From: Terriglobus sp. RCC_193
Lineage (GTDB): Bacteria; Acidobacteriota; Terriglobia; Terriglobales; Acidobacteriaceae
DNA: 64,000 bases
NCBI RefSeq assembly: GCF_041355105.1
Contig: NZ_JBFUPK010000002.1
Location: 62,001-126,000, forward strand
Reading direction: 5' to 3'
A program made the translations under genes and the position numbers. The notes under the pieces are model-generated. The model was not told where the DNA came from and searched no databases. It saw nothing but the letters and a program-made list of their open reading frames with translations. Shown here in pieces: positions 1 to 64,000 of this stretch (position 1 is the first letter of the stretch; every line of letters starts with the position of its first letter).

Positions 1-1215
1 CTCTGCGCCGCGCAATCTCCAACAACGCGCGACGCGAAGACACCACGACGCGCACTCCCCGCACAACGAACGGAAATCGTCGGCTACTTCCCGCAATGGG
101 GTATCTATAACCGCCGTTACGTACCCCTTGATCTCATCCGCAGCGGTGCGGTGCGCTCTCTTACGCAATTGAATTATGCCCAGACCAACATCAGCAACAA
201 CGCATGTATCGTTGCCGATCCCAAGGCAGATACCGATATTGTCTTCAAGGCAGAAGACTCCATTGACGGCGTGGCCGATGAGCCAGACACCCCTCTGCGC
301 GGTAACTTCCATCAACTGCAACTGCTTAAAGCGCGTTATCCCAAACTGCGCATCCTCATCTCCATCGAAGGCAAAGAGGAGCTTTTTGCGGAGGCTGCAA
401 AACCGGAAAATCGTGTGGCCTTTGTCCACTCCTGCATCGCACGATTCCTGGAGGGCCATCTCGCTCCTGGCATGGAAGCGCCGCATCTCTTCGACGGCAT
501 TGACGTCGACTGGGAATACCCTGACGCAGACCACGCCGACGACTTCTACGCACTGATGGCAGAGTTTCGCCATCAGATGGATGCCATCCAATTGAAATCA
601 ACAGCACTGCGCGCCGGCACTGCGCAGCGCGGCTTCACACTTTCCATCGCCAGCGGCGCTGGGCAGAAACACATCACCCCCATCGACTGGAAACGCGTCG
701 CTGCCAGCGTCGATCAGATCGGCGTCATGACCTATGACTACTACGGTCCCTGGGCGCGCGACACCGGCTTCCATGCACCGCTCACATCGGCCAATCCAAA
801 GGCAGAGACCGTTTCCACCACCATCAACGCTTATCTTGCCGCCGGCACACCCGCAAAGCAGCTCCTGCTGGGCGTTCCGTTTTATGCCTATCAATGGCAC
901 AACGTTGCACAAGGTGGCAGCTATGGACTCAACAGCAAGGGCGATCCCGTCCACGGCAATCTGAACCAATCCACCGCAGCCACACTTATGCAGAATCCAG
1001 GTGCGCATCTCTATCGCGATCCGCAATCGCATGAACCGTGGATCTACGACGGCGACAACTTCCTCACCTTTGAAGATGCTGTTTCTCTGCAGGCAAAAAC
1101 GGCTTTCGCTCGCGAAAACAACCTCGGCGGCATCATGGTCTGGGAACTAAGTGGCGACACAAATGATGCGCAACTCCTCCATGCCTTATCGGAAAGCGAT
1201 ACCGCGAACAAGTAA
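1..1215 (+). CDS. GH18 chitinase-like glycoside hydrolase (5' truncated)
   Basis: The open frame enters at the left window edge, so the true start lies outside. The first residues look like the end of an exported N-terminus, followed by the GH18 opening EIVGYFPQWGIYNRRYVP. The GH18 catalytic motif DGIDVDWEYP is present, with the acid/base glutamate codon at 514-516. Later GH18 landmarks such as GVMTYDYYG and the C-terminal GGIMVWELSGD are also visible. The family hydrolyses beta-1,4 linked N-acetylglucosamine polymers by substrate-assisted catalysis. The protein is probably exported and used for chitin or peptidoglycan-like glycan turnover. It ends convergently against the efflux operon, with a strong shared terminator between them. 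Confidence 0.92.
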   Translation, partial: LCAAQSPTTRDAKTPRRALPAQRTEIVGYFPQWGIYNRRYVPLDLIRSGAVRSLTQLNYAQTNISNNACIVADPKADTDIVFKAEDSIDGVADEPDTPLRGNFHQLQLLKARYPKLRILISIEGKEELFAEAAKPENRVAFVHSCIARFLEGHLAPGMEAPHLFDGIDVDWEYPDADHADDFYALMAEFRHQMDAIQLKSTALRAGTAQRGFTLSIASGAGQKHITPIDWKRVAASVDQIGVMTYDYYGPWARDTGFHAPLTSANPKAETVSTTINAYLAAGTPAKQLLLGVPFYAYQWHNVAQGGSYGLNSKGDPVHGNLNQSTAATLMQNPGAHLYRDPQSHEPWIYDGDNFLTFEDAVSLQAKTAFARENNLGGIMVWELSGDTNDAQLLHALSESDTANK

Positions 1216-1240
1216 GTTCAGAACACTAACTTATTCGCAA

Positions 1241-1280
1241 AACAGGAAGAGGATGCCACAGATGGCATCCTCTTCCTGTT
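1241..1280. terminator. Bidirectional intrinsic terminator
   Basis: A perfect 18 bp inverted repeat (1241-1258 and 1263-1280) encloses a 4-nt loop (CAGA). It lies between the convergent chitinase and RND permease genes. The stem has A residues on its left flank and T residues on its right, so it should work in both directions. Confidence 0.9.
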
Positions 1281-1298
1281 TCTGATCACAGCAAAAGA

Positions 1299-4200
1299 TT
1301 AGTCACCCGCAACCGGCTCCAACTGTCCATGCGGCTGTGTTACTTTCTTGCGCTTCAACTTGCGGCCCCAGCGCTCCACACGTTCGCGCCAGCGATCAAA
1401 GTACAGGTAAACCACCGGCGTGGTGAACAGTGTCAGGCACTGCGACACAATCAGGCCACCGATGATGGTGATACCCAGAGGTCGCCGCAGTTCCGAACCC
1501 ACGCCCGTACCAAACGCCAGCGGAACGCCGCCCAGCAGCGCCGCCATCGTCGTCATCATGATGGGACGGAAACGCAGCAGGCACGCTTCATAAATCGCCT
1601 GCTCCGCGGTCTTGCCATGCTCACGCTCGGCAACAATCGCAAAGTCGATCATCATGATCGCGTTCTTCTTCACGATGCCGATTAACAGCAGGATGCCGAT
1701 CATCGCAATAACCGACATATCCACCTGCGTCAGCAGTAGCGCTAACACAGCGCCCACACCGGCAGAAGGCAGCGTGGAGAGAATCGTCAACGGATGAATG
1801 AAACTCTCATACAGCACACCCAGCACGATATACACCGCCGTCAGCGCCAGTAACACCAGCACTGGCACAGTCGAAAGCGAATCCTGGAAAGCAGCCGCGG
1901 TTCCCTGGAATCCTCCGGTTATATTTGCCGGCATGCCGATGGTGTTTCGCGCCGTCTCAATGGCAAGCGCAGCATCCGAAAGCGCCACTCCCGGTGCCAG
2001 GTTGAACGAAAGCGTTGCCGAGGGCGACAGGCCCTGATGATTCACCTGCAACGGAATACGCTGGTTCTCAAAGTGCGTAATGGCCGACAACGGAACCTGC
2101 GTTCCATTACTGGTCTTCACAAAAATCTCGCGCAACTGTTCCGGTGTGGCCTGCCACTGAGGGGCCACTTCCATCACCACGTGATATTGGTTCAACGGCT
2201 TATAGGTCGTAGAAACCTGGCGCTGACCAAAGGCAGCATTCAGTGTCTGATCGATCGTGAGTGCGGTGATACCAAGCCGCGACGCTGTATCACGGTCAAT
2301 CACCAACTTCGCTTCCAGTCCGTGGTCCTGCTGGTCCGTCGCCACGTCCCGAAGCTGTGGCGTCTTCATCATCTGTGCCATCATCAACGGCGCCCAATGA
2401 TTCAGATCCGAAACCGAATCTGCAGACAGTGTGTACTGATACTGCGTCGCCGACTGACGGCCACCGATATTCAACTCCTGTTGCGACTGCAGATACGCAA
2501 TCACACCCGGCGTTCGCGACAGCTTCGGACGAAGACGATTGATGATGTCGTCTGCATTTGACTTGTCCTTGCGCTCATCCAACGCCTTCAGCGACACAAA
2601 CAGATTGCCCTGGTTTGAAGCACCACCACCGGGGCCGCCCCCGCCCACAAACGCCATCACGTTCTGAATGTCAGGGTCCTGCTTCATGATGGTGGCCATG
2701 TCGATGATCTTCTGCTTCATCACACCAAAGGACACGTCCTGCTGTCCTTGAATACGGCCGCCCAAACGCCCTGTATCCTGCTGCGGGAAAAAGCCCTTCG
2801 GAACAATGGCGAACAGATAGATATTCAGTCCGAACGTAACCAGCCAGATGATGAGCACCGGCAGCTGATGACGCAGCACCCAGCTCAATCCGTGCTCGTA
2901 TTCCTCGCGAAGCCAGATAAAGAACTTCTCACTCCACAGGTACAGCTTGCCGTGCTTCCGTTTACTATGCGGCTCCAGGAACTTCGCGGACAGCATCGGC
3001 GTGGTGGTCAGCGAAACTACCAGCGACATCAGGATGGCCACCGATAACGTAACGGCAAACTCGCGGAACAGGCGGCCCACAATGCCGCCCATTAAAAGGA
3101 TCGGAATGAACACCGCAATGAGCGAAATGCTCATCGACAACACGGTGAATCCAATCTCCTTCGAACCCACCATCGCCGCGTGATACGGATCGAGTCCTTC
3201 TTCCAGATGGCGCGAGATATTCTCAATCACCACAATTGCATCGTCCACGATGAAGCCCGTTGAAATGGTCAGCGCCATGAGCGACAGGTTGTCCAGCGTA
3301 TACCCCAGCAGATACATGATGCCGAACGTGCCAAGGATCGACAGCGGCACCGACACCGATGGAATCAGCGTGGAACGCACTTCGCGCAGGAACGCAAAGA
3401 CCACCAGCACCACCAGCACGATAGTCAGAATCATCGTCTGGGTAATGTCCTTCACCGATGCACGCACGGTCTGCGTACGATCCAGCGATACCTCCAGCTT
3501 GATCGCGGGGTTGATCGAAGCCTGCAGCAAGGGAAGCTGCGCCAGCACACGGTCCACCGTCTCAATCACGTTCGCACCCGGCGACTTGAAGACTGTCAGC
3601 AGGATGGCGGGCTTACCGTTGAACTGGCCATAGGTCAGATTGTTCTCAACGGAATCCACCACCTCCGCCACATCGCCAATGCGAACAATACCCACTCCCT
3701 TCGAAGGAGTTGGCGCGATCTGATTCGAAGTAAAGTTGCTGACGGAGGCGGACGTATACCCCGCACCGCTATTGATGTTCGCGTTCGTGCCCGCCACGGT
3801 CGCGGAATTCGCGCTGCTGATCGCACTGGATACATTCGATTGCAGCCCGTTATTTGCAGTGGCGTTCGTGACCGCACCACCGGTGATCGCAACGATCCGT
3901 GGCCGATAGGCATTCGCGCCAAAGAGTTGATCTGTCGTAGAAACAGACCAGCGCTTCTCGTCGCCGTTCAGGTAGCCCGTCGGTTCCAGAACATTGATGG
4001 TCTGGATCGCAGCCGCCAATTGCAGCAACGACAGGTTGTACGACGTAAGCTGATTCGGGTTCGCCTCAACGCGCACACCCGGCTTTGCGGAGCCGCCCAC
4101 AAACGTCTGGCCCACACCCTGAATCGCGGCAATCTTCTGCGCCAGGATGGAATCGGCGGCATCATAAATCTGCGGCACGGTCAGCGTGTCGCTGGTCATC

Positions 4201-4820
4201 GCCAGAATCAGAATCGGCGCTTCCGAAGGATTGATCTTGCGATAGCTCGGGTTCTGCGGCATGTTCGCCGGCAACTGCGCACGCGCCGCGCTGATAGCAG
4301 CCTGCACATCGCGCGCAGCGCCATTGATATCGCGGTTCAGGTCGAACTGCATCGTGATGTTTGCAGATCCCTGTGACGACGTCGACGTCATCTGGTTGAT
4401 GCCTGCAATACGTGAGAACTGGCGCTCCAGCGGCGTTGCCACGGATGATGCCATCGTCTCCGGATCACCACCCGGAACACTGGCGCCCACGCTGATCACC
4501 GGGAACTCTACGTTTGGCAGCGACGATACCGCCAGCATTTTGTACGCCACTGCACCGGCAAGAATGATGGCGAACGAAAGCAGAAACGTCGCAATAGGAC
4601 GCTGAATAAACGGCTTGGAAAAATGGACGCCCGCAATCCCGCCCAGCGGATCGGACTCGCCCTCGGCAGAAGCCGCATTCCGGCGTTCTTCCTCCGCGGT
4701 GGCTCTCTCATGCGGATCGTGGTCCCCGCCGCGCGGAACGCGATCATCCAGACGGGCGCGATCCTCCGGATGCACGTGCTCCGTGGGTGTCTTATCGCCG
4801 GGTTCGGGTGCTGTATTCAT
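1299..4820 (-). CDS. RND (HAE1/AcrB-MdtC type) efflux permease 2
   Basis: This 1173-residue inner-membrane drug/proton antiporter has the AcrB-family order: TM1, porter domain, the TM4 motif FIVDDAIVVIENI with paired aspartates, and the late motif KKNAIMMIDFA. The ATG at 4820 is chosen because AGGAAA precedes it and the upstream gene stops one base before it (TGACATG); the frame itself is open to 4886. Two features are odd. There is a hydrophilic, charged N-terminal extension of about 66 residues before the normal FSKPFIQRP start. There is also a Ser/Asn/Ala/Thr-rich stretch at roughly residues 313-377 (DNA about 3690-3884) that the sister permease lacks. It is the last gene of the efflux operon. 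Confidence 0.95.
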   Translation of the reverse strand: MNTAPEPGDKTPTEHVHPEDRARLDDRVPRGGDHDPHERATAEEERRNAASAEGESDPLGGIAGVHFSKPFIQRPIATFLLSFAIILAGAVAYKMLAVSSLPNVEFPVISVGASVPGGDPETMASSVATPLERQFSRIAGINQMTSTSSQGSANITMQFDLNRDINGAARDVQAAISAARAQLPANMPQNPSYRKINPSEAPILILAMTSDTLTVPQIYDAADSILAQKIAAIQGVGQTFVGGSAKPGVRVEANPNQLTSYNLSLLQLAAAIQTINVLEPTGYLNGDEKRWSVSTTDQLFGANAYRPRIVAITGGAVTNATANNGLQSNVSSAISSANSATVAGTNANINSGAGYTSASVSNFTSNQIAPTPSKGVGIVRIGDVAEVVDSVENNLTYGQFNGKPAILLTVFKSPGANVIETVDRVLAQLPLLQASINPAIKLEVSLDRTQTVRASVKDITQTMILTIVLVVLVVFAFLREVRSTLIPSVSVPLSILGTFGIMYLLGYTLDNLSLMALTISTGFIVDDAIVVIENISRHLEEGLDPYHAAMVGSKEIGFTVLSMSISLIAVFIPILLMGGIVGRLFREFAVTLSVAILMSLVVSLTTTPMLSAKFLEPHSKRKHGKLYLWSEKFFIWLREEYEHGLSWVLRHQLPVLIIWLVTFGLNIYLFAIVPKGFFPQQDTGRLGGRIQGQQDVSFGVMKQKIIDMATIMKQDPDIQNVMAFVGGGGPGGGASNQGNLFVSLKALDERKDKSNADDIINRLRPKLSRTPGVIAYLQSQQELNIGGRQSATQYQYTLSADSVSDLNHWAPLMMAQMMKTPQLRDVATDQQDHGLEAKLVIDRDTASRLGITALTIDQTLNAAFGQRQVSTTYKPLNQYHVVMEVAPQWQATPEQLREIFVKTSNGTQVPLSAITHFENQRIPLQVNHQGLSPSATLSFNLAPGVALSDAALAIETARNTIGMPANITGGFQGTAAAFQDSLSTVPVLVLLALTAVYIVLGVLYESFIHPLTILSTLPSAGVGAVLALLLTQVDMSVIAMIGILLLIGIVKKNAIMMIDFAIVAEREHGKTAEQAIYEACLLRFRPIMMTTMAALLGGVPLAFGTGVGSELRRPLGITIIGGLIVSQCLTLFTTPVVYLYFDRWRERVERWGRKLKRKKVTQPHGQLEPVAGD

Positions 4821-4821
4821 G

Positions 4822-5295
4822 TCAATTTCCTGATGGTTTGAGCATTGCAGCCTGTTCAGCCACTTGAATTGCTTCCGCATCTGCAAGATCCTGAAGCCGT
4901 CCCGCGGCTAGCTTGCTCCGGATCAAATCATTTCTTCCAACATAGTGGATCGTGATGCCTTCTATCTCTGAGTCACAGCGGGAGTCCCATGCCGTACTGA
5001 AGTTCAGGCCAGGAACAGCATTCAAAATATCGATGCGCAGTGGTGGCTGACCCATCTGAAAAATGGCATCTGCATTGCGGAAGTCATCAACTTCTATGCC
5101 TTCCAGTGGAGCACCAAACGCCGCCAGTGCACGGTATGTCGCCTCTGCATTCTCCTTCGAAGAGTCGATAAAAAGATCAAGGTCTTTCGTGAAGCGAGGT
5201 TGCGAATAAAACGTAACTGCCCAACCACCGATGATGAGGTACTTAACTCCGTGCCGGTCGAAAAGAGACAAGAGATCGATCCAGTCCTTGTCCAT
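4822..5295 (-). CDS. MNT/AbiEii-like nucleotidyltransferase-fold protein
   Basis: This 157-residue protein shows the minimal nucleotidyltransferase signature: GGWAV at residues 23-27 and DLD at 38-40, both following a short helix. That is the GG/GS...DxD metal-binding core of AbiEii/MNT-type enzymes. The family includes toxins and antitoxin-like modifiers that transfer nucleotides to protein or RNA targets. The substrate here cannot be told from sequence. The gene overlaps the 66-residue upstream frame by 53 bp and stops 1 bp before the RND permease 2 start. It is therefore very probably translated from the efflux mRNA. Calling it a toxin is inference. Confidence 0.8.
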   Translation of the reverse strand: MDKDWIDLLSLFDRHGVKYLIIGGWAVTFYSQPRFTKDLDLFIDSSKENAEATYRALAAFGAPLEGIEVDDFRNADAIFQMGQPPLRIDILNAVPGLNFSTAWDSRCDSEIEGITIHYVGRNDLIRSKLAAGRLQDLADAEAIQVAEQAAMLKPSGN

Positions 5296-5443
5296 CCTGG
5301 TAGAGTCCTTTCCCCCGGAAAACTTCCAGGATCATCTGCAAGGCTGCAGCGGCTCGCTCCTCATGGCTAACGGACTGCCAATAGCGATATTCATCACGCT
5401 TTAACTCCTCGAATGAGGTCACCTTCCGGATCGTCTTGACCAT
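5243..5443 (-). CDS. Small conserved partner of the nucleotidyltransferase (antitoxin-like)
   Basis: This 66-residue charged protein opens MVKTIRKVTSFEELKRDEYR and continues with YWQS and SHEER. From memory, similar short proteins sit directly upstream of nucleotidyltransferase-fold genes in many genomes, which suggests a fixed two-gene unit. Its start lies 2 bp after the stop of RND permease 1. Its 3' end overlaps the nucleotidyltransferase gene by 53 bp in another frame. The function is unknown. An antitoxin or adaptor role is inferred only from gene order and size. Confidence 0.6.
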   Translation of the reverse strand: MVKTIRKVTSFEELKRDEYRYWQSVSHEERAAAALQMILEVFRGKGLYQDGQGLDRSLVSFRPARS

Positions 5444-5445
5444 GC

Positions 5446-8400
5446 TTAATCTCCGGTCGCATAGTGCGGTTCGTCTTCATGCAGATGGGCCAGCCGTTCG
5501 CGGTCTCCCTCTTCTGTGCCCAGGTACTTGCGCCCAATGCGATCAAAGAACAGGTACACCACCGGCGTCGTATACAGCGTCAACACCTGCGAAACAATCA
5601 GTCCGCCAATGATCGTGATACCCAGCGGACGGCGCAGCTCCGATCCGGTGCCGGTGCCCAGTGCCAGCGGTACACCGCCCAGCAGTGCGGCCATCGTCGT
5701 CATCATGATCGGACGGAAACGCAGCAGGCATGCCTGGTAAATCGACTCTTCCGGTGTCTTCCCGCCTTCGCGCTCAGCCTCCAGCGCAAAGTCGATCATC
5801 ATGATGGCGTTCTTCTTCACAATGCCGATCAAAAGGATGATGCCGATCAACGCAATCACCGACAGGTTCGTCCCGGTGACAAACAGCGCCAGGATCGCGC
5901 CCACACCTGCCGACGGCAACGTGGAAAGAATCGTGATGGGGTGAATATAGCTCTCGTACAGAACACCCAGAACGATATACACCGTGATGAGCGCCGCCAG
6001 GATCAGGATGGGCTCATTCGAAAGCGAAGCCTCAAACGAAGCCGCCGTCCCCTGGAAATTCGCGTTCACGCTGAGCGGCATGTTCAACTCTTTTTCCGCC
6101 TTGCGCACCTGCGAAACCGCGTCGCCAATGGAGTATCCCGGCGCCAGGTTGAACGAGATATTCACCGAGGGGAACTGCCCTTCATGCGAGATCGCCAGCG
6201 TTGTCTTCTTCGGCTCAAAATGCGTGAAGGCAGACAAAGGAACCTGCGTTCCGCTGGACGACTTCACATAAATGCTGTCCAGCGCCTTCGGACTCTTCTG
6301 ATACTGCGGAGCCACTTCCAGAATCACGTGATACTGATTCTGCTGCGTAAACATCGTCGACACCTGCCGCTGACCAAACGCGTCGTACAGCGTGTCATCA
6401 ATGTTTTGCGGCGTAATGCCCAATCGTGACGCCGTATCGCGGTCAATGACCAGCGATGCCTCCAGGCCGTCTGTCGTCTGGTCTGAAGCAACATCCGCCA
6501 ACGCGGGCAATGTCTGAAATTTCTGCAGGATGCGAGTCGACCACAGCACCAGTTCGTCGCTGTTGGCATCTTCCACGGAGTACTGGTATTGCGTGCGCGC
6601 GGTACGGTTCTCCACTGTCAGGTCCTGCAACGGCTGCATGTACGCCTTGATGCCTTCCACCTTGTCCAGGTTTGGCTGCAGGCGACGGATGATCTCCGTT
6701 GCGCTCTCCTTGCGTTCGTCACGGCTCTTCAGGTTGATCTGAATACGTCCGGAATTCAGCGTCTGATTCGTCGCATCAATACCGATGAACGACGAAAGCG
6801 AATCCACATCCGGGTCCTTCAGGATGGCATTCGCCAGCGCCTGCTGCCGCTGACTCATCGCATTAAAGCTGATGTCCTGTGGCGCATCCGTAATCGCCAG
6901 GATCACACCCGTATCCTGCACCGGGAAGAAGCCCTTCGGCACCCACATGTACAACAGCAGGGTCAGGACGAACGTGCCCGCCGTCACCAGCAGAGTGAGC
7001 GTCTGGTGGCGTAACACCCAACGCACACCCGTTGCATACCGTGCGATGACCCAGTTGAAGAAGTCTTCGCTGACCTTGTAGAACCTGCCCTTCTCGTGCT
7101 CCGGCGTATGCTTCAGCAGCTTGGCCGCCATCATCGGCGTCAGCGTCAACGAAACCACCGCGGACATCAGAATCGTCACCGACAGCGTCACGGCAAACTC
7201 GCGGAACAGGCGGCCCACGATATCGCCCATGAACAGCAGCGGAATCAACACGGCGATCAGCGAAATGGTCAGCGACAGAATCGTAAAGCCGATCTGCTCC
7301 GATCCCATCAAGGCCGCTTCCAGCGGGGTATGCCCTTCTTCCAGATAGCGGTCGATGTTTTCGACCATCACGATGGCGTCATCCACCACGAAGCCGGTCG
7401 AAATCGTCAGCGCCATCAGCGATAGGTTATTCAACGAATAACCCAACAGATACATCACCGCGAACGTGCCCACAATGGACAGCGGCACCGCAACGGAAGG
7501 GATCACCGTCGCGCGCCACGAACGCAGGAACAGGAAGATCACCAGGATGACCAGGCCGATGGTCAGCATCAGTTCGAACTGCACATCCTCCACAGAAGCG
7601 CGGATGGTGCCGGTACGATCGGTCAGCGTCTCCAGTTTGACCGAGGCAGGCAGAGTCGCCTGCAGCTTCGGCAGCAGCGCCTCAATGCGATCCACCACGC
7701 CGATGATGTTTGCGCCCGGCTGGCGCTGAATGTTGATAATGACGGCAGGCTGCGTATTCGGATTGCCCTCATCATCACGACGTCCCATCCATGCCGCCTG
7801 GAAGGCGTTCTCCGCACCATCGACCGAATTGGCAATGTCACTCATGCGCACCGGAGATCCGTTGCGATACGCCACGATGACATCCTGGTAGTCCTTCGCG
7901 GACAGCAACTGGTCATTCGCGCCGATGGTGTAGCTCTGCAGACGGCCGTTCAGATTGCCCTTCGCCTGATCGACGTTCGCCGCCGCCAACGCCGTACGCA
8001 AATCTTCCAGCGACATGCCGTAGCCAGCCAGGGCCGTCGGATTTGCCTGAATACGCACACCCGGCTTCTGTCCGCCCGCAATCGAGACCAGACCGACGCC
8101 GGATAGCTGCGAGATCTTATTGGCCAGGATCGTATCGGCCAGATCTTCCACCTTCGTCAGCGGCAGCGTCTTCGACGTCAGAGCCAGCGTCAGAATCGGC
8201 GCATCCGCCGGGTTCACCTTGTTGTAAATCGGCGGGTTCGGCAGGTTCTGGGGCAGGTAGCTGCTGGCAGCGTTAATCGCCGCCTGCACATCCTGCTGTG
8301 CCACGTCGATGGATTCGGACAGGTTGAACTGCAGCGTAATGATCGACCCGCCACCGGACGATGTGGACGTCATCTGCGTCAGACCCGGAATCTGGCCGAA

Positions 8401-8610
8401 CTGGCGTTCCAGAGCACCGGTAACGGCGGAAGTCATCACCGAGGGCGATGCGCCGGGGTAGTAGGTCTGTACCTGGATCGTAGGGTAATCAACCTGAGGC
8501 AGCGCCGACACCGGGAGCTGCGTATAGGCAACGCCACCCGCCAGCAAAACGGCAACCATCAGCAAAACTGTGGCAACCGGACGAAGAATAAATGGCCGGG
8601 ACGGACTCAT
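5446..8610 (-). CDS. RND (HAE1/MdtB type) efflux permease 1
   Basis: This full-length 1054-residue RND permease starts MSPSRPFILRPVATVLLMVA, the usual TM1 region. It carries the GFVVDDAIVMVENI motif in TM4 and the KKNAIMMIDFA motif in the second TM bundle. It should form a homotrimer, or a heterotrimer with permease 2 in the MdtBC manner, drawing on proton flux to export amphiphilic compounds through a periplasmic adaptor and outer-membrane channel. No outer-membrane factor gene is present in the window. It follows the adaptor gene by 120 bp that contain a strong hairpin. Confidence 0.95.
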   Translation of the reverse strand: MSPSRPFILRPVATVLLMVAVLLAGGVAYTQLPVSALPQVDYPTIQVQTYYPGASPSVMTSAVTGALERQFGQIPGLTQMTSTSSGGGSIITLQFNLSESIDVAQQDVQAAINAASSYLPQNLPNPPIYNKVNPADAPILTLALTSKTLPLTKVEDLADTILANKISQLSGVGLVSIAGGQKPGVRIQANPTALAGYGMSLEDLRTALAAANVDQAKGNLNGRLQSYTIGANDQLLSAKDYQDVIVAYRNGSPVRMSDIANSVDGAENAFQAAWMGRRDDEGNPNTQPAVIINIQRQPGANIIGVVDRIEALLPKLQATLPASVKLETLTDRTGTIRASVEDVQFELMLTIGLVILVIFLFLRSWRATVIPSVAVPLSIVGTFAVMYLLGYSLNNLSLMALTISTGFVVDDAIVMVENIDRYLEEGHTPLEAALMGSEQIGFTILSLTISLIAVLIPLLFMGDIVGRLFREFAVTLSVTILMSAVVSLTLTPMMAAKLLKHTPEHEKGRFYKVSEDFFNWVIARYATGVRWVLRHQTLTLLVTAGTFVLTLLLYMWVPKGFFPVQDTGVILAITDAPQDISFNAMSQRQQALANAILKDPDVDSLSSFIGIDATNQTLNSGRIQINLKSRDERKESATEIIRRLQPNLDKVEGIKAYMQPLQDLTVENRTARTQYQYSVEDANSDELVLWSTRILQKFQTLPALADVASDQTTDGLEASLVIDRDTASRLGITPQNIDDTLYDAFGQRQVSTMFTQQNQYHVILEVAPQYQKSPKALDSIYVKSSSGTQVPLSAFTHFEPKKTTLAISHEGQFPSVNISFNLAPGYSIGDAVSQVRKAEKELNMPLSVNANFQGTAASFEASLSNEPILILAALITVYIVLGVLYESYIHPITILSTLPSAGVGAILALFVTGTNLSVIALIGIILLIGIVKKNAIMMIDFALEAEREGGKTPEESIYQACLLRFRPIMMTTMAALLGGVPLALGTGTGSELRRPLGITIIGGLIVSQVLTLYTTPVVYLFFDRIGRKYLGTEEGDRERLAHLHEDEPHYATGD

Positions 8611-8635
8611 GCGCGGAGGCTCCGGAAAGGGTAAA

Positions 8636-8674
8636 CAGGCCGGGACGGGGCGTTAAGCAGCCCGTTCCGGCCTG
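8636..8674 (-). other. Intra-operon hairpin between adaptor and RND permease 1
   Basis: Arms at 8636-8649 and 8661-8674 pair over 14 positions with one G-T type mismatch around an 11-nt loop. No T-tract follows. It could act as an attenuator, or as an mRNA-stabilising stem that sets the expression ratio of adaptor to permeases. Confidence 0.5.
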
Positions 8675-8730
8675 GAACATCAGTTGTCAGCGGCATGGCC
8701 GCTGAGTGACCGGCATCATCTGCCGGAAAA

Positions 8731-10494
8731 TTACTGCGGCGGACGACGACCGCCTGAACCGCGCTGTGGGCCGCCCATCTGGCCATTCGCGCCCTCACGA
8801 TTCTGGTTCGGGTTCTGGCTGACACCCAGGCCGCTGCTATCCGTGCCGACCGTTCCCTGTCCGCGACCGCGACCTGGCGTCATGGCCGGAGAAACATCCG
8901 AATCATGACCGTTGCTGAAATCCCCAGCACCCGGATTCGGGTTAGCTTTCTGCGTGCCCGGGTTCTGGGCTGCCTTGCGCGCAGCCTGCATATCGTCCGA
9001 CGGACGCGGTGTCACCCGGCTACCCGGCTGCAACTTCTCCTGGCCATCCGTCACCACCTGATCACCCGGCTTCAGGCCGCTGCGCAGAATCACATTCGTT
9101 CCCTGGGTGCTGTCCACGACCACCTGGACCACCTGGACCGGGAAGTTCTGGTTGCTGCCGCGAGCGCCGCCGCCAGCCTGGCCACCAGCACGACGTCCAC
9201 CCGCTCCACCCGATGCGTTCGCGTCCGGCGATCCGGGCCCCGCTGCGGTATTCGCGCCAGCCGCGGCATTCACGTTGCCGCTATTGGTAGTCGCGCCGCT
9301 GTTCTGGCCACCGCCATTGGCACCACGTCCCGCACCAGCGGTGCCACCACCCGCCACAGGATTGGCCTGACCCTTTGTGCGATCGATCAGGTAAACGAAG
9401 CTGCCGCCGGTGCCGGTCTGAATCGCCGCAGCCGGAATCACCAGCGAATTCGGACGATTTTCCAGAATCAGGTGAATGTTCACGAACTGATTCGGATAAA
9501 GCTCGTTGCTCTCATTCTGAAAGACGGCTTTGAGCTTTGCCGTGCCGGTCGTTGTGTCAATCTGGTTATCCACCGTCAGCAGCGTACCGGTCGCCAGCTT
9601 CTGCGAGTTGGAGCGGTCCCATGCCTCCGCCACCAGCTTCTGACCACCACGCATATGCGAAAACACCTGCGGAATCTGGTCTTCCGGCAGCGTGAAGATC
9701 ACGGCAATGGGCTGCACCTGCGTAATCACCACCAGGCCAGTCGTCGCCGAAGCTGACACAATGTTACCCACGTCCACCTGGCGCAGACCCACCACACCAT
9801 TAATGGGCGACGTAATGCGCGTGTAGTTCAGGTTCACCTGCGCAGCGTCAATCGCAGCCTTATCCGCAGCCAGAGTCCCCACAGCCTGCCCGGCGGTCGA
9901 CTCCTGCGTCTGCGTGCTTTCCTTACTGACAACACCCGCGGCATAAAGCTGACCGTAACGCTGTGCCTGCGCCTGTGCATACGCGGCATTTGCCTGGTCG
10001 CGAACCAGGTTGCCCTTCGCCTGTTCCAGCGCGGCGGCATACGGACGCGGATCAATCTCAATCAGCAACTGCCCCTGCTTCACACGCTGACCTTCGGTGA
10101 AGTTCACGCGGGTGATCTGTCCATCCACGCGGCTGCGCAGTGTCACAGTGTTGTATGCCGTCACCGTGCCCAGCGCCTGCAGCGAAATCGGCATCGTCTT
10201 CAGCGTGGCCACGTCATAGGCCACGGGGACGATCTGTCCCGCACCGCCTCCGCGACGACCGCCCGGTCCGGCTGCATCCTTCGGCTTGTTGGTCACAATG
10301 CGATACACAACAAAACCAATCGCACCGCCTACCAGCAGGATAAGAATCAGGACGCGCAGCCACGAACCGCGCTTCTTCGGCTCCTCCGGATGCTGAGACG
10401 CATCATTGGTTAGGCCGGTCGAAGAAGGCGAAGCGTGATCCGGCAGCGCCGGATGCGAAGAAGAGACTGGGTGCTCGCTGGCAGAAAGCGACAT
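8731..10494 (-). CDS. RND efflux membrane fusion protein (MdtA/AcrA-like)
   Basis: This 587-residue periplasmic adaptor has an N-terminal cytoplasmic tail and one TM helix near residues 48-64. Next come a biotinyl-lipoyl half (VDGQITRVNFTEGQRVKQGQ), an alpha-hairpin (about 150-220), the second lipoyl half and a beta-barrel. It is much longer than the roughly 400 residues usual for MdtA. The excess comes from a Gly/Asn/Ala-rich stretch at about residues 374-450, inside the membrane-proximal domain, and a Gly/Asn/Pro-rich tail from about 497. It is the first gene of the efflux operon. The Shine-Dalgarno sequence is weak; AGGACGG lies rather far upstream. Confidence 0.93.
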   Translation of the reverse strand: MSLSASEHPVSSSHPALPDHASPSSTGLTNDASQHPEEPKKRGSWLRVLILILLVGGAIGFVVYRIVTNKPKDAAGPGGRRGGGAGQIVPVAYDVATLKTMPISLQALGTVTAYNTVTLRSRVDGQITRVNFTEGQRVKQGQLLIEIDPRPYAAALEQAKGNLVRDQANAAYAQAQAQRYGQLYAAGVVSKESTQTQESTAGQAVGTLAADKAAIDAAQVNLNYTRITSPINGVVGLRQVDVGNIVSASATTGLVVITQVQPIAVIFTLPEDQIPQVFSHMRGGQKLVAEAWDRSNSQKLATGTLLTVDNQIDTTTGTAKLKAVFQNESNELYPNQFVNIHLILENRPNSLVIPAAAIQTGTGGSFVYLIDRTKGQANPVAGGGTAGAGRGANGGGQNSGATTNSGNVNAAAGANTAAGPGSPDANASGGAGGRRAGGQAGGGARGSNQNFPVQVVQVVVDSTQGTNVILRSGLKPGDQVVTDGQEKLQPGSRVTPRPSDDMQAARKAAQNPGTQKANPNPGAGDFSNGHDSDVSPAMTPGRGRGQGTVGTDSSGLGVSQNPNQNREGANGQMGGPQRGSGGRRPPQ

Positions 10495-10634
10495 ACGTTT
10501 GCGTAGAACCGTCCTGATTTTTTCAGATGAGGTGTGTCACCGGGATGCACGTAAGTCCGGCATACTCTCTTTGACTATAAGGAATGACGGACAGCCTTGG
10601 CAGAAGGTTTCGTGAGAATTCATCCCAGGCACCC

Positions 10635-10662
10635 CTGAACGCAAATAGCGCGTCTTTATAAT
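10635..10662 (+). promoter_or_regulatory. Candidate sigma-70 promoter for the HAD-UbiA gene
   Basis: A perfect TATAAT at 10657-10662 is preceded by CTGAAC at 10635-10640 with a 16 bp spacer. It lies about 65 bp upstream of the ATG. A small GC hairpin (GCCGGG at 10672-10677 with CCCGGC at 10685-10690) falls in the predicted leader. Confidence 0.5.
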
Positions 10663-10728
10663 CGCCTTGTTGCCGGGCTTCTCTCCCGGCATCCCGTATA
10701 ACCGAACAGAGACAGGGAGTCGCAAGTT

Positions 10729-12261
10729 ATGGAAGACGATCGCCTGTCCGGCGTCGCCGCAACCGTATATTCAGAGTTCACACCAGCCCCGGATGTGCCC
10801 CTGTGCGTCGATCTGGACGGCACCCTGGTCAAAAGCGACACTCTTGTAGACGCCGTTCTGCTCCTGGTACGCCAGCAGCCCACCTCCCCTCTGCACTGGC
10901 CCCGGTGGGTCAGCAAGGGACGCGCAGGCTTCAAACGCGAAATCACCGGCCGCGCCCAGGTCGATGTCGAATTCCTTCCCTACAACCAACCGCTGCTGGA
11001 ATACCTGTGGGAGCAGCACGCGCTCGGCCGCCGCATCTACCTCGCAACTGCGGCAGATATTGGATTTGCGCTACAGGTAGCAGCCCACTTTGGCGATCTG
11101 TTTACCGGCGTTCTCGCCTCCGACGGCACCCTGAACCTGGCCGGAGCCAACAAGCTGAAAGCTTTCCAGGATCTCTTCCCCGAGGGTTTCACCTATATCG
11201 GCAACGCCATCCCGGATCGCACGCTGCTGCGCGAAAGCGTCCTGCCCATGGTCGCCAATCCTCATCGAAAACTGCGTAAGGCTCTCCAACGCGACCGGAT
11301 CACCATTCACCGGGAATTTATCGACCGTCGCTCCACCTTCGCGGTGTTTCTCAAAACGATCCGGGCGCACCAATGGGCGAAGAATGCCCTCATCTTCCTG
11401 CCCGCCATCCTCGCGCACGATTTCTCAGCGCGCAGCATGATCGCCTGCCTCCTGGCATTCTTTTCCCTGTCTTTTTGCGCCAGCGCGACCTACATCATCA
11501 ACGATCTACTGGATATTGAGGCAGATCGCCGCCATCCGCGGAAGCGCCGCAGACCCTTCGCCGCCGGCGACCTCTCGCCCATCGCCGGTGTGGCCATTGT
11601 GGCGGTGTTTTTCGTCATCGCTTTGATACTTGCACTTCTGGTACCTCACGCCGCCACCCATTTTTCTGGCCAGACACAGACCACCGGCTTCCTGACCGCA
11701 CCCGGCGGGTTCGTTTTATGGCTCGGCATTTATACCGTCACCACGCTGGCTTATTCCTTTGTCCTGAAGCGAATGGTGCTGGTCGATGTGATCGTACTCA
11801 GCGGCCTGTACACCATCCGCCTTCTGGCGGGTGCCGCTGCCAGCGGCGTGTTCATCTCTGAATGGCTGGCCGCATTCTCCATCTTTTTCTTCCTCTCCCT
11901 CGCCTTCGTCAAGCGCTTCAGTGAGCTTGAGCTCATGGTCGCCAGCGGACGCGACAAAGCCTCCGGACGCGGCTATGGCACCGGCGACATCGAACAACTG
12001 CGCGCACTCGGCACCTCCAGCGCATTTGCTGCAGTTGTCGTGCTCAGCATGTACATCTCCAACCTCACAGCGGCACACCTCTATACCCACATGAGCCGCC
12101 TGTGGCTTGTCGAACCGGTACTGATTCTCTGGATCAGCCGTGTCTGGCTGCTGGCCAGTCGCGGCCAGTTGCACGAAGACCCGGTCGTCTACGCCATCAC
12201 CGATCGCATGAGCTGGCTGCTGGGCGCTCTCTGCGCCCTGATCGTCTGGCTCGCGCTGTAG
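10729..12261 (+). CDS. HAD-UbiA fusion prenyltransferase (decaprenyl-phosphate phosphoribosyltransferase-like)
   Basis: This 510-residue two-domain protein has a HAD phosphatase-like domain with the nucleophile motif DLDGT at residues 28-32. It is followed by a polytopic UbiA domain from about residue 205, with the Asp-rich motif NDLLDIEADRRHPRKRRRP at 258-276. UbiA enzymes of this branch transfer a prenyl chain or phosphoribosyl group to or from polyprenyl phosphate. The fused HAD domain may dephosphorylate the product. The last HAD motif reads GNAIPD where GDxxxD is usual, so phosphatase activity could be altered. The substrate is not known. The gene is followed 33 bp later by pheS. Confidence 0.88.
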   Translation: MEDDRLSGVAATVYSEFTPAPDVPLCVDLDGTLVKSDTLVDAVLLLVRQQPTSPLHWPRWVSKGRAGFKREITGRAQVDVEFLPYNQPLLEYLWEQHALGRRIYLATAADIGFALQVAAHFGDLFTGVLASDGTLNLAGANKLKAFQDLFPEGFTYIGNAIPDRTLLRESVLPMVANPHRKLRKALQRDRITIHREFIDRRSTFAVFLKTIRAHQWAKNALIFLPAILAHDFSARSMIACLLAFFSLSFCASATYIINDLLDIEADRRHPRKRRRPFAAGDLSPIAGVAIVAVFFVIALILALLVPHAATHFSGQTQTTGFLTAPGGFVLWLGIYTVTTLAYSFVLKRMVLVDVIVLSGLYTIRLLAGAAASGVFISEWLAAFSIFFFLSLAFVKRFSELELMVASGRDKASGRGYGTGDIEQLRALGTSSAFAAVVVLSMYISNLTAAHLYTHMSRLWLVEPVLILWISRVWLLASRGQLHEDPVVYAITDRMSWLLGALCALIVWLAL

Positions 12262-12294
12262 CACCCGCAGTCGTTTATCCTGTAAAGACGCATC

Positions 12295-13404
12295 ATGACG
12301 GATACCATCACACCCCTGAGCGCGTTCGATGACGCCTCGCTCGACCAGGCTTTCCGCGCACTCACGGACGAAGTTCGCTCCGCAGCCGCGCAACTGACCA
12401 CGCCCGAAGCGCAGGAAAACTTCCGCCTCGACTGGCTTGGCCGCAAACAGGGCCGCCTGAAACTGCTCAGCGAAAGCTGGCTGAAGACCGCGCCGCCCGA
12501 AGCCAAGAAGTCACTCGGCATGCGCTTCAACGCCCTCAAGAACGAGATTGAAGCCGCTCTCCTCGCAGGCCCTATCAGCACGGCGGCAGAAGGTTCATCG
12601 CTGGACCTCTCACTCCCGGGCATCCGCCGCGCCATTGGCACGGAACATCCGCTGACGCGCACCATGCGCGAGATGACCGCCGTCTTCGCCGCGCTAGGCT
12701 ACTCCGTCGGCGTCGGCCCGGAGGTCGAAAGCGACTTCTACAACTTTGAGGCGCTGAACTTCCCGCCAAACCATCCCGCGCGCGACACGCAGGACACCCT
12801 CGTCGTCGCCGATCAGGACAAGAAGCCATTGCGTGAACGTCTGTTGATGCGCACGCACACCTCGCCCGTGCAGATTCGTACGATGATTTCGCAGCCACCG
12901 CCGCTGCGCATCGTCATCCCCGGCAAGGTGCACCGCAACGACGAAAGCGACGCCACCCACTCGCCCATCTTCCATCAGGTCGAGGGCCTCTGCGTTGACA
13001 CCAACATCACCTTCAGCGACCTGAAGGGCACGCTCGATCACGCCATGAAAGCCTTCTTCGGCTCGTCCGTGAAAACACGCTTCTTCCCATCGTTCTTCCC
13101 CTTCACCGAGCCCAGCGCCGACGTCCAGATCTCCTGCCCCTTCTGCGGACAGAAGGGCTGCCGCAAGTGCAAATACTCCGGCTGGATTGAACTTCTGGGA
13201 TGCGGCATGGTCGATCCCGCAGTCTTCGCCGCCGTGGATCAGCGCCGCATTGAAAACGGACTCGAACCCGCCTACGACACCAAAAAGATCAGCGGTTTCG
13301 CCTTCGGCATGGGCGTGGAACGCATCGCCATGATGAAGTACGGCGTAGGCGACATCGGCCAGTTCTACTCCGGCGATCTCCGTTTCCTGAGCCAGTTTGT
13401 ATGA
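12295..13404 (+). CDS. pheS: Phenylalanine--tRNA ligase alpha subunit
   Basis: This 369-residue class II synthetase alpha chain carries an N-terminal coiled-coil arm. Motif 2 is seen in HSPIFHQVEGL and FFPSFFPFTEPSADV, and motif 3 in GMGVERIAMMKYGV. It charges tRNA-Phe as an (alpha-beta)2 tetramer with PheT. Its stop overlaps the start of the next gene (ATGA at 13401-13404), so the S23 gene is translationally coupled to pheS. In most genomes pheT follows directly. Confidence 0.98.
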   Translation: MTDTITPLSAFDDASLDQAFRALTDEVRSAAAQLTTPEAQENFRLDWLGRKQGRLKLLSESWLKTAPPEAKKSLGMRFNALKNEIEAALLAGPISTAAEGSSLDLSLPGIRRAIGTEHPLTRTMREMTAVFAALGYSVGVGPEVESDFYNFEALNFPPNHPARDTQDTLVVADQDKKPLRERLLMRTHTSPVQIRTMISQPPPLRIVIPGKVHRNDESDATHSPIFHQVEGLCVDTNITFSDLKGTLDHAMKAFFGSSVKTRFFPSFFPFTEPSADVQISCPFCGQKGCRKCKYSGWIELLGCGMVDPAVFAAVDQRRIENGLEPAYDTKKISGFAFGMGVERIAMMKYGVGDIGQFYSGDLRFLSQFV

Positions 13405-13796
13405 GCGAGTCAGCAAGCCAGCGAGGTCCGCGTACGCGAAGCTACCGCGACCTGATTGCCTGGCAGAAAGCCATGCAGCTTGCGAAGCAGGTGTATCTGG
13501 TAACAGAGAGATTTCCCGCTGAAGAGCGATTCGGCCTGACCGTACAAATGCGTAGAAGCGCAGTCTCCGTCCCAAGCAACATTGCAGAAGGCCACGGCAG
13601 ACTAAGCGATCGCGCATTGCGTATGTTTCTAGGCAATGCACGAGGCTCACTCTTCGAGTTAGAGACACAGACTCTGCTCGCAACGGACCTCACCTATTTA
13701 AAGAAGGAAGATGCCGACTCCGTGCTCACACTCACCGCCGAAGTCGCCCGCATCCTGAACGGACTCTTAAGAACCCTGGAGGTCGATGAAGCCTAA
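13401..13796 (+). CDS. S23/IVP-type four-helix-bundle protein
   Basis: This 131-residue protein matches the family named for ORFs in 23S rRNA intervening sequences. Hallmarks are YRDLIAWQKAMQLAKQVY near the N-terminus and the central RRSAVSVPSNIAEGHGR. Members fold as four-helix bundles that form rings, but their cellular role is unsettled. Here the gene splits pheS from pheT. Its first codons (MSESASQRG) are themselves made of an octamer repeat that reappears inverted just after the stop codon. The arrangement suggests a cassette inserted into the pheST operon, which is an inference. Confidence 0.9.
   Translation: MSESASQRGPRTRSYRDLIAWQKAMQLAKQVYLVTERFPAEERFGLTVQMRRSAVSVPSNIAEGHGRLSDRALRMFLGNARGSLFELETQTLLATDLTYLKKEDADSVLTLTAEVARILNGLLRTLEVDEA
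13404..13422 (-). repeat. Left inverted copy of the CTGACTCG octamer repeat
   Basis: AGCGAGTCAGCAAGCCAGC lies at the very start of the S23 gene. It is the reverse complement, at 18 of 19 positions, of 13806-13824. It forms codons 2-8 of the protein. Confidence 0.75.
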
Positions 13797-13805
13797 GCGA
13801 CGAAA

Positions 13806-13844
13806 GCTGACTTGCTGACTCGCTGACCCGCTGACTCGCTGCTT
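13806..13844 (+). repeat. Right copy of the CTGACTCG octamer repeat
   Basis: Tandem degenerate octamers (consensus CTGACTCG) start 10 bp after the S23 stop and run up to the pheT start. No recognisable Shine-Dalgarno sequence is left in front of pheT. The segment 13806-13824 is the inverted partner of 13404-13422. The end of the array is nearly identical to the copy in tsaD. Confidence 0.8.
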
Positions 13845-13849
13845 TTAAC

Positions 13850-15973
13850 ATGAATATCTTGTCGACTTGGCTCCGGGAATATCTCCCCGCCCTCGAAGTT
13901 AGTGACCGCCAACTGGCGGACGACCTCACCCTCCGCGGCATCGCCGTCGAAGGTGTCCATGCTCTGCCCGATGGCAGCCATCTCTTTGAAATGGACATCA
14001 CCACCAACCGCGTCGACGCCATGAACCACTACGGCATCGCGCGCGAAGCGGCCACCATTTACGGCGTGCCGCTGCTGCAACTGGAAGACCGCCGCGTTCT
14101 CAACGCAGAAGGCGAGTCCGCAGGTTCACTTCCCGCAGAGGCAAACGGCGCGTATCCCGCACGCATTGACGCGCCTGAACTCTGCGGCCGTTTCACCGCA
14201 CAGGTCATCCGTGGCGTCACCGTGAAGCCCAGTGAAGGCATCGTTGCTGAGCGTTTCGCGCAGATCGGCCAAAAGCCCATCTCCAACGCAGTCGACATCA
14301 CCAACTACAACTGGCTCTCCATGGGCCACCCTACGCACGTCTTCGACCTCGACACCATCGAAGGCAGCATCATCGTGCGTCGCGCCCATGCAGGCGAAAA
14401 GATCACATTGCTCGACGGCAGCGAAAAGACGCTCACCACAGACGACGTCGTTATCGCCGATGAGAAGAAGGCGCTCAGCCTCGCCGGGGTGATGGGCGGA
14501 TGGGATTCACGCGTCACCGAAGAGACGAAGAACATCCTCGTGGAAGCCGCGTGGTTCGATCCCGCAACCATCCGCGCCACCTCCCGTCGTCACGGCCTGC
14601 ACACAGACGCATCGCATCGCTACGAACGCGGTGCCGACCTCGGCGCATGCGCTCTTGCGAATCGCCTTGTCACACGTGGCGTCATCGCAGCCTGCGGCGG
14701 CGAAGCCATCGGCACCATGAGCGATGTCATTGTGGAAGCGCAGGAACTCCGCACCACCAAACGCCCGCACGTCGTTCTCTCAGCGGAGCAGGTACAGCGC
14801 CTCCTCGGCACCACCATTGAGGAAAGCACAGCAGGCCATCTCGTCCCTGCAGATGTCGTGGAGCAGTACCTGCAGGCGCTTGGCTGCCATCTGCGCCCCA
14901 GCGCCGACGCCGCAACGTACGAGGTCACACTGCCCTCGTGGCGTCTCGACCTGGAACGCGAAATCGACCTCATTGAAGAGATCGCGCGCGTCTACGGCTA
15001 CAACCGTTTCGCAGACACGCTGCCCAGCTTCTCCGGTGGCGTCATCGCACTGCCGCACGCCGCAAAGGAAGAAGTCGTACGTACCACGCTGCGCGCCCTC
15101 GGCTGGACAGAAGCCATCAGCAGCACCTTCGCGTCCGAAACCGACTCCGCTCTCTTCACCACCGAATCCGCAGTCCCCATGGGCAATCCGTTGAATGCGG
15201 AAGCGGGCAACTTGCGCCCATCACTGCTGCCCGGTATGGCTGGCATGTTGCTGCTCAACAGCACACGTGACGTAGCAGCCGTCCGCCTCTTCGAATACGG
15301 AACCGTATTCACCGGCTCAACAGCGCAAGTGAACGAGCATCCATCGCTCACACTCGGCGCATACGGCAACGCATCCGCCACACGCACCATCGACGTCGCA
15401 GACGCGCTCTTCTTCGAAGTCAAAGGCGCAGTGGAAGAACTGCTCTCACGCTTCGTCGCAAACGTACTTACCTTCTCCGCTGACAACCTGCCGAAATGGG
15501 TCGCATCCGGTCGCGGCGCAGCCATCACGCTCGAAGGCAAGACAATTGGTTGGTTCGGTGAACTAACCAATGAAGAACGCGACCGCCGCAAGCTAAAGGA
15601 AAACGTCGTCCTCGCGGAACTGAACATCCCCGCACTCTTCGCCTTCGACCTGAAGCAGCCCGCGGCGAAAGAACCCTCGCGCTACCAGGCCGTCGAACGC
15701 GACTTCTCGTTCCTCTTCGCAGACAACATCACGTGGGCTGCCGTTTCAAAGGCAATTGCCGCATTGAACATCGCGGAGATGATCTCGCTGCAACCCATCG
15801 AAATCTTCCGTGATGCAAAAGGCAAAGCCGTCCCCAAAGGCGAATCCTCGCTCCTGCTGCGCACCGTCTTCCAATCCCCGGAACGCACGCTGCGCGAAGA
15901 GGAGATCGCCGGATGGCAGGAGGCCATCGTCGCCGCGCTTATCCAGCTCGGCGGCAAACACCGCGCAGCATAA
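13850..15973 (+). CDS. pheT: Phenylalanine--tRNA ligase beta subunit (short form)
   Basis: This 707-residue beta chain includes B3/B4-like, B5 and C-terminal FDX-ACB regions. The B5 segment shows LRPSADAATYEVTLPSWRLD and DLIEEIARVYGYN; the anticodon-binding part begins near RYQAVERDFSFLF. Typical bacterial PheT is about 800 residues. Here the N-terminal LTLRGIAVEGV passes straight to LFEMDITTNRVDAMNHYG, so the EMAP/OB tRNA-binding domain normally between these points seems to be absent. The core catalytic partner functions remain. The start lies 5 bp after the octamer array. Confidence 0.97.
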   Translation: MNILSTWLREYLPALEVSDRQLADDLTLRGIAVEGVHALPDGSHLFEMDITTNRVDAMNHYGIAREAATIYGVPLLQLEDRRVLNAEGESAGSLPAEANGAYPARIDAPELCGRFTAQVIRGVTVKPSEGIVAERFAQIGQKPISNAVDITNYNWLSMGHPTHVFDLDTIEGSIIVRRAHAGEKITLLDGSEKTLTTDDVVIADEKKALSLAGVMGGWDSRVTEETKNILVEAAWFDPATIRATSRRHGLHTDASHRYERGADLGACALANRLVTRGVIAACGGEAIGTMSDVIVEAQELRTTKRPHVVLSAEQVQRLLGTTIEESTAGHLVPADVVEQYLQALGCHLRPSADAATYEVTLPSWRLDLEREIDLIEEIARVYGYNRFADTLPSFSGGVIALPHAAKEEVVRTTLRALGWTEAISSTFASETDSALFTTESAVPMGNPLNAEAGNLRPSLLPGMAGMLLLNSTRDVAAVRLFEYGTVFTGSTAQVNEHPSLTLGAYGNASATRTIDVADALFFEVKGAVEELLSRFVANVLTFSADNLPKWVASGRGAAITLEGKTIGWFGELTNEERDRRKLKENVVLAELNIPALFAFDLKQPAAKEPSRYQAVERDFSFLFADNITWAAVSKAIAALNIAEMISLQPIEIFRDAKGKAVPKGESSLLLRTVFQSPERTLREEEIAGWQEAIVAALIQLGGKHRAA

Positions 15974-15991
15974 ACAAGCCTCATTCATCAA

Positions 15992-16024
15992 CAAAGGCGA
16001 AGGCTCAAGCAGCCTTCGCCTTTG
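15992..16024. terminator. Bidirectional terminator between pheT and the DUF72 gene
   Basis: Perfect 14 bp arms (15992-16005 and 16011-16024) enclose a 5-nt loop. The stem includes the last codons of the convergent DUF72 gene. Confidence 0.85.
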
Positions 16025-16925
16025 CATTGAGCCGGTCATCCACGCGTTCCATCAATCCCTGCGCATCGAAGGGCGCGTGTACTTTGGCATCGTTATCAAA
16101 GTACACATATACATCGCGCTTCTTCCGTTTCGGCGCATTCTTTTGCACAGCGTGATGACCATGCAACCGGCTATGATTCGACTCGTCCTTCGCCTCATGC
16201 CCCGTGGCCCACAACGACACGCGATCTGCCCAACTATCCAGAGCCGAATCGCTGTAGCCGGAAGCATATAGCTCCTCAGAACCATGCAGGCGGCAATAGA
16301 CGAAGTCACTCGTCACATCAAACAGCAGCGGCCACTTCACCGTATCCGCCACCACCAGGCCAACGTCATGTTTGCGCAACAACGCAATGAACTCCTCGCA
16401 CTGAAATGAGTCATGTCGAATCTCCAGGCAATGCCGCACCGGCTGCTTCTTCAAAACCTGAAGAAAGCTTCGGCCTTTTAACCTCGGCGAATGGTCACGC
16501 GCCAGCGCCGCAGCATCTTCCGTTGTGTGCGGCAACTTCTCCAGGAAATCTGACAGCAGCCCTGCATCAAATTTCATGGATGGCGGCAACTGCCACAGCA
16601 CTGGCCCAAGTTTCTCTCCTAGCGCCAGCACACCCTGCGCAAAGAAGTTCGCCAGCGCCTCGTCCACACCGCGCAACTTCTTCATGTGCGTAATAAAGCG
16701 CGATCCTTTCACCGCAAACACAAAACCCCTCGGCGTCTCATCGCGCCATTGTTCAAAGCTCTGTGGCCGTTGCAACGAGTAATGCGTTCCGTTGATCTCA
16801 ATGGACCCAAAACGTTCCGCAGCAAACTGTAATTCGCACCGTTGCGGCAGCTTCGGCGGATAAAACTTCCCTCGCCAGCCCTTGTAACGCCACCCGGAAA
16901 TGCCGATACGAACATGGCCATGCAT
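16005..16925 (-). CDS. DUF72 (YecE-like) protein
   Basis: This 306-residue TIM-barrel-like protein of the DUF72 family opens with the family hallmark IGISGWRYKGWRGKFYPP. It continues with the EINGTHYSLQ and PRGFVFAVKGSRFITHMKKL blocks and a C-terminal DVYVYFDNDAKVHAPFDA. The biochemical role of DUF72 is unknown. The gene is convergent with pheT, and its 3' end forms part of the terminator stem. The start at 16925 fits the normal family length. Confidence 0.93.
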   Translation of the reverse strand: MHGHVRIGISGWRYKGWRGKFYPPKLPQRCELQFAAERFGSIEINGTHYSLQRPQSFEQWRDETPRGFVFAVKGSRFITHMKKLRGVDEALANFFAQGVLALGEKLGPVLWQLPPSMKFDAGLLSDFLEKLPHTTEDAAALARDHSPRLKGRSFLQVLKKQPVRHCLEIRHDSFQCEEFIALLRKHDVGLVVADTVKWPLLFDVTSDFVYCRLHGSEELYASGYSDSALDSWADRVSLWATGHEAKDESNHSRLHGHHAVQKNAPKRKKRDVYVYFDNDAKVHAPFDAQGLMERVDDRLNAKAKAA

Positions 16926-16990
16926 ACCTTATGGGATGCCCATGTAACATCCCAACGATGGCCCCATGGCGCATCCTGACCAAACAAGAA

Positions 16991-17016
16991 AAGGGGATGC
17001 GATATCGCATCCCCTT
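16991..17016. terminator. Palindromic terminator downstream of the VWA gene
   Basis: A perfect 26 bp palindrome (each half 13 bp) is flanked by A residues on the left and T residues on the right. On the minus strand it is followed by TTTTCTTGTTT, so it most likely ends the VWA transcript. Confidence 0.85.
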
Positions 17017-17030
17017 TCGCTGTCTTACAC

Positions 17031-17060
17031 GCCGAAGGCGTCGAGAACAGTACGAAGTAC
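17031..17060 (-). other. 3'-UTR element copy 1 (twin UUC(G) hairpins)
   Basis: Read on the minus strand, this 30-nt segment starts 1 nt after the VWA stop codon. It contains GUAC-UUC-GUAC, then a 10-nt linker, then GCC-UUC-GGC. A near-identical copy with a compensatory change sits at 49815-49844 in the same position relative to another stop codon. Confidence 0.6.
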
Positions 17061-17061
17061 C

Positions 17062-18081
17062 TTACTGCGGAGGCTTCGGCGCGAAGTATCCCTTACGTGC
17101 GCGCACGTGGTAACGCTGGTCCAGCGTCGTCAGGTAAATCGTACGGAAAGCGCCATCCTGCTTCAGGTCGGCTGGGCGATACCGCAGCGAATACTGCGAG
17201 CGCAGTTCCTCCTGAATGTCCTGGAATCCACGCGCCACATCCTCAATCTTGTTGGGGAAAAAGGTGCGTCCACCGGTCGCTTCGCTCAAACGCATCAGCA
17301 CATCATCACCCTTATCGCGCGATGGCGAAACATTGGTGGAGATGGTGTACACCAGCGTATCCGCACGCTGGCATTCCTTGATGGCTTCCTGCTCCTGCAC
17401 GCGCGAGTAGTTATCCTCGCCGTCCGATACCACGATCAGCGCCTTGCGAATGGTCTCGTTGCTGGTCACCGTCAACATCTGGTCGCGGCACGTTTGATAG
17501 ATCGCATCAAAAAACGCCGTACCGCCTCCGGGCCGCAGCTTCTCAATCGCCGTGCTCAGCTTGTCAATGGAATTGGTGTAATCCTGCACCAGGTCCAGCC
17601 GCACATCAAATCCGCTGACAAACGCCGCATCCTGCCGCGGACGCAGCACCTGCAACAGAAATTCCGTCGCCGCCTGCTGCTCAAACTGAAAGCGCGTGCG
17701 GATGGAGTTGGACGTATCCAGCATGATGCCGATGCGCAGCGGCAGATTCGCCTGCTGCGTAAAGCTGATCACGCGCTCAGGGCGCTTGCCGTCATCCAGC
17801 AGCCCAAAATCCTGCTGCTTCAGACCGGTGACAAAGTGGCCCCTCTTATCCGTGACCGTGAACACCTGGTACACCTCAGGCACAAACGCCTTCAGCGTAT
17901 AGCTGCCACCCTGGGCATCGCCCGTGGGTTGATTCGGCTGCGGAGGGTTCGCTCCGGGTTGGGGATTCGTATTCGCCGGTGGAAGCGGTGTGGACTGCTG
18001 CTGGGCGGACAAAGTGATCGAAGCCGCCACCAGTGCAACGGTGCCTGCGATTCGAACTGCGAACTTACGAAAAACTGCCAT
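17062..18081 (-). CDS. Exported VWA protein (VWFA-related Acidobacterial domain type)
   Basis: This 339-residue protein has a signal peptide (cleavage likely after SITLSA, near residue 26), a Pro/Asn/Gln-rich linker (about 28-56) and one von Willebrand A domain. The MIDAS motif DTSNS is at residues 122-126, and VVSDGEDN lies later in the fold. The C-terminal ELRSQYSLRY...VRARKGYFAP is the family ending. Proteins of this type are strongly expanded in Acidobacteriota and are presumed to bind partners in the periplasm through a divalent metal; their role is not known. The gene appears monocistronic. Confidence 0.92.
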   Translation of the reverse strand: MAVFRKFAVRIAGTVALVAASITLSAQQQSTPLPPANTNPQPGANPPQPNQPTGDAQGGSYTLKAFVPEVYQVFTVTDKRGHFVTGLKQQDFGLLDDGKRPERVISFTQQANLPLRIGIMLDTSNSIRTRFQFEQQAATEFLLQVLRPRQDAAFVSGFDVRLDLVQDYTNSIDKLSTAIEKLRPGGGTAFFDAIYQTCRDQMLTVTSNETIRKALIVVSDGEDNYSRVQEQEAIKECQRADTLVYTISTNVSPSRDKGDDVLMRLSEATGGRTFFPNKIEDVARGFQDIQEELRSQYSLRYRPADLKQDGAFRTIYLTTLDQRYHVRARKGYFAPKPPQ

Positions 18082-18093
18082 ACGGGGCGTAGT

Positions 18094-19524
18094 TTACCAA
18101 TCCTCGGCGTGTTTTGGCTTGGCGGGCGCTGCCGGTATTTCCAACGCACGAAGCTGCTCTAAGAGAGACGCAAGTTCTACCGGCAGGGGAGCCTCCAAAT
18201 CCAGCTCTTTTCCTGTAATCGGATGATCCAGCACCAGATGCGCCGCATGAAGAAAATTCCGATGCAGCGTGGGCCCGGTTCCCTCTGCCTTGAGGCCCGG
18301 AATCTTCGCAGGCGCGCCATACAGCGTATCGCCCACCACAGGATGCCCCAGCGACTGCATATGAACACGGATCTGGTGGGTGCGTCCGGTTTCAATCTTC
18401 AGATCCAGCAGCGTGAAATCCCCCGCCGTCGTGTGCAGCCGCTCCAGCACGGTGTAATGCGTCCTTGCTGGCCGCGGATCATTTGGCCTGCGTGAAGTAC
18501 GCTCTTCCGGCTCATCCGGATGACGGTTAGCGGGCGTGCCATGGCTCGCCGTGGTCAGATACCGGTTCCCCACACGCGTCGTCATGCGCGTGCGGCGCAG
18601 GCGATCGCGCGCAATCGGCAGATCGATCAATCCACGCTCACTCTTCACATGCCGATGCACCAGCGCAATGTATCGCTTCTCCAGCGACCGCTCGGAAAAC
18701 ATCTCCGCCAACGCACGATGCGCCGCATCGCTCTTCGCCACCATGATCAGGCCACTGGTCTGCTTGTCCAGACGATGCACAATGCCCGGCCGCAGCGCTC
18801 CGCCCACATCGCTCAGCTTATCTTTGAAGTGAAACAATAACGCATTCACCAGCGTGCCACTGCTACGCGCATCATCGGTCAGGCCGCTGCCCGCATGCAC
18901 CATCATGCCCGCGGGCTTATCAATCACGGCCATGTGCTTGTCTTCATACACAATGCTCAGCGGAATGTCTTCCGGCGTCGCGCGCAGCGGCGCAGGCTGC
19001 GGCTGGCCTTCCACCACAATCTGCTCATTGCCATTGAGTTTGTGCTTTGCCTTCCCAGGCGAATCGTTCACCCGCACCTGCCCATGCTCAATCAGCAACT
19101 GCGCCCGCGCCCTGCTGATCTCCGGCAACGCCCACGCCAGATAAGCATCCAGCCGCATCCCACGCGACTCAGGCGTAGCCACCAGCGTTCGCGTCGCCAA
19201 TCCTCCGGGGGAAGCCAAAACGTCCAGCGGCACAATCAGTTCGTCATCTTCATCCATTGCAGACGGAGGAAGTTCCTTTGCTACCGTCTCCACAGTCCGC
19301 TGCTGCCGCTTGCCGCTTTTCTGATATCCCTTGCCACGCTTGTCCGGCACAGCAGTATTCGGGATCGCAGGCTTCACCACGGGAACTTCTTCGCCGTACA
19401 GCACCGCTTCCGTCACTGCCAGTTCCGCAGCCACCGCATCGCGCGCAGCATCCCGCTGCGTACGGTAGTCCGCCTTCACAGAGTGCCGCCGCTTGCCCTT
19501 CGGCAACATATTTTTACTGGGCAT
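18094..19524 (-). CDS. RluA/RluD-family 23S rRNA pseudouridine synthase
   Basis: This 476-residue protein contains an S4 RNA-binding domain (MRLDAYLAWALPEISRARAQ), the catalytic motif HRLDKQTSGL with its conserved aspartate, and the ETGRTHQIRVH block. It is the RluD branch, which isomerises uridines in 23S rRNA. The first 90 or so residues are basic and not part of the family fold; an alternative start at Met90 (19257) is possible. A hydrophilic insert of about 20 residues (around HPDEPEERTSRRPND) is also unusual. The gene overlaps the upstream Lgt-like gene by 11 bp. Confidence 0.93.
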   Translation of the reverse strand: MPSKNMLPKGKRRHSVKADYRTQRDAARDAVAAELAVTEAVLYGEEVPVVKPAIPNTAVPDKRGKGYQKSGKRQQRTVETVAKELPPSAMDEDDELIVPLDVLASPGGLATRTLVATPESRGMRLDAYLAWALPEISRARAQLLIEHGQVRVNDSPGKAKHKLNGNEQIVVEGQPQPAPLRATPEDIPLSIVYEDKHMAVIDKPAGMMVHAGSGLTDDARSSGTLVNALLFHFKDKLSDVGGALRPGIVHRLDKQTSGLIMVAKSDAAHRALAEMFSERSLEKRYIALVHRHVKSERGLIDLPIARDRLRRTRMTTRVGNRYLTTASHGTPANRHPDEPEERTSRRPNDPRPARTHYTVLERLHTTAGDFTLLDLKIETGRTHQIRVHMQSLGHPVVGDTLYGAPAKIPGLKAEGTGPTLHRNFLHAAHLVLDHPITGKELDLEAPLPVELASLLEQLRALEIPAAPAKPKHAEDW

Positions 19525-20254
19525 AACGCACGCCCTTTCGTTGAAAGAAAAAACTCAAACCCGCCACTGCCAGCAGCACCAGCACAAGCTGGTCTACCCG
19601 CAGCAGGTTGCCAATCATCGTCGCGGGTAGAACCCAACCCGGACGAAGCGTATCCACAAAAAACCGAATCAGCGCCGCCAGCGTCAGGCTCAGCCCAAAC
19701 GTCTCGCCCGGCTGCGACTCACGATGCAGCCACACAAACGCCACCGCACACGCCACCAGCGTCAGCACCGCCGAATACAACGCCACCGGGTGATACCCCT
19801 GATCGCCAAACACAACGCCCAGCCGGGACGATGTGGCCAACCCAAGATCATCGCCGGAAAAGTGCGTTCCCAGGTGCAGAAACGCCTGCAACAGCAACGC
19901 CGCAGGAGCCAACGCATCCAGCGTGCGCAGCCACGGCAGCCGCTTCACCAGCACGTACACCGCGCCACTACCCAGCGCCAGCAGCAGCCCCCACTTAGTC
20001 ACCGTGGGCAACGTCAGGATGTACAACGGATACTTCGCAAACGACTTCCAAACCTGCGCCACAATAATCAGGCGCGACAGCACCAGCGTTCCCGCCGCCA
20101 TCCACAGGCACAGGTTCCACACGGCGTCCTCATTCAGCCGCATCACCCGCGCGCCGCGCGCCGCCAGCGAAATCGCCAGCACCAGACCTAACGCCGCAAT
20201 CGCCCCAAACGTGGGGACAGTGACCGGGCCGATACGGAACAGGTGTGGATGCAT
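19514..20254 (-). CDS. Prolipoprotein diacylglyceryl transferase-like membrane protein
   Basis: This 246-residue polytopic protein starts MHPHLFRIGPVTVPTFGAIAALG, an Lgt-type opening. Later it shows HPVALYSA, like the Lgt HPxQLYE region, and an RFFVDTLRPG segment. Lgt attaches diacylglycerol to the lipobox cysteine of prolipoproteins. The usual G-R-x-G-N signature is not evident, with THFSGDDLG in that region instead, so this may be a divergent Lgt or a paralogue with another substrate. The start at 20254 is preferred over upstream ATGs because the family homology begins there. About 600 bp of non-coding DNA precedes it. Confidence 0.8.
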   Translation of the reverse strand: MHPHLFRIGPVTVPTFGAIAALGLVLAISLAARGARVMRLNEDAVWNLCLWMAAGTLVLSRLIIVAQVWKSFAKYPLYILTLPTVTKWGLLLALGSGAVYVLVKRLPWLRTLDALAPAALLLQAFLHLGTHFSGDDLGLATSSRLGVVFGDQGYHPVALYSAVLTLVACAVAFVWLHRESQPGETFGLSLTLAALIRFFVDTLRPGWVLPATMIGNLLRVDQLVLVLLAVAGLSFFFQRKGVRYAQ

Positions 20255-20880
20255 AAGATGCTCTCTGTAAGAATACGTGGGTAAGCTCTTCAGCGTTTCC
20301 ATCGAAGGGCTTCCAACGGGACGACACGGCCTCACCGCCGGTATACCCGGAAGCAGGAAGCCTATCTAGGTGGCCGCTTCCCCGACATCGCCATGCCCAG
20401 CAACCCGCTGTGCGCCTTTCCTCGCACACCTCCTGCCCCATGCCGCCACAACAGAACCGCCTGCCCATCGCCATCCCTGCAGGCGAAAGGCGCTACCGGC
20501 AGTAGCCGGAAAGAGCGAACGCAGCGTCGCAGCGGAGTCGCCGCGATCGCTGCGTTCGTTCTTAAAAGCCTTTGGAGAAAGAAGAGTGCGAGGACCGACC
20601 CGCTGGGCCGTGTTGGAAGCGCCGGTGAACCCGCCAATAAGCGGTGGGATTCAGCCGTGGTTCTTTAGGCATTCCGGACTGGCGGACATTGCACACCGAA
20701 CCATATATACGAGCCGAACCCCTGTTCAATGAATGTTGGTTCAACCGACGTTGTTCCCCCACCTGCTTTGCAGGTCGGTCATCTAGGAGCAGATGCTACG
20801 CAATCCACGAAGCGTTTGCAAGTTGAGCAACAATCCAATTTTGTGCTAACGGAATGTTGCCTTCCCAGCCACAACGGGCG
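20255..20880. other. Long non-coding stretch with stable hairpins
   Basis: I see no convincing gene here. The stretch is rich in self-complementary segments. The clearest is an 11 bp perfect stem (20516-20526 and 20548-20558), next to a CCGGC-AGTA-GCCGG hairpin. Another stem-loop sits near 20762-20776 (ACCTG-CTTTG-CAGGT read on plus). The structured sequence over hundreds of bases could be an untyped RNA or a long leader for the lgt-like gene. It lacks the conserved RNase P, tmRNA and SRP core motifs. Confidence 0.4.
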
Positions 20881-21034
20881 GTCATTCTGGCCCTGAGCTT
20901 GTCGAAGGGAAGAATCCGAAGCCGGGTGCCCCAGGTTCGCGAAGCTAACCTGGGTATTCGCGCAAAGCGCGAATCAGCGAAGCGCATACGACCGCAGGCC
21001 GTCATCCTGAGCGAAGCCGAAGGACCTGCTTTCC
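20881..21034 (+). repeat. Dispersed intergenic repeat, copy A
   Basis: The core is the stem CCCAGGTT-CGCGAAGCT-AACCTGGG. It is flanked on the left by a GTCATTCTG...AAGAATCC block and on the right by GTCATCCTGAGCGAAG...GAAGGACCTGC. The same blocks recur at 34070-34210, 38646-38835, 38882-39090 and 49486-49690. Confidence 0.85.
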
Positions 21035-21066
21035 GCCCTGCCCACTGCAGTGCCAATCGGAGGCCG

Positions 21067-21810
21067 TTACTTCTTTGCCGCCCACAAAATCGCGCGCTTC
21101 AATATCCCATCGAACACAGGGTCTTCGTAATACGAGTTGTCATGGCCCAGCGCGATATAAAACTCACGCCCGCCATCAAACTCCTGCCACCACGCAATCG
21201 GCAGCGGATTCGGAAAATCCTTGCGATCCAGCTTGAAGTTCGTCACATCCAGTTTCGACGTATCCACTGTCAGCAGCGGATGAATCGTATCGCTGAAGCG
21301 CTTGGTGAAGTAGCACTCGTCATTCACGGTGAATTCCGCCGGCACTCCCTGCATCGCGGGAAACTTCGGATCAACCACCTTCACCGTGAACTGCTGCTTC
21401 TTCGGATGCATCAGGAAGCGGCCGCCCACCATCTGCGCAAACCAGTCCCACGTGCGCTCATTGCCAGACGCCGAATGAATACCCACCCAACCACCGCCAT
21501 GCTCAATCCATCCCTTAAACGCATCGCGCTGCGCCTGCGTGCTGAACGCCTCATTGTTGCTGTTGCTGAACACCATCACCGTGTACTTCTTCAGATTCTC
21601 CGGCGTGAACACAATGGGGTCATCCGTATTGTCCGTAGGAATCTTCAAATCCGCCGCAATCTTCTCCAGCGCCACCACGCTGCTCGCGCGGTTCCCGTGG
21701 ATATAGCCCTTGCCATCCGCCGTGTAACTGCGCGTGTAGATCAGGATGCGATCCTGCGCAACCGCCGCAGCAGACGAGCACAGCAACAACAGGGCAAGAA
21801 GAAATTTCAT
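21067..21810 (-). CDS. Exported ThuA-like (class I amidotransferase fold) protein
   Basis: This 247-residue protein has a signal peptide (MKFLLALLLLCSSAAAVAQ). The ThuA domain is recognised by VMVFSNSNNEAFSTQAQRDA, HGGGWVGIHSA and a late WWQEFDGGREFYIALGHD block. ThuA proteins share the glutamine-amidotransferase fold but lack the usual catalytic role, and are linked to carbohydrate use. The ATG at 21810 is chosen because the signal peptide starts there; the frame is open to 21903. It stands alone between repeats. Periplasmic glycan handling is a guess from the family. Confidence 0.9.
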   Translation of the reverse strand: MKFLLALLLLCSSAAAVAQDRILIYTRSYTADGKGYIHGNRASSVVALEKIAADLKIPTDNTDDPIVFTPENLKKYTVMVFSNSNNEAFSTQAQRDAFKGWIEHGGGWVGIHSASGNERTWDWFAQMVGGRFLMHPKKQQFTVKVVDPKFPAMQGVPAEFTVNDECYFTKRFSDTIHPLLTVDTSKLDVTNFKLDRKDFPNPLPIAWWQEFDGGREFYIALGHDNSYYEDPVFDGILKRAILWAAKK

Positions 21811-22130
21811 CGCGTGGACAATCCTTTCGCGCCTCCGCAAACCAACAGAAGCACATCGGCGGCATGGTATCGCGAGGTTGGAAGCGTTTGCAAACGCCCG
21901 CATCCGTCACCACACAGGCCCGTCATTCTGAGCGCAGCGAAGCATGTCCTGAGCAGAGCGAACGGGAATCCCTACGAACCCCTCACTGGCCAGCGCAGCA
22001 TCCGCTTTCTCGCAAGAAATCAAACAGCGCATCGACAAATGCACCGTTGCAAAAATTATTCGCCTACGCGCAGAATGACAAAAGGGCGCAGCCGAAGCCG
22101 CACCCTTTACAAGCAAAAAGTTAAGTAGAA
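21811..22130. other. Intergenic stretch with partial repeat and zapA terminator
   Basis: This 320 bp gap has no gene that I can support. A degenerate partial copy of the dispersed repeat lies at about 21919-21975 (GTCATTCTGAGCGCAGCGAAG), and an imperfect terminator lies at 22081-22108. The rest is unremarkable. Confidence 0.6.
22081..22108 (-). terminator. Imperfect terminator after zapA
   Basis: AAAGGGCGC pairs imperfectly with GCACCCTTT, 22 bp past the zapA stop on the minus strand. A-rich sequence sits on both sides. The stem has a bulge, so confidence is moderate. Confidence 0.5.
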
Positions 22131-22463
22131 CTAAACGGCCACGCGATACTCGTCCCGCAAAGCCTCATCCAGCATCGACGCCAGCGAATGCGCCCGATCC
22201 CGGTTCGCCGTCTCCGCATGATCCAGCGAATCCAGCAATTCCCGGTGCCGCTCACGCAGTTCCATCAACTCATCCGCAATGTTCAGCGCCGCCAGCACCG
22301 CCACGCGCAGAGAATCCACCGTGGCGCCCTGCGACGACACCGCACGCATCTTGCTGTCCACCAGCTGCGCCAGCGCTTCAATGTGCTGCGGGTCCACACC
22401 GCGCAGATGGTAGTTCTGGTCGTAGATGGCAACCGTTACGGACTGGGGGACGGAATTCTGCAT
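22131..22463 (-). CDS. zapA: Cell division protein ZapA
   Basis: This 110-residue protein begins with the ZapA globular head (VTVAIYDQNYHLRGVDPQHI) and the AALNIADELMEL helix. The remainder is a coiled-coil tail. ZapA tetramers crosslink FtsZ filaments at midcell. It is preceded 21 bp upstream by a small coiled-coil gene, the arrangement usual for a ZapA/ZapB-like pair. The start at 22463 fits the family. Confidence 0.92.
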   Translation of the reverse strand: MQNSVPQSVTVAIYDQNYHLRGVDPQHIEALAQLVDSKMRAVSSQGATVDSLRVAVLAALNIADELMELRERHRELLDSLDHAETANRDRAHSLASMLDEALRDEYRVAV

Positions 22464-22484
22464 GCCTTCTCTTCTTTTCTTCGG

Positions 22485-22742
22485 TTACACCAGCTCGTCG
22501 AGCTGTTTCAGCATGGCGTCGACGCGGCCCTTCACCTGCGCGCGCTCGCTCTTCAACGAATGCATCTCCGCGGTAAGCTGCGAATTCTCCGCAGAAGCCG
22601 TGTCCAGCAATTCCTTCAGCGCCGCAACCTCAGCCTCAGCCGTGGCACGTGCCTCGCGCTCTGACCGGATCAGCTCCACGGTGCGAAGGACGCGCTGTTC
22701 TAGCGCCTGAAACTCGTCAACGCTGATAGTGGTGGTGGCCAT
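22485..22742 (-). CDS. ZapB-like coiled-coil protein
   Basis: This 85-residue, almost wholly helical, charged protein (FQALEQRVLRTVELIRSERE... ending DAMLKQLDELV) has heptad-like leucine spacing. Its position directly before zapA points to a ZapB-like or ZapA-partner role at the Z-ring. Family membership cannot be proven by eye because coiled coils are low in information. Confidence 0.75.
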   Translation of the reverse strand: MATTTISVDEFQALEQRVLRTVELIRSEREARATAEAEVAALKELLDTASAENSQLTAEMHSLKSERAQVKGRVDAMLKQLDELV

Positions 22743-22829
22743 AAATCCGGTACTCCTCTGCGAAATAGATTCGCTCGCTTCCGCGAGTATAGGTTGGTGA
22801 TTTGTGAATGCCGAATAGCAAATCGCATT

Positions 22830-22854
22830 GGGGGTATCTTCTTCGGCTACCCCC
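22830..22854 (-). terminator. Possible terminator after cysS
   Basis: GGGGGTA (22830-22836) pairs with TACCCCC (22848-22854) around an 11-nt loop, 15 bp past the cysS stop on the minus strand. No T-tract follows, so termination may be weak and the zap genes may share the transcript. Confidence 0.4.
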
Positions 22855-22868
22855 GCCGCTTCACGACA

Positions 22869-24356
22869 CTACTTGCGCTTCCAGGTCACGCCGTCTTTAC
22901 CGTCCTCAATCACGACGCCTTTTTCCAGCAGCTCATTGCGGATGGCATCTCCACGAGCGAAATTTCGCCGTTTGCGCGCGTCTGTACGCTCCGCAATCAG
23001 CGCGTCAATCTCCTCGTCCGTGATGCTCTGTGCCGTCAGCAGTTCCGCCGCAATATCCGTGCGGCCCTCTGCCTGCGCCCACGCCACAGCAGCCTTGCTG
23101 ATGGCCGCATCGCGATCCGTCAACACATCAAACACCGCATCAAAGTCGTTCAGCAGCTTCTGTACTGCATCCACATTGCCGCAGCCAAACGTGCCGTTAT
23201 CCAGCGTGATATTCGCCGCACGCACCATGTCAAACACGGCAGCGCGCGCCTCCGCGGTATTCAGATCGTTCCGCAACGCCGCATGAAACGCATCGCGCTT
23301 GGCAATCGACAAGGCAAGCAGTTCTTCGTTTGCCACCTCAGGCAAAGCAGGATTCTTCACCGCGGCATCCAGCCTGCGCACAAACGTCCGCAGACGCTCA
23401 ATCGCATTCGCGCTCTCCGTCAGACCTTCAAACGTGAAGTTCATCTGGTTGCGATACGGCACGCTGATCAACAGAAAACGAATCGCCGACGCGCGATAGC
23501 CCTTCAGCAGCAGGTCGCGCAGCGTGAAGAAGTTGCCCTCGCTCTTGGACATCTTCTTGCCCTCAACGAGCAGAAAACGCACATGAAACCAGTGCCGCGC
23601 AAACGGCTGATGCGTAGCGCACTCACTCTGCGCAATTTCGTTTTCATGGTGCGGGAACGTCAGGTCCTCGCCACCAGCATGAACGTCGAAGTTAGGCCCC
23701 AGGTGCTTCAGCGCCATCGCCGAGCACTCAATGTGCCACCCCGGCCGCCCCTCACCAATCGCCGTCTGCCACGATGTTTCGCCGGGCTTGGTCGCCTTCC
23801 ACAGGGCAAAATCGCGCGCGGCATCCTTCTCGTACTCGTCCACGTCCACGCGCGCGCCGTCTTCAATGCCTTCCAGGTCCTTGCCGCTCAGCTTGCCGTA
23901 ATCCGGAAACTTCGCAATGCGGAAGTACCACGAGCCATCCTCGGTCTTGTAGGCAATGTCTTCGGACGCAAGCTGCTCCACCAGCGCAACCATCTCCGGG
24001 ATACTTTCCGTCGCATGCGCCACAATCTCCGGACGCTCCACGCCCAGCGCATCCATGTCTTCGAAGAAAGCCTTCTCGTACTTCGCCGTGTAATCGGCAA
24101 TCGGCATGCCCGCCGCGCCTGCATTGCGGATGATCTTGTCATCCACATCCGTGATGTTCATCACGTGCTTCAGCGCCAGGCCGTTCAGCCGCGCGGTGCG
24201 CCGCAGCACATCCACATGCAGAAATGTGCGGAAGTTGCCAATGTGGCCGTAGTCATACACGGTGGGGCCGCAACAGTACATACGCAGCGTGTTGTCCCGC
24301 GACGCAGTCAGCGGCTCCACGCGGCTGCCAAGAGTATTAAAGAGTTCGATGGGCAT
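22869..24356 (-). CDS. cysS: Cysteine--tRNA ligase
   Basis: This class I synthetase of about 495 residues has the zinc-site cysteine in CCGPTVYDYGHIGN; the HIGN signature is at about residues 38-41. The KMSKS signature is in VEGKKMSKSEGN, and the zinc ligands continue in GWHIECSAM and HHENE. It charges tRNA-Cys. The start at 24356 (MPIELFNTLG) is chosen because family homology begins there; the frame is open to an ATG at 24404 that would add 16 basic residues. It lies between tsaD and the zap pair. Confidence 0.96.
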   Translation of the reverse strand: MPIELFNTLGSRVEPLTASRDNTLRMYCCGPTVYDYGHIGNFRTFLHVDVLRRTARLNGLALKHVMNITDVDDKIIRNAGAAGMPIADYTAKYEKAFFEDMDALGVERPEIVAHATESIPEMVALVEQLASEDIAYKTEDGSWYFRIAKFPDYGKLSGKDLEGIEDGARVDVDEYEKDAARDFALWKATKPGETSWQTAIGEGRPGWHIECSAMALKHLGPNFDVHAGGEDLTFPHHENEIAQSECATHQPFARHWFHVRFLLVEGKKMSKSEGNFFTLRDLLLKGYRASAIRFLLISVPYRNQMNFTFEGLTESANAIERLRTFVRRLDAAVKNPALPEVANEELLALSIAKRDAFHAALRNDLNTAEARAAVFDMVRAANITLDNGTFGCGNVDAVQKLLNDFDAVFDVLTDRDAAISKAAVAWAQAEGRTDIAAELLTAQSITDEEIDALIAERTDARKRRNFARGDAIRNELLEKGVVIEDGKDGVTWKRK

Positions 24357-24436
24357 CCGGCGCGTTCGCGTGCCTTCCGGGACTTGCGAGCGCGCCCGGG
24401 CCATCGCCCCGCCGCCGCATTCCGTCGTTCTTAATC

Positions 24437-25612
24437 TTATCCGAGGCGAAGCTGCGGCGTGGCATTCAAGGTAGGGCCCGCAAACTCACCCTGCGCGAAC
24501 TTCGACCATGCCGCCGCCGCAATCATTGCCGCGTTGTCCGTGGACAGGTCCGCTGCAGGAAAACGAACGGTCAGACCGCGTTTCCCCGCCTCCGCCTCAA
24601 ACCGCGCCCGCAGCTCCCGATTCGCCGCCACACCGCCGCTCACCACGATCCGCTTCGCTCCAAAATGCTGCGCCGCCGCCATCGTCTGCCGGATCAGGTT
24701 CCCCACCACCGCCGCCTGAAAACTCGCAATCAGGTCCAGCGTCGCAGCATCGCAAAGCGCACGCACATCGTCCAGTGCAGGCGAAGCAATCTTCTCCAGA
24801 GCAGCCCGCCGATCCTCAATCGCACCCTTCATCCCATGCGTTTCGATGTACCGCAGCACTGCCGTCTTGATCCCGCTGAACGAAAAATCAAACGAAGGCT
24901 CGTCCACCGTCCCGCGATTGATCTCCACAAACCGGAACGGCACAGCACGCGGATTCCCAAACGCACTCAACCGGTCAATCCACGGGCCACCGGGATACCC
25001 CAATCCCAGCAGCTTCGCCACCTTGTCATAGGCCTCGCCAGCCGCATCATCCACCGTGCGTCCCACATTGCGATAGCGCCAAACTCCCTCATCGAGCGAA
25101 GCCAGATAAAGATGCGTATGCCCACCACTCACAACAAGCGCCAGCGTATTCCCAGCCGCGTCACCGACAACCGACCCCACTGACTCGCTAACCCGCTGAC
25201 TCGCTGACTCGCTGCTTTTATGGATTGACTCGCTGCTCTCCATCAAGACCGCATGAATATGCCCTTCCAGATGATTCACCGCAATCAACGGCTTCCCCAG
25301 CGCATACGCATACGCCTTGGCATACGAAATCCCCACCAGCAGCGCACCCGCCAGCCCCGGCCCCGCAGTCACGGCAACGGCATCCACATCCTTGGCTTCA
25401 ATGCCAGCCTGCCGCAGCGACTCCCGCACCACCGGCACAATATTCCGCAGGTGTTCGCGGCTGGCCAGCTCCGGCACCACGCCGCCATACAGCGCATGCA
25501 TCTGCATCTGCGTCGCGACAACGTTGGACAGCACATCGCTGCCCGCACGTACCACCGCCGCCGCAGTCTCGTCGCAAGAGCTTTCGATCCCCAAAATCAG
25601 GCCATTGCCCAT
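24437..25612 (-). CDS. tsaD: tRNA N6-adenosine threonylcarbamoyltransferase
   Basis: This 391-residue protein is the Kae1/TsaD/Qri7 ASKHA-fold enzyme that makes t6A37 on ANN-decoding tRNAs with TsaB and TsaE. It shows MGNGLILGIESSCDETAAAV at the start, the iron/zinc-site NHLEGHIH (H114, H118) and LVVSGGHTHLYL. The ATG at 25612 is chosen for homology and for GAGAG just upstream. A Ser/Glu-rich insert at about residues 125-153 is encoded by the CTGACTCG octamer repeat. A short perfect stem (TCTCTAT/ATAGAGA, 25614-25630) covers the ribosome-binding site. Confidence 0.96.
   Translation of the reverse strand: MGNGLILGIESSCDETAAAVVRAGSDVLSNVVATQMQMHALYGGVVPELASREHLRNIVPVVRESLRQAGIEAKDVDAVAVTAGPGLAGALLVGISYAKAYAYALGKPLIAVNHLEGHIHAVLMESSESIHKSSESASQRVSESVGSVVGDAAGNTLALVVSGGHTHLYLASLDEGVWRYRNVGRTVDDAAGEAYDKVAKLLGLGYPGGPWIDRLSAFGNPRAVPFRFVEINRGTVDEPSFDFSFSGIKTAVLRYIETHGMKGAIEDRRAALEKIASPALDDVRALCDAATLDLIASFQAAVVGNLIRQTMAAAQHFGAKRIVVSGGVAANRELRARFEAEAGKRGLTVRFPAADLSTDNAAMIAAAAWSKFAQGEFAGPTLNATPQLRLG
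25179..25237 (-). repeat. CTGACTCG octamer repeat inside tsaD
   Basis: Five or so degenerate octamers end in GACTCGCTGCTTTTA, the same end as the pheST copy at 13825-13846. On the coding strand three octamers (24 nt) give eight codons, read here as SESASQRV, so the insertion preserves the tsaD frame. Confidence 0.8.
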
Positions 25613-25683
25613 CTCTCTATCGTATAGAGATGAATGTGAGATCGCCACGCACTTCAAATCGATGAAGGAACATAGCGGTTTGA

Positions 25684-26929
25684 TCAGCGAGGGACACGTA
25701 CACCCAGTTTCCAAACACCTATGATGTTGCGCAGAGCTTGAATATCAGTGGTTGGGTCGCCACCCACCAGGATCAGGTCCGCGCGCAGTCCCACGGTGAT
25801 CCTCCCTCTGTCATGAAGGCCGAATTGCCGCGCTGGCGTAGCTGGCGTATACGTCGCCGCTGTCAGCGCCTCCGATGGCGATAAGCCGGACTGCACAAGA
25901 AGCTCTAGTTCACGGTGCAGACTCACGCCATGCGCAATTCCAGGCACAGGTGAATCTGTACCTGCAAGCAACGGCACTCCAGCTTTCTTTAGCAGAGCAA
26001 TAGTTTGTTCTGCGTAGCCCAGATGAATCGTCGGCGAAGCGGGTAGCCGAATCGCAAGCATGGTTTTCATCGACGGGGTAAGGCGGGCGTTCAGATTAGG
26101 TTCCAGTTCCCACCAGCGCTTGCCACCCCCTGCACTCAACGACTCGAAAACTGTGAGTGTTGTAATGACAAACGCGTGGTGATCGAGGACCATCTGCGCA
26201 AATTTCGGGTCAGGAGGAGAGTCGGCAAAGACATGGGCAATGCCGTCGACGCCAGCCTGCAATGATTCAACCGCTTCTTTCTGAGACCCCACATGCGCTA
26301 CAGCCAATTTGTTGCGCCGATGAGCTGCGATCACAATGTCTTCAATTCGCCGGGGAGAAAACGTCGGAAACTGATGCTCATCAATAATCTTGATGTAGTC
26401 AGAGCCTTCCGCAATGCGTTGATCCACAAACACCTGTACATCTGCAGTGGGTGAGAGCATAGGCATTGGAGAGCCAGCCATTTGTGTCGGGTGCCCGCCA
26501 GGCGCGGTTATGACCGTTCCAGCGGTAAGAAAATCGGCACAGCCGGAACATCCTTCCTTACGCATCTTCAGGCTCGCGGCAGAACCACCCATCTCCAGTT
26601 CGGTCGTCACCCCAAAAGCCAGGGCATCTTGCAGAAACTCTCGAACCAGATGTTCTCCTAGATGTGTGTGCGAATCAATCAGGCCCGGGAGAAGGGTTTT
26701 TCCACGTCCGTCGATCACCTCTGCCGACGGAGGAATCGTAATCTCTGCCCCCACGCTTCGAATCATCCCGTCTTCGACCAGTACAGTGACGCCAGCAAGC
26801 TTTCGGGTTCCATCAAATACGTCGACGTTGTGGAAAGCTACCGAAGTCGTTGGTCGTTGAACGTCTTGGCCGTGGATGACGTTTGTAAGAACTACGCAAG
26901 CTGCAATCAAGCGCACGATCCGTATCAAG
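25684..26929 (-). CDS. Exported amidohydrolase (imidazolonepropionase-like)
   Basis: This metal-dependent hydrolase has LLPGLIDSHTHLGEHL (HxH metal ligands), HVGSQKEAVES and LLAGTDSPVPG (catalytic Asp), and ends in RADLILVGGDP, the classic amidohydrolase tail. A hydrophobic stretch (IRIVRLIAACVVLTNVIHGQ) looks like a signal peptide. The exact start is uncertain; the frame is open to 26997 and the coordinate given here approximates the codon in front of that stretch. The substrate is unknown; relatives include prolidases and carboxypeptidases of small peptides. It ends 71 bp before tsaD. Confidence 0.85.
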
Positions 26930-27012
26930 CTGTTCCTCCGATGGATACCTGCTTGTACGCGAATAATGGCGAAAAGTTCCAGAAAGCAGGGCACCACAAT
27001 ATCCAGGCAGTG

Positions 27013-28068
27013 TTACTGACCACCCGCTTCGCTCAGCCGCTGTTTCCATATCTGCAACAACAAAATCGCCGACGCCACCAGCACCGGCCCCAAAATAAAC
27101 CCGCTGATCCCAAAGAAAGCCAACCCGCCAAAGATGGCAACAAACACCACGCCCGTATGCAGGTCCGTCTTCTTCCCCACAAACACCGGGTAAAGAAAGT
27201 TATCCATCGTGCTCACCACCGCACTGCACCAGATTGCCAAAATCAGGCACTTCGTCCAACTCAGCACCAGTCCCACATACAAGCAGATCGGCACCCACGC
27301 CAGAAATGCGCCAAACGCGGGAATCAGGCAGCACACAAACGTGACAAATCCCCACAGCAGCGCGCCGGGCACACCCACCAGCCAGTACGCCACGCCCGAA
27401 GCCACGCCCTGCAACATGGCAATCAGCAGACGTCCCGCAAAAATCGCCTCGATAATGTCGCGCAGCTTACGGCTGAAATCAAACGTCTCATCCTCACGCA
27501 GCGGCAACACCGACTTCCACGCCCGCAGCGCCGCCACCTCATCCCGCACCAGAAAGAAGTAAAAAAACAGCAGCAGCACAATGCTCACAATGCCGTGAAT
27601 CATCGCGCCAAACGCCTGCCCCAGCTTCGGCGCGGACCAACCCGCAATCGCACGGCCTGACATGCCCGGCGCAAACTGCGCAATCGCATTCTGCAGCGCA
27701 TCACCCAGCTTCGGATGCTTCACTGCAAGCTCTGCCAGAAAGTCGTCCACACCGCCCGACTCCACATAGCGAGCCATCGCAATCGCCTGCACCACCAGAT
27801 GCTTGATCAGCAGATACATCGGCGCAAACAGCACCACGCTGACCAGCACCACCATCGCAATCCCAGCCAGCGTGGGCGACCAACGCCTGCGCAACCACAC
27901 AGACATCGGCTGCGTCACCACAGCCAGCGTGACTGCGCCGATGATGGGAAACATCAGCGTGTGGGCAAACAACAACGTCGCTGCCAGACACAGCGTCGTC
28001 AGCGTAAACAGCGCCGTCGTCCGCCACTGCATATACCCTGTACCCGGTCCCATTGAGGAAGTGCTCAT
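27013..28068 (-). CDS. AI-2E/PerM-family permease
   Basis: This polytopic protein of about 351 residues belongs to the AI-2E transporter (PerM) family. Hallmarks are the early TM pair (TTLCLAATLLFAHTLMFPIIGAV), a soluble central domain, and the GVASGVAYWLVGVPGALLWG and FGGLAFFGISGFILGPV blocks. Members export small molecules or act as Na+/H+ antiporters; the cargo here is unknown. The ATG at 28068 is preceded by GAAGAAG. It is divergent from the CCA-adding enzyme gene with 85 bp between them. Confidence 0.9.
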   Translation of the reverse strand: MSTSSMGPGTGYMQWRTTALFTLTTLCLAATLLFAHTLMFPIIGAVTLAVVTQPMSVWLRRRWSPTLAGIAMVVLVSVVLFAPMYLLIKHLVVQAIAMARYVESGGVDDFLAELAVKHPKLGDALQNAIAQFAPGMSGRAIAGWSAPKLGQAFGAMIHGIVSIVLLLFFYFFLVRDEVAALRAWKSVLPLREDETFDFSRKLRDIIEAIFAGRLLIAMLQGVASGVAYWLVGVPGALLWGFVTFVCCLIPAFGAFLAWVPICLYVGLVLSWTKCLILAIWCSAVVSTMDNFLYPVFVGKKTDLHTGVVFVAIFGGLAFFGISGFILGPVLVASAILLLQIWKQRLSEAGGQ

Positions 28069-28153
28069 CTTCTTCACACTTCTGATGCAGATTTCCGTGT
28101 CACTGCTGCCGCAAAGACATCTGCGCACAAACAGGCGCATCCTAGGAAGAGAG

Positions 28154-29569
28154 ATGAAGGCACTGGAAAACACAAAGGCAACACCGGCATTTCAGGCAGC
28201 GCTGCATATCGTGGAAGAGCTGCGCAACCGCGGCTTCCACGCTTATTTCGCAGGCGGCTGCGTGCGAGATCTGCTCATGGGCATCGCCCCCAAGGACTAC
28301 GACGTCGCCACCAACGCCCGACCGGAAACCGTCATGATGGGCTTTGATCGCACCTTCAGTGTCGGCGCACATTTCGGCGTGGTCATCGTGTGCAACGCAG
28401 ACAAAGACGAAGGCTGCGAGATACAAACCGAAGTCGCAACCTTCCGCTGCGACGGCGAGTACGTCGACGGTCGCCGCCCCGTGGAAGTGGAATACGCAGA
28501 AAAACCAGAAGACGATGTACAGCGCCGCGACTTCACCATCAACGGCATGTTGCTCGACCCCGTCGGCCTGACAGAACACAACATTGCAGAGAAATTGCTC
28601 GACTTCGTCAACGGCCAGCAGGACCTGCAGGCACGCATCGTTCGCGCCATCGGCGATCCACAAAAGCGGTTCGAAGAAGACAAACTCCGCATGTTGCGGG
28701 CGGTCCGTTTCGCCGCACGCCTTGACTTCACCATCGAAGAACAAACCCTGCGCGCCATACGACAACAGGCCACCACCATCACACAGGTTAGCAACGAACG
28801 CATCCGCGACGAGCTAACCAAGATGCTCACCGAAGGCCACGCCAAACACGCCTTCGAACTACTCGACGCATCCGGTCTGCTTCAACATGTCCTCCCTGAA
28901 GTCGCTGCGATGAAGGGCGTAGAGCAACCGCCCGAATGGCACCCCGAAGGCGACGTCTGGATTCACACGCTGCTGCTGCTCGACAAACTCCCCGCAGATG
29001 TAAAAGGCACACTGGCATGGGGCGCATTACTGCACGACGTAGGCAAACCGCCCACCTTTCGCGCACCCGATCCAGCAGACCCAAAGCCCCGCATCCGTTT
29101 CAACGGCCACGCAGAAGTGGGTGCCACCATGACCCGCGCCATCATGAACCGTCTACGCTTTTCGTCCGCAGACATAGACCAGGTCGTCTCACTCGTAGCC
29201 AATCACATGCGCTTTGGCGACGTAAGACATATGAAGCAGAGCACGCTGAAACGCTTCTTCCGCCTGCACGACTTCCCTGAGCATCTGGCACTGCACAAGC
29301 TCGACGTCACCAGTTCGCACAACCTGCTGGACCTGTACCGCTACGCAAAAGAAGAGTTCGAGAAAGCGCCCGAAGAAGTCTACAAACCCACACTGCTGCT
29401 CACCGGGCGCGACCTCATCGACGCAGGCCTGAAGCCCGGCCCGCGCTTCAAACAACTACTGCAAGACCTGGAGGACGCCCAACTCGAAGGTGCAATCCAC
29501 ACACGCGAAGAAGCCATCAACCTGCTGCGCGACCTGCTCGCAAAAACTCCTGCGGAGGCTGTCCATTGA
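28154..29569 (+). CDS. CCA tRNA nucleotidyltransferase / poly(A) polymerase family with HD domain
   Basis: This 471-residue class II nucleotidyltransferase has YFAGGCVRDLLMG followed by KDYDVAT (metal-binding DxD) and the RRDFTINGM block. RFEEDKLRMLRAVRFAARLDF is the RNA-binding helix, and an HD-type phosphohydrolase segment contains WGALLHDVGKP. It adds or repairs the CCA end of tRNAs. The ATG at 28154 follows AGGAAGAGAG, a good ribosome-binding site, although the frame is open to 27803. The next gene starts inside its stop codon. Confidence 0.95.
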   Translation: MKALENTKATPAFQAALHIVEELRNRGFHAYFAGGCVRDLLMGIAPKDYDVATNARPETVMMGFDRTFSVGAHFGVVIVCNADKDEGCEIQTEVATFRCDGEYVDGRRPVEVEYAEKPEDDVQRRDFTINGMLLDPVGLTEHNIAEKLLDFVNGQQDLQARIVRAIGDPQKRFEEDKLRMLRAVRFAARLDFTIEEQTLRAIRQQATTITQVSNERIRDELTKMLTEGHAKHAFELLDASGLLQHVLPEVAAMKGVEQPPEWHPEGDVWIHTLLLLDKLPADVKGTLAWGALLHDVGKPPTFRAPDPADPKPRIRFNGHAEVGATMTRAIMNRLRFSSADIDQVVSLVANHMRFGDVRHMKQSTLKRFFRLHDFPEHLALHKLDVTSSHNLLDLYRYAKEEFEKAPEEVYKPTLLLTGRDLIDAGLKPGPRFKQLLQDLEDAQLEGAIHTREEAINLLRDLLAKTPAEAVH

Positions 29570-30894
29570 AACACGTCATTGTCATCGGTGGAGGAGTCGC
29601 AGGCCTGATGGCTGCAGTAAAACTGCGTGCCAGCAGCAGCCTGAACGTGACGCTTCTCGAAGCACAGGATCACGTCGGCGGTCGCATCCGCACCGTGCAA
29701 CAGAACGGCACGCCCATCGAACTCGGCGCAGAATTCGTGCACGGCAAACCGCCGGAACTACTGGCGCTGCTGGAAGACCTCAACCTCGAAACCTACGAAC
29801 TCGCGGGCGAAGATTTCAACTACGACTGCAGCGATGACTCCCTGCATCCGCAGGACGAAGGCTCACACAATGACGAAGCCTCCCCCTTCAGCGTTCTCGA
29901 ACGTATGACGGAATGGAGCGAAAAGCACCCGACCGAAGACCTGACATTCGATGCATGGTGTGAACATGAAAACATCGCGCCCGACATCCGCTCCGGTGCT
30001 CGCGCCTATGTCGAAGGATTCAACGCCGCCGATGCATCGCGCATCTCCGTGCGCTCACTCGCCATCCAGCAGCAGGCAGAAGACAGCATCGAGGGCGACG
30101 CCCTGCGTCATATAAAGGGCGGCTATCATCGCCTGCCCGAAGAACTTGCCGCGCGATTCACGCGTTTGGGCGGCACGCTCCGTTTGCAGTCGCATGTGAA
30201 ATCCATCACATGGTCGTGTGGATCGGTCCACGTCCAACTCACCACAGGCCAATCCCTGCACGCCGACGCCGCCATCATCACGCTGCCGCTCAGCGTCCTG
30301 CAATCCTCAAGCGTCTTGTTCCATCCCATACCTGCGGACATTCTTCATCACGCCAGCCGCATGCCTATGGGTGCCGTCCTTCGCATGAGCTTCGTCTTCC
30401 GCTCCCGCTGGTGGGCAGAGCTTGATCACCCGCAGAAAAAGGCGCTCCAGAAACTCTCGTTCATCCTGCCTGAACGGCAGAGAAGTGACCTCAACTTCCG
30501 CGTCTTCTGGACCAGCTATCCTTCGCTCAACCCTGTACTCACGGCGTGGGCAGGAGGCCCATCTGCTGAAGCCTTCTCTTCGAAAGACGATCACGAAATT
30601 GCCGAAGCCGCATGCCATGACCTTTCGCGCATCTTCGGCATTCCAAAACAGCAGATACTCGACGAACTCGTCACACATCACCGCCATGACTGGAGTCGTG
30701 ATCCGTTCTTCGGCGGCGCCTATTCATGGGTTCCCGCAGGCGCAGCAGACGCCTCGGAAAAGATGACCCATCCCGTCGAGAACACACTCTTTTTTGCAGG
30801 CGAACACACCGACATCACTGGCCATTGGGGCACAGTCCACGGAGCACTCCGCAGTGGCATTCGTGCCGCGCAACAAATGCTGGAATTACACTAA
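29566..30894 (+). CDS. FAD-dependent amine-oxidase-like flavoprotein
   Basis: This 442-residue flavoenzyme has an N-terminal dinucleotide-binding fold (HVIVIGGGVAGLMAAVKLR), the GGRIRTVQ block of monoamine/polyamine oxidases, and FFAGEHTDITGHWGTVHGA at the C-terminus. These bind FAD. The start codon is TTG and overlaps the CCA enzyme stop (TTGA); GGAGG lies 7 bp upstream, supporting that start. It probably oxidises a secondary or primary amine; the substrate is unknown. It ends convergently with the DMT exporter, overlapping by 4 bp. Confidence 0.92.
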   Translation: MKHVIVIGGGVAGLMAAVKLRASSSLNVTLLEAQDHVGGRIRTVQQNGTPIELGAEFVHGKPPELLALLEDLNLETYELAGEDFNYDCSDDSLHPQDEGSHNDEASPFSVLERMTEWSEKHPTEDLTFDAWCEHENIAPDIRSGARAYVEGFNAADASRISVRSLAIQQQAEDSIEGDALRHIKGGYHRLPEELAARFTRLGGTLRLQSHVKSITWSCGSVHVQLTTGQSLHADAAIITLPLSVLQSSSVLFHPIPADILHHASRMPMGAVLRMSFVFRSRWWAELDHPQKKALQKLSFILPERQRSDLNFRVFWTSYPSLNPVLTAWAGGPSAEAFSSKDDHEIAEAACHDLSRIFGIPKQQILDELVTHHRHDWSRDPFFGGAYSWVPAGAADASEKMTHPVENTLFFAGEHTDITGHWGTVHGALRSGIRAAQQMLELH

Positions 30895-31802
30895 GCCGTT
30901 TTCGGCGTTGACTTACTCGCTGTCACCACCGCCACAGAAGCCAGGATGATCGCCATCGCAATCCATTGTGATCCATGCAGCGACTCACGCAGCAGCACCG
31001 AACTCAAAGCCACACTCACAATCGGATTGACATACGCATACGTCGCCACCTTTGCCACCGGCACATGATGCAGCAGCCACATGTATGCGGTGTAACCCAC
31101 CAGCGACCCGAAGACGATCAGCCACAATACCGCCAGCAGTGCACTCTTGCTCCAATGCGCCGTCTGCCATCCACCCAGCGCCGAACCCATCACAATACTC
31201 AACGTGCCACCCAGCAACATCTGCCACCCGGCCCCCAGCAACGGGTCAATCTTCGAAGGCCTGCGCCCGGAATAAAGCGAACCCGCAACCCATAACAAAT
31301 TCGCCACCAGCATGATCACCACACCAGTCGATGCAGAACCAACACCGCCTTGCAGCAGCGGAGCCAGCAGCACAACAAGCCCCACAAACCCAAGCACCGT
31401 ACCCACCCATCCCAGGCGGTTCAGCGAAGTACCGCCAGGAATAAACGTCTCTGCCAACGCAATCAGCAATGGAATTGCCGCCGCCAGCAACGCGGCAAGA
31501 CCAGCAGAAAGCGTCTGCTCCGCCCAGCTCACCATTACGTTGTTGCCCGTCAGCATCACCATGCCCAGCAGCAACGCACGTTGAAACTCCGCACGCGGCA
31601 AAGCGACCCTTACCCCACGCAGCGCAAGCACCGTCAGCATAATCACGCCCGCCGCACAGTAACGAAATCCGGAAACAAACGCAGGCGAAAGCGACTGCAC
31701 ACCCACGCGAATCGCAACAAACGTCGATCCCCAGAAAAAATAAACGCACGCAAAAGCAAGTATGACGAGAGATCGCGACGTGCTTTCATGCTTTCTGGTC
31801 AT
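30891..31802 (-). CDS. EamA/DMT-superfamily exporter
   Basis: This 303-residue protein has ten predicted TM segments in two EamA repeats; the first opens [22 protein letters not shown]. Members such as YedA and RhaT-like carriers export amino acids or metabolites. The ATG at 31802 is chosen because the first TM starts shortly after; the frame is open to 32069 but would overlap the ruvB promoter region. It is divergent from ruvB with 73 bp between starts. Confidence 0.92.
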
Positions 31803-31875
31803 GGGCCACAGCCTATCAGGCACCATCGTTGCCACAGCGCCATCTTCGCCGTACCATCGCCTTAGCGACTTAACG

Positions 31876-32964
31876 ATGGACTTCCTCAACAAAAAGCGCT
31901 TCGACCTCAATCGCTCCACACCCTCTGCAGATGCGGAGCGGCTGGTCAGCGCCAGCAGCATGGGCGAGGACGCAGCCTTTGAACTCAAGCTGCGCCCCAA
32001 CCGCCTTGGCGAATTCATCGGCCAGCACAAGGCCAAAGAGCAGCTCGCCATCGCCCTCGAAGCAGCCAAATCACGCGGCGAAGCGCTTGACCATGTCCTG
32101 CTCTACGGCCCGCCGGGACTCGGCAAAACCACGCTCGCCACCATCATCGCGAATGAATTGGATGTCGGCTTCCAGCAGACCAGCGGCCCCGCCCTACAAA
32201 TCCAGGGCGATCTTACCGCCATCCTGACCAACCTGCGCGAAAGGCAGGTGCTCTTCCTCGACGAAATCCATCGCCTGCAACCGGTGCTGGAAGAAAAGCT
32301 CTACACTGCGCTTGAGGATTACAAGCTCGACATCATCATCGGCCAGGGCCCCGCCGCGCGCACGCACGTGATGGAGATTCGTCCCTTCACCTTCGTCGCC
32401 GCCACCACGCGTCCCGGCCTGCTTTCATCTCCGCTGCGTTCGCGCTTCGGCATCCTCTTAAGGCTTGAGTTCTACAACGACGACGACCTCCGCTTCATCG
32501 TCGAACGCAGCGCAGAGGTCATCGGCGTGCAGATCGACGCAGACGGCGCAGCCGAAATCGCCATGCGTTCACGCGGCACACCCCGTATCGCCAACCGGCT
32601 CCTCCGCCGCGTGCGCGACTACGCACAGGTGCGCGCCAACGGCATTATCGATCGCGACACCGCGCAGGCCGCGCTGCAAATGCTCGAGGTCGACCCACAC
32701 GGCTTCGACGAACTCGACCGCCGACTACTCCGCACCATCATCGAAAAGTACGACGGCGGCCCCGTCGGCCTGAACACCCTCGCCGCCGCGCTGGCCGAAG
32801 AAGAGGACGCACTCGAAGAGGTCTACGAGCCCTTCCTCATGCAGATCGGCTTCCTCGACCGCACGCCCCGCGGCCGCGTCGCCACCCGCCTCGCGTACGA
32901 ACACTTCGGCTATCCCGTACCCACCAAAGCAAATCAATTCGATAAGCCAACCCTGTTCGACTAA
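31876..32964 (+). CDS. ruvB: Holliday junction branch migration helicase RuvB
   Basis: This 362-residue AAA+ motor has Walker A GPPGLGKT at residues 78-85, Walker B LFLDEIHR at 126-133, sensor motif [17 protein letters not shown] and a C-terminal winged helix ([12 protein letters not shown]). It drives branch migration with RuvA. Neither RuvA nor RuvC is in the window. The ATG at 31876 gives the usual family N-terminus; the upstream Shine-Dalgarno is weak. yggS follows after 9 bp, so the two are probably one operon. Confidence 0.97.
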
Positions 32965-32973
32965 GCTGGAAGT

Positions 32974-33711
32974 ATGTCGATTGCAGAAAATTTAGAGCAG
33001 GTACGCGCGGAAATCGCAGCCGCCTGCGCCCGCGCCAACCGCAACCCCGCAGACGTGAAGCTGATGGCCGTCTCCAAAACCTGGGGTCCGGACGTCGTTG
33101 CCGAAGCCTTCCGCGCAGGTCAGCGCCTCTTCGGTGAAAACCGCCTGCAGGAGTGGGAACACAAGCAGCAGCAACTCCACACCATCCTCGGTGAAGACGT
33201 GGGCCAGCTTGAGATGCACCTCATCGGCAACCTGCAATCCAATAAAACCAGCAAGGCCGCATGGGTCTTCAGCGCCGTCGATTCCGTGGACAGCGTCAAG
33301 GTCGCGCGCCGTCTCAACGACGTCTGCGAACAGGTCGGCAAAGTCCTCCCCATTCTCGTCGAAGTAAAACTCTCCGAAGAAGAAACCAAGCACGGCATCG
33401 GCGAATACGCCCTCCCCGGCCTGCTGCGCAACATCCTTGAAGAAATGAATGGTCTGGAAGTCCGCGGCCTGATGATAGTCCCCCCGTACACCGACGATCC
33501 CGAAGGCGCACGCCCCTACTTTCGCCGCCTGCGTGAACTTCGCGACGAAGCCGTCGCCACCATTGAAGGCATCTCGCTCCCCGAACTCTCCATGGGCATG
33601 TCGCACGACTTCGCCGTAGCCATTGAAGAAGGCTCCACCTGCGTCCGCGTAGGCTCCGCCATCTTCGGCACCCGCACCAAATACCACGAAGAGGACGAAG
33701 AAGAGTCGTAG
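32974..33711 (+). CDS. YggS/PLPBP-family PLP homeostasis protein
   Basis: This 245-residue single-domain TIM barrel binds pyridoxal 5'-phosphate. Visible marks are KLMAVSKTWG with the PLP lysine, FGENRLQEW, MHLIGNLQSNK, and ELSMGMSHDFAVAIEEGSTC with VRVGSAIFG near the end. The family buffers PLP and affects amino-acid pools; no enzyme activity is known. It lies between ruvB and yggU. Confidence 0.95.
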   Translation: MSIAENLEQVRAEIAAACARANRNPADVKLMAVSKTWGPDVVAEAFRAGQRLFGENRLQEWEHKQQQLHTILGEDVGQLEMHLIGNLQSNKTSKAAWVFSAVDSVDSVKVARRLNDVCEQVGKVLPILVEVKLSEEETKHGIGEYALPGLLRNILEEMNGLEVRGLMIVPPYTDDPEGARPYFRRLRELRDEAVATIEGISLPELSMGMSHDFAVAIEEGSTCVRVGSAIFGTRTKYHEEDEEES

Positions 33712-33713
33712 TA

Positions 33714-34010
33714 ATGAACATCCGCAGCATCGACGGCGGTGTCAGCTTCGCAGTTCGCGTACAACCGGGCGCATCCCGCGAAGGCGTTATCGGCCTTTAT
33801 GGCGACGCCATCAAGATCGCCCTGAGCGCTCCCGCCGTCGACGGCAAAGCCAACGAAGCCCTCGTCCGCTATCTCGCCACAGCGCTCAACGTGCCGAAGA
33901 CAAGCATCACCATCGCCTCCGGCCACGCATCACGCTCCAAAGTGATCCGTGTCATCGGCATCACAAATGAAGAAACCGCGGCAAGGCTCTCGCCCACAGC
34001 GGCCGTCTAA
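33714..34010 (+). CDS. DUF167/YggU-family protein
   Basis: This 98-residue small alpha/beta protein shows the YggU blocks FAVRVQPGASREGVIG and PAVDGKANEALVRYLA, and then GHASRSKVIRV. The function is unknown. It begins 2 bp after the yggS stop, and the YggS-YggU pairing is common in bacteria. Confidence 0.92.
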   Translation: MNIRSIDGGVSFAVRVQPGASREGVIGLYGDAIKIALSAPAVDGKANEALVRYLATALNVPKTSITIASGHASRSKVIRVIGITNEETAARLSPTAAV

Positions 34011-34069
34011 ACGCATTTCAAAAGAATGCGACTGTAACGCAAACCGGGTTCCCACTTTCGCGAAACGGG

Positions 34070-34210
34070 GTGCCCCACCTTCGCGAAGCTAAGGTGGGAA
34101 GCGGCTTCAGCCGCTCCATCGCGCGAAAGCGCGACCAGCGAAGCTCATCCGATTCGAAGAATCGTCATCCTGAGCGCAACGAAAGTGAAGCCGAAGGACC
34201 TGCATTCCTC
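34070..34210 (+). repeat. Dispersed intergenic repeat, copy C (covariant stem)
   Basis: The core stem reads CCCACCTT...AAGGTGGG here instead of CCCAGGTT...AACCTGGG, so both arms changed and pairing is kept. The loop CGCGAAGCT is unchanged. A GCGGCTTCAGCCGC mini-hairpin and the GTCATCCTGAGCG...GAAGGACCTGCATTCC block follow. The gap 34011-34246 holds nothing else. Confidence 0.85.
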
Positions 34211-34246
34211 TCGCATCACTCCGATGCAAACGGAGAGCAGAAAACC

Positions 34247-35173
34247 CTAAGCCGACTGCAGCGCCACCGTCTTCACCACCAACGTCTCGCCCTCACCCAT
34301 CACATCCACACGATCCGCCACCCCGGCCTGCTTCGCCGCAGCCATCAGCCGCACCGGAGGTTCCTCCATCGGCTCCTTGCCCAGCGGAAACGTGCCATAG
34401 TGCATCGGGATCATCGTGGTTGCCGAGCCAAGATCAAGAAACGCCTGCAGCCCCTCTTCCGGCGAAGTATGCACCGCGCGGTAGCTATCCGGGTAATAAG
34501 CGCCTATCGGCAGCAACGCAATCTCTGGACGCAGCCTGCGCCCAATCTCGCGGAAGCCGTTGAAGTAGGCCGTATCGCCCGAGTGATACACGCTATGTCC
34601 GGCACCCGCAATCACATACCCGCCAAACAGCCGGTGCGTATCCTTGAACATGCGCGCTCCCCAGTGCTTCGCAGGCGTCATGGTCACGCGAACATCGTCG
34701 CCCTCAAGCGCGGTCGCCTCCCACCATTCCAGCTCCGTCACCTTACGAAAGCCCACCTTCTCCACCAGATCGCTTACCCCGCGAGGCACAATCGCCTCCG
34801 GTGCCACGCCCGTCAGCTTCTTCGCATGACGAACAATCTTCCGCAGCGACGGCAGGTTCAGGTGATCCATATGCGCATGCGTCAACAGAACTGCATCAAT
34901 CGGCGGCAGATGCGCAATATCTATTCCCGGCAGTCGCGCCCGCCGCAGCAGGATCAGCCGCATTGCAAATACGGGATCCACCAGCACATTACGCCCGGCA
35001 ATCTGGATCAGAAACGAAGAATGTCCCACAAAGGTAATGCCAAGCTGTTCCGGGTCCACCAGTCGCGGCGGATTCGGTTTGCCCAGCATCGGTTGGCGGT
35101 GGCTCTCACGAACAACATTCCAGAGCTGCCGCAGCTTACGCCAAACAGACGGATGTTCCTGAACTTTGCTCAC
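34247..35173 (-). CDS. Metallo-beta-lactamase fold hydrolase (NAPE-PLD/UlaG-like)
   Basis: This 308-residue metal hydrolase has VGHSSFLIQIAGRNVLVDPVF, the zinc motif THAHMDHL, HWGAR, YHSGDTAYF and a late IPMHYGTFPL. The layout is that of the NAPE-PLD/RomA-like branch, which acts on phosphodiester or lactone bonds. The substrate cannot be named. It follows the acyltransferase 3 gene by 56 bp on the same strand, so co-transcription and a link to lipid or cell-surface metabolism are plausible. Confidence 0.92.
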   Translation of the reverse strand: MSKVQEHPSVWRKLRQLWNVVRESHRQPMLGKPNPPRLVDPEQLGITFVGHSSFLIQIAGRNVLVDPVFAMRLILLRRARLPGIDIAHLPPIDAVLLTHAHMDHLNLPSLRKIVRHAKKLTGVAPEAIVPRGVSDLVEKVGFRKVTELEWWEATALEGDDVRVTMTPAKHWGARMFKDTHRLFGGYVIAGAGHSVYHSGDTAYFNGFREIGRRLRPEIALLPIGAYYPDSYRAVHTSPEEGLQAFLDLGSATTMIPMHYGTFPLGKEPMEEPPVRLMAAAKQAGVADRVDVMGEGETLVVKTVALQSA

Positions 35174-35229
35174 ACCGGATTAGATGTGGAAATCGCTTCG
35201 TGGATGCTACGGCCAAACACCTTGCAGTC

Positions 35230-36393
35230 TTATGCTCGGGCCGCCGTTCGGCCATCCCACCAGCTCATCACCCACCTTCGGCCTGGTCGCTCGACGAAGA
35301 AGTGCAACAAGATGCTCAGTGGAATTAAAACGACAAAACGCGGAATCAGGCCGGCAATGGTGTCCGGCCAGTGAAACAGACTCTTTGCCCAGTCGTTGAA
35401 CATGAAATGAATCAGGTAAAACGCGTAGCTTGCCTCGCCAGCCAGCACAAACGGCGTCCAGGACAGTACGTTCGACACCAGGTTCGGACGTGTAAGGCCA
35501 TACAGGATCAGCACATAGCAAGGAATCAGAAGCCCGTTATGCAGCAGGATGAAGGGCAGGTGTTTCGCCAGCAGAAGCGCACTGAAGAGTGCCGTACCAC
35601 CACAAACCAGTGCCAGCTTTGCCCATCCCTCGCTCACGGGTCGCTGCAGATAGATCCAGCCAGCCACAATTCCACAAAGAAACTGGGGAAGCATTAACGG
35701 AGGGAACCGGCGCACAAAATACAACATATGGTGCGACCCGCTCGTGGCAGCGGTTTCATGCCACGCTGCGAGCGGGTCAAAGTACATCGCGATCAGGCCA
35801 GGGACCAGCGCCAGCACACAGAGCCCCAGCAACAGCACCACCCCGTGGCGCAGCGATCGTGGCTGTAGACGCGCCGCAACAAATGGAAAGCAGCAGTAAA
35901 AGAACGCCTCTTCTGAAAGACTCCACGCAACGATATTGAAAAAGGGTGTCAGCCGGATATGCCAGGACTGCAGCATGAAAACCTGTGCGACATAGGCAAT
36001 CACATGGTACGCAGGGTGGAAAGCTTTGTACCCCAGGATTCCCGCAACAATGGTCACCAGCAGATACAGCGGGTACACACGCGCGAATCGCGCCACCAGG
36101 AAACGCTTCGTATCTCCCTTACCGCTCGCAAACTCAACGCCATGCGTATAAACCAGGATGAAGCCGGAAAGAAAAAAGAAAAAGCTGACAGCCGAGTAGC
36201 CCGCGCCCCAAAAGCCAGTGAACCGTCCCCACTGCTCAAAGGGGCGCACCATGTGGTACACACCCACGTACAGCGCCGCCAGTGCACGCACGCTGGTCAG
36301 TGCCTTCAGGTGCGGCGGTCGCTTCAGCGTTGACGACGAGACAGGATTCCGGACTTCCGTAAGACCGGAAAGTCGGTCATCAGTTGGCAGCAT
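35230..36393 (-). CDS. Acyltransferase 3 (OafA/YrhL-type) membrane protein
   Basis: This 387-residue protein of about ten TM segments has the family opening LTSVRALAALYVGVYHM with its catalytic histidine. It continues with SAVSFFFFLSGFILVY and RFARVYPLYLL, and ends with a FVERPGRR motif. It transfers an acyl group (often acetyl) to surface polysaccharide or lipid. The ATG at 36393 is preferred because TATAAT lies 7 bp upstream, which would give a leaderless mRNA; the frame is open to 36441. It is divergent from the TSUP permease. Confidence 0.9.
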   Translation of the reverse strand: MLPTDDRLSGLTEVRNPVSSSTLKRPPHLKALTSVRALAALYVGVYHMVRPFEQWGRFTGFWGAGYSAVSFFFFLSGFILVYTHGVEFASGKGDTKRFLVARFARVYPLYLLVTIVAGILGYKAFHPAYHVIAYVAQVFMLQSWHIRLTPFFNIVAWSLSEEAFFYCCFPFVAARLQPRSLRHGVVLLLGLCVLALVPGLIAMYFDPLAAWHETAATSGSHHMLYFVRRFPPLMLPQFLCGIVAGWIYLQRPVSEGWAKLALVCGGTALFSALLLAKHLPFILLHNGLLIPCYVLILYGLTRPNLVSNVLSWTPFVLAGEASYAFYLIHFMFNDWAKSLFHWPDTIAGLIPRFVVLIPLSILLHFFVERPGRRWVMSWWDGRTAARA

Positions 36394-36400
36394 GGGGCTA

Positions 36401-36429
36401 ATTATACGGGCGGCCTGTAACCCTGAAAG
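36401..36429 (-). promoter_or_regulatory. Candidate promoter giving a leaderless acyltransferase mRNA
   Basis: On the minus strand a perfect TATAAT (36406-36401) is preceded at 17 bp by CTTTCA. The expected transcription start falls on or next to the ATG at 36393. No Shine-Dalgarno sequence is present. Confidence 0.45.
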
Positions 36430-36552
36430 TCTATAGACCACCCCTCAAAATGCGCCTGTGGAGCCTGTTGGGACCAACCTCCCTCACCTGCAAATCCCTT
36501 ACTGTCGTTTACCGGCCAGATGTTTTTCATTCGGCAAATAAGATGGAAAGTG

Positions 36553-37344
36553 ATGCCCACAATGCTGTCCATGCACGCCCATTACATCCTGCTGGTGGTG
36601 GCATCGCTGGCAGCGGGCGCCATCAACGCGGCAGCCGCAGGCGGATCGTTCCTCAGCTTCCCCGCCATGCTCGGCATGGGCATCCCTCCGGTGCAGGCCA
36701 ACGCGACAAACACGGTCGCCATCTGGCCCGGACAGCTCACCAGCGTTCTGAAACTCCGCAACGACCTCCGCCGCGAACTCATCATCGTCGCGCTCATCGC
36801 ATCGGTCATCGGGGGAGTCGGTGGCGCATTGATTCTGCTGTGGTTACCCCAGCGCGTCTTCCTGTACGTCCTCCCCTGGATGATCCTCGCCTCCACGCTT
36901 CTGTTCCTCTTCTCCGCACGCATCAGTGGATGGTTACGGAAAGAAACGAACCATCCCCACGCCCATCGCCACGTCCAGCCGCTGCTTCTGCTACCGTTGC
37001 TGCTTCCCGTCTGCCTTTACATCGGCTACTTCGGCGCGGGCGGCGGCCTCATGGTCATGGCGCTGCTCGCCCTCCTGGGCGTGGACGACATGCACCAGCT
37101 CAACAGCATGAAGGTGCTCGTCGCCTGCCTCTCCAACTTTTCCGCCGTCGTCACCTTCATCGTGGAGCGGGCCGTCGTCTGGCATTACTGCTTCATCGCC
37201 ATGATCGCCGCGGGCATCGGCGGCTACATCGGCGCGCATTACGCCCGCAAACTACCGCAGCGCGCCATGCGCATCGTAGTCATCCTCGTCGGATTCGGTG
37301 TCAGCGGCTATTTCTTCTACCGCAACCTGCATCCGTCTCACTGA
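36553..37344 (+). CDS. TSUP-family (TauE/SafE) membrane permease
   Basis: This 263-residue protein has eight predicted TM segments and the two TSUP half-repeats: SLAAGAINAAAAGGSFLSFP then YIGYFGAGGGLMVMALLA. The family moves sulfite, sulfoacetate or other organosulfur anions. The ATG at 36553 follows GGAAAG by 2 bp; alternative starts exist upstream at 36520. The DUF971 gene follows by 18 bp. Confidence 0.9.
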   Translation: MPTMLSMHAHYILLVVASLAAGAINAAAAGGSFLSFPAMLGMGIPPVQANATNTVAIWPGQLTSVLKLRNDLRRELIIVALIASVIGGVGGALILLWLPQRVFLYVLPWMILASTLLFLFSARISGWLRKETNHPHAHRHVQPLLLLPLLLPVCLYIGYFGAGGGLMVMALLALLGVDDMHQLNSMKVLVACLSNFSAVVTFIVERAVVWHYCFIAMIAAGIGGYIGAHYARKLPQRAMRIVVILVGFGVSGYFFYRNLHPSH

Positions 37345-37362
37345 AGGAAGAGAATTAGAAGT

Positions 37363-37800
37363 ATGAGTCACGAAGGCATCCGCATGATCAGCCGCGAGGA
37401 GAGCGAGCGCACCGCGACGTTCGAGCAGCCGCTGCCGCCCGCCGCCACCGCCCCCGCCAAAATCAAGGTCGCGCTCACCGAAGGCACCGGCATGGAGATC
37501 ACATGGAAGGACGGCCATCAATCCAAATGGAGCTTCCCCTACCTCCGGGACGCCTGCCCCTGCGCCACCTGCCATGAAGAACGCGAAAAAACAGGTCGCG
37601 CCCTGGGCGAACCCCGCCCCACGCCCAAAGTCCTCTTCCCCATCTACACGCCGCCCGCCAAGCCGCTCAGCGCGGAACCCATCGGCCGCTATGCCATCAA
37701 GTTCAAATGGGCCGACGGCCACGAGAGCGGCATCTACTCCTGGGACTTCCTCCGCCGCCTCGATCAGGACGCACTGCCCTTCAAGGTAGCCCCCAAATGA
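37363..37800 (+). CDS. DUF971 protein
   Basis: This 145-residue protein is the stand-alone form of the N-terminal domain of gamma-butyrobetaine hydroxylase. It shows ITWKDGHQSKWSFPYLRDACPCATCHEE, and later IKFKWADGHESGIYSWDFLR. The DACPCATC cysteines likely bind zinc or an Fe-S centre. Stand-alone members are often near Fe-S-related genes. The gene overlaps the following DUF3050 gene by ATGA. Confidence 0.93.
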   Translation: MSHEGIRMISREESERTATFEQPLPPAATAPAKIKVALTEGTGMEITWKDGHQSKWSFPYLRDACPCATCHEEREKTGRALGEPRPTPKVLFPIYTPPAKPLSAEPIGRYAIKFKWADGHESGIYSWDFLRRLDQDALPFKVAPK

Positions 37801-38579
37801 CAGCACCCATGTCCCAGATCGAAACCCTCGAAGCCAGGCTCAAACCACTCTACGACCAGCTCGCCAACCATCGCCTCTACAGCTCCTTCCGCACGCTCGC
37901 GGACCTGCACACCTTCATGGAGTCGCACGTCTTCGCCGTCTGGGATTTCATGAGCCTGCTCAAAGCCCTCCAACGCGGCCTCACCTGCATCGACGTGCCG
38001 TGGGTGCCCAGCACATTTCCAGAGAGCCGCCGCCTCGTCAACGAGATCGTCCTCGGCGAAGAGACGGATGTCTACCAGGGCCAATCCCTCAGCCACTTCG
38101 AGCTATATCTCCTCGCCATGCAACAATGCGGGGCCGATACCACCGCCATCGACCGCCTCGTCTTCGCCCTGCGCGACGGCGCGGATCTGCACCAGGCAGT
38201 CCGCGGCAGCCACGCACCCGAACCAGCCAAACTTTTCGTCCGCGACACCTTCCACATCCTCAGCGAAGAAAAACTACACGCCACCGCCGCAGCCTTCACC
38301 TTCGGCCGCGAAGACCTCATCCCGGCCATGTTCAAAGGCTTCGTACGCGACCTCAACCGCGATCTCGGCGGCAACCTCGACACCTTCCTCTGGTACCTCG
38401 AACGTCACATCGAAGTCGACGGCGAAGAACACGGCCCCATGGCGCTCCGCATGATCGCCGAACTCTGCGGCAACGACGAGCAAAAATGGCACGAAGCCGA
38501 ACAAGCCGCCACCTTCGCCCTCCAGTCGCGCCTAACCCTCTGGAACGGCATCGCCAACACCATCACCGCGCGTTCATAG
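37797..38579 (+). CDS. DUF3050 (heme-oxygenase-like fold) protein
   Basis: This 260-residue helical protein has the DUF3050 blocks LADLHTFMESHVFAVWDFMSLLKALQ, DVPWVPS and EIVLGEETD. Histidines and glutamates (HILSEEKLHATAAAFTFGRED, HIEVDGEEHGPMA) occur at spacing seen in heme-oxygenase-like diiron enzymes. The function is unknown; a diiron oxidase role is inference from the fold. It is the third gene of the TSUP-DUF971-DUF3050 unit. Confidence 0.85.
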   Translation: MTAPMSQIETLEARLKPLYDQLANHRLYSSFRTLADLHTFMESHVFAVWDFMSLLKALQRGLTCIDVPWVPSTFPESRRLVNEIVLGEETDVYQGQSLSHFELYLLAMQQCGADTTAIDRLVFALRDGADLHQAVRGSHAPEPAKLFVRDTFHILSEEKLHATAAAFTFGREDLIPAMFKGFVRDLNRDLGGNLDTFLWYLERHIEVDGEEHGPMALRMIAELCGNDEQKWHEAEQAATFALQSRLTLWNGIANTITARS

Positions 38580-38645
38580 CAACAAACTCCACAGCGGTCA
38601 TCCATACCAACAACGTCACACGCTGTACCAACAACTTCACACGCT

Positions 38646-39090
38646 GTCATTCTGAGCGAAGCGAAGAATCCCGACGACTCCAACCGCACCAACACCGCAA
38701 ACCCCTTCCAGCCACCAAACCGGGTGCCCCAGGTTCGCGAAGCTAACCTGGGCTATCGCGCCACGCGCGATCAAACGGTCTGAAAGACCGTCATCCTGAA
38801 CGAAGCGAAGCGTAGCTGAAGGACCTGCATTCCTCTCACCCCTCTACAAGACCACAGGCAAGCCATTGCCTTTCGCAAGCCGGTCATTCTGAGCGCAGCG
38901 AAGAATCCCAACGACTCCCATCGTGCCAAGGCCCCACAAGGTTCCAGCCACCGAACCAAACCAGCTTCGCAAAGCCGGGTGCCCCAGGTTCGCGAAGCTA
39001 ACCTGGGCTATCGCGCCACGCGCGATCAAACGGTCTGAAAGACCGTCATCCTGAGCGAAACGAAGTGAAGTCGAAGGACCTGCATTCCCC
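38646..39090 (+). repeat. Dispersed intergenic repeat, tandem copies D and E
   Basis: Two nearly identical units (38646-38835 and 38882-39090) each carry the GTCATTCTGAGCG...AAGAATCC block, the CCCAGGTT/AACCTGGG stem, CGCGCCACGCGCG, ACGGTCT-GAA-AGACCGT and GTCATCCTGA...GACCTGCATTCC. A partial third unit starts near 39135. The 717 bp gap 38580-39296 holds only these units and the 39161-39232 repeat. Confidence 0.9.
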
Positions 39091-39160
39091 TCAACCCTCT
39101 ACAATGCCGCAGGCAATCCGTTGCCTTTCACAAGCCGTCATTCTGAGCGCGACCCCAACG

Positions 39161-39232
39161 ACCGCGCGGTCACCAAGACAAACAGGAGCACAAAGCAACC
39201 CCCCGCGCGCCCACGGAACGACCATGGCTGGC
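39161..39232 (+). repeat. Second dispersed repeat, copy 1 (pairs with 49739-49809)
   Basis: A roughly 70 bp block starts ACCGCGCGG, contains ACAAACAGGAGCA and CGCGCGCCC, and ends ATGGCTGGC. It matches 49739-49809 in the same order. It lies next to the D/E repeats, just as its partner lies next to copy F. Confidence 0.7.
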
Positions 39233-39296
39233 ACAACAACACGACAACAAGCAAGCCCCCTGTAGCCTTCCCCTCCCCGCCCACGTCCAATCGTTC

Positions 39297-40466
39297 ATGC
39301 GATACCCCGCGCCTGTTGCCGCCCTGCTGTGCGCCTCTTTACTCGCCTCCCCCCTGCCCGTTCTCGCGCAGGAAACGAAGACGCAAACCCTGAACGTCGA
39401 TGCCCGTCTCGTCGTCGTCCCGGTCACCGTCCGCGACAGCAAGGAAAAGCTCGTCCGCACCCTCACCAAGGACGACTTCACCCTCACCGTCGACGCCAAA
39501 TCGCAGAACATCCGTTACTTCGACAAGGAGAACAACCTGCCCCTCACTCTCGGCCTCATGGTCGACGTCAGCGGCAGCCAGCGCACCGTCCTCGACGCCG
39601 AGCGCACCGCCTCCTCATCCTTCCTCGACAACATGCTCCAGCCCGACCGCGACAATGCCTTCGTCATCCAGTTCGGCCGTCAGACAGACCTCCTCGCCGA
39701 CGTCACCAGCTCCATGCCGAAACTCCAGGCAGCGCTGCAAAAGATCGACGCCGACCGCGACAAACCCCAGTTCAATCAGGATGACCGCAACGACAACGGC
39801 AACTCAGGCAACAGCGGAAACACCAGTAACAACGGAGGCTACGGCGGACAAGGCCGTCACGGCGGAAGCGGTGCCCCGCGCGGAGGAGCAGGTGGCGGCA
39901 CCCTCCTTTACGACGCCGTCTACCTCGCCTCCACCGAAGTCATCCCCAAACCTGCAAAGGACGCCAAACCCACCGGCCCCAACCGCCGCGCGCTCATCCT
40001 GCTCACCGATGGCGACGACCGCGGCTCCCGCGAATCCCTCACCGACGCCATTGAAGCCGCCCAGCGCGCCGACTTCACCGTCTACGCCATCTACTACAAA
40101 GGCGAACAGGACCACGGCGGCGGCAGCGGCTTTCCCGGACGCTTCCCCGGCGGACGCGGTGGCTTCCCCGGCGGTGGCGGGCGCATGGGCGGCGGTGCCG
40201 ACCAGCGCGACAAAAACGACGGCAAAAAAATCCTGCAGCGCATGACCGAAGAAACCGGCGGCCGCATGTTTGAAGTCACCAAAAAATACACCGTCGCCGA
40301 CATCTACAAGGACATCGCGGAAGAACTCCGCAGCCAGTACCGCCTCGGCTTCTCACCCGTGAACAACGACGACGGCTACCACCGCCTCACCGTCGACATC
40401 CCCAAACAGAAGAAACTCATCCTGCAATACCGCGACGGCTATTACACCGGCGCCGTCAAACAGTAA
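39297..40466 (+). CDS. Exported VWA protein with Gly-rich inserts
   Basis: This 389-residue protein has a signal peptide (cleavage after PLPVLA, about residue 24). The Acidobacterial VWA architecture is present: VVVPVTVRDSKEKLVRTLTK, then MIDAS DVSGS at residues 90-94, LILLTDGDDRGS, and a closing ELRSQYRLGF...LQYRDGYYTG. Two low-complexity inserts break the fold: Asn/Gly-rich at about 159-200 and Gly/Phe/Pro-rich at about 272-303. These are likely surface loops. No function beyond metal-dependent binding can be proposed. It stands alone behind the repeat cluster. Confidence 0.93.
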   Translation: MRYPAPVAALLCASLLASPLPVLAQETKTQTLNVDARLVVVPVTVRDSKEKLVRTLTKDDFTLTVDAKSQNIRYFDKENNLPLTLGLMVDVSGSQRTVLDAERTASSSFLDNMLQPDRDNAFVIQFGRQTDLLADVTSSMPKLQAALQKIDADRDKPQFNQDDRNDNGNSGNSGNTSNNGGYGGQGRHGGSGAPRGGAGGGTLLYDAVYLASTEVIPKPAKDAKPTGPNRRALILLTDGDDRGSRESLTDAIEAAQRADFTVYAIYYKGEQDHGGGSGFPGRFPGGRGGFPGGGGRMGGGADQRDKNDGKKILQRMTEETGGRMFEVTKKYTVADIYKDIAEELRSQYRLGFSPVNNDDGYHRLTVDIPKQKKLILQYRDGYYTGAVKQ

Positions 40467-40494
40467 AAATGCGCTTTGAGAAGAAGACCGACCG

Positions 40495-40548
40495 CAGCCC
40501 GCTGATGAGCTTGGATTGTTAGTAAAACTCACGCTCATCAGCGGGCTG
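40495..40548. other. 16 bp perfect inverted repeat with 22-nt loop
   Basis: Arms 40495-40510 and 40533-40548 (CAGCCCGCTGATGAGC and its complement) follow the VWA gene. No T-tract is present. It may be a terminator of Rho-assisted type, an mRNA 3' stabiliser, or a protein-binding inverted repeat upstream of the next gene. Confidence 0.55.
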
Positions 40549-40642
40549 TGTCACGCCGACATACGTTGTGATCCATACTTCACAAAAAAACTCACTCACT
40601 CCGCGCGTCTTCACACCATGAACAGCCATACTGGTTGTCACC

Positions 40643-41893
40643 ATGAAAAAACTTACGTTTGCTGCGCTGGCGCTGGTCGTCGCAGCCGGAAACCTCTTCG
40701 CGTCAGAGCCGGACGGCCTCACGCTTCCTCGCGGCTTTCACGCAACGGTAGTCGCTGAAGGCCTGGGCCCCATCCGCCACATGGCCATCCGCAGCAACGG
40801 AGACATCTACATCTCCACGCGCCACGGCGCCAAGCAGCCCTCTGCGGGCATCCTCGCACTACGCCTGGACCCCGACCACAAACAGGCGCAGATCGAACAC
40901 TTCAGCACCGTCGATCAGGGCACCGGCATCCGCATTTACAACGGCGCGCTTTACGCCTCTTCCAACACCGCCGTCTATCGCTTCCCGCTCGAAGGCAATG
41001 CGCTCGTACCCATAGCCGAACCGCAAACCATCGTGGAAGGCCTCGCACCCTCCGGCCACATGATCGCCTTCGACGGCAAAGGAAAACTCTACGTCTCCTT
41101 CGATGCCGGCATGAACATCTGCGCCACGCCCAACATGCCCAAAGGAGAAAAGCCCACCGGCCTCAAGCCTTGTCCGGCCCTCGCAGCCAGGGCAGGCATC
41201 TGGAGCTTTGACGACTCCCGCACCGGCCAGAAGTTCAGCGACGGCGAACACTTCGCTACCGGCATCCGCACCCTCAGCGGCCTCGACTGGCGCAACGGCG
41301 ACGCACTCTACAGCGCCACCCACGGTCGCGACGCCACCCACGACGCCTTCCCCGACCTCGTCACCGAAGACGAAGACAACGTCATCGCAGACGAGATGTT
41401 CCGTGTTGAAAAATCCACCGACATGGGCTGGCCCTACACCTACTACGACGGCGCTCGGAAGCTTCGCCTTCTCGCACCCGAATACGGTGGCAACGGCAAA
41501 ACCGCACCCACTGAAGGCCACTACGCCACACCGGCAGCCGCATTCTTCCAGCCGCGCCGTCCCGCCGTGCTTGACCTTGTCTTCTACCAGGCGAAGCAGT
41601 TTCCGGACCTCTACCGTGGCGGAGCCTTCCTCGCCATGCACGGAGCCGCCGATGTGCAGGGTCCATCAGGACAGGCCGGTTACAACATCGTCTTCGTCCC
41701 CTTCAAGAGCAACAAGGCAGGCGCACCGGTTGTCTTTGCAGACGGCTTCGCCGGCCCTGCCGCTGCGGATAAAAACGTCAAGACCGCGGCCTACCGTCCC
41801 GTCGGCGTAGCAGTGGGCCCCGACGGCGCTCTCTACGTAGCCGACTCCAACAAAGGCCGCATCTGGCGCATTGCCTACACTGGCAAGCCATAG
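40643..41893 (+). CDS. Exported PQQ-type sugar/sorbosone dehydrogenase-like beta-propeller
   Basis: This 416-residue protein has a signal peptide (MKKLTFAALALVVAAGNLFAS) and a six-bladed beta-propeller typical of soluble glucose/L-sorbosone dehydrogenases. Marks are LPRGFHATVVAEGLGPIRHMA, GIRTLSGLDW, DMGWPYTYYDG and VAVGPDGALYVADSNKGRIWR. Such proteins use PQQ or act as calcium-dependent lactonases in the periplasm. No PQQ genes are in the window, and the substrate is unknown. Confidence 0.88.
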   Translation: MKKLTFAALALVVAAGNLFASEPDGLTLPRGFHATVVAEGLGPIRHMAIRSNGDIYISTRHGAKQPSAGILALRLDPDHKQAQIEHFSTVDQGTGIRIYNGALYASSNTAVYRFPLEGNALVPIAEPQTIVEGLAPSGHMIAFDGKGKLYVSFDAGMNICATPNMPKGEKPTGLKPCPALAARAGIWSFDDSRTGQKFSDGEHFATGIRTLSGLDWRNGDALYSATHGRDATHDAFPDLVTEDEDNVIADEMFRVEKSTDMGWPYTYYDGARKLRLLAPEYGGNGKTAPTEGHYATPAAAFFQPRRPAVLDLVFYQAKQFPDLYRGGAFLAMHGAADVQGPSGQAGYNIVFVPFKSNKAGAPVVFADGFAGPAAADKNVKTAAYRPVGVAVGPDGALYVADSNKGRIWRIAYTGKP

Positions 41894-41938
41894 GCCACAC
41901 CCACGATTAGTGAACAAAACGAACTTCTTCACAGAACA

Positions 41939-41969
41939 GTCATGGGCACGCGAAATGCGTGCCCATGAC
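41939..41969. terminator. Bidirectional terminator
   Basis: A perfect 13 bp stem (41939-41951 and 41957-41969) has a 5-nt GAAAT loop. It separates the convergent sorbosone-dehydrogenase-like and lipocalin-like genes and is followed on plus by CGTTTCT. Confidence 0.85.
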
Positions 41970-41989
41970 CGTTTCTAAAGCGCGAGCAT

Positions 41990-42493
41990 CTACGGTGCGA
42001 TACGACGCACCACCGTAATCGGAATCGAGCCATCCGGTCGCGGAGCCACCTTCCAGCTAAGCGTGTCGTCTTCCACTTCGTACTCACGGACCTGCGTTGT
42101 GTCATCCGTATTCGGATACGTGCTGCGATCGATATGCAGAGTGATCTTGCTGGCAGCAGCATCCACGGTATAAGTGCCAAAGCTGCAACTGCTGCTCAGT
42201 TGTGCTTCCTTGTACTCGTCGAATGTCCCCTTCTCACGATCCTTACTGGCAAACTTCGTTCGCACATTCCGAAACACATCAATCATGAAATGGCCATCGG
42301 CAGTAAACACTGCCATACCGTGCGGCCCGGCGCCATAGTCAGAAACACGCGTTCCGTTCGGCAGCAACTTATCCGCCGCAATCAGTTGCCAACTACCAAC
42401 AAATGGGTTCGCTGCCTTCTCCTGCGCTTGCATAGTGCACACACCCAACATCACAACAGCAATAAACGAGACATACTTATTCATCATCTTCAT
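41990..42493 (-). CDS. Exported lipocalin-like domain protein
   Basis: This 167-residue protein has a signal peptide (VSFIAVVMLGVCTMQAQ) and a lipocalin-like beta-barrel fold. Marks are NPFVGSWQLIAADKLLPNGTRVSDYG, the FTADGHFMIDVFR strand pair, and the CSFGTYTVD and LSWKVAPRPDGS segments. The ligand is unknown. It begins 7 bp after the RidA-like gene, so the two are very likely co-transcribed. Confidence 0.85.
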   Translation of the reverse strand: MKMMNKYVSFIAVVMLGVCTMQAQEKAANPFVGSWQLIAADKLLPNGTRVSDYGAGPHGMAVFTADGHFMIDVFRNVRTKFASKDREKGTFDEYKEAQLSSSCSFGTYTVDAAASKITLHIDRSTYPNTDDTTQVREYEVEDDTLSWKVAPRPDGSIPITVVRRIAP

Positions 42494-42500
42494 AAGTCAC

Positions 42501-42983
42501 CTACTTCAGTCTTACGGCTACTAAGTCAACTTCCACCAAAGCACCGCGCACCCCGGCAGGCAGTACCACCTGCAACGTAGTACGTGCAGGCTTATTCGGA
42601 TACTCCTTGGTGCCAAAGATCTCCGTATACCCTGCCGTCATTCCGGCAACGTCCATCTTGCCGTCCTTTGCAGGATCGCCACCCAGAAACATGCGCACCA
42701 TGGCCACATTGCGCAATGTCAGCTTCTGCGTTTCAAGAAACTTTTCCAGGTCTTTGAAAATGCTGACGGTCTGCGACGTGGTATCAGGATGAGACTTAAT
42801 ATCCGGGTCAAGCCATCCACTCACATACAACGTGTTCCCAACCCAGACAGCACCGGAAATCGGAAGAGTGGCATTGGTCGGATTTTGGGTCGCGGGAAGA
42901 GGAACTTCTTTCATCATTTGCGCAAACGCTGGAAGAGAACCTGCCAGCACGATCGGAACAAGAAGCAGACGACGGATCTTCAT
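42501..42983 (-). CDS. Exported RidA-family protein
   Basis: This 160-residue RidA/YjgF-type protein has a signal peptide (MKIRRLLLVPIVLAGSLPAFA). The core shows GNTLYVSGWLDPDI, ILNAVMV-type NVAMVRMFLGGDP, RTTLQVVLPAGVRGALVEVDLVAVR with the conserved Arg and Glu. Cytosolic RidA hydrolyses reactive enamines or imines from PLP enzymes. An exported form must act on other substrates in the periplasm. The ATG at 42983 is chosen because the signal peptide starts there. Confidence 0.88.
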   Translation of the reverse strand: MKIRRLLLVPIVLAGSLPAFAQMMKEVPLPATQNPTNATLPISGAVWVGNTLYVSGWLDPDIKSHPDTTSQTVSIFKDLEKFLETQKLTLRNVAMVRMFLGGDPAKDGKMDVAGMTAGYTEIFGTKEYPNKPARTTLQVVLPAGVRGALVEVDLVAVRLK

Positions 42984-43052
42984 GCAGTCAAACCTAGTCG
43001 TAGGAACGCCATCGCACAATTTGATTCTTCTCACCCGTAACGTGAGCAGCGC

Positions 43053-43958
43053 TTATGTCTTCTTCACAATGCGCACATGTTCGGGATAGGCCAGCCCCGC
43101 AAGAATGCCCTGTGTCGCCGTGGCCAGTAGGGAATGCAAAGCATCCACCGCTGGTATCTCCGCCGCGTGCGGACCGCGATGCAGTGCAACAGGAAAGCCG
43201 GGCAGCACAGGCAAACGGTGCAGTGACTTATTCGCCGTAAGTGCAGACGGCAACTGCATCGCAGTCCGCGCTGTAATCCCAAGCCCTCCCTGCAGTGCCG
43301 CCCACAGTCCATCCAGACTCGGACTGGTCGCGGCAATACGGTACGGGATGCCAGCGCTTTCCAGGTGCTGCACTGCCGCCTTGCGAAAAGCGCACTGCGG
43401 CCCCAGCAACGCCAGCGGAAGCGAAGCCTCCTGCATACGAAAGCTCCGACTCGCAATCCACAACACCGGCAATTCGCCCAGCAGCAACGCATCCTTACGA
43501 TCGGCAAATCCAATCGTCAGCGCCACATCAAGCTGCCCTTTGTCCAACGCTTCAATCAGCGCCCCGTTGCCCTCAATGCGCAGTTCCACCTGCGTCCGCG
43601 GATACAACGTTGTGAACTGACGAAGAGCATCCGGCAACACCGACGCAAAATCCTGAGGAGCGCCAATGCGAACCGTGCCCGCCAGCGTTACACCCTGCAT
43701 CGTCTGCAACAGGTCATCGTTCAGTGCCAGCATTCTTCGTGCATATCCCAACGCCGTCTGTCCGGCCTCAGTCAGTTTCGACGCCCGTCCCTGCTTGCGA
43801 AACAGCGGCGTCCCCAGTTCTTCCTGAAGACGTTTCATCTGCAGGCTGATCGCCGAAGGTGTCCGCCCAAGCCGTTCCGCAGCCTGGGAAAAACCGCCCA
43901 CGTCATGCGTTATAACCAGCGTCCGTAATGTATCCAGGTCAAGATTGCGCAGAAGCAT
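43053..43958 (-). CDS. LysR-family transcriptional regulator
   Basis: This 301-residue LTTR has an N-terminal winged helix-turn-helix (LDTLRTLVITHDVGGFSQAAERLGRTPSAISLQ) and a C-terminal periplasmic-binding-like effector domain from about residue 90. It lies 69 bp upstream of the RidA-like and lipocalin-like genes on the same strand. The usual divergent arrangement is absent, so its targets cannot be read from context. Confidence 0.95.
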   Translation of the reverse strand: MLLRNLDLDTLRTLVITHDVGGFSQAAERLGRTPSAISLQMKRLQEELGTPLFRKQGRASKLTEAGQTALGYARRMLALNDDLLQTMQGVTLAGTVRIGAPQDFASVLPDALRQFTTLYPRTQVELRIEGNGALIEALDKGQLDVALTIGFADRKDALLLGELPVLWIASRSFRMQEASLPLALLGPQCAFRKAAVQHLESAGIPYRIAATSPSLDGLWAALQGGLGITARTAMQLPSALTANKSLHRLPVLPGFPVALHRGPHAAEIPAVDALHSLLATATQGILAGLAYPEHVRIVKKT

Positions 43959-43987
43959 CGTGCGTTGAGGCTACACCCATGACTGTT

Positions 43988-45058
43988 TTATTTCGCTGAG
44001 AAACTCGTCGCAGCAGGTCGTAGCGATTTCGAGTTCTGCTTCAACAACGGAGCCAGCACTTCGTACTGATCCGTAGCAATGAAGTTCACACCCGCGGCAA
44101 TGGCGCCTTTCATGCGCAACATCCCTGCGTCCAGCGATCCGAAGTTATAACCCTGTCCCCACCCGTTTTTCTCGTTCGGCTCTGCCGGATCAAATCCATC
44201 AATGGTGTAGAACCGAATCCAGTATCCAAGCGAGTGCGCATGATCTACCAGCGCCTTCAATCGCGCCTGGTCCGCAGCGGTCCAATCGCCAGCCTTGTGC
44301 TGACCACCTTCTTCCACCGCAAACCACGAGTGATTCGACCACCGCCGATAATTCGTCGGACGCGCCGTCAACATCGCCTCAGGCGCAGCAGTAGCCTGCC
44401 AGTGCATACGCTGCGCAGCCGTAAGTCCCGCAGGCGCCTCCACCGAATGCGCCGACCCAAAGATCAGCAGCTTACTGCCCACTGGCACAGCATCGTTGAA
44501 GACCTTCGCCTGCTCATCGTTATCCTCTGTAATCGCCAGGATCGGCCTGCGCTCAATCTTCGAAAGCTTGTGCGGATCATCCGTCTGCACCGCAGTGGAA
44601 AGCCACGGCTCATACTCATGCAACAAATCCCATACAGCATGCAAAAGCGCAGGCTGGTTGTCCTTGAAGTCAAAGTGCAGCACCACCACCGGCCAGGTGT
44701 CCTTCTTGTTTTCCTTGATTGCTTTTTCAATCGTGGGACGCACCTGCTCAAAGAAGTAATCGCGCAGCGTTGGTTCCTGCCCCGTAGGCTTCGGCGTATG
44801 CGAAACCACAACGCGTCCCTTGCCCGTAGCCGGATCCACATACCACGCAAGATCCTGCTCAATCGACACCGGGAACCCCGATGACAACGCGCGATACACA
44901 CGATTGTTCCACTTCCCCTCATACGGATAGCAGTTGTGCGCATCCAGCACAGGCTGGTTGTCGTTCAGAAACTTCAGATCAGCCTTCTGCGCAAATGCAC
45001 CACCAGCAAGGACACCAAGAAGAAAAACCGCGAAACAACGAACAGAATTGCGAATCAT
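43988..45058 (-). CDS. Exported PLC-like/glycerophosphodiester phosphodiesterase-type protein
   Basis: This 356-residue protein has a signal peptide (VRCFAVFLLGVLAGGAFAQ). A PI-PLC-like TIM barrel opens DAHNCYPYEGKWNNR and continues FPVSIEQDLAWY, VVSHTPKP and VLHFDFKD. It ends with IRFYTIDGFD and FIATDQYEVL. These resemble GDPD/PLC catalytic strands, although the usual HRG...ENT motif is altered. It may cleave phosphodiesters in the periplasm. GAGGAG precedes the ATG. Confidence 0.8.
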   Translation of the reverse strand: MIRNSVRCFAVFLLGVLAGGAFAQKADLKFLNDNQPVLDAHNCYPYEGKWNNRVYRALSSGFPVSIEQDLAWYVDPATGKGRVVVSHTPKPTGQEPTLRDYFFEQVRPTIEKAIKENKKDTWPVVVLHFDFKDNQPALLHAVWDLLHEYEPWLSTAVQTDDPHKLSKIERRPILAITEDNDEQAKVFNDAVPVGSKLLIFGSAHSVEAPAGLTAAQRMHWQATAAPEAMLTARPTNYRRWSNHSWFAVEEGGQHKAGDWTAADQARLKALVDHAHSLGYWIRFYTIDGFDPAEPNEKNGWGQGYNFGSLDAGMLRMKGAIAAGVNFIATDQYEVLAPLLKQNSKSLRPAATSFSAK

Positions 45059-45154
45059 GAAAAGCTCCTCGAACACACGTTGCATTGTCCAAAACACACG
45101 CAACAGTCCAGTGAATGTAGAACAACAATCAAATCACGAACAATAAAACAAAGA

Positions 45155-45183
45155 TGCCCGGCAGCAAATAAAGCAGCCGGGCA
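45155..45183 (-). terminator. Terminator after the DUF1080 gene
   Basis: TGCCCGGC (45155-45162) pairs with GCCGGGCA (45176-45183), with two more inner pairs possible around AAATAAA. It lies 23 bp past the DUF1080 stop on the minus strand. Confidence 0.7.
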
Positions 45184-45205
45184 CCTTGCATTGCGAAAAG
45201 TTGAA

Positions 45206-46171
45206 TTACTTCGCAGGCTCAGAGATCGTAATGTTCCGATACCGAATCACACCGTGATGATCGCCCTGCAGGAAGAACGGTCCCGGCTCAGCTTCATTGC
45301 TATCCAGCGCGCCACCCGTCGGTCCCGGAATCTCCACGTTGTCGTGATACAGCTTGCCATCGCGATACACCGTCACATGCCGGCCAACAAACGTAACGTC
45401 GTAAGTCGTCCACTTGCCCAGACCCAGCTCCGAACCTGCTGGCGGCGGATACCAGCTATAGATCGCGCCCATCTCGTGCGTCGGCAGCTTGCCGCCTTCC
45501 GTACCCACCTGCAGCTCATAACGGCCACGCAGATAGATACCGCTGTTGCCGCCTTCCGGGCAGTTCACTTCAATGTGCAGCTTGAAGTCCTGGAACTTTT
45601 CCGTCGTCTTGATGTTCGCTGCAGGCTTCATCCGCTGGCCCGGAACTTCCGGGTTGTCATTCACGAGTTCGCCATCGCGAGCCACCCACTTGTTGTTCTC
45701 CACCATGCCGATGGGTTCCCAACCAGTCAGGTCCTTGCCATTGAAAATCGGACGCGGCTTCGTCCACTTCTTCGGCATAGGACGATCCAGCTTCGGCGCC
45801 GTCACACCGGCCAACGACGAACCATCAGCCTCGCCGCCACGCTTCTCCACGCCCGTCAACTTTCCTGCGCCAGCCGATGTCAGTTCCCAGCTCACCGCCG
45901 GACCACGGCCTGCAGGCTCCACAACCAGCACCAACTTGTCGCCATCCACATTGGCATCTGAAATCGCATGCCATGCGCCGCCACGCGGCTGATACTTGCC
46001 TTCCAACTTGCCGCCGTTATCGGTCAACTCAATCCACTGCGCATACGCCTTCCCCGAAGCAGGCGTAACCGTCATGTCCCAGCGACCCAGGAATGCTTTG
46101 GAGTCTTGCGCAGAGACAGTCGAGGCGAGCGCGGCAGCCAGCAGAGAGGCAAAAAGAATCTTCGTTTTCAC
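45206..46171 (-). CDS. Exported DUF1080 (3-keto-disaccharide hydrolase-type) protein
   Basis: This 321-residue protein has a signal peptide (KTKILFASLLAAALASTVSAQ). A lipocalin-like first part (AFLGRWDMTVTPASGKAYAQ) is followed by the DUF1080 jelly-roll: IFNGKDLTGWEP, FQDFKLHIEVNCPEGGNSGIYLRGRYELQV and GPFFLQGDHHGVIRYRNITI. The domain acts on 3-keto-glycosides or binds carbohydrate. The GTG at 46171 is chosen because the signal peptide starts there; the open frame reaches 46282. Periplasmic sugar processing is inferred from the family. Confidence 0.87.
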   Translation of the reverse strand: MKTKILFASLLAAALASTVSAQDSKAFLGRWDMTVTPASGKAYAQWIELTDNGGKLEGKYQPRGGAWHAISDANVDGDKLVLVVEPAGRGPAVSWELTSAGAGKLTGVEKRGGEADGSSLAGVTAPKLDRPMPKKWTKPRPIFNGKDLTGWEPIGMVENNKWVARDGELVNDNPEVPGQRMKPAANIKTTEKFQDFKLHIEVNCPEGGNSGIYLRGRYELQVGTEGGKLPTHEMGAIYSWYPPPAGSELGLGKWTTYDVTFVGRHVTVYRDGKLYHDNVEIPGPTGGALDSNEAEPGPFFLQGDHHGVIRYRNITISEPAK

Positions 46172-46324
46172 GGGTTCGAGTGTAACCGTTCTCGCCCTAC
46201 GACTGTCACCTGCTTTGTTAAACCTCCCGCAAAATGACGCGCCACCACAAGCCAAACAGATAAGCTTCTCCCCAGGCGCCACGCAAGAAGTCCCTCACGC
46301 GCAAAAAAATAATTTCCGGAACGC

Positions 46325-46353
46325 TGTCGAATCCCGTTTCACCCGTTCGTCGA
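46325..46353 (+). promoter_or_regulatory. ECF42-type promoter upstream of the YCII-YCII-sigma cassette
   Basis: TGTCGA at 46325-46330 and CGTC at 46348-46351 (within CGTCGA) are separated by 17 bp. From memory, ECF42 sigma factors recognise TGTCGA at -35 and CG(A/T)C at -10, and the spacing fits. The start codon of the first gene is about 45 bp downstream. This suggests autoregulation. Confidence 0.65.
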
Positions 46354-46397
46354 CAAAGTAATGGCGGGCAATCAACCTGCCAAAACAGGAGAAGCTC

Positions 46398-46817
46398 ATG
46401 CCGCAATTCCTCATTGCCGTGCAACACCCCAACAACTACGACCCTTCGCTTGAAGGCGACGACATGATCCGCGACATCAGCGCGCTCAACCAGGAGATGG
46501 ATGCCGCAGGCGCTCGCTTCTTCGCGGGCGGTCTTGAATCACCCAGCCACGCGAAATCGTTGCGCAAACAACCCAACGGCAACGTCTCCGTCACAGACGG
46601 CCCTTACCTCGAAGCCAAGGAATACATCGGCGGCTTCTGGATTCTCGAATGTGCCGACATGGACGAAGCGCTCGCCTGGGCACGCAAAGCCGTCATCGCC
46701 TGCCGCGTCCCCGTCGAAGTGCGAGAGTTCCACCGCTCCCCCCCCAAAGAAAATCCAACTAATCCCAGCACCCCACTACTTTTGAAACAAATAAGGAGCA
46801 ACAAATGCGTTTCATGA
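46398..46817 (+). CDS. YCII/DGPF-domain protein 1
   Basis: This 139-residue small dimeric alpha/beta barrel protein has FLIAVQHPNN at the start, then VTDGPYLEAKEYIGGFWILE, the DGPF-type block that names the family. Proteins of this type are co-encoded with ECF42 sigma factors. They may be enzymes or sensors; none has a settled role. AGGAG precedes the ATG. It overlaps the next gene by 13 bp, and its C-terminal tail beyond about residue 115 is not conserved-looking. Confidence 0.92.
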   Translation: MPQFLIAVQHPNNYDPSLEGDDMIRDISALNQEMDAAGARFFAGGLESPSHAKSLRKQPNGNVSVTDGPYLEAKEYIGGFWILECADMDEALAWARKAVIACRVPVEVREFHRSPPKENPTNPSTPLLLKQIRSNKCVS

Positions 46818-47218
46818 TGATCGTCATTCCCAAAGGCTACGAATCCGCCGCACCCGGTACAGTGCCCACCGCCGAAGCCGTGGCAAAAATGATGGAGTAC
46901 AACAAAGCTCTGCAACAGGCAGGCGTCCTCCTCGCTCTGGACGGTCTTCTGCCTCCGTCCACCGGCGCACGCGTCTCCTTTGTCAACGGCAAAGCCACCG
47001 TCACCGACGGCCCCTTCCCGGAAGCAAAAGAGGTTATCGGCGGCTATTGGATCATTCAGGTGCGCTCCCGCGAAGAAGCCATCGAATGGGCCAAACGCGC
47101 CCCCTTCGACGAAACCGGCATCATCGAAGTTCGCCAGATTCAGGAAATGTCTGACTTCCCCGAAGACGTCCAGAAGGCCGCGGAAGGCTTCGATCAACTC
47201 ACGAACAACACGCGATAA
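46805..47218 (+). CDS. YCII/DGPF-domain protein 2
   Basis: This 137-residue paralogue of the preceding protein opens MRFMMIVIPKGYESAAPG and has VTDGPFPEAKEVIGGYWIIQV, the canonical DGPF block. The overlap with gene 1 and the 3 bp gap to the sigma factor gene indicate a single translationally coupled operon. Confidence 0.95.
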   Translation: MRFMMIVIPKGYESAAPGTVPTAEAVAKMMEYNKALQQAGVLLALDGLLPPSTGARVSFVNGKATVTDGPFPEAKEVIGGYWIIQVRSREEAIEWAKRAPFDETGIIEVRQIQEMSDFPEDVQKAAEGFDQLTNNTR

Positions 47219-47221
47219 CCC

Positions 47222-48514
47222 ATGAGCGATGTCCGTAAAACAATTGAAGCCGTGTGGAAGATGGAATCCACACGGCTCATCGCTGCCATTGCCCGCGTCA
47301 CCCGCGACATCGGCATGGCAGAAGAACTCGCGCAGGACGCCCTCATCACCGCACTCGAAGTGTGGCCGGAAGAAGGCATCCCGCAAAATCCCGCGGCATG
47401 GCTCATGACCGCAGCCAAACGACGCGCCATCGACTCGCTCCGCCGTGGCCGCATGCTCCTGCAAAAGCATGAAGAGATCGCCCGCGAACTCGAGTGGCAA
47501 CAGCAGCAACTCGCCGACGCAATGGACCACGCACTCGATCAGGTCATCGAGGATGACGTCCTGCGCCTCATCTTCACCGCATGTCATCCCGTGCTGGCCG
47601 TCGAGGGCCGTATCGCACTCACACTGCGCCTCATCGGCGGCCTCACCACACCCGAGATTGCACGCGCCTTCCTCGTCCCGGAAAAGACTCTCGCACAACG
47701 CATCGTCCGCGCCAAGAAAACACTCACTGAAGCACACGTCCCCTTCGAAACACCACGCGGCGACGAGTTACATCGCAGGGTGGAATCCGTCCTCCTCGTC
47801 GTCTACCTCATCTTCAACGAGGGATACGCCGCAACCTCCGGCGACGAATGGATGCGCACCGCACTCTGCGAAGAAGCCTTGCGCATCACACGCATCCTCA
47901 CACAACTCATCCCCAAGGAGTCAGAAGCCCACGCACTTCTCGCCCTGATGGAACTGCAAGCCTCACGCACCGCAGCGCGACGAGGCAAAAACGGCGAAGC
48001 CATCTTGTTGCCCGATCAGAACCGTGCCCTCTGGGATCACGCACAGATTCATCGCGGCCTGAGGGCCCTCACACAAGCGCAAAGACTTGACGGCGGCGCG
48101 AAGCCCTATGCCCTGCAAGCCGCCATCGCTGCCTGCCACGCACAGGCCCGCACTGCGGAAGAGACAGACTGGGAACGGATTGTCCTTCTCTACGACGCGC
48201 TGATGCAGATCAATCCATCCCCCATCGTGGCCCTGAATCGAGCCGTAGCCGTCAGCATGGCGCAAGGTCCCGCCGCAGGCCTCGAAGCGCTCGACGCCAT
48301 AGCCAGACTCGCGAACAACTTCGAATTCACCAGCTATCACCTCTACCCCAGCGTGCGCGGCGATTTCCTCATCAAGCTGGGCCGCCTCACCGAAGCCAAA
48401 GAAGAAATCAAACGCGCCATCACCCTCACGCAAAACCAGCGCGAACAGGATCTGCTAACCCAAAAACTTCAACAAATCGAAGATACAAACCAATCCGTGC
48501 AGCCAAAAATGTAA
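47222..48514 (+). CDS. ECF42-type RNA polymerase sigma factor with C-terminal TPR-like extension
   Basis: This 430-residue protein has sigma region 2 at about residues 10-75 (IAAIARVTRDIGMAEELAQDA) and region 4 at about 105-165 (LRLIGGLTTPEIARAFLVPEKTLAQR). A long extension from about 180 has the DUF6596-like VVYLIFNEGYAAT block and TPR-like helices such as NPSPIVALNRAVAVSMAQGP. This matches the ECF42 group, in which the extension, rather than an anti-sigma factor, is thought to control activity. No anti-sigma gene is nearby. Confidence 0.95.
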   Translation: MSDVRKTIEAVWKMESTRLIAAIARVTRDIGMAEELAQDALITALEVWPEEGIPQNPAAWLMTAAKRRAIDSLRRGRMLLQKHEEIARELEWQQQQLADAMDHALDQVIEDDVLRLIFTACHPVLAVEGRIALTLRLIGGLTTPEIARAFLVPEKTLAQRIVRAKKTLTEAHVPFETPRGDELHRRVESVLLVVYLIFNEGYAATSGDEWMRTALCEEALRITRILTQLIPKESEAHALLALMELQASRTAARRGKNGEAILLPDQNRALWDHAQIHRGLRALTQAQRLDGGAKPYALQAAIAACHAQARTAEETDWERIVLLYDALMQINPSPIVALNRAVAVSMAQGPAAGLEALDAIARLANNFEFTSYHLYPSVRGDFLIKLGRLTEAKEEIKRAITLTQNQREQDLLTQKLQQIEDTNQSVQPKM

Positions 48515-48692
48515 TCACTAACCTCGGCATCGCTTAGCCCTTACGAGACCGGTAAAAAACGATGCAACAGGTTACAAAAAACACTGCGATTCAGCCTGGG
48601 ATCAAAGTCTAAGTAAGAACCCGCAACTTATACTCAGGCTCTATCCGCCACACTATTCTCACGGAATAACTGACGGTCAATCCTGCATGGCG

Positions 48693-48788
48693 AGTGATAT
48701 CACTTAACCTTGCTGATTTGGCAAAAAGTGATATCACTTTCCAGGACAGAGTAAGTCATAAGTGATATCACTCTGATATCACTTACTC
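48693..48788. promoter_or_regulatory. Array of four AGTGATATCACT palindromes (putative operator cluster)
   Basis: Perfect AGTGATATCACT copies start at 48693, 48727 and 48761, exactly 34 bp apart. The second extends to the 16 bp palindrome AAAGTGATATCACTTT (48725-48740). A fourth, degenerate copy (TCTGATATCACT) starts 11 bp after the third, at 48772. An outer inverted repeat GAGTAAGT (48749-48756) / ACTTACTC (48781-48788) encloses the last two. The regular phasing suggests cooperative binding by a dimeric regulator. Confidence 0.75.
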
Positions 48789-49016
48789 GTGTCAACTTTA
48801 GACATTTCTGCTGTCTCGTCAAAACCGGTTTTCGTAAAACACACCCACTCACAGCTGGAACTCTAATAGATGCAAGTAGTTATTCTTAACTCTTATCCGG
48901 TTGCCTGAAACTATCCATATTTTTCAAGACTTTCGTGTTATTCCAAGTACAACTTCAGATAGTCATGCTGCTGCTTACTTCCCCTTCCTCGGGGATAAGT
49001 AATTCCAGCGGAGGAA

Positions 49017-49118
49017 ATGACCGGTGAAAAAGACCTTGAGCTCAAGAGACTGCGGACGCATGCCTGTTCACACATGGAGCAAACCCACAATGTGCGTGGT
49101 GCACATAAAAGATGCTGA
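49017..49118 (+). CDS. Possible small ORF behind the palindrome array
   Basis: A 33-codon frame (starting MTGEKDLELKRLRTHACSH) begins 2 bp after GGAGGAA, about 230 bp downstream of the palindrome array. The start spacing is short and I recognise no family. It is the only frame in the array's shadow with a ribosome-binding site. Confidence 0.2.
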   Translation: MTGEKDLELKRLRTHACSHMEQTHNVRGAHKRC

Positions 49119-49285
49119 GAACGGCGGCCCAAGCCTCGGCCTTGATGTCGTCGTCGGAGCCGGAGGCGTTTTCATCAGCACCAGCTCCTAGATAGATATC
49201 CAACACGTTGTAATCCTCAGGTGCGGCCCCCAGGGAAAACCGCACCTTCTTTTTTTGCGCGGCCTCCCATACAACGAAACCTTTC

Positions 49286-49351
49286 CCTTTCGAACAAAGA
49301 GAAGAAATCCTTTCGAACCAAAGAAAAGGAATATTTCCTTTCGAACCAAAT
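49286..49351 (+). repeat. Three direct repeats of CCTTTCGAACCAAA
   Basis: Copies at 49286-49299, 49309-49323 and 49337-49351 differ by one or two bases and each contains the palindrome TTCGAA. Spacer segments are A-rich. Function is unknown. Confidence 0.7.
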
Positions 49352-49485
49352 AAAAAGAACCTGCAAACCAGCTTCGTCAAAGCGAACACGCCAACGACAA
49401 AGTGCTTCCAGCGAAACTCCAACGAACAAGTGCTTCCAGAAAAGCTCCAACAATCAAAGACCATCCCCAGCGAAGCTCCTACGGT

Positions 49486-49690
49486 CGAAGACCGTCATCC
49501 TGAACGAAGCGAAGCGTAGCTGAAGGACCTGCATTCCTCTCAACCCTCTACAACCCATCAGGAAGCCCAAAACGAACCACCAGCCAAAGAACCGGGTGCC
49601 CCAGGTTCGCGAAGCTAACCTGGGCAGAGCGGCAAAAGCCGCTCTCCATCGCTCCACAGGAGCGATCCAGCGCGCAAAGCACGTCTTCTT
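49486..49690 (+). repeat. Dispersed intergenic repeat, copy F
   Basis: The order of blocks differs from D and E: GACCGTCATCCTGAACGAAG...GGACCTGCATTCC comes first, then the CCCAGGTT/AACCTGGG stem, then AGAGCGGC-AAAA-GCCGCTCT and GGCACGGCTTCAGCCGTGCC hairpins. Confidence 0.85.
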
Positions 49691-49738
49691 TGAAGGGGCA
49701 CGGCTTCAGCCGTGCCATAAGAAACCCAAACCAAGAAA

Positions 49739-49809
49739 ACCGCGCGGCCAAAAAAACAAACAGGAGCATAAATCAAACCCCGCGCGCCCTAAGAAAGATC
49801 ATGGCTGGC
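49739..49809 (+). repeat. Second dispersed repeat, copy 2
   Basis: This block matches 39161-39232: ACCGCGCGG at the start, ACAAACAGGAGCA in the middle and ATGGCTGGC at the end. The 3'-UTR element follows 5 bp later. Confidence 0.7.
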
Positions 49810-49814
49810 GCCAA

Positions 49815-49844
49815 GCCGAAGGCGTCGAGAACAGCACGAAGTGC
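49815..49844 (-). other. 3'-UTR element copy 2 (twin UUC(G) hairpins)
   Basis: Minus-strand sequence starting 1 nt after the metallophosphatase stop reads GCAC-UUC-GUGC, a 10-nt linker, then GCC-UUC-GGC. Compared with 17031-17060 a U-A pair is replaced by C-G in the first stem. The other 28 positions are identical. Confidence 0.6.
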
Positions 49845-49845
49845 C

Positions 49846-50925
49846 CTACGACTTCAGAATCGTAACTTTCCCATCCGTCGTTTTGCGGAAGGCATGTAAC
49901 TGGTTTGCACCCGCGCCCACATGCCGCAGAATCACCCCATCCTTCGCCGCTTCCAGGTGGGTAAACCCGATCACGCGTCCGCCATAAGGACCACGTTTCT
50001 CTGGTGGAATGGACCAATTCACCAACTCCGCGCCGCCACCGCCACTCACCACAAACGACGTAGGATGCCCATCAAACTCCAGGTGCTGCAGGTCATGGTC
50101 ATGCCCGGTGATGTAGAAGTCCACCTTGTGCTGCCGCAGCAAAGGATCCCATCGCGGAATCAGGATGCGGTTATCGCGGTGCACGCCGTTCGTATACAGC
50201 GGATGATGGCAGACCACCGCCACAAACGGCGTTGTCCGCGGCTTGCGTAGCTGCTCTGCGAACCACGCATCCTGCGTATCGGCCTCGGCGTGGCTCATCA
50301 TGTAGCTGCCCGGTGTAAAGTCCCACGCCTTCGTACCCGGCAGGTTGGAGTCCAGGCAGATGAACGTGATCAGCGGGTTCTTCTCCGGCCATGTGAAGGT
50401 GTAGCGCTTGCTTGGCAACGTCCAGCGCGTCTTGTGCTGCTTCGGATAGTCGAGCTGGAGTTGTACCTTATCGAACCCGGCATGGTGCTCGTAGTCATGG
50501 TTCCCCAGCACCGCATACGCAGGTCCGGGAAACAGGTTCGCCGGATACATGTTCTCGAACTGATTGTTCCACCGCGGATCGTTCGTGCCGCCGGGAAGAC
50601 GGCCATACCAGTTGTCTCCCAGCAGGAACATCGCACCGGGATTGCTGTGGTTGTTCTCCATCCACTTCGCCATGGACACGGCCACAGCCTTCTGCTGGTC
50701 CAGATACTTATCCGTACCCCAGTCCCCAATCATGAACATATGTGCCGCCCCCGGATCGGGCCTGGCAAAAGATGTCGATTGGGCAAACAGCGACGAAGGA
50801 TGCATCGCTGCCAGAGCGGAGAATGCGAATGTCTGCCGCAGAAACGACCGGCGCGATAGAGAATGCAGTTCTGCCAATATCCCAGCTCCTGTTTCTGGAC
50901 TCGGCGGCCGGACAGGAACCGGCAC
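49846..50925 (-). CDS. Tat-exported metallophosphoesterase (purple acid phosphatase-like)
   Basis: This 359-residue protein has a twin-arginine signal (LSRRSFLRQ, then a hydrophobic stretch to FAQ). Calcineurin-type metal ligands follow: MIGDWGTD, LLGDNWYG, VLGNHDYEHH, VVCHHPLYTNG and ITGHDHDLQHL. It probably hydrolyses phosphomonoesters in the periplasm with an Fe/Zn/Mn dimetal site. Tat export fits folding with metal in the cytosol. The start at 50925 leaves a rather long n-region; a start nearer the RR motif is possible. Confidence 0.9.
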   Translation of the reverse strand: MPVPVRPPSPETGAGILAELHSLSRRSFLRQTFAFSALAAMHPSSLFAQSTSFARPDPGAAHMFMIGDWGTDKYLDQQKAVAVSMAKWMENNHSNPGAMFLLGDNWYGRLPGGTNDPRWNNQFENMYPANLFPGPAYAVLGNHDYEHHAGFDKVQLQLDYPKQHKTRWTLPSKRYTFTWPEKNPLITFICLDSNLPGTKAWDFTPGSYMMSHAEADTQDAWFAEQLRKPRTTPFVAVVCHHPLYTNGVHRDNRILIPRWDPLLRQHKVDFYITGHDHDLQHLEFDGHPTSFVVSGGGGAELVNWSIPPEKRGPYGGRVIGFTHLEAAKDGVILRHVGAGANQLHAFRKTTDGKVTILKS

Positions 50926-51063
50926 GTCTTGGAAAGTGTCCCAGATGCGGCTTACGCCAACCTTAAGACCGCATCAACCTCTGCACTTCCGATGCAATGA
51001 CACAGTCAGCGGCTGTCCGCAGGGAACGCAACGACCGAATCCGTGGGACGGCTACGATCCCGC

Positions 51064-52122
51064 TTAACGACGCCCGATCGCTCCGGGGTCCGGCACGAAG
51101 TACAGGAACGCTCCCAGGGCAATCAGCAGTGCCAGATACACCGTAAGCGTCCTCACGCTGTTCTCCTGCGGCGCATCCGGCGTAAACATACGCCACGCCA
51201 TGCCCGCAGCCAGGAACAGGAAGACCCCCTCATGCATCAGTCCGAAGAACAGCACACACGACACCAGCAGTAATCCGCGTCCCAGCCGGTTCAGCGCATA
51301 CGTTGCCTGCGCGCCGTCAAACCACAGCACTGGTATCAGGTTCACCAGGTTGATCAGTGCGCCGGTATACGCCAGCGCCTGGAACACAGGCTGATGCGTC
51401 CACACATACAGCCCAAGACATGCGAACGCCGCACCCAGTCCCCATACCGGCCCCGCCAGCGCAATGGCCGCCAGCTCCGGCAGCGTGATGCCCTCGCTGT
51501 ACCAGCGGACATATGCCCCCAGCCCCGGTAGCAGCACCGGCAGGTCCGCCCGCAGCCCCCGGCGGCGTACCGCCACATAATGCCCCATCTCATGCACAAG
51601 GATCGCTGCAATAAATCCAAGCGCAAATTTCCAGCCGAACAGCGCCCAATACAACGCGAAGTAGCCCAGAAATCCCAGCAGGAACTTCAGCTTGAAGATG
51701 AGGAAGAAGAAACTCTTCAGCTTCACTGCAGCTATGAACAGCGGAAACAACGGTCCTAACCGTTTCTTCCACTTTGCCTGGCGATCGTCTACTGCCTGTT
51801 GCCGTCCATTCAGCGCAGCAATATGCCGTCGAATCTGTTCCGCCTGCGAAGCATCTTCCGGCAGCCAAGGCAGAGCCGACAGCCATAGCTCACGCGCATC
51901 TGCCAAACGGTCTTCCTGCTCCGCACGCGCCGCCGCCGCACCAATGCGGTTCAGATGCTGCGAATACACAAGCGTGCCGCAATCGGGACACGCAAGCACT
52001 CCTTCCGCAATCCAATGCTCGCAGTTTGGGCAGGAGTAGATCGCCTCAGGAGGAGAAATAACCGACGGTTCCGTCGTTACAGAGTCCGGTAAGAGAGCAT
52101 TCGAGTTGGCATAGTCCGACAC
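51064..52122 (-). CDS. Zinc-ribbon M50 site-2-protease-family membrane protein
   Basis: This 352-residue protein has an N-terminal zinc ribbon (C31, C34, C45, C48) and a soluble helical part with coiled-coil character (about 60-120). The membrane-embedded metalloprotease core follows, with HEMGH at residues 177-181 and a later NLIPVLWFDGAQ in place of the usual NxxPxxxxDG. M50 proteases cut regulatory membrane proteins. The substrate is unknown. It follows the DtxR/MntR regulator by 27 bp on the same strand. Confidence 0.9.
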   Translation of the reverse strand: MSDYANSNALLPDSVTTEPSVISPPEAIYSCPNCEHWIAEGVLACPDCGTLVYSQHLNRIGAAAARAEQEDRLADARELWLSALPWLPEDASQAEQIRRHIAALNGRQQAVDDRQAKWKKRLGPLFPLFIAAVKLKSFFFLIFKLKFLLGFLGYFALYWALFGWKFALGFIAAILVHEMGHYVAVRRRGLRADLPVLLPGLGAYVRWYSEGITLPELAAIALAGPVWGLGAAFACLGLYVWTHQPVFQALAYTGALINLVNLIPVLWFDGAQATYALNRLGRGLLLVSCVLFFGLMHEGVFLFLAAGMAWRMFTPDAPQENSVRTLTVYLALLIALGAFLYFVPDPGAIGRR

Positions 52123-52149
52123 AGCGCTGGAGATAATCTTACGCTTCCG

Positions 52150-52638
52150 TTAAGGGCGACCGCAGTTACAGTCCACCCCGTGCTGCGAAGGCATGGCGCC
52201 ATCCATAGCGGGGATGCAGTGGCCATGCGGATCACGTGTCGGATCGCCCAGCTTCTCTGCAATGCGTTGCTCAAAGCGCTCAGAGATAAAGTGCTCCAGG
52301 CGCTCTGCTTCGTCGTGCAACTCTTCGATCGGATAACCAAGCACCTGGAACAGAAACGTCTCCAGCAAGCGGTGATGACGCACAATCTCCAGTGCGCGGC
52401 TGCGTCCTGCAGACGATAGCAACACGCCATGGCCCAGCTTGTAATCGATCAGCGAACCCTTTTCGGCGGATAGCTTCTGCAGCATATTCGTGATGGACGC
52501 AGGCGCCACGCCAAGCCGTTTGGCAAGCTCGGAACTACCAACACGTCTCGGCGGTTCACCACCAAGCGCATAGATCGCCTTCAGGTAGTCGTCCACGGAT
52601 TCACTGCTGCGCCGGGCCACTACCCTCTGCTTCGCCAT
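52150..52638 (-). CDS. DtxR/MntR-family metal-dependent regulator
   Basis: This 162-residue protein has an N-terminal winged helix (SVDDYLKAIYAL and SSELAKRLGVAPASITNMLQKL) and a dimerisation/metal domain with HHRLLETFLFQVLGYPIEELHDEAERLEHFIS, where the conserved His and Glu bind Mn or Fe. The C-terminal HGHCIPAMDG block ends CNCGRP. It likely represses metal-transport genes, but none is adjacent; the nearest downstream gene is the M50 protease. Confidence 0.93.
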   Translation of the reverse strand: MAKQRVVARRSSESVDDYLKAIYALGGEPPRRVGSSELAKRLGVAPASITNMLQKLSAEKGSLIDYKLGHGVLLSSAGRSRALEIVRHHRLLETFLFQVLGYPIEELHDEAERLEHFISERFEQRIAEKLGDPTRDPHGHCIPAMDGAMPSQHGVDCNCGRP

Positions 52639-52696
52639 AACTGTTATTTTACCGCCGCGCGATACGGCGCAACACCGCCCATAAGCGCAACCCTCG

Positions 52697-55501
52697 TTAG
52701 TGCGTTAGCCCTGGATTCCTGCTTGCGCTCAGCAGATTGGCCATGATGCGGAACGAACCCGGGACGCCCTCCGGCATCTCGCGGAAGAATGCGTATGCCA
52801 GATAGACATAGGTTCCCTTGCCATAGCGCGCATACAACAAGCCGCCCTGCTGCGGGTCCTGATCTGTGTCATGCACTGCAGTGAGCGCCTTATATTCCGG
52901 TGCGAACGAACGTGTGAAGCCGTGACCACGCTCTTCCACCCAGTTGTCGAAGTCAGTTGCACCAATGCCGTTGGGCCACGTAAGCAACGGATCGTCCGGA
53001 TGAAGGATAGTCACCTTCGCATCCTCTTCCACTACCGTGTGCGCCTGGTCACCTGGAACTGAGATGGGATACGGGCCATAGTCATGGTCGAATTCGCCGG
53101 ATTGATACTGCACGATCACCGTGCCACCATTGCGCACATACTCCAGCAGGCGATTGTTTGCCGAACGCAGCACTGGTCGCGCAGTGTATGTCCGCACGCC
53201 AAGCACAATGCAGTCATATGCAGAAAGATCACCACGCTGCAGATCTGCATCGGTGAGCAGAACAGGATCGACACCCAACTCGCGCAGGCTTTCCGGCACT
53301 TCATCACCCGAGCCCATTACATAGCCCACATGCAACGACGGAGCCACCTTCACATCGACGCCAGTAATGCGGCTGGTAGAAGGCGCATAACGCGGATACG
53401 GACGGATGCCCGGATATCCGATGGTGGTGAAACCCTGCGTGTATTGCTTGCCGTTGTATTCCGCAATCGCGGTAATGCGATACGTCTTCTGCTGCAGCCC
53501 CGGCGTGTGCACGCGGAACTTCAACACAACATCTTCACCGGCGCGCATGGTGCGGAACGAAGCCGATGCAGGTTCAGCTGACCATCCTTCAGGAAGTTTC
53601 AGCTCCAGCTTGCCTTCCGCCGCACCCTTCACACTGCTATGCACTGTGATCTGCAATGGCAACATGGTGTCATTCAAAGGAAGAATCCCGCTGGCCGGTG
53701 AAATCGTCACAGAGATCGCAGGCGCGATCAGCAACGGTTCATACACCGTGCCGATGCCGTTATAACGATGCGACGCCTGCACCACGCCAGCCAGCGTGGC
53801 GTGCGTCCCATTGAATGTATATTCCGCAACTGCCTGCAGTGGATACGGCGCTGTGGGCAGTGTGAGATATCGCGCATCCTGAATGTCGTAATAACTCTGT
53901 TCAAGATTCGGGCGAGAGAAATACGGAGCCGTAGGCGCAGCATCCGCGGGCACAGTGGCCTGCTGATTGAAATCCTTCGCGGCGCCAGCAGCCAACGTAT
54001 CGCTCGCAAACTTGTCTGCGTTCAACTTCCAATCACCGCCATCTGCAGACACAAGGTGCACACTGTCTATCTGCACCGGCGTCGTCCCCTGGTCAGTCAC
54101 ATGCACATTCACAGCAAACGTCTCACCGGCAATTACACTCTGCGCGGAAGATTCACCTCTTCCTCCGGATGGCACACTGGCCACCAGGCTCATGCCCAGC
54201 GATTGCGCCAGCGCAGTTTCAAACTGGTGCTCCTTGATCTCCAGCTCAAACACAGCGTTATAGCGCGGCTCATCCGGCAGCTTTACAGCTTTCAGTGAAG
54301 CGATCAGAGCGCGTGTCTGATCCAACCCTTTGGCCAGCGCAGGCGCGGATTTGGAAGGATCATTCGCATTGAACATCGCCACAGCTTCGCTCACCTGCAA
54401 TGCAATGGCATTCAACTTCTGTTTCACATCCGCCTGATTGGCAACCGGAAGATATAAGACAATCCCCTGCAACGATGTATCGATGCCATCGAAGAAGCCC
54501 TGCTCTTTATCTGGCAATGGAGAACCACCGACACGCGATGCATACAGGTGATAGCTTGCGACGGAAGGTCCGGGCAGCGGCACCGGAACGCCGCCATTCT
54601 GCGACTTCTGCTGGTTCAACCCCTCGCGCGCAATCTGCGCATAACTCTCGCCGAACTGCGCGTTATACGTTCCGGACGGCACAGTAACAGTTGCCGGAGG
54701 AACCGAATCCATCGTGGCTCCGGTGACATAGTTGCGATAGAGAAGCGGCTCTGTCTTTCCCGTCGCATAGTCGTAAACCGTCTTGCCCGATGCACGTGCG
54801 AACGGCGCACGCGCATACACCTTCGAAGGAGCCCATGGACGCAACCCCTCCTTCAACTGTTCCGGGAACATCTTCGGATCGGCAGCGGCATTGAATACTT
54901 CCTGCGCTGTCACACCCGCAGTCTGGTGATGTCCATGTCCGTCCGAAACATTACCGGCAAAGACACTGGTAATGACCATGGGCCGCGTCTCACGCACCAC
55001 GCGAACAGCGTCTGCCAGCACGCGATCATGGCCCCACTGCTTCAACGTCTCTTCGCGGGTCTTCGAAAATCCAAAATCCGCCACGCGTGTGTAATACAGA
55101 TGCACACCGTAATATCGATTCGCTGCAAGATGCTCCTGCGTGCGCAGAATGCCCAACGAATCCCAGAAATCGCTGGTCATCACATTCTGGCCGCCTTCGC
55201 CGCGATTTAAACTCAGCAACGAAACCTCTGCGCCAACCCCGCGGCTTTCATAGGCAAGTGTTGCTCCGTCCTCATCGTCGGGATGCGCATTGATCTGCAA
55301 CAGGCTGGCGCGCGTATTGAGCTTGCGCAACGACTGCGCCAATCCCGCAGCGCCGCGATCAAACGGCAAGGGCATGGCAAATGCGGAATCCGGTGGATGC
55401 TGCGCGTCCGGCACACTCTGCGCACACAGACAGGCGGGCGTAAGGGCCACAGCGCTGAGAGCAAGCAGGGTACGCAGATGATGGGTGGCGCGTTCGGTCA
55501 C
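52697..55501 (-). CDS. Exported PIG-L-family deacetylase, large multidomain form
   Basis: This 934-residue protein has a signal peptide (TLLALSAVALTPACLCAQ). The PIG-L domain carries the zinc motif AHPDDE at about residues 72-77 and GHHQTAG later. A long beta-rich C-terminal half follows (NPCBM/CARDB-like sandwich segments). Related large PIG-L proteins deacetylate N-acetylglucosamine units in glycans. The GTG at 55501 is chosen because GGAGGA lies 7 bp upstream and the signal peptide begins there; the frame is open to 55603. Confidence 0.88.
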   Translation of the reverse strand: MTERATHHLRTLLALSAVALTPACLCAQSVPDAQHPPDSAFAMPLPFDRGAAGLAQSLRKLNTRASLLQINAHPDDEDGATLAYESRGVGAEVSLLSLNRGEGGQNVMTSDFWDSLGILRTQEHLAANRYYGVHLYYTRVADFGFSKTREETLKQWGHDRVLADAVRVVRETRPMVITSVFAGNVSDGHGHHQTAGVTAQEVFNAAADPKMFPEQLKEGLRPWAPSKVYARAPFARASGKTVYDYATGKTEPLLYRNYVTGATMDSVPPATVTVPSGTYNAQFGESYAQIAREGLNQQKSQNGGVPVPLPGPSVASYHLYASRVGGSPLPDKEQGFFDGIDTSLQGIVLYLPVANQADVKQKLNAIALQVSEAVAMFNANDPSKSAPALAKGLDQTRALIASLKAVKLPDEPRYNAVFELEIKEHQFETALAQSLGMSLVASVPSGGRGESSAQSVIAGETFAVNVHVTDQGTTPVQIDSVHLVSADGGDWKLNADKFASDTLAAGAAKDFNQQATVPADAAPTAPYFSRPNLEQSYYDIQDARYLTLPTAPYPLQAVAEYTFNGTHATLAGVVQASHRYNGIGTVYEPLLIAPAISVTISPASGILPLNDTMLPLQITVHSSVKGAAEGKLELKLPEGWSAEPASASFRTMRAGEDVVLKFRVHTPGLQQKTYRITAIAEYNGKQYTQGFTTIGYPGIRPYPRYAPSTSRITGVDVKVAPSLHVGYVMGSGDEVPESLRELGVDPVLLTDADLQRGDLSAYDCIVLGVRTYTARPVLRSANNRLLEYVRNGGTVIVQYQSGEFDHDYGPYPISVPGDQAHTVVEEDAKVTILHPDDPLLTWPNGIGATDFDNWVEERGHGFTRSFAPEYKALTAVHDTDQDPQQGGLLYARYGKGTYVYLAYAFFREMPEGVPGSFRIMANLLSASRNPGLTH

Positions 55502-55708
55502 GGCGAGTCCTCCGGGAAGCAGCAAACAAGCAGATAAATTGCGTGTAACTGGAATGTACCGCATTGCATCTACTGATTGCGCTTTGGATGCGGCAATATG
55601 CATACCGGACGCGCGATACTATCAGCCACACTACGTTTCGCCGTTGTTTTCTGGCAGAAGCTATACGCCCTGCGTGCATGACGTGGCCACACAGTACACT
55701 GATGTGCG

Positions 55709-56443
55709 ATGAATCCTTTGCTCGACGTTGCCGCTGGAATTGCCACTGCTGGTTTGATGACCGGAGGTTACGCCTATGCGGCAAACTGGCCGACCTCGCA
55801 GATCTTTGGCAAAACACTCATCAGCGGGCCTGACGCCATTGACGGTAAACACAACATCGCACTGACCTACGACGATGGCCCCAGCCCGCGCAACACCCCA
55901 GCGCTGCTGGATGTTCTTGCGGAGCATAACGCACACGCGACGTTCTTCCTGATCGGTGAACATGTGCGCAAACATCCGGAGCTTGCACGGCGCGTTGCAG
56001 AAGCAGGCCACGTCATTGGCAACCACACCACCATGCATCCCAACCTGGCGCGACAGAATAACCAGCGTGTACAGCAGGAACTGGAACGCTGCCAGAAGAC
56101 ACTGGAAGACACGCTGGGAGTAAAAGCGAAGCTCTTCCGCCCACCCTACGGCGCGCGTCGACCGGCAGTGTTGAAGATTGCGCGTTCCATGGGGTTAACG
56201 CCGGTAATGTGGAACATCACAGCACATGACTGGGACCCCATTGGCGCGGCAAAGATCCAATCGCGCATCGATGTGGGCATTGCGAAAAATCGCCGCGCGC
56301 GCCGCGCATCCAACGTGTTACTACACGACGCATCGCATCTCGATGGAGCAGAACCCGCGTCGCGTGAAGACACCATCGTCGTTACACGCACGTTGCTGCA
56401 ACGCAGCGATCTGTGCTTCGTGACACCGCTGGATTGGCTGTGA
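55709..56443 (+). CDS. Polysaccharide deacetylase (NodB homology domain)
   Basis: This 244-residue CE4 esterase has motif 1 TYDDGP at residues 53-58, the zinc motif HTTMHPN (H106, H110), RPPYGARR at about 144-151, and a closing LLHDASH with the catalytic histidine. An N-terminal hydrophobic stretch suggests export or membrane anchoring. It removes N-acetyl groups from chitin-like or peptidoglycan chains. It is divergent from the PIG-L deacetylase gene with about 207 bp between, which may indicate related surface-glycan roles. Confidence 0.93.
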   Translation: MNPLLDVAAGIATAGLMTGGYAYAANWPTSQIFGKTLISGPDAIDGKHNIALTYDDGPSPRNTPALLDVLAEHNAHATFFLIGEHVRKHPELARRVAEAGHVIGNHTTMHPNLARQNNQRVQQELERCQKTLEDTLGVKAKLFRPPYGARRPAVLKIARSMGLTPVMWNITAHDWDPIGAAKIQSRIDVGIAKNRRARRASNVLLHDASHLDGAEPASREDTIVVTRTLLQRSDLCFVTPLDWL

Positions 56444-56455
56444 TCTCCTAACGAA

Positions 56456-56770
56456 TTAGGAGAAGCTCACGTCCTTGATGCCAATCTGGGTAAACAGCGC
56501 CAGCCCTGCAATGGTAATCACCAATGCAATGGTCGCCGTGATGGCCACCTCGCGAAACCGCTTCAGAATGGCTCCCGCTACCAGCAACACGATAAATACA
56601 GCCAACACTGCAAGGATCCAGTTGAAGTCATACGTACGTATGTGCGTGGCCGACTGCGATATCACGCGCTGTATACGAATGGATGGAACGATCATGCCTG
56701 CAATGAATCCGGCAAACGCCGACACAATTAGCAAGCCCGTCTGCCACAGCACCGCAATTACATGCTTCAT
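56456..56770 (-). CDS. Small hypothetical membrane protein
   Basis: This 104-residue protein has three hydrophobic segments (about residues 7-28, 50-67 and 77-93) and no motif that I recognise. Its start overlaps the stop of the exported adenosine deaminase by ATGA, so it is translationally coupled and probably works with it or shares only its transcript. Confidence 0.75.
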   Translation of the reverse strand: MKHVIAVLWQTGLLIVSAFAGFIAGMIVPSIRIQRVISQSATHIRTYDFNWILAVLAVFIVLLVAGAILKRFREVAITATIALVITIAGLALFTQIGIKDVSFS

Positions 56771-58326
56771 CGCGTCTCCTTTGCTACGTCCGATTCAAAT
56801 GCACGGAAACGACGCTCCAGTTCCCACTGTTGCGTCGCCTTGTCACTGCCCTTCAGGAAAACGCTGCACGATGTAGAGGGTGCGGATGCCGATGCGACAC
56901 ATCCACCACGCATAGTCGTGTAACGATCCTGCGCACTCCACAAACTGTCTCCTGCAAGGAACGAATGCTCCAGCGAAGTCCGCGCACTGGTTTTCAACTG
57001 CACGTAGGTAAGCCCCTGCTCCGTCACACCACGCAGATATTCATTGGTCAGATCAATGCGCGAAACGCCCTCATCGTCCGTGGACAAAGCAAACGGCACA
57101 CCTGCCGCAAGATAGCTGTGCAGCGGATGATCCTTTCCCTTCACGCCGAGGATGCCGTCATTCGAAGTAAGGTTCACTTCCACCATGATGTGCCTTGTCG
57201 CCATCATCTTCAGCAGCGATGCGGCATTCGTCTCAAACATCACATCCACACCATGTCCGATGCGTTCCGCACCGGCTGTTTCCACCGCATCGTGAATATG
57301 AAAACGTAATCCCTCCGGCGGCACCATGCCCGCAGCCAATTCTCCCGCATGCAATGACAGATGTACCTTCGGATACGTGCTGCGCAGATACTTCAACATC
57401 AGCATCTGATTTTCATATTGCGACATTGCCAAATACGTATCTTCCGGCTGCACAAAGTTGATACCCACCACGCGTGGGTCCACACTGGCCAGTTCGAATC
57501 CCAGCAGTGTCTGTGCAAACACACGCTCTGGCTCTCCAGCGCGCAACACCTGGTACAGATAGCGCACCTGCACGGTGCATGCGGCAGTAGCCTGTGCCGT
57601 GCCGCAATGTTCCCGTTCCTTGCGCGTGCGATCCATCGCATCCAACTCTGCGCGATCAATAGCGACATTTTCACGCAACCCACCAGCCAGCAGCGCATCA
57701 CGCATCTTCGCAGGATCACCATCCCAGTGTTGCTGTGCCGACAGCTTCAATGCCACACCAAAATCCGGTGTGGTCATGATCTCCAGATACTGCTCGTTCT
57801 GTGCGGCGGCACGCGTGGCCACCTCATCCACCCACTCGCCCTGGTGCTCCTTGTGAATACCGCTGAAGCGTCCGAATGTGGCAAAGAACTGGTCATGACC
57901 GCTCCATCCAGAAGACGGCACAAACGAACGCATGCTGAAGCTGTTAATCAAACGGTCATACAGCGCTTGATTCTTGAAGGCATCCGCCGCAGGCTGCGTT
58001 CCTTCGGCGCACACAGGTTTGGGCGGCAGGCTGCGCGTTGTTCCCACATTCGGCAACAGCACCAGCTTCACCGGATCCACACAAAGATTGTCGACCGCAG
58101 CGTTTGCAATAAACGTCTCGGCATACACCGCGCCGGAAAGATGCATATGCAGATCGCCGCCCTTCGGCATCCGCGTCAGGAACGCGCGCAGTTGCGGTGG
58201 GCTATTTCGAATCGCTTCCAGGCGTGCAGCCGTACGCGATTCTGCGCCCGGCATCTGCGCCATGGACAGGCTAGTACAGGCGACAACACCCAGCAAAAAC
58301 GCGGTTATGCGTGGCAGAAAAGTCAT
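56767..58326 (-). CDS. Exported adenosine deaminase-family protein
   Basis: This 519-residue protein has a signal peptide (ITAFLLGVVACTSLSMAQ). The adenosine/AMP deaminase barrel shows GGDLHMHLSGAVYAE (metal HxH), LSLHAGELA, ERIGHGVDV and FALSTDDEGVS. The layout is that of exported ADA-like enzymes, longer than cytosolic ADA (about 330 residues). It may deaminate extracellular adenosine or related nucleosides. The ATG at 58326 follows AAGGAG at 10 bp. Confidence 0.9.
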   Translation of the reverse strand: MTFLPRITAFLLGVVACTSLSMAQMPGAESRTAARLEAIRNSPPQLRAFLTRMPKGGDLHMHLSGAVYAETFIANAAVDNLCVDPVKLVLLPNVGTTRSLPPKPVCAEGTQPAADAFKNQALYDRLINSFSMRSFVPSSGWSGHDQFFATFGRFSGIHKEHQGEWVDEVATRAAAQNEQYLEIMTTPDFGVALKLSAQQHWDGDPAKMRDALLAGGLRENVAIDRAELDAMDRTRKEREHCGTAQATAACTVQVRYLYQVLRAGEPERVFAQTLLGFELASVDPRVVGINFVQPEDTYLAMSQYENQMLMLKYLRSTYPKVHLSLHAGELAAGMVPPEGLRFHIHDAVETAGAERIGHGVDVMFETNAASLLKMMATRHIMVEVNLTSNDGILGVKGKDHPLHSYLAAGVPFALSTDDEGVSRIDLTNEYLRGVTEQGLTYVQLKTSARTSLEHSFLAGDSLWSAQDRYTTMRGGCVASASAPSTSCSVFLKGSDKATQQWELERRFRAFESDVAKETR

Positions 58327-58430
58327 GCGACGGAAACTCCTTACACAAAACAATGGGCTGCCCTGACATACAAGCAGCGGAAAACGCGATGCCTAAGCAT
58401 AGCGGAGGAGACTCCCACCCGGAACCGGAT

Positions 58431-58459
58431 TTGGCGCATCGCCGCAGCCTTGGTATACT
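58431..58459 (+). promoter_or_regulatory. Candidate promoter of tRNA-Phe
   Basis: TTGGCG (58431-58436) and TATACT (58454-58459) are separated by 17 bp, about 100 bp upstream of the tRNA 5' end. No protein gene intervenes. Confidence 0.6.
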
Positions 58460-58559
58460 CAAAAAGTCGTCTGAACCGCCGCATCTTTTGCGCCGCATGC
58501 TTCAGAGAACCGGCGGACAGCAAGGGACCCCGGTCAATGCAAAACGACACATCTCCCAA

Positions 58560-58634
58560 GGCCAGATAGCTCAGTGGTAGAGCGCGGCCCTGAAAAGGCC
58601 GGCGTCGGCGGTTCGATCCCGTCTCTGGCCACCA
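58560..58634 (+). tRNA. tRNA-Phe (anticodon GAA), CCA encoded
   Basis: A 75-nt cloverleaf: acceptor GGCCAGA/TCTGGCC, D arm GCTC/GAGC, anticodon arm CGGCC-CTGAAAA-GGCCG with GAA at the anticodon, and T arm GGCGG-TTCGATC-CCGTC. A discriminator A and genomic CCA follow. This is the substrate of PheST, also in this window. Confidence 0.97.
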
Positions 58635-58653
58635 TTTTAGAATCAAGAACTAA

Positions 58654-58685
58654 GCAAACCGCTTCCGGGCCAGGAGGCGGTTTGC
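58654..58685. terminator. Terminator after tRNA-Phe
   Basis: Arms 58654-58666 and 58673-58685 form a 13 bp stem with one G-T pair and a 6-nt loop. The stem is followed by TTTGC on plus. It may also serve the porin gene on the other strand. Confidence 0.8.
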
Positions 58686-58747
58686 TTTGCGCTACTTGCG
58701 AGTTGGTCCACAACAATTGTTGAACCAGTAGTGATCAAGGCAATCCC

Positions 58748-60163
58748 TTAAAAATCAACATGCGCACGGAACGATGGCACCCAGACCGGTCCACGGTCGC
58801 GGTTGTACCCGGGGTTATTGATGTGGGAGAGTCCTGGCGCAAAGCACATGCCTCGCCACGCGTGCGCGTTGTAGTAAGCCTCCACGATATTCTCCCTGCC
58901 ATAACGCAGCGCTCCATCACCCAGGATGAAGCCCAGACCACCGGCAGCCAGATACTGCTGATGATCGCGCTTGATCGCATTGGAACTGAACGCGAGACCG
59001 GCTTTATCCATCGAGCGTCCCCACTGGCTTCCGCTGTAACTCGCGCCCAGCGTCACTGTCTGTTCTATCTCGGTGTAGGCATATGATTCCGTCTTACCAT
59101 CGTTCCATCCGAAGCGTCCCGCTACCATCAGGTTGCTGGTGACCGATTGCTCGAAGTTATAACCAAAGCCATATTTCACTGCGCTAACGTGCTCATGCTT
59201 CGTGATGTCTGGCGTGCTGTCTGTGCCATTCTGAAATGCTGCAACCGCCTCGCGATAACTTCCCATGTGCGCATTGTTTACAAAGGCCAGCACGCGCTGC
59301 ACACCATCATGTCCCGGCAGCCATCCGTGGCGTAACTCCGTTTCCATGTTCTGACCGCGGCTGCGCTTCACGCTCCAGTCCAGGTCAATACCATTAGCCA
59401 CGGTAGGCATCAGCATCAACCCGTACCGCACAGCCCAGTCGCGATCCTGATACTCGGCAGTCACGCCATAGGTATAGCCACGCGTATCCGCTGCATAATC
59501 CCACGCACCGTTGTTATCAACGCTCCAGTTCGTGAACTGCAGATGACTATCACTCAGCACACTGTTGATATCGAACACATCTGGTGACGACATCTTTCCC
59601 ACGCGCAGTTCCAACCGCCGCACTGGCACTTCAGTGGCCAAGGCATACGGTCCGCGCTGGTTCTTCGTCATTTCGTTCGTGAAGCCGATAGTCTGGTGTA
59701 TCTCAACACGCGCGATGTACGGCTTCGATCCCAGATTCGGATTACGCACCACATCCAGGTTTGTAAAGCCGGCAAGTCCCAGCGCCTGGCTGATACCGCG
59801 CCCGCCAGTTGATTCCACATCCAGAATCATATCGGTGTTGTAGCGTTTCACAGCTGTTCCATGCTTTCCAAGCATCTGCCAGGGCTGCAGTCCCAGAAAC
59901 AGCGTGCCCACCATCGAAACCTTGTATTCACCGCGCGCCCGCAGGCTGTTCGTACCTTCATACGGTGAATGAAATGCAGGAAGCCCCTGCAGAATGCTGT
60001 TGAACTGCCCTGCTACAAACCAGGGGGCATCGTCAGAATGCGGAAACATCGTTAGAGATGGGGAGGGTGCCTGCGGTACATCCGCAGTTTGTGCGTTCAA
60101 ATGAAGGGAAGCACAAAGAAGGGCAGCGGTAAAAAACCGCGAGAGAAAGGACATGGAAAACAT
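58748..60163 (-). CDS. Carbohydrate-selective porin (OprB family)
   Basis: This 471-residue outer-membrane protein has a signal peptide (MSFLSRFFTAALLCASLHLNAQ). The beta-barrel has alternating strands, GQFNSILQGLPAFHSPYEGTNSL near the N-terminus and a last strand WVPSFRAHVDF ending in Phe, as BAM substrates do. The OprB family passes sugars across the outer membrane. The ATG at 60163 fits the signal peptide; GAAAGAAG lies upstream. It is a lone gene here. Confidence 0.88.
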   Translation of the reverse strand: MFSMSFLSRFFTAALLCASLHLNAQTADVPQAPSPSLTMFPHSDDAPWFVAGQFNSILQGLPAFHSPYEGTNSLRARGEYKVSMVGTLFLGLQPWQMLGKHGTAVKRYNTDMILDVESTGGRGISQALGLAGFTNLDVVRNPNLGSKPYIARVEIHQTIGFTNEMTKNQRGPYALATEVPVRRLELRVGKMSSPDVFDINSVLSDSHLQFTNWSVDNNGAWDYAADTRGYTYGVTAEYQDRDWAVRYGLMLMPTVANGIDLDWSVKRSRGQNMETELRHGWLPGHDGVQRVLAFVNNAHMGSYREAVAAFQNGTDSTPDITKHEHVSAVKYGFGYNFEQSVTSNLMVAGRFGWNDGKTESYAYTEIEQTVTLGASYSGSQWGRSMDKAGLAFSSNAIKRDHQQYLAAGGLGFILGDGALRYGRENIVEAYYNAHAWRGMCFAPGLSHINNPGYNRDRGPVWVPSFRAHVDF

Positions 60164-60258
60164 TTGAAAACTTCTTTCGTCATGCGCGATGAGCATGCGT
60201 CCGAAGCGACCAATCAGAGAAGGGTGGCGCAACGACACTTGTCATGTTGAGGGAGGAC

Positions 60259-60336
60259 CATGACGAAGCGGAATCCAATTACATTCGCATCGTCACGGGC
60301 AGTTGGCCATCCGTACTCGGAGGCTCCTGAACTGTA
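60259..60336 (+). CDS. Possible 25-residue small ORF
   Basis: An ATG follows GGAGG by 3 bp and opens a 25-codon frame (MTKRNPITFASSRAVGHPYS...) ending in TAA at 60336. No family is recognised and chance is a fair explanation. Confidence 0.2.
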
Positions 60337-60429
60337 ACGGACATTGAGATATCTCATGCGCAGTTGCGCTTTTGTTATTCTGACACGCCGGTGGCGGAAT
60401 CAGACATAAAGAGTTCATAAGTTTGCAAG

Positions 60430-60472
60430 CAATAACGCCGGACGATGGTTCTATCATCGTCCGGCGTTATTG
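60430..60472. terminator. Strong terminator between zinc-ribbon gene and porin
   Basis: A perfect 18 bp stem (60430-60447 and 60455-60472) has a 7-nt loop. It lies 13 bp past the zinc-ribbon gene stop on the minus strand. Confidence 0.85.
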
Positions 60473-60484
60473 TTATGAAACAGG

Positions 60485-61621
60485 CTAATTTAAAGGAGAA
60501 GCAGCAGACTGCGTCTCTGCCTTAGGAGCACCACAGGCGCGACAAAAGTGCGAGAACGCGGTTTGGCGTGTATGACACTTCGGACAATCGTTATAAACAA
60601 GCAGGCCACAGTGCATACAGAAATTGTTCTGGCCATCGCCTGAATTAAACGGACGCTCGCAACCAGGACATACACCTTTGGCCAACCTCAGTTGCGCTGT
60701 GTCATAACCAAGGTCCTTGCGACGTTCCTGCTCTGGCAACTGCTCTGCAAGTTTCTGCTGTTCCAGATAGCGTCGCAGCGCTCGGATGGCATAACTGCCA
60801 CACAGCACCGTCGCCACAATTCCAACAAGATAACGGATGTATCCGCCATAGCTGGGAAGATATGGAACCAGTTCAACAAAAAATGTGTACAGCGCGAAAA
60901 AGATAAAGCCCCATACAAATGGCCACTGCTGCGATTTCCGCGCTTTCAGGAAGAGGAGCCAGGCAACCAGCAGAAGTGGAAGCGTGAAGGCAAGCCGCAT
61001 AAGAAAGACATGCAGCGCCACGCGACGCATCTCCTGGTCATACAGGACCTGTGCATCCGCTTTGATCTGCTCTACAGCAGCACGATGCGGGCTCTGCTGC
61101 TCCTGCAATTGCTCCTTCTGTTTCCGTAACTGGTCAACCTGCTCCTGACACTTCAACTCTTCGGCCTTCAAAGTATCAAGCTGCCTGGTTCGCTTGAGAA
61201 CTTCGGCATCCTGTGTTGATTGCCCCGTGGCCCGACGTGTAGCAATCCAGTTCTGAAAGGTCTCATGCGCGGCGCTGTTCGCCTGCTCCGCACTTTCTAA
61301 CTTTTCGTTGGCCTGGCTGAGGAGTTTGTCCTGAGCGTCGATCGCACTCTGATCTTTGTCCACTAATTGCTGGGCAGGGACCATTCGAGACTGATCAATA
61401 TAGGTTTCAACATCGTGCGGTGGAACCACCTGGGGCAAATCGCTGACAACCAGTCGGCCAAGGCCAACCAGAAAGCCTCCGAAAAGAATGGCAATCAACC
61501 AAAGGCCACGCTGAAACCACTTCTCTGAAAGTCGCAGCTTACTCAATGTAAGGGATTCTCCAATTCTGTTGAAGTAGCCCCTTATGGCATCCAAGGCAAT
61601 ACGGGGAAATGCTTCGTTCAC
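60485..61621 (-). CDS. Zinc-ribbon membrane protein with coiled coil
   Basis: This 378-residue protein begins with one TM segment (about residues 40-58). A periplasm-facing or cytosolic coiled coil rich in Gln/Glu (about 80-200) follows, then three further TM helices (about 207-290). The C-terminal double zinc ribbon contains VCPGCERPF, FCMHCGLLVY, DCPKCHTRQ and FCRACGAPK. I do not recognise the family. The architecture suggests a membrane-bound scaffold or sensor with a cytosolic nucleic-acid- or protein-binding zinc module. Confidence 0.85.
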   Translation of the reverse strand: MNEAFPRIALDAIRGYFNRIGESLTLSKLRLSEKWFQRGLWLIAILFGGFLVGLGRLVVSDLPQVVPPHDVETYIDQSRMVPAQQLVDKDQSAIDAQDKLLSQANEKLESAEQANSAAHETFQNWIATRRATGQSTQDAEVLKRTRQLDTLKAEELKCQEQVDQLRKQKEQLQEQQSPHRAAVEQIKADAQVLYDQEMRRVALHVFLMRLAFTLPLLLVAWLLFLKARKSQQWPFVWGFIFFALYTFFVELVPYLPSYGGYIRYLVGIVATVLCGSYAIRALRRYLEQQKLAEQLPEQERRKDLGYDTAQLRLAKGVCPGCERPFNSGDGQNNFCMHCGLLVYNDCPKCHTRQTAFSHFCRACGAPKAETQSAASPLN

Positions 61622-61680
61622 CAGCTTATATGTGAACTGAATCCTTCATATCCGTATTCGCTTTCGGTATTGATCCAACT

Positions 61681-63135
61681 TCAGCTCAACACCCAGGTAT
61701 CTTTACTGCCGCCGCCCTGGCTGCTGTTCACCACCAGCGAACCTTTCTTCAGCGCGACACGCGTTAATCCACCCGGCACAATGCGAACCTTATCGCCATA
61801 CAAAACGTAAGGGCGTAGATCCACATGACGTGGCTCAAATCCCTCGCCAAACAAACAGGGCGCACGGCTGAAGGTAATGGTTGGCTGTGCAATATAGTTG
61901 CGCGGATCAGCCTGAATCTTGCGTGCAAATTCTTCACGCTGCGCCTTCGTGCTTTGCGGCCCAATCAACATGCCATAGCCGCCGCTCTCACCCACAGCCT
62001 TTACCACCATCTTGTCCAGATTAGCCAGCACATGGGAACGATCAAGATCGCGAGCGCATAAATACGTCTCCACGTTCTTCAGCACAGGCTCTTCCGACAA
62101 GTAGTAGCGAATGATGTCCGGCACATAGGCATACAACGCCTTGTCATCCGCGACGCCCGTGCCGAATGCATTGGCCAGCGTGACATTGCCCGCGCGATAC
62201 GCGTTAAACAACCCTGCAACACCCAGCATGGAATCCGGGCGGAAGCTCATGGGATCAATAAAGTCATCGTCCACGCGGCGATAAATCACATCCACACGGC
62301 GCAGGCCGCTGGTAGTACGCATGTACACCACGTTGTCATGCGTGGTCAGATCACGACCTTCGACAAGTTCAATGCCCATCTGACGTGCAAGATAAGCGTG
62401 CTCGTAATACGCAGAATTAAATACACCCGGCGTCAGCAAAACGATGTTCGGTTCCGGCCTGCCTTCCGGTGCAAGCGAACGCAGCGTGCCCAGCAATAAC
62501 TGTGTGTACTGCTCAATCGGTCGTACGTTATAGCGACGAAACATCACCGGGAAAATGCGCTTCATCACACGCCGATTCGTCAGCATGTAACTAACACCGG
62601 AGGGCACGCGAAGATTGTCCTCCAACACAACGAACTCGCCATTCTCCAAGCGAATCAGGTCTGTTCCAGTGACGGCGATGTACACATTACGCGGCACCTG
62701 CAAACCAATCATGTGCCGCCGGAACTGCTTGCAGCTATACACAATCTCGCGGGGTACCACACCGTCGGACAGGATGCGGCCCTCGTTGTAAATGTCCTTC
62801 AGAAACAGATTCAACGCGGTGATACGCTGCGTCAGCCCTCGTTCCACCACGGCCCACTCCGACGCAGTAATCATGCGCGGCAACAGATCGTAGGGAAATA
62901 TCTTCTCTGTTCCTTCATCGCGGCCATAAACCGTAAAGGTAATGCCCTGGTTCAGAAACGACAGGTCCGCAGCCTGTTTGCGGCGCTCCACCTCTGTCTT
63001 GGGCAACGAGGAAAACTGCTCCATCAGCACTTGGTATTGCGGGCGCAGTTCGCCAGGCGCAGCGAACATCTCGTCGTACGCATTGTCCAGCAGATATCCG
63101 TCCAGGTTGGGCTTGAGCAGCTCTACGTTGTCCAT
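61681..63135 (-). CDS. Circularly permuted ATP-grasp protein (DUF404/DUF407 type)
   Basis: This 484-residue protein shows the CP-ATP-grasp type 2 blocks: [71 protein letters not shown] and [17 protein letters not shown]. The family probably forms peptide-like bonds and is usually followed by alpha-E and transglutaminase-like genes. None of these follows here within the window. Substrates are unknown. Confidence 0.92.
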
Positions 63136-63211
63136 GGGTTCCTGACAGTATAGAGTCGCCCCTGCGAACCGCCTACTACTACTTCGTCTGCGCGATCGCC
63201 TTCAAGATTTT

Positions 63212-64000
63212 CTAAAGCTGGCGCCGAAATGCATTTGCGCGCCCAAATTCCTCGCGCAGCTCCGGTGTCTTCAGGTTCTCGCGCAGATGCTGCAACCGCT
63301 GCTCCAGCGTCAGCAGTGTCTCCGCAATGTTCTCCTGATTCGTATGGGCAATGTCGCGCCACATGCTGAAGGGGCTGCTGCCCAGCCGTGTCATCTCCCG
63401 CAGCGCGCGGCCACCAATGGCACGCAGTTCCGGAGAATCACCGAACTTGTCTTCCAACATCGCAGACATGGCCGTAGACACCATCTGTGGCATGTGGCTC
63501 ACCCACGCGCAGATTTCGTCATGCCGCGCGGCATCCATATCCAGCAGCTTTGCGCCAAACTTCTCCACCCATCCGCGCCACTCGGCTTCAATGGGAGTGG
63601 TCTCATGCATGGGCGTGAAGATCCACGTCGCGCCACGGAATAGCGAGGCCTCCGCCAGCGACGCGCCGCCGCTCTCCTTCCCCGCCATGGGATGCCCAGG
63701 AAGAAAGTTATCGGGCATCAGCCGTTCCGCCGCACGCAGAATCTCGGCCTTGGTAGAACCTGCATCTGTGACAAGCTGGCCCGGTCGCAGTTGCGGCGCA
63801 ATGCCCTGTATCCACTGCAGAATCGCCAGCACCGGCACCGCCAGCACAATCACATCTGCCGCAGCAATTGCCGCGCGGTGCTCCTCCGGCGAACGCGCCG
63901 CACGATCAATCGCCCCGGATGCTTCCGCTGCTTTCAGTTCATCGCCGCTGGCGTCGATGCCTGTAATGGAACCGGAAAATCCGGCTTCACGCAGCGCAAG
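63212..64000 (-). CDS. Prephenate/arogenate dehydrogenase (5' truncated)
   Basis: At least 263 codons run off the right window edge. The visible part begins inside the NAD-binding fold (LALREAGFSGSITGIDASGD). It continues with DVIVLAVPV, TDAGSTKAEI, FLPGHPMAGKESGG, WVSHMPQMVSTAM and GRALREMTRLGSSPFSMWRDI. These are the TyrA-type blocks that bind NAD and oxidatively decarboxylate prephenate in tyrosine biosynthesis. No TyrA regulatory domain is visible at the C-terminus. Confidence 0.93.
   Translation of the reverse strand, partial: LALREAGFSGSITGIDASGDELKAAEASGAIDRAARSPEEHRAAIAAADVIVLAVPVLAILQWIQGIAPQLRPGQLVTDAGSTKAEILRAAERLMPDNFLPGHPMAGKESGGASLAEASLFRGATWIFTPMHETTPIEAEWRGWVEKFGAKLLDMDAARHDEICAWVSHMPQMVSTAMSAMLEDKFGDSPELRAIGGRALREMTRLGSSPFSMWRDIAHTNQENIAETLLTLEQRLQHLRENLKTPELREEFGRANAFRRQL

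Follow-up and report, generated by a model that had tools for sequence, protein, structure and literature searches.

What is a cluster of identical short palindromes doing between two convergent genes? We analyzed this question for an array in a 64-kb window (i.e., the whole stretch of DNA under study, 64,000 nucleotides). The array and the signal nearest to it consist of the following features:

48693-48704, no strand: operator-like palindrome copy 1, AGTGATATCACT, with flanks gAGTGATATCACTta
48727-48738, no strand: operator-like palindrome copy 2, AGTGATATCACT within aAGTGATATCACTt
48761-48772, no strand: operator-like palindrome copy 3, AGTGATATCACT within aAGTGATATCACTc
48772-48783, no strand: degenerate copy 4, TCTGATATCACT (TCTGATATCACTt), with 2 mismatches
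48749-48788, no strand: outer inverted repeat around copies 3 and 4, GAGTAAGT (48749-48756) and ACTTACTC (48781-48788)
48795-48822, minus strand: TTGACG-16-TAAAGT, a weak promoter-like pair of hexamers directed into the array

An earlier note on this DNA had described three perfect palindromes at a 34-bp pitch, a degenerate copy 11 bp on, and an outer inverted repeat around the last two copies, and all of these elements are present in the sequence. The perfect copies are spaced 34 and 34 bp from start to start, and copy 4 begins 11 bp after copy 3 with one base common to both; together, copies 3 and 4 form a single 27-bp palindrome, TAAGTGATATCA-CTC-TGATATCACTTA. Direct reading also reveals an extra half-site-like AAGTCAT within the outer inverted repeat. 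The array had been called phased, which holds for its exact base-pair pitch and not for the helix: 34 bp corresponds to 3.24 helical turns, so copies at this spacing do not lie on one helix face, whereas the 11-bp step (1.05 turns) keeps its two copies on the same face. Since the spacers between copies 1 and 2 and copies 2 and 3 (22 bp each) are unrelated in sequence, the array is not a 34-bp tandem repeat, and the lack of further exact copies in the genome speaks against a dispersed repeat element as well. We found 23 perfect 12-bp palindromes in the window, and AGTGATATCACT is the sole one that recurs. None of 200 simulated windows (first-order Markov, with the window's own dinucleotide frequencies) contained a 12-bp palindrome three times in 100 bp or twice in 50 bp. 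A cruder simulation, which allowed recurrence anywhere in 64 kb, gave 2 triples per 100 runs, indicating that the clustering is what exceeds chance.

A genome-wide search for other copies, as proposed earlier, recovered exact AGTGATATCACT only at the three positions of the array in the 4.22-Mb genome. With two mismatches allowed, the genome contains 69 matches compared to 29 for a reversed control pattern. Of the eleven near-matches read, which include all three one-mismatch sites, nine are clearly within long frames; of the other two, one falls in a 120-codon frame and one outside any long frame. Since these near-matches fall mostly in coding frames, the genome has no visible set of further operators.

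The array lies within a variable slot (approximately 48490-49809) between conserved sigma-factor and phosphoesterase genes, which are convergent as the earlier note had stated, the former (plus strand) ending at 48514 and the latter (minus strand) at 49846. In the two closest relatives (G008 and G005; 87% DNA identity), the left side is conserved, with genes of YCII type and for the sigma factor (DUF6596), as is the phosphoesterase gene to the right, and the roughly 1.3 kb of slot content is replaced by non-homologous genes. G008 contains a BlaI-type repressor and a BlaR1/DUF3738 protein (L213, 2374-4586); the protein in G005 is 819 residues long and has an eCIS core domain (L214, 2296-4755). 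The pairing of DUF3738 with BlaR1 in G008 suggests Acidobacteriota. The slot in these two relatives appears as a minor hot spot where genes are exchanged, bounded by conserved ones. BlaI of G008 was considered as a source of the sites and rejected, only unrelated near-palindromes such as TGACAATTGTCG being present upstream of it. Conservation of the palindromes in close relatives, on which the earlier reading had in part been staked, did not hold up: across the 7.5 kb compared, the array and TGATATCA sites are absent from both closest relatives. Paired arrays were absent from the 300 family and 396 phylum genomes sampled, DNA of the array region was not found in 18 other genomes of the genus, and the unique piece 48515-49391 had no convincing match in 398 family genomes, plasmids, or phages. 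BLAST against plasmids and phages returned short chance matches only for the array region and none for 48515-49391. A Cryobacterium plasmid match proved to be one single site, not an array, and a 45-bp match in a family genome (G726) lies inside a TPR-type gene and looks like chance. The lack of other matches is explained by slot content that differs in each relative. On its right side the slot contains a dispersed repeat (approximately 49392-49844), of which there are many copies elsewhere in the same genome (82-94% identical, on both large contigs) and of which relatives carry fragments; the repeat adjoins the slot's right-hand end and may help slot exchanges. Two short imperfect tandem repeats with a period of approximately 28 are located at 49286-49459, between the array and the dispersed repeat.

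The absence of a regulator and of a clear target beside the array, remarked on in the earlier note, was confirmed. We found no ribbon-helix-helix (RHH) frame or remnant in 46000-52000, and the array has no adjacent cognate RHH gene. The RHH genes found in the genome comprise one antitoxin-like gene followed by a toxin-like gene, two genes with conjugation-type neighbours, and two small HicB-like genes (L215 and L216), and the stretches read around them contain no TGATATCA site. A weak or divergent RHH gene, or the HicB-like L215 or L216, could be the cognate of the array.

The same palindrome at other loci points to a class of protein. Among approximately 85,000 genomes, one per species, exact AGTGATATCACT pairs were found at only three other loci. 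At L006 the sites lie in a near-consensus TTGACA-N17-TATAAT promoter, between and after the hexamers, and a divergent Arc-family gene adjoins; at L004 the pair lies in the TTGACA...TAAAGT promoter of an SPFH gene that is followed by an RHH gene; and at L005, where no clear RHH gene is present, the pair precedes a YafQ-type toxin locus by approximately 175 bp. At L008, from viral contigs, a pair is located just upstream of hicAB (HicB, 4e-16). Paired GTGATATCAC occurs in 41 viral stretches compared to 8 and 8 for two same-composition control palindromes, a fivefold excess over either control in viral contigs; a portion of the 41 are repeats within tail-fibre-like phage genes, and many contain 2-4 GTGATATCAC sites that either directly adjoin a small RHH gene or run over its start. 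The viral contigs L154, L155, L162, L140, L151, and L142 carry 2-4 GTGATATCAC sites at small RHH genes. A scan of viral contigs for single AAGTGATATCACTT sites returned mostly chance sites in coding DNA and was uninformative.

Leave-family-out profiles were applied per locus to avoid circularity, and an RHH frame was counted if it lay within 100 bp of the array with E<0.1. Such frames were present at 14 of 44 loci compared to 1 of 16 control loci, with most E values far below 0.1; this locus-level contrast is modest, several GTGATATCAC arrays having no RHH neighbour. The 14 loci comprise eight unrelated clusters (L139, L140/157/172, L142, L151/156, L154/164, L155/163/174, L162, and L006). Several of the array-linked RHH frames match RHH_1, Arc, HicB, or CopG Pfam profiles (below the cut-off) or Arc-like and repressor PHROGs; for most of the frames, the Pfam and PHROG matches are consistent with RHH, though mostly below curated cut-offs. 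The comparison arrays have pitches of 11-52 bp (e.g., 32/11/22 at L150 and 31/24/19 at L162) and resemble the 34/34/11 spacing seen here. At the one control locus with an RHH frame (L225, 4692-4989), an array of the control palindrome GAGATATCTC adjoins an RHH gene, so GATATC-centred sites may be a wider RHH habit, and other GATATC-centred arrays may mark other RHH repressors. It is possible that GTGATATCAC arrays represent an operator code shared by unrelated phage repressors. Among the papers listed in our literature search for GTGATATCAC or TGATATCA, none was an operator paper, and a match in a toxin-antitoxin paper was a primer.

Together, these data suggest that the array is an orphan set of operators for an RHH-type repressor, lying in a lineage-specific slot with neither a regulator nor a recognizable target, a reading to which we assign a probability of roughly 0.55. 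The same 12-14-mer inverted repeat is found at L004, L006, and L008, beside RHH genes, and its core is found in L140, L154, L155, L162, and others. The idea that this is an operator-type site bound by dimers gains support by analogy from these comparisons, given that RHH repressor genes lie next to arrays of this palindrome in many unrelated phages and in some bacteria. Published work on the RHH protein ParB of pSM19035 lends independent support, its recognition core being the ATCAC of the half-site (PMC9499535). We infer that each 12-14 bp palindrome would take at least one RHH (Arc/CopG/HicB-like) dimer through the half-site AGTGAT/ATCACT, and that neighbouring sites would be filled cooperatively, which would shut a promoter. 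Most likely, the array would have arrived with a small regulatory locus of phage, plasmid, or toxin-antitoxin type that has since lost its genes, or be what such a locus left behind. The earlier suggestion of a remnant of a lost element fits a slot whose content differs in each close relative, and the array is quite possibly a relic; its three perfect copies fit present-day selection as well as recent acquisition. It is more probably a piece of regulatory DNA that has strayed or been left behind than an element of a new kind.

A live operator would require a repressor encoded elsewhere (e.g., a stand-alone HicB-like RHH protein) acting in trans on a small transcript, on a nearby ORF, or on a minus-strand transcript from near 48788. 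The two small HicB-like RHH genes of the genome could supply such a repressor, and the 55-codon ORF at 49024-49191, the sole ORF there with a good ribosome-binding site, has a GTG start preceded by a well-placed GGAGG. This ORF, however, has no homologue in 398 family genomes and no Pfam or PHROG match, and a minus-strand ORF (49042-49464) has no homologues among 150 relatives. Weak promoter-like hexamers are the only promoter signal at the array; they point into it from the right, but 0.9 such sites are expected by chance, and the site at 48795-48822 is therefore not evidence of function. No RNA family reached the Rfam gathering score, and the candidate RHH genes have no TGATATCA site nearby, unlike the array-linked RHH genes. 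The earlier proposal that the array controls an unannotated small RNA or ORF thus found no backing in homologues or Rfam families, and a live operator seems unlikely. Given no regulator, no homologous ORF, no RNA family, and signals within chance expectation, we prefer an orphan or relic operator. The operator might instead belong to a helix-turn-helix repressor (Cro/XRE-like or another family), for which palindromic multi-site operators are the usual pattern, and near the L150 array there is a gene of XRE type but none of RHH type. At other loci, though, it is RHH genes that recur beside this palindrome, and a helix-turn-helix repressor is an unlikely candidate.

The remaining explanations fare worse. 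Strong folding of the strand (z -6.1) and the position between convergent genes would suit an RNA element, be it a terminator acting in both directions or hairpins in the 3' part of the sigma-factor transcript. The folding arises because the DNA palindromes themselves fold, and since it is a by-product of this kind and no U-run follows the stem, an RNA role is very unlikely. No intrinsic terminator was called at the array, terminator-like sites do not exceed chance, and the array lies 180 bp past the sigma-factor gene and more than 1 kb from the phosphoesterase gene. The earlier note had also raised a parS-like site, which would serve a partition system as its centromere. The 7-bp repeats bound by the RHH-type ParB of pSM19035, AATCACT/AGTGATT among them (PMC9499535), have the ATCAC core seen here, and some array-linked RHH proteins match PHROGs annotated as partition proteins. 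However, pSM19035 parS requires at least four contiguous heptads without gaps (PMC9499535), and the array has 22-bp gaps. When the comparison loci were scanned for a Walker-A pattern, L008 alone gave a ParA-like motif, more than 2 kb from the array there. The lack of contiguous heptads and the restriction of ParA-like motifs to this one comparison array make a parS-like site highly improbable. There is also no RHH frame within approximately 3 kb of the array; the site itself lies on a contig of 1.69 Mb, and relatives lack it. We regard as barely credible a chromosomal sink that serves no gene of its own and would soak up RHH repressors or antitoxins from incoming phages and plasmids sharing the AGTGATATCACT code.

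Taken alone, this probable orphan operator array of RHH type, unattached and lying in variable DNA, is of modest weight. Of wider use are the GTGATATCAC arrays beside unrelated RHH repressors in phages and bacteria: they could serve as a simple tag by which to find such regulators in sequence data, and they provide an operator code that can be tested.

Among known systems, pSM19035 parS (with the RHH ParB, omega) shares the ATCAC core, and the TATCACT of the array fits its 7-bp repeat, but here the heptads stand head to head in separated palindromes and are not contiguous. Arc/CopG/HicB-type RHH operators of toxin-antitoxin systems and phage autoregulation differ from the array in that it has no adjacent RHH gene or cognate found and no promoter-gene unit beside it. 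They resemble it in their repeated short palindromes with the half-site (A)AGTGAT/ATCACT(T) and in being multi-site, with spacings of about 11-34 bp. The HicAB promoter operator of L008, L039, and L152 is likewise comparable: although no HicA or HicB frame follows the array in the window, that operator also consists of two AAGTGATATCACTT-like sites, at a pitch of 24.
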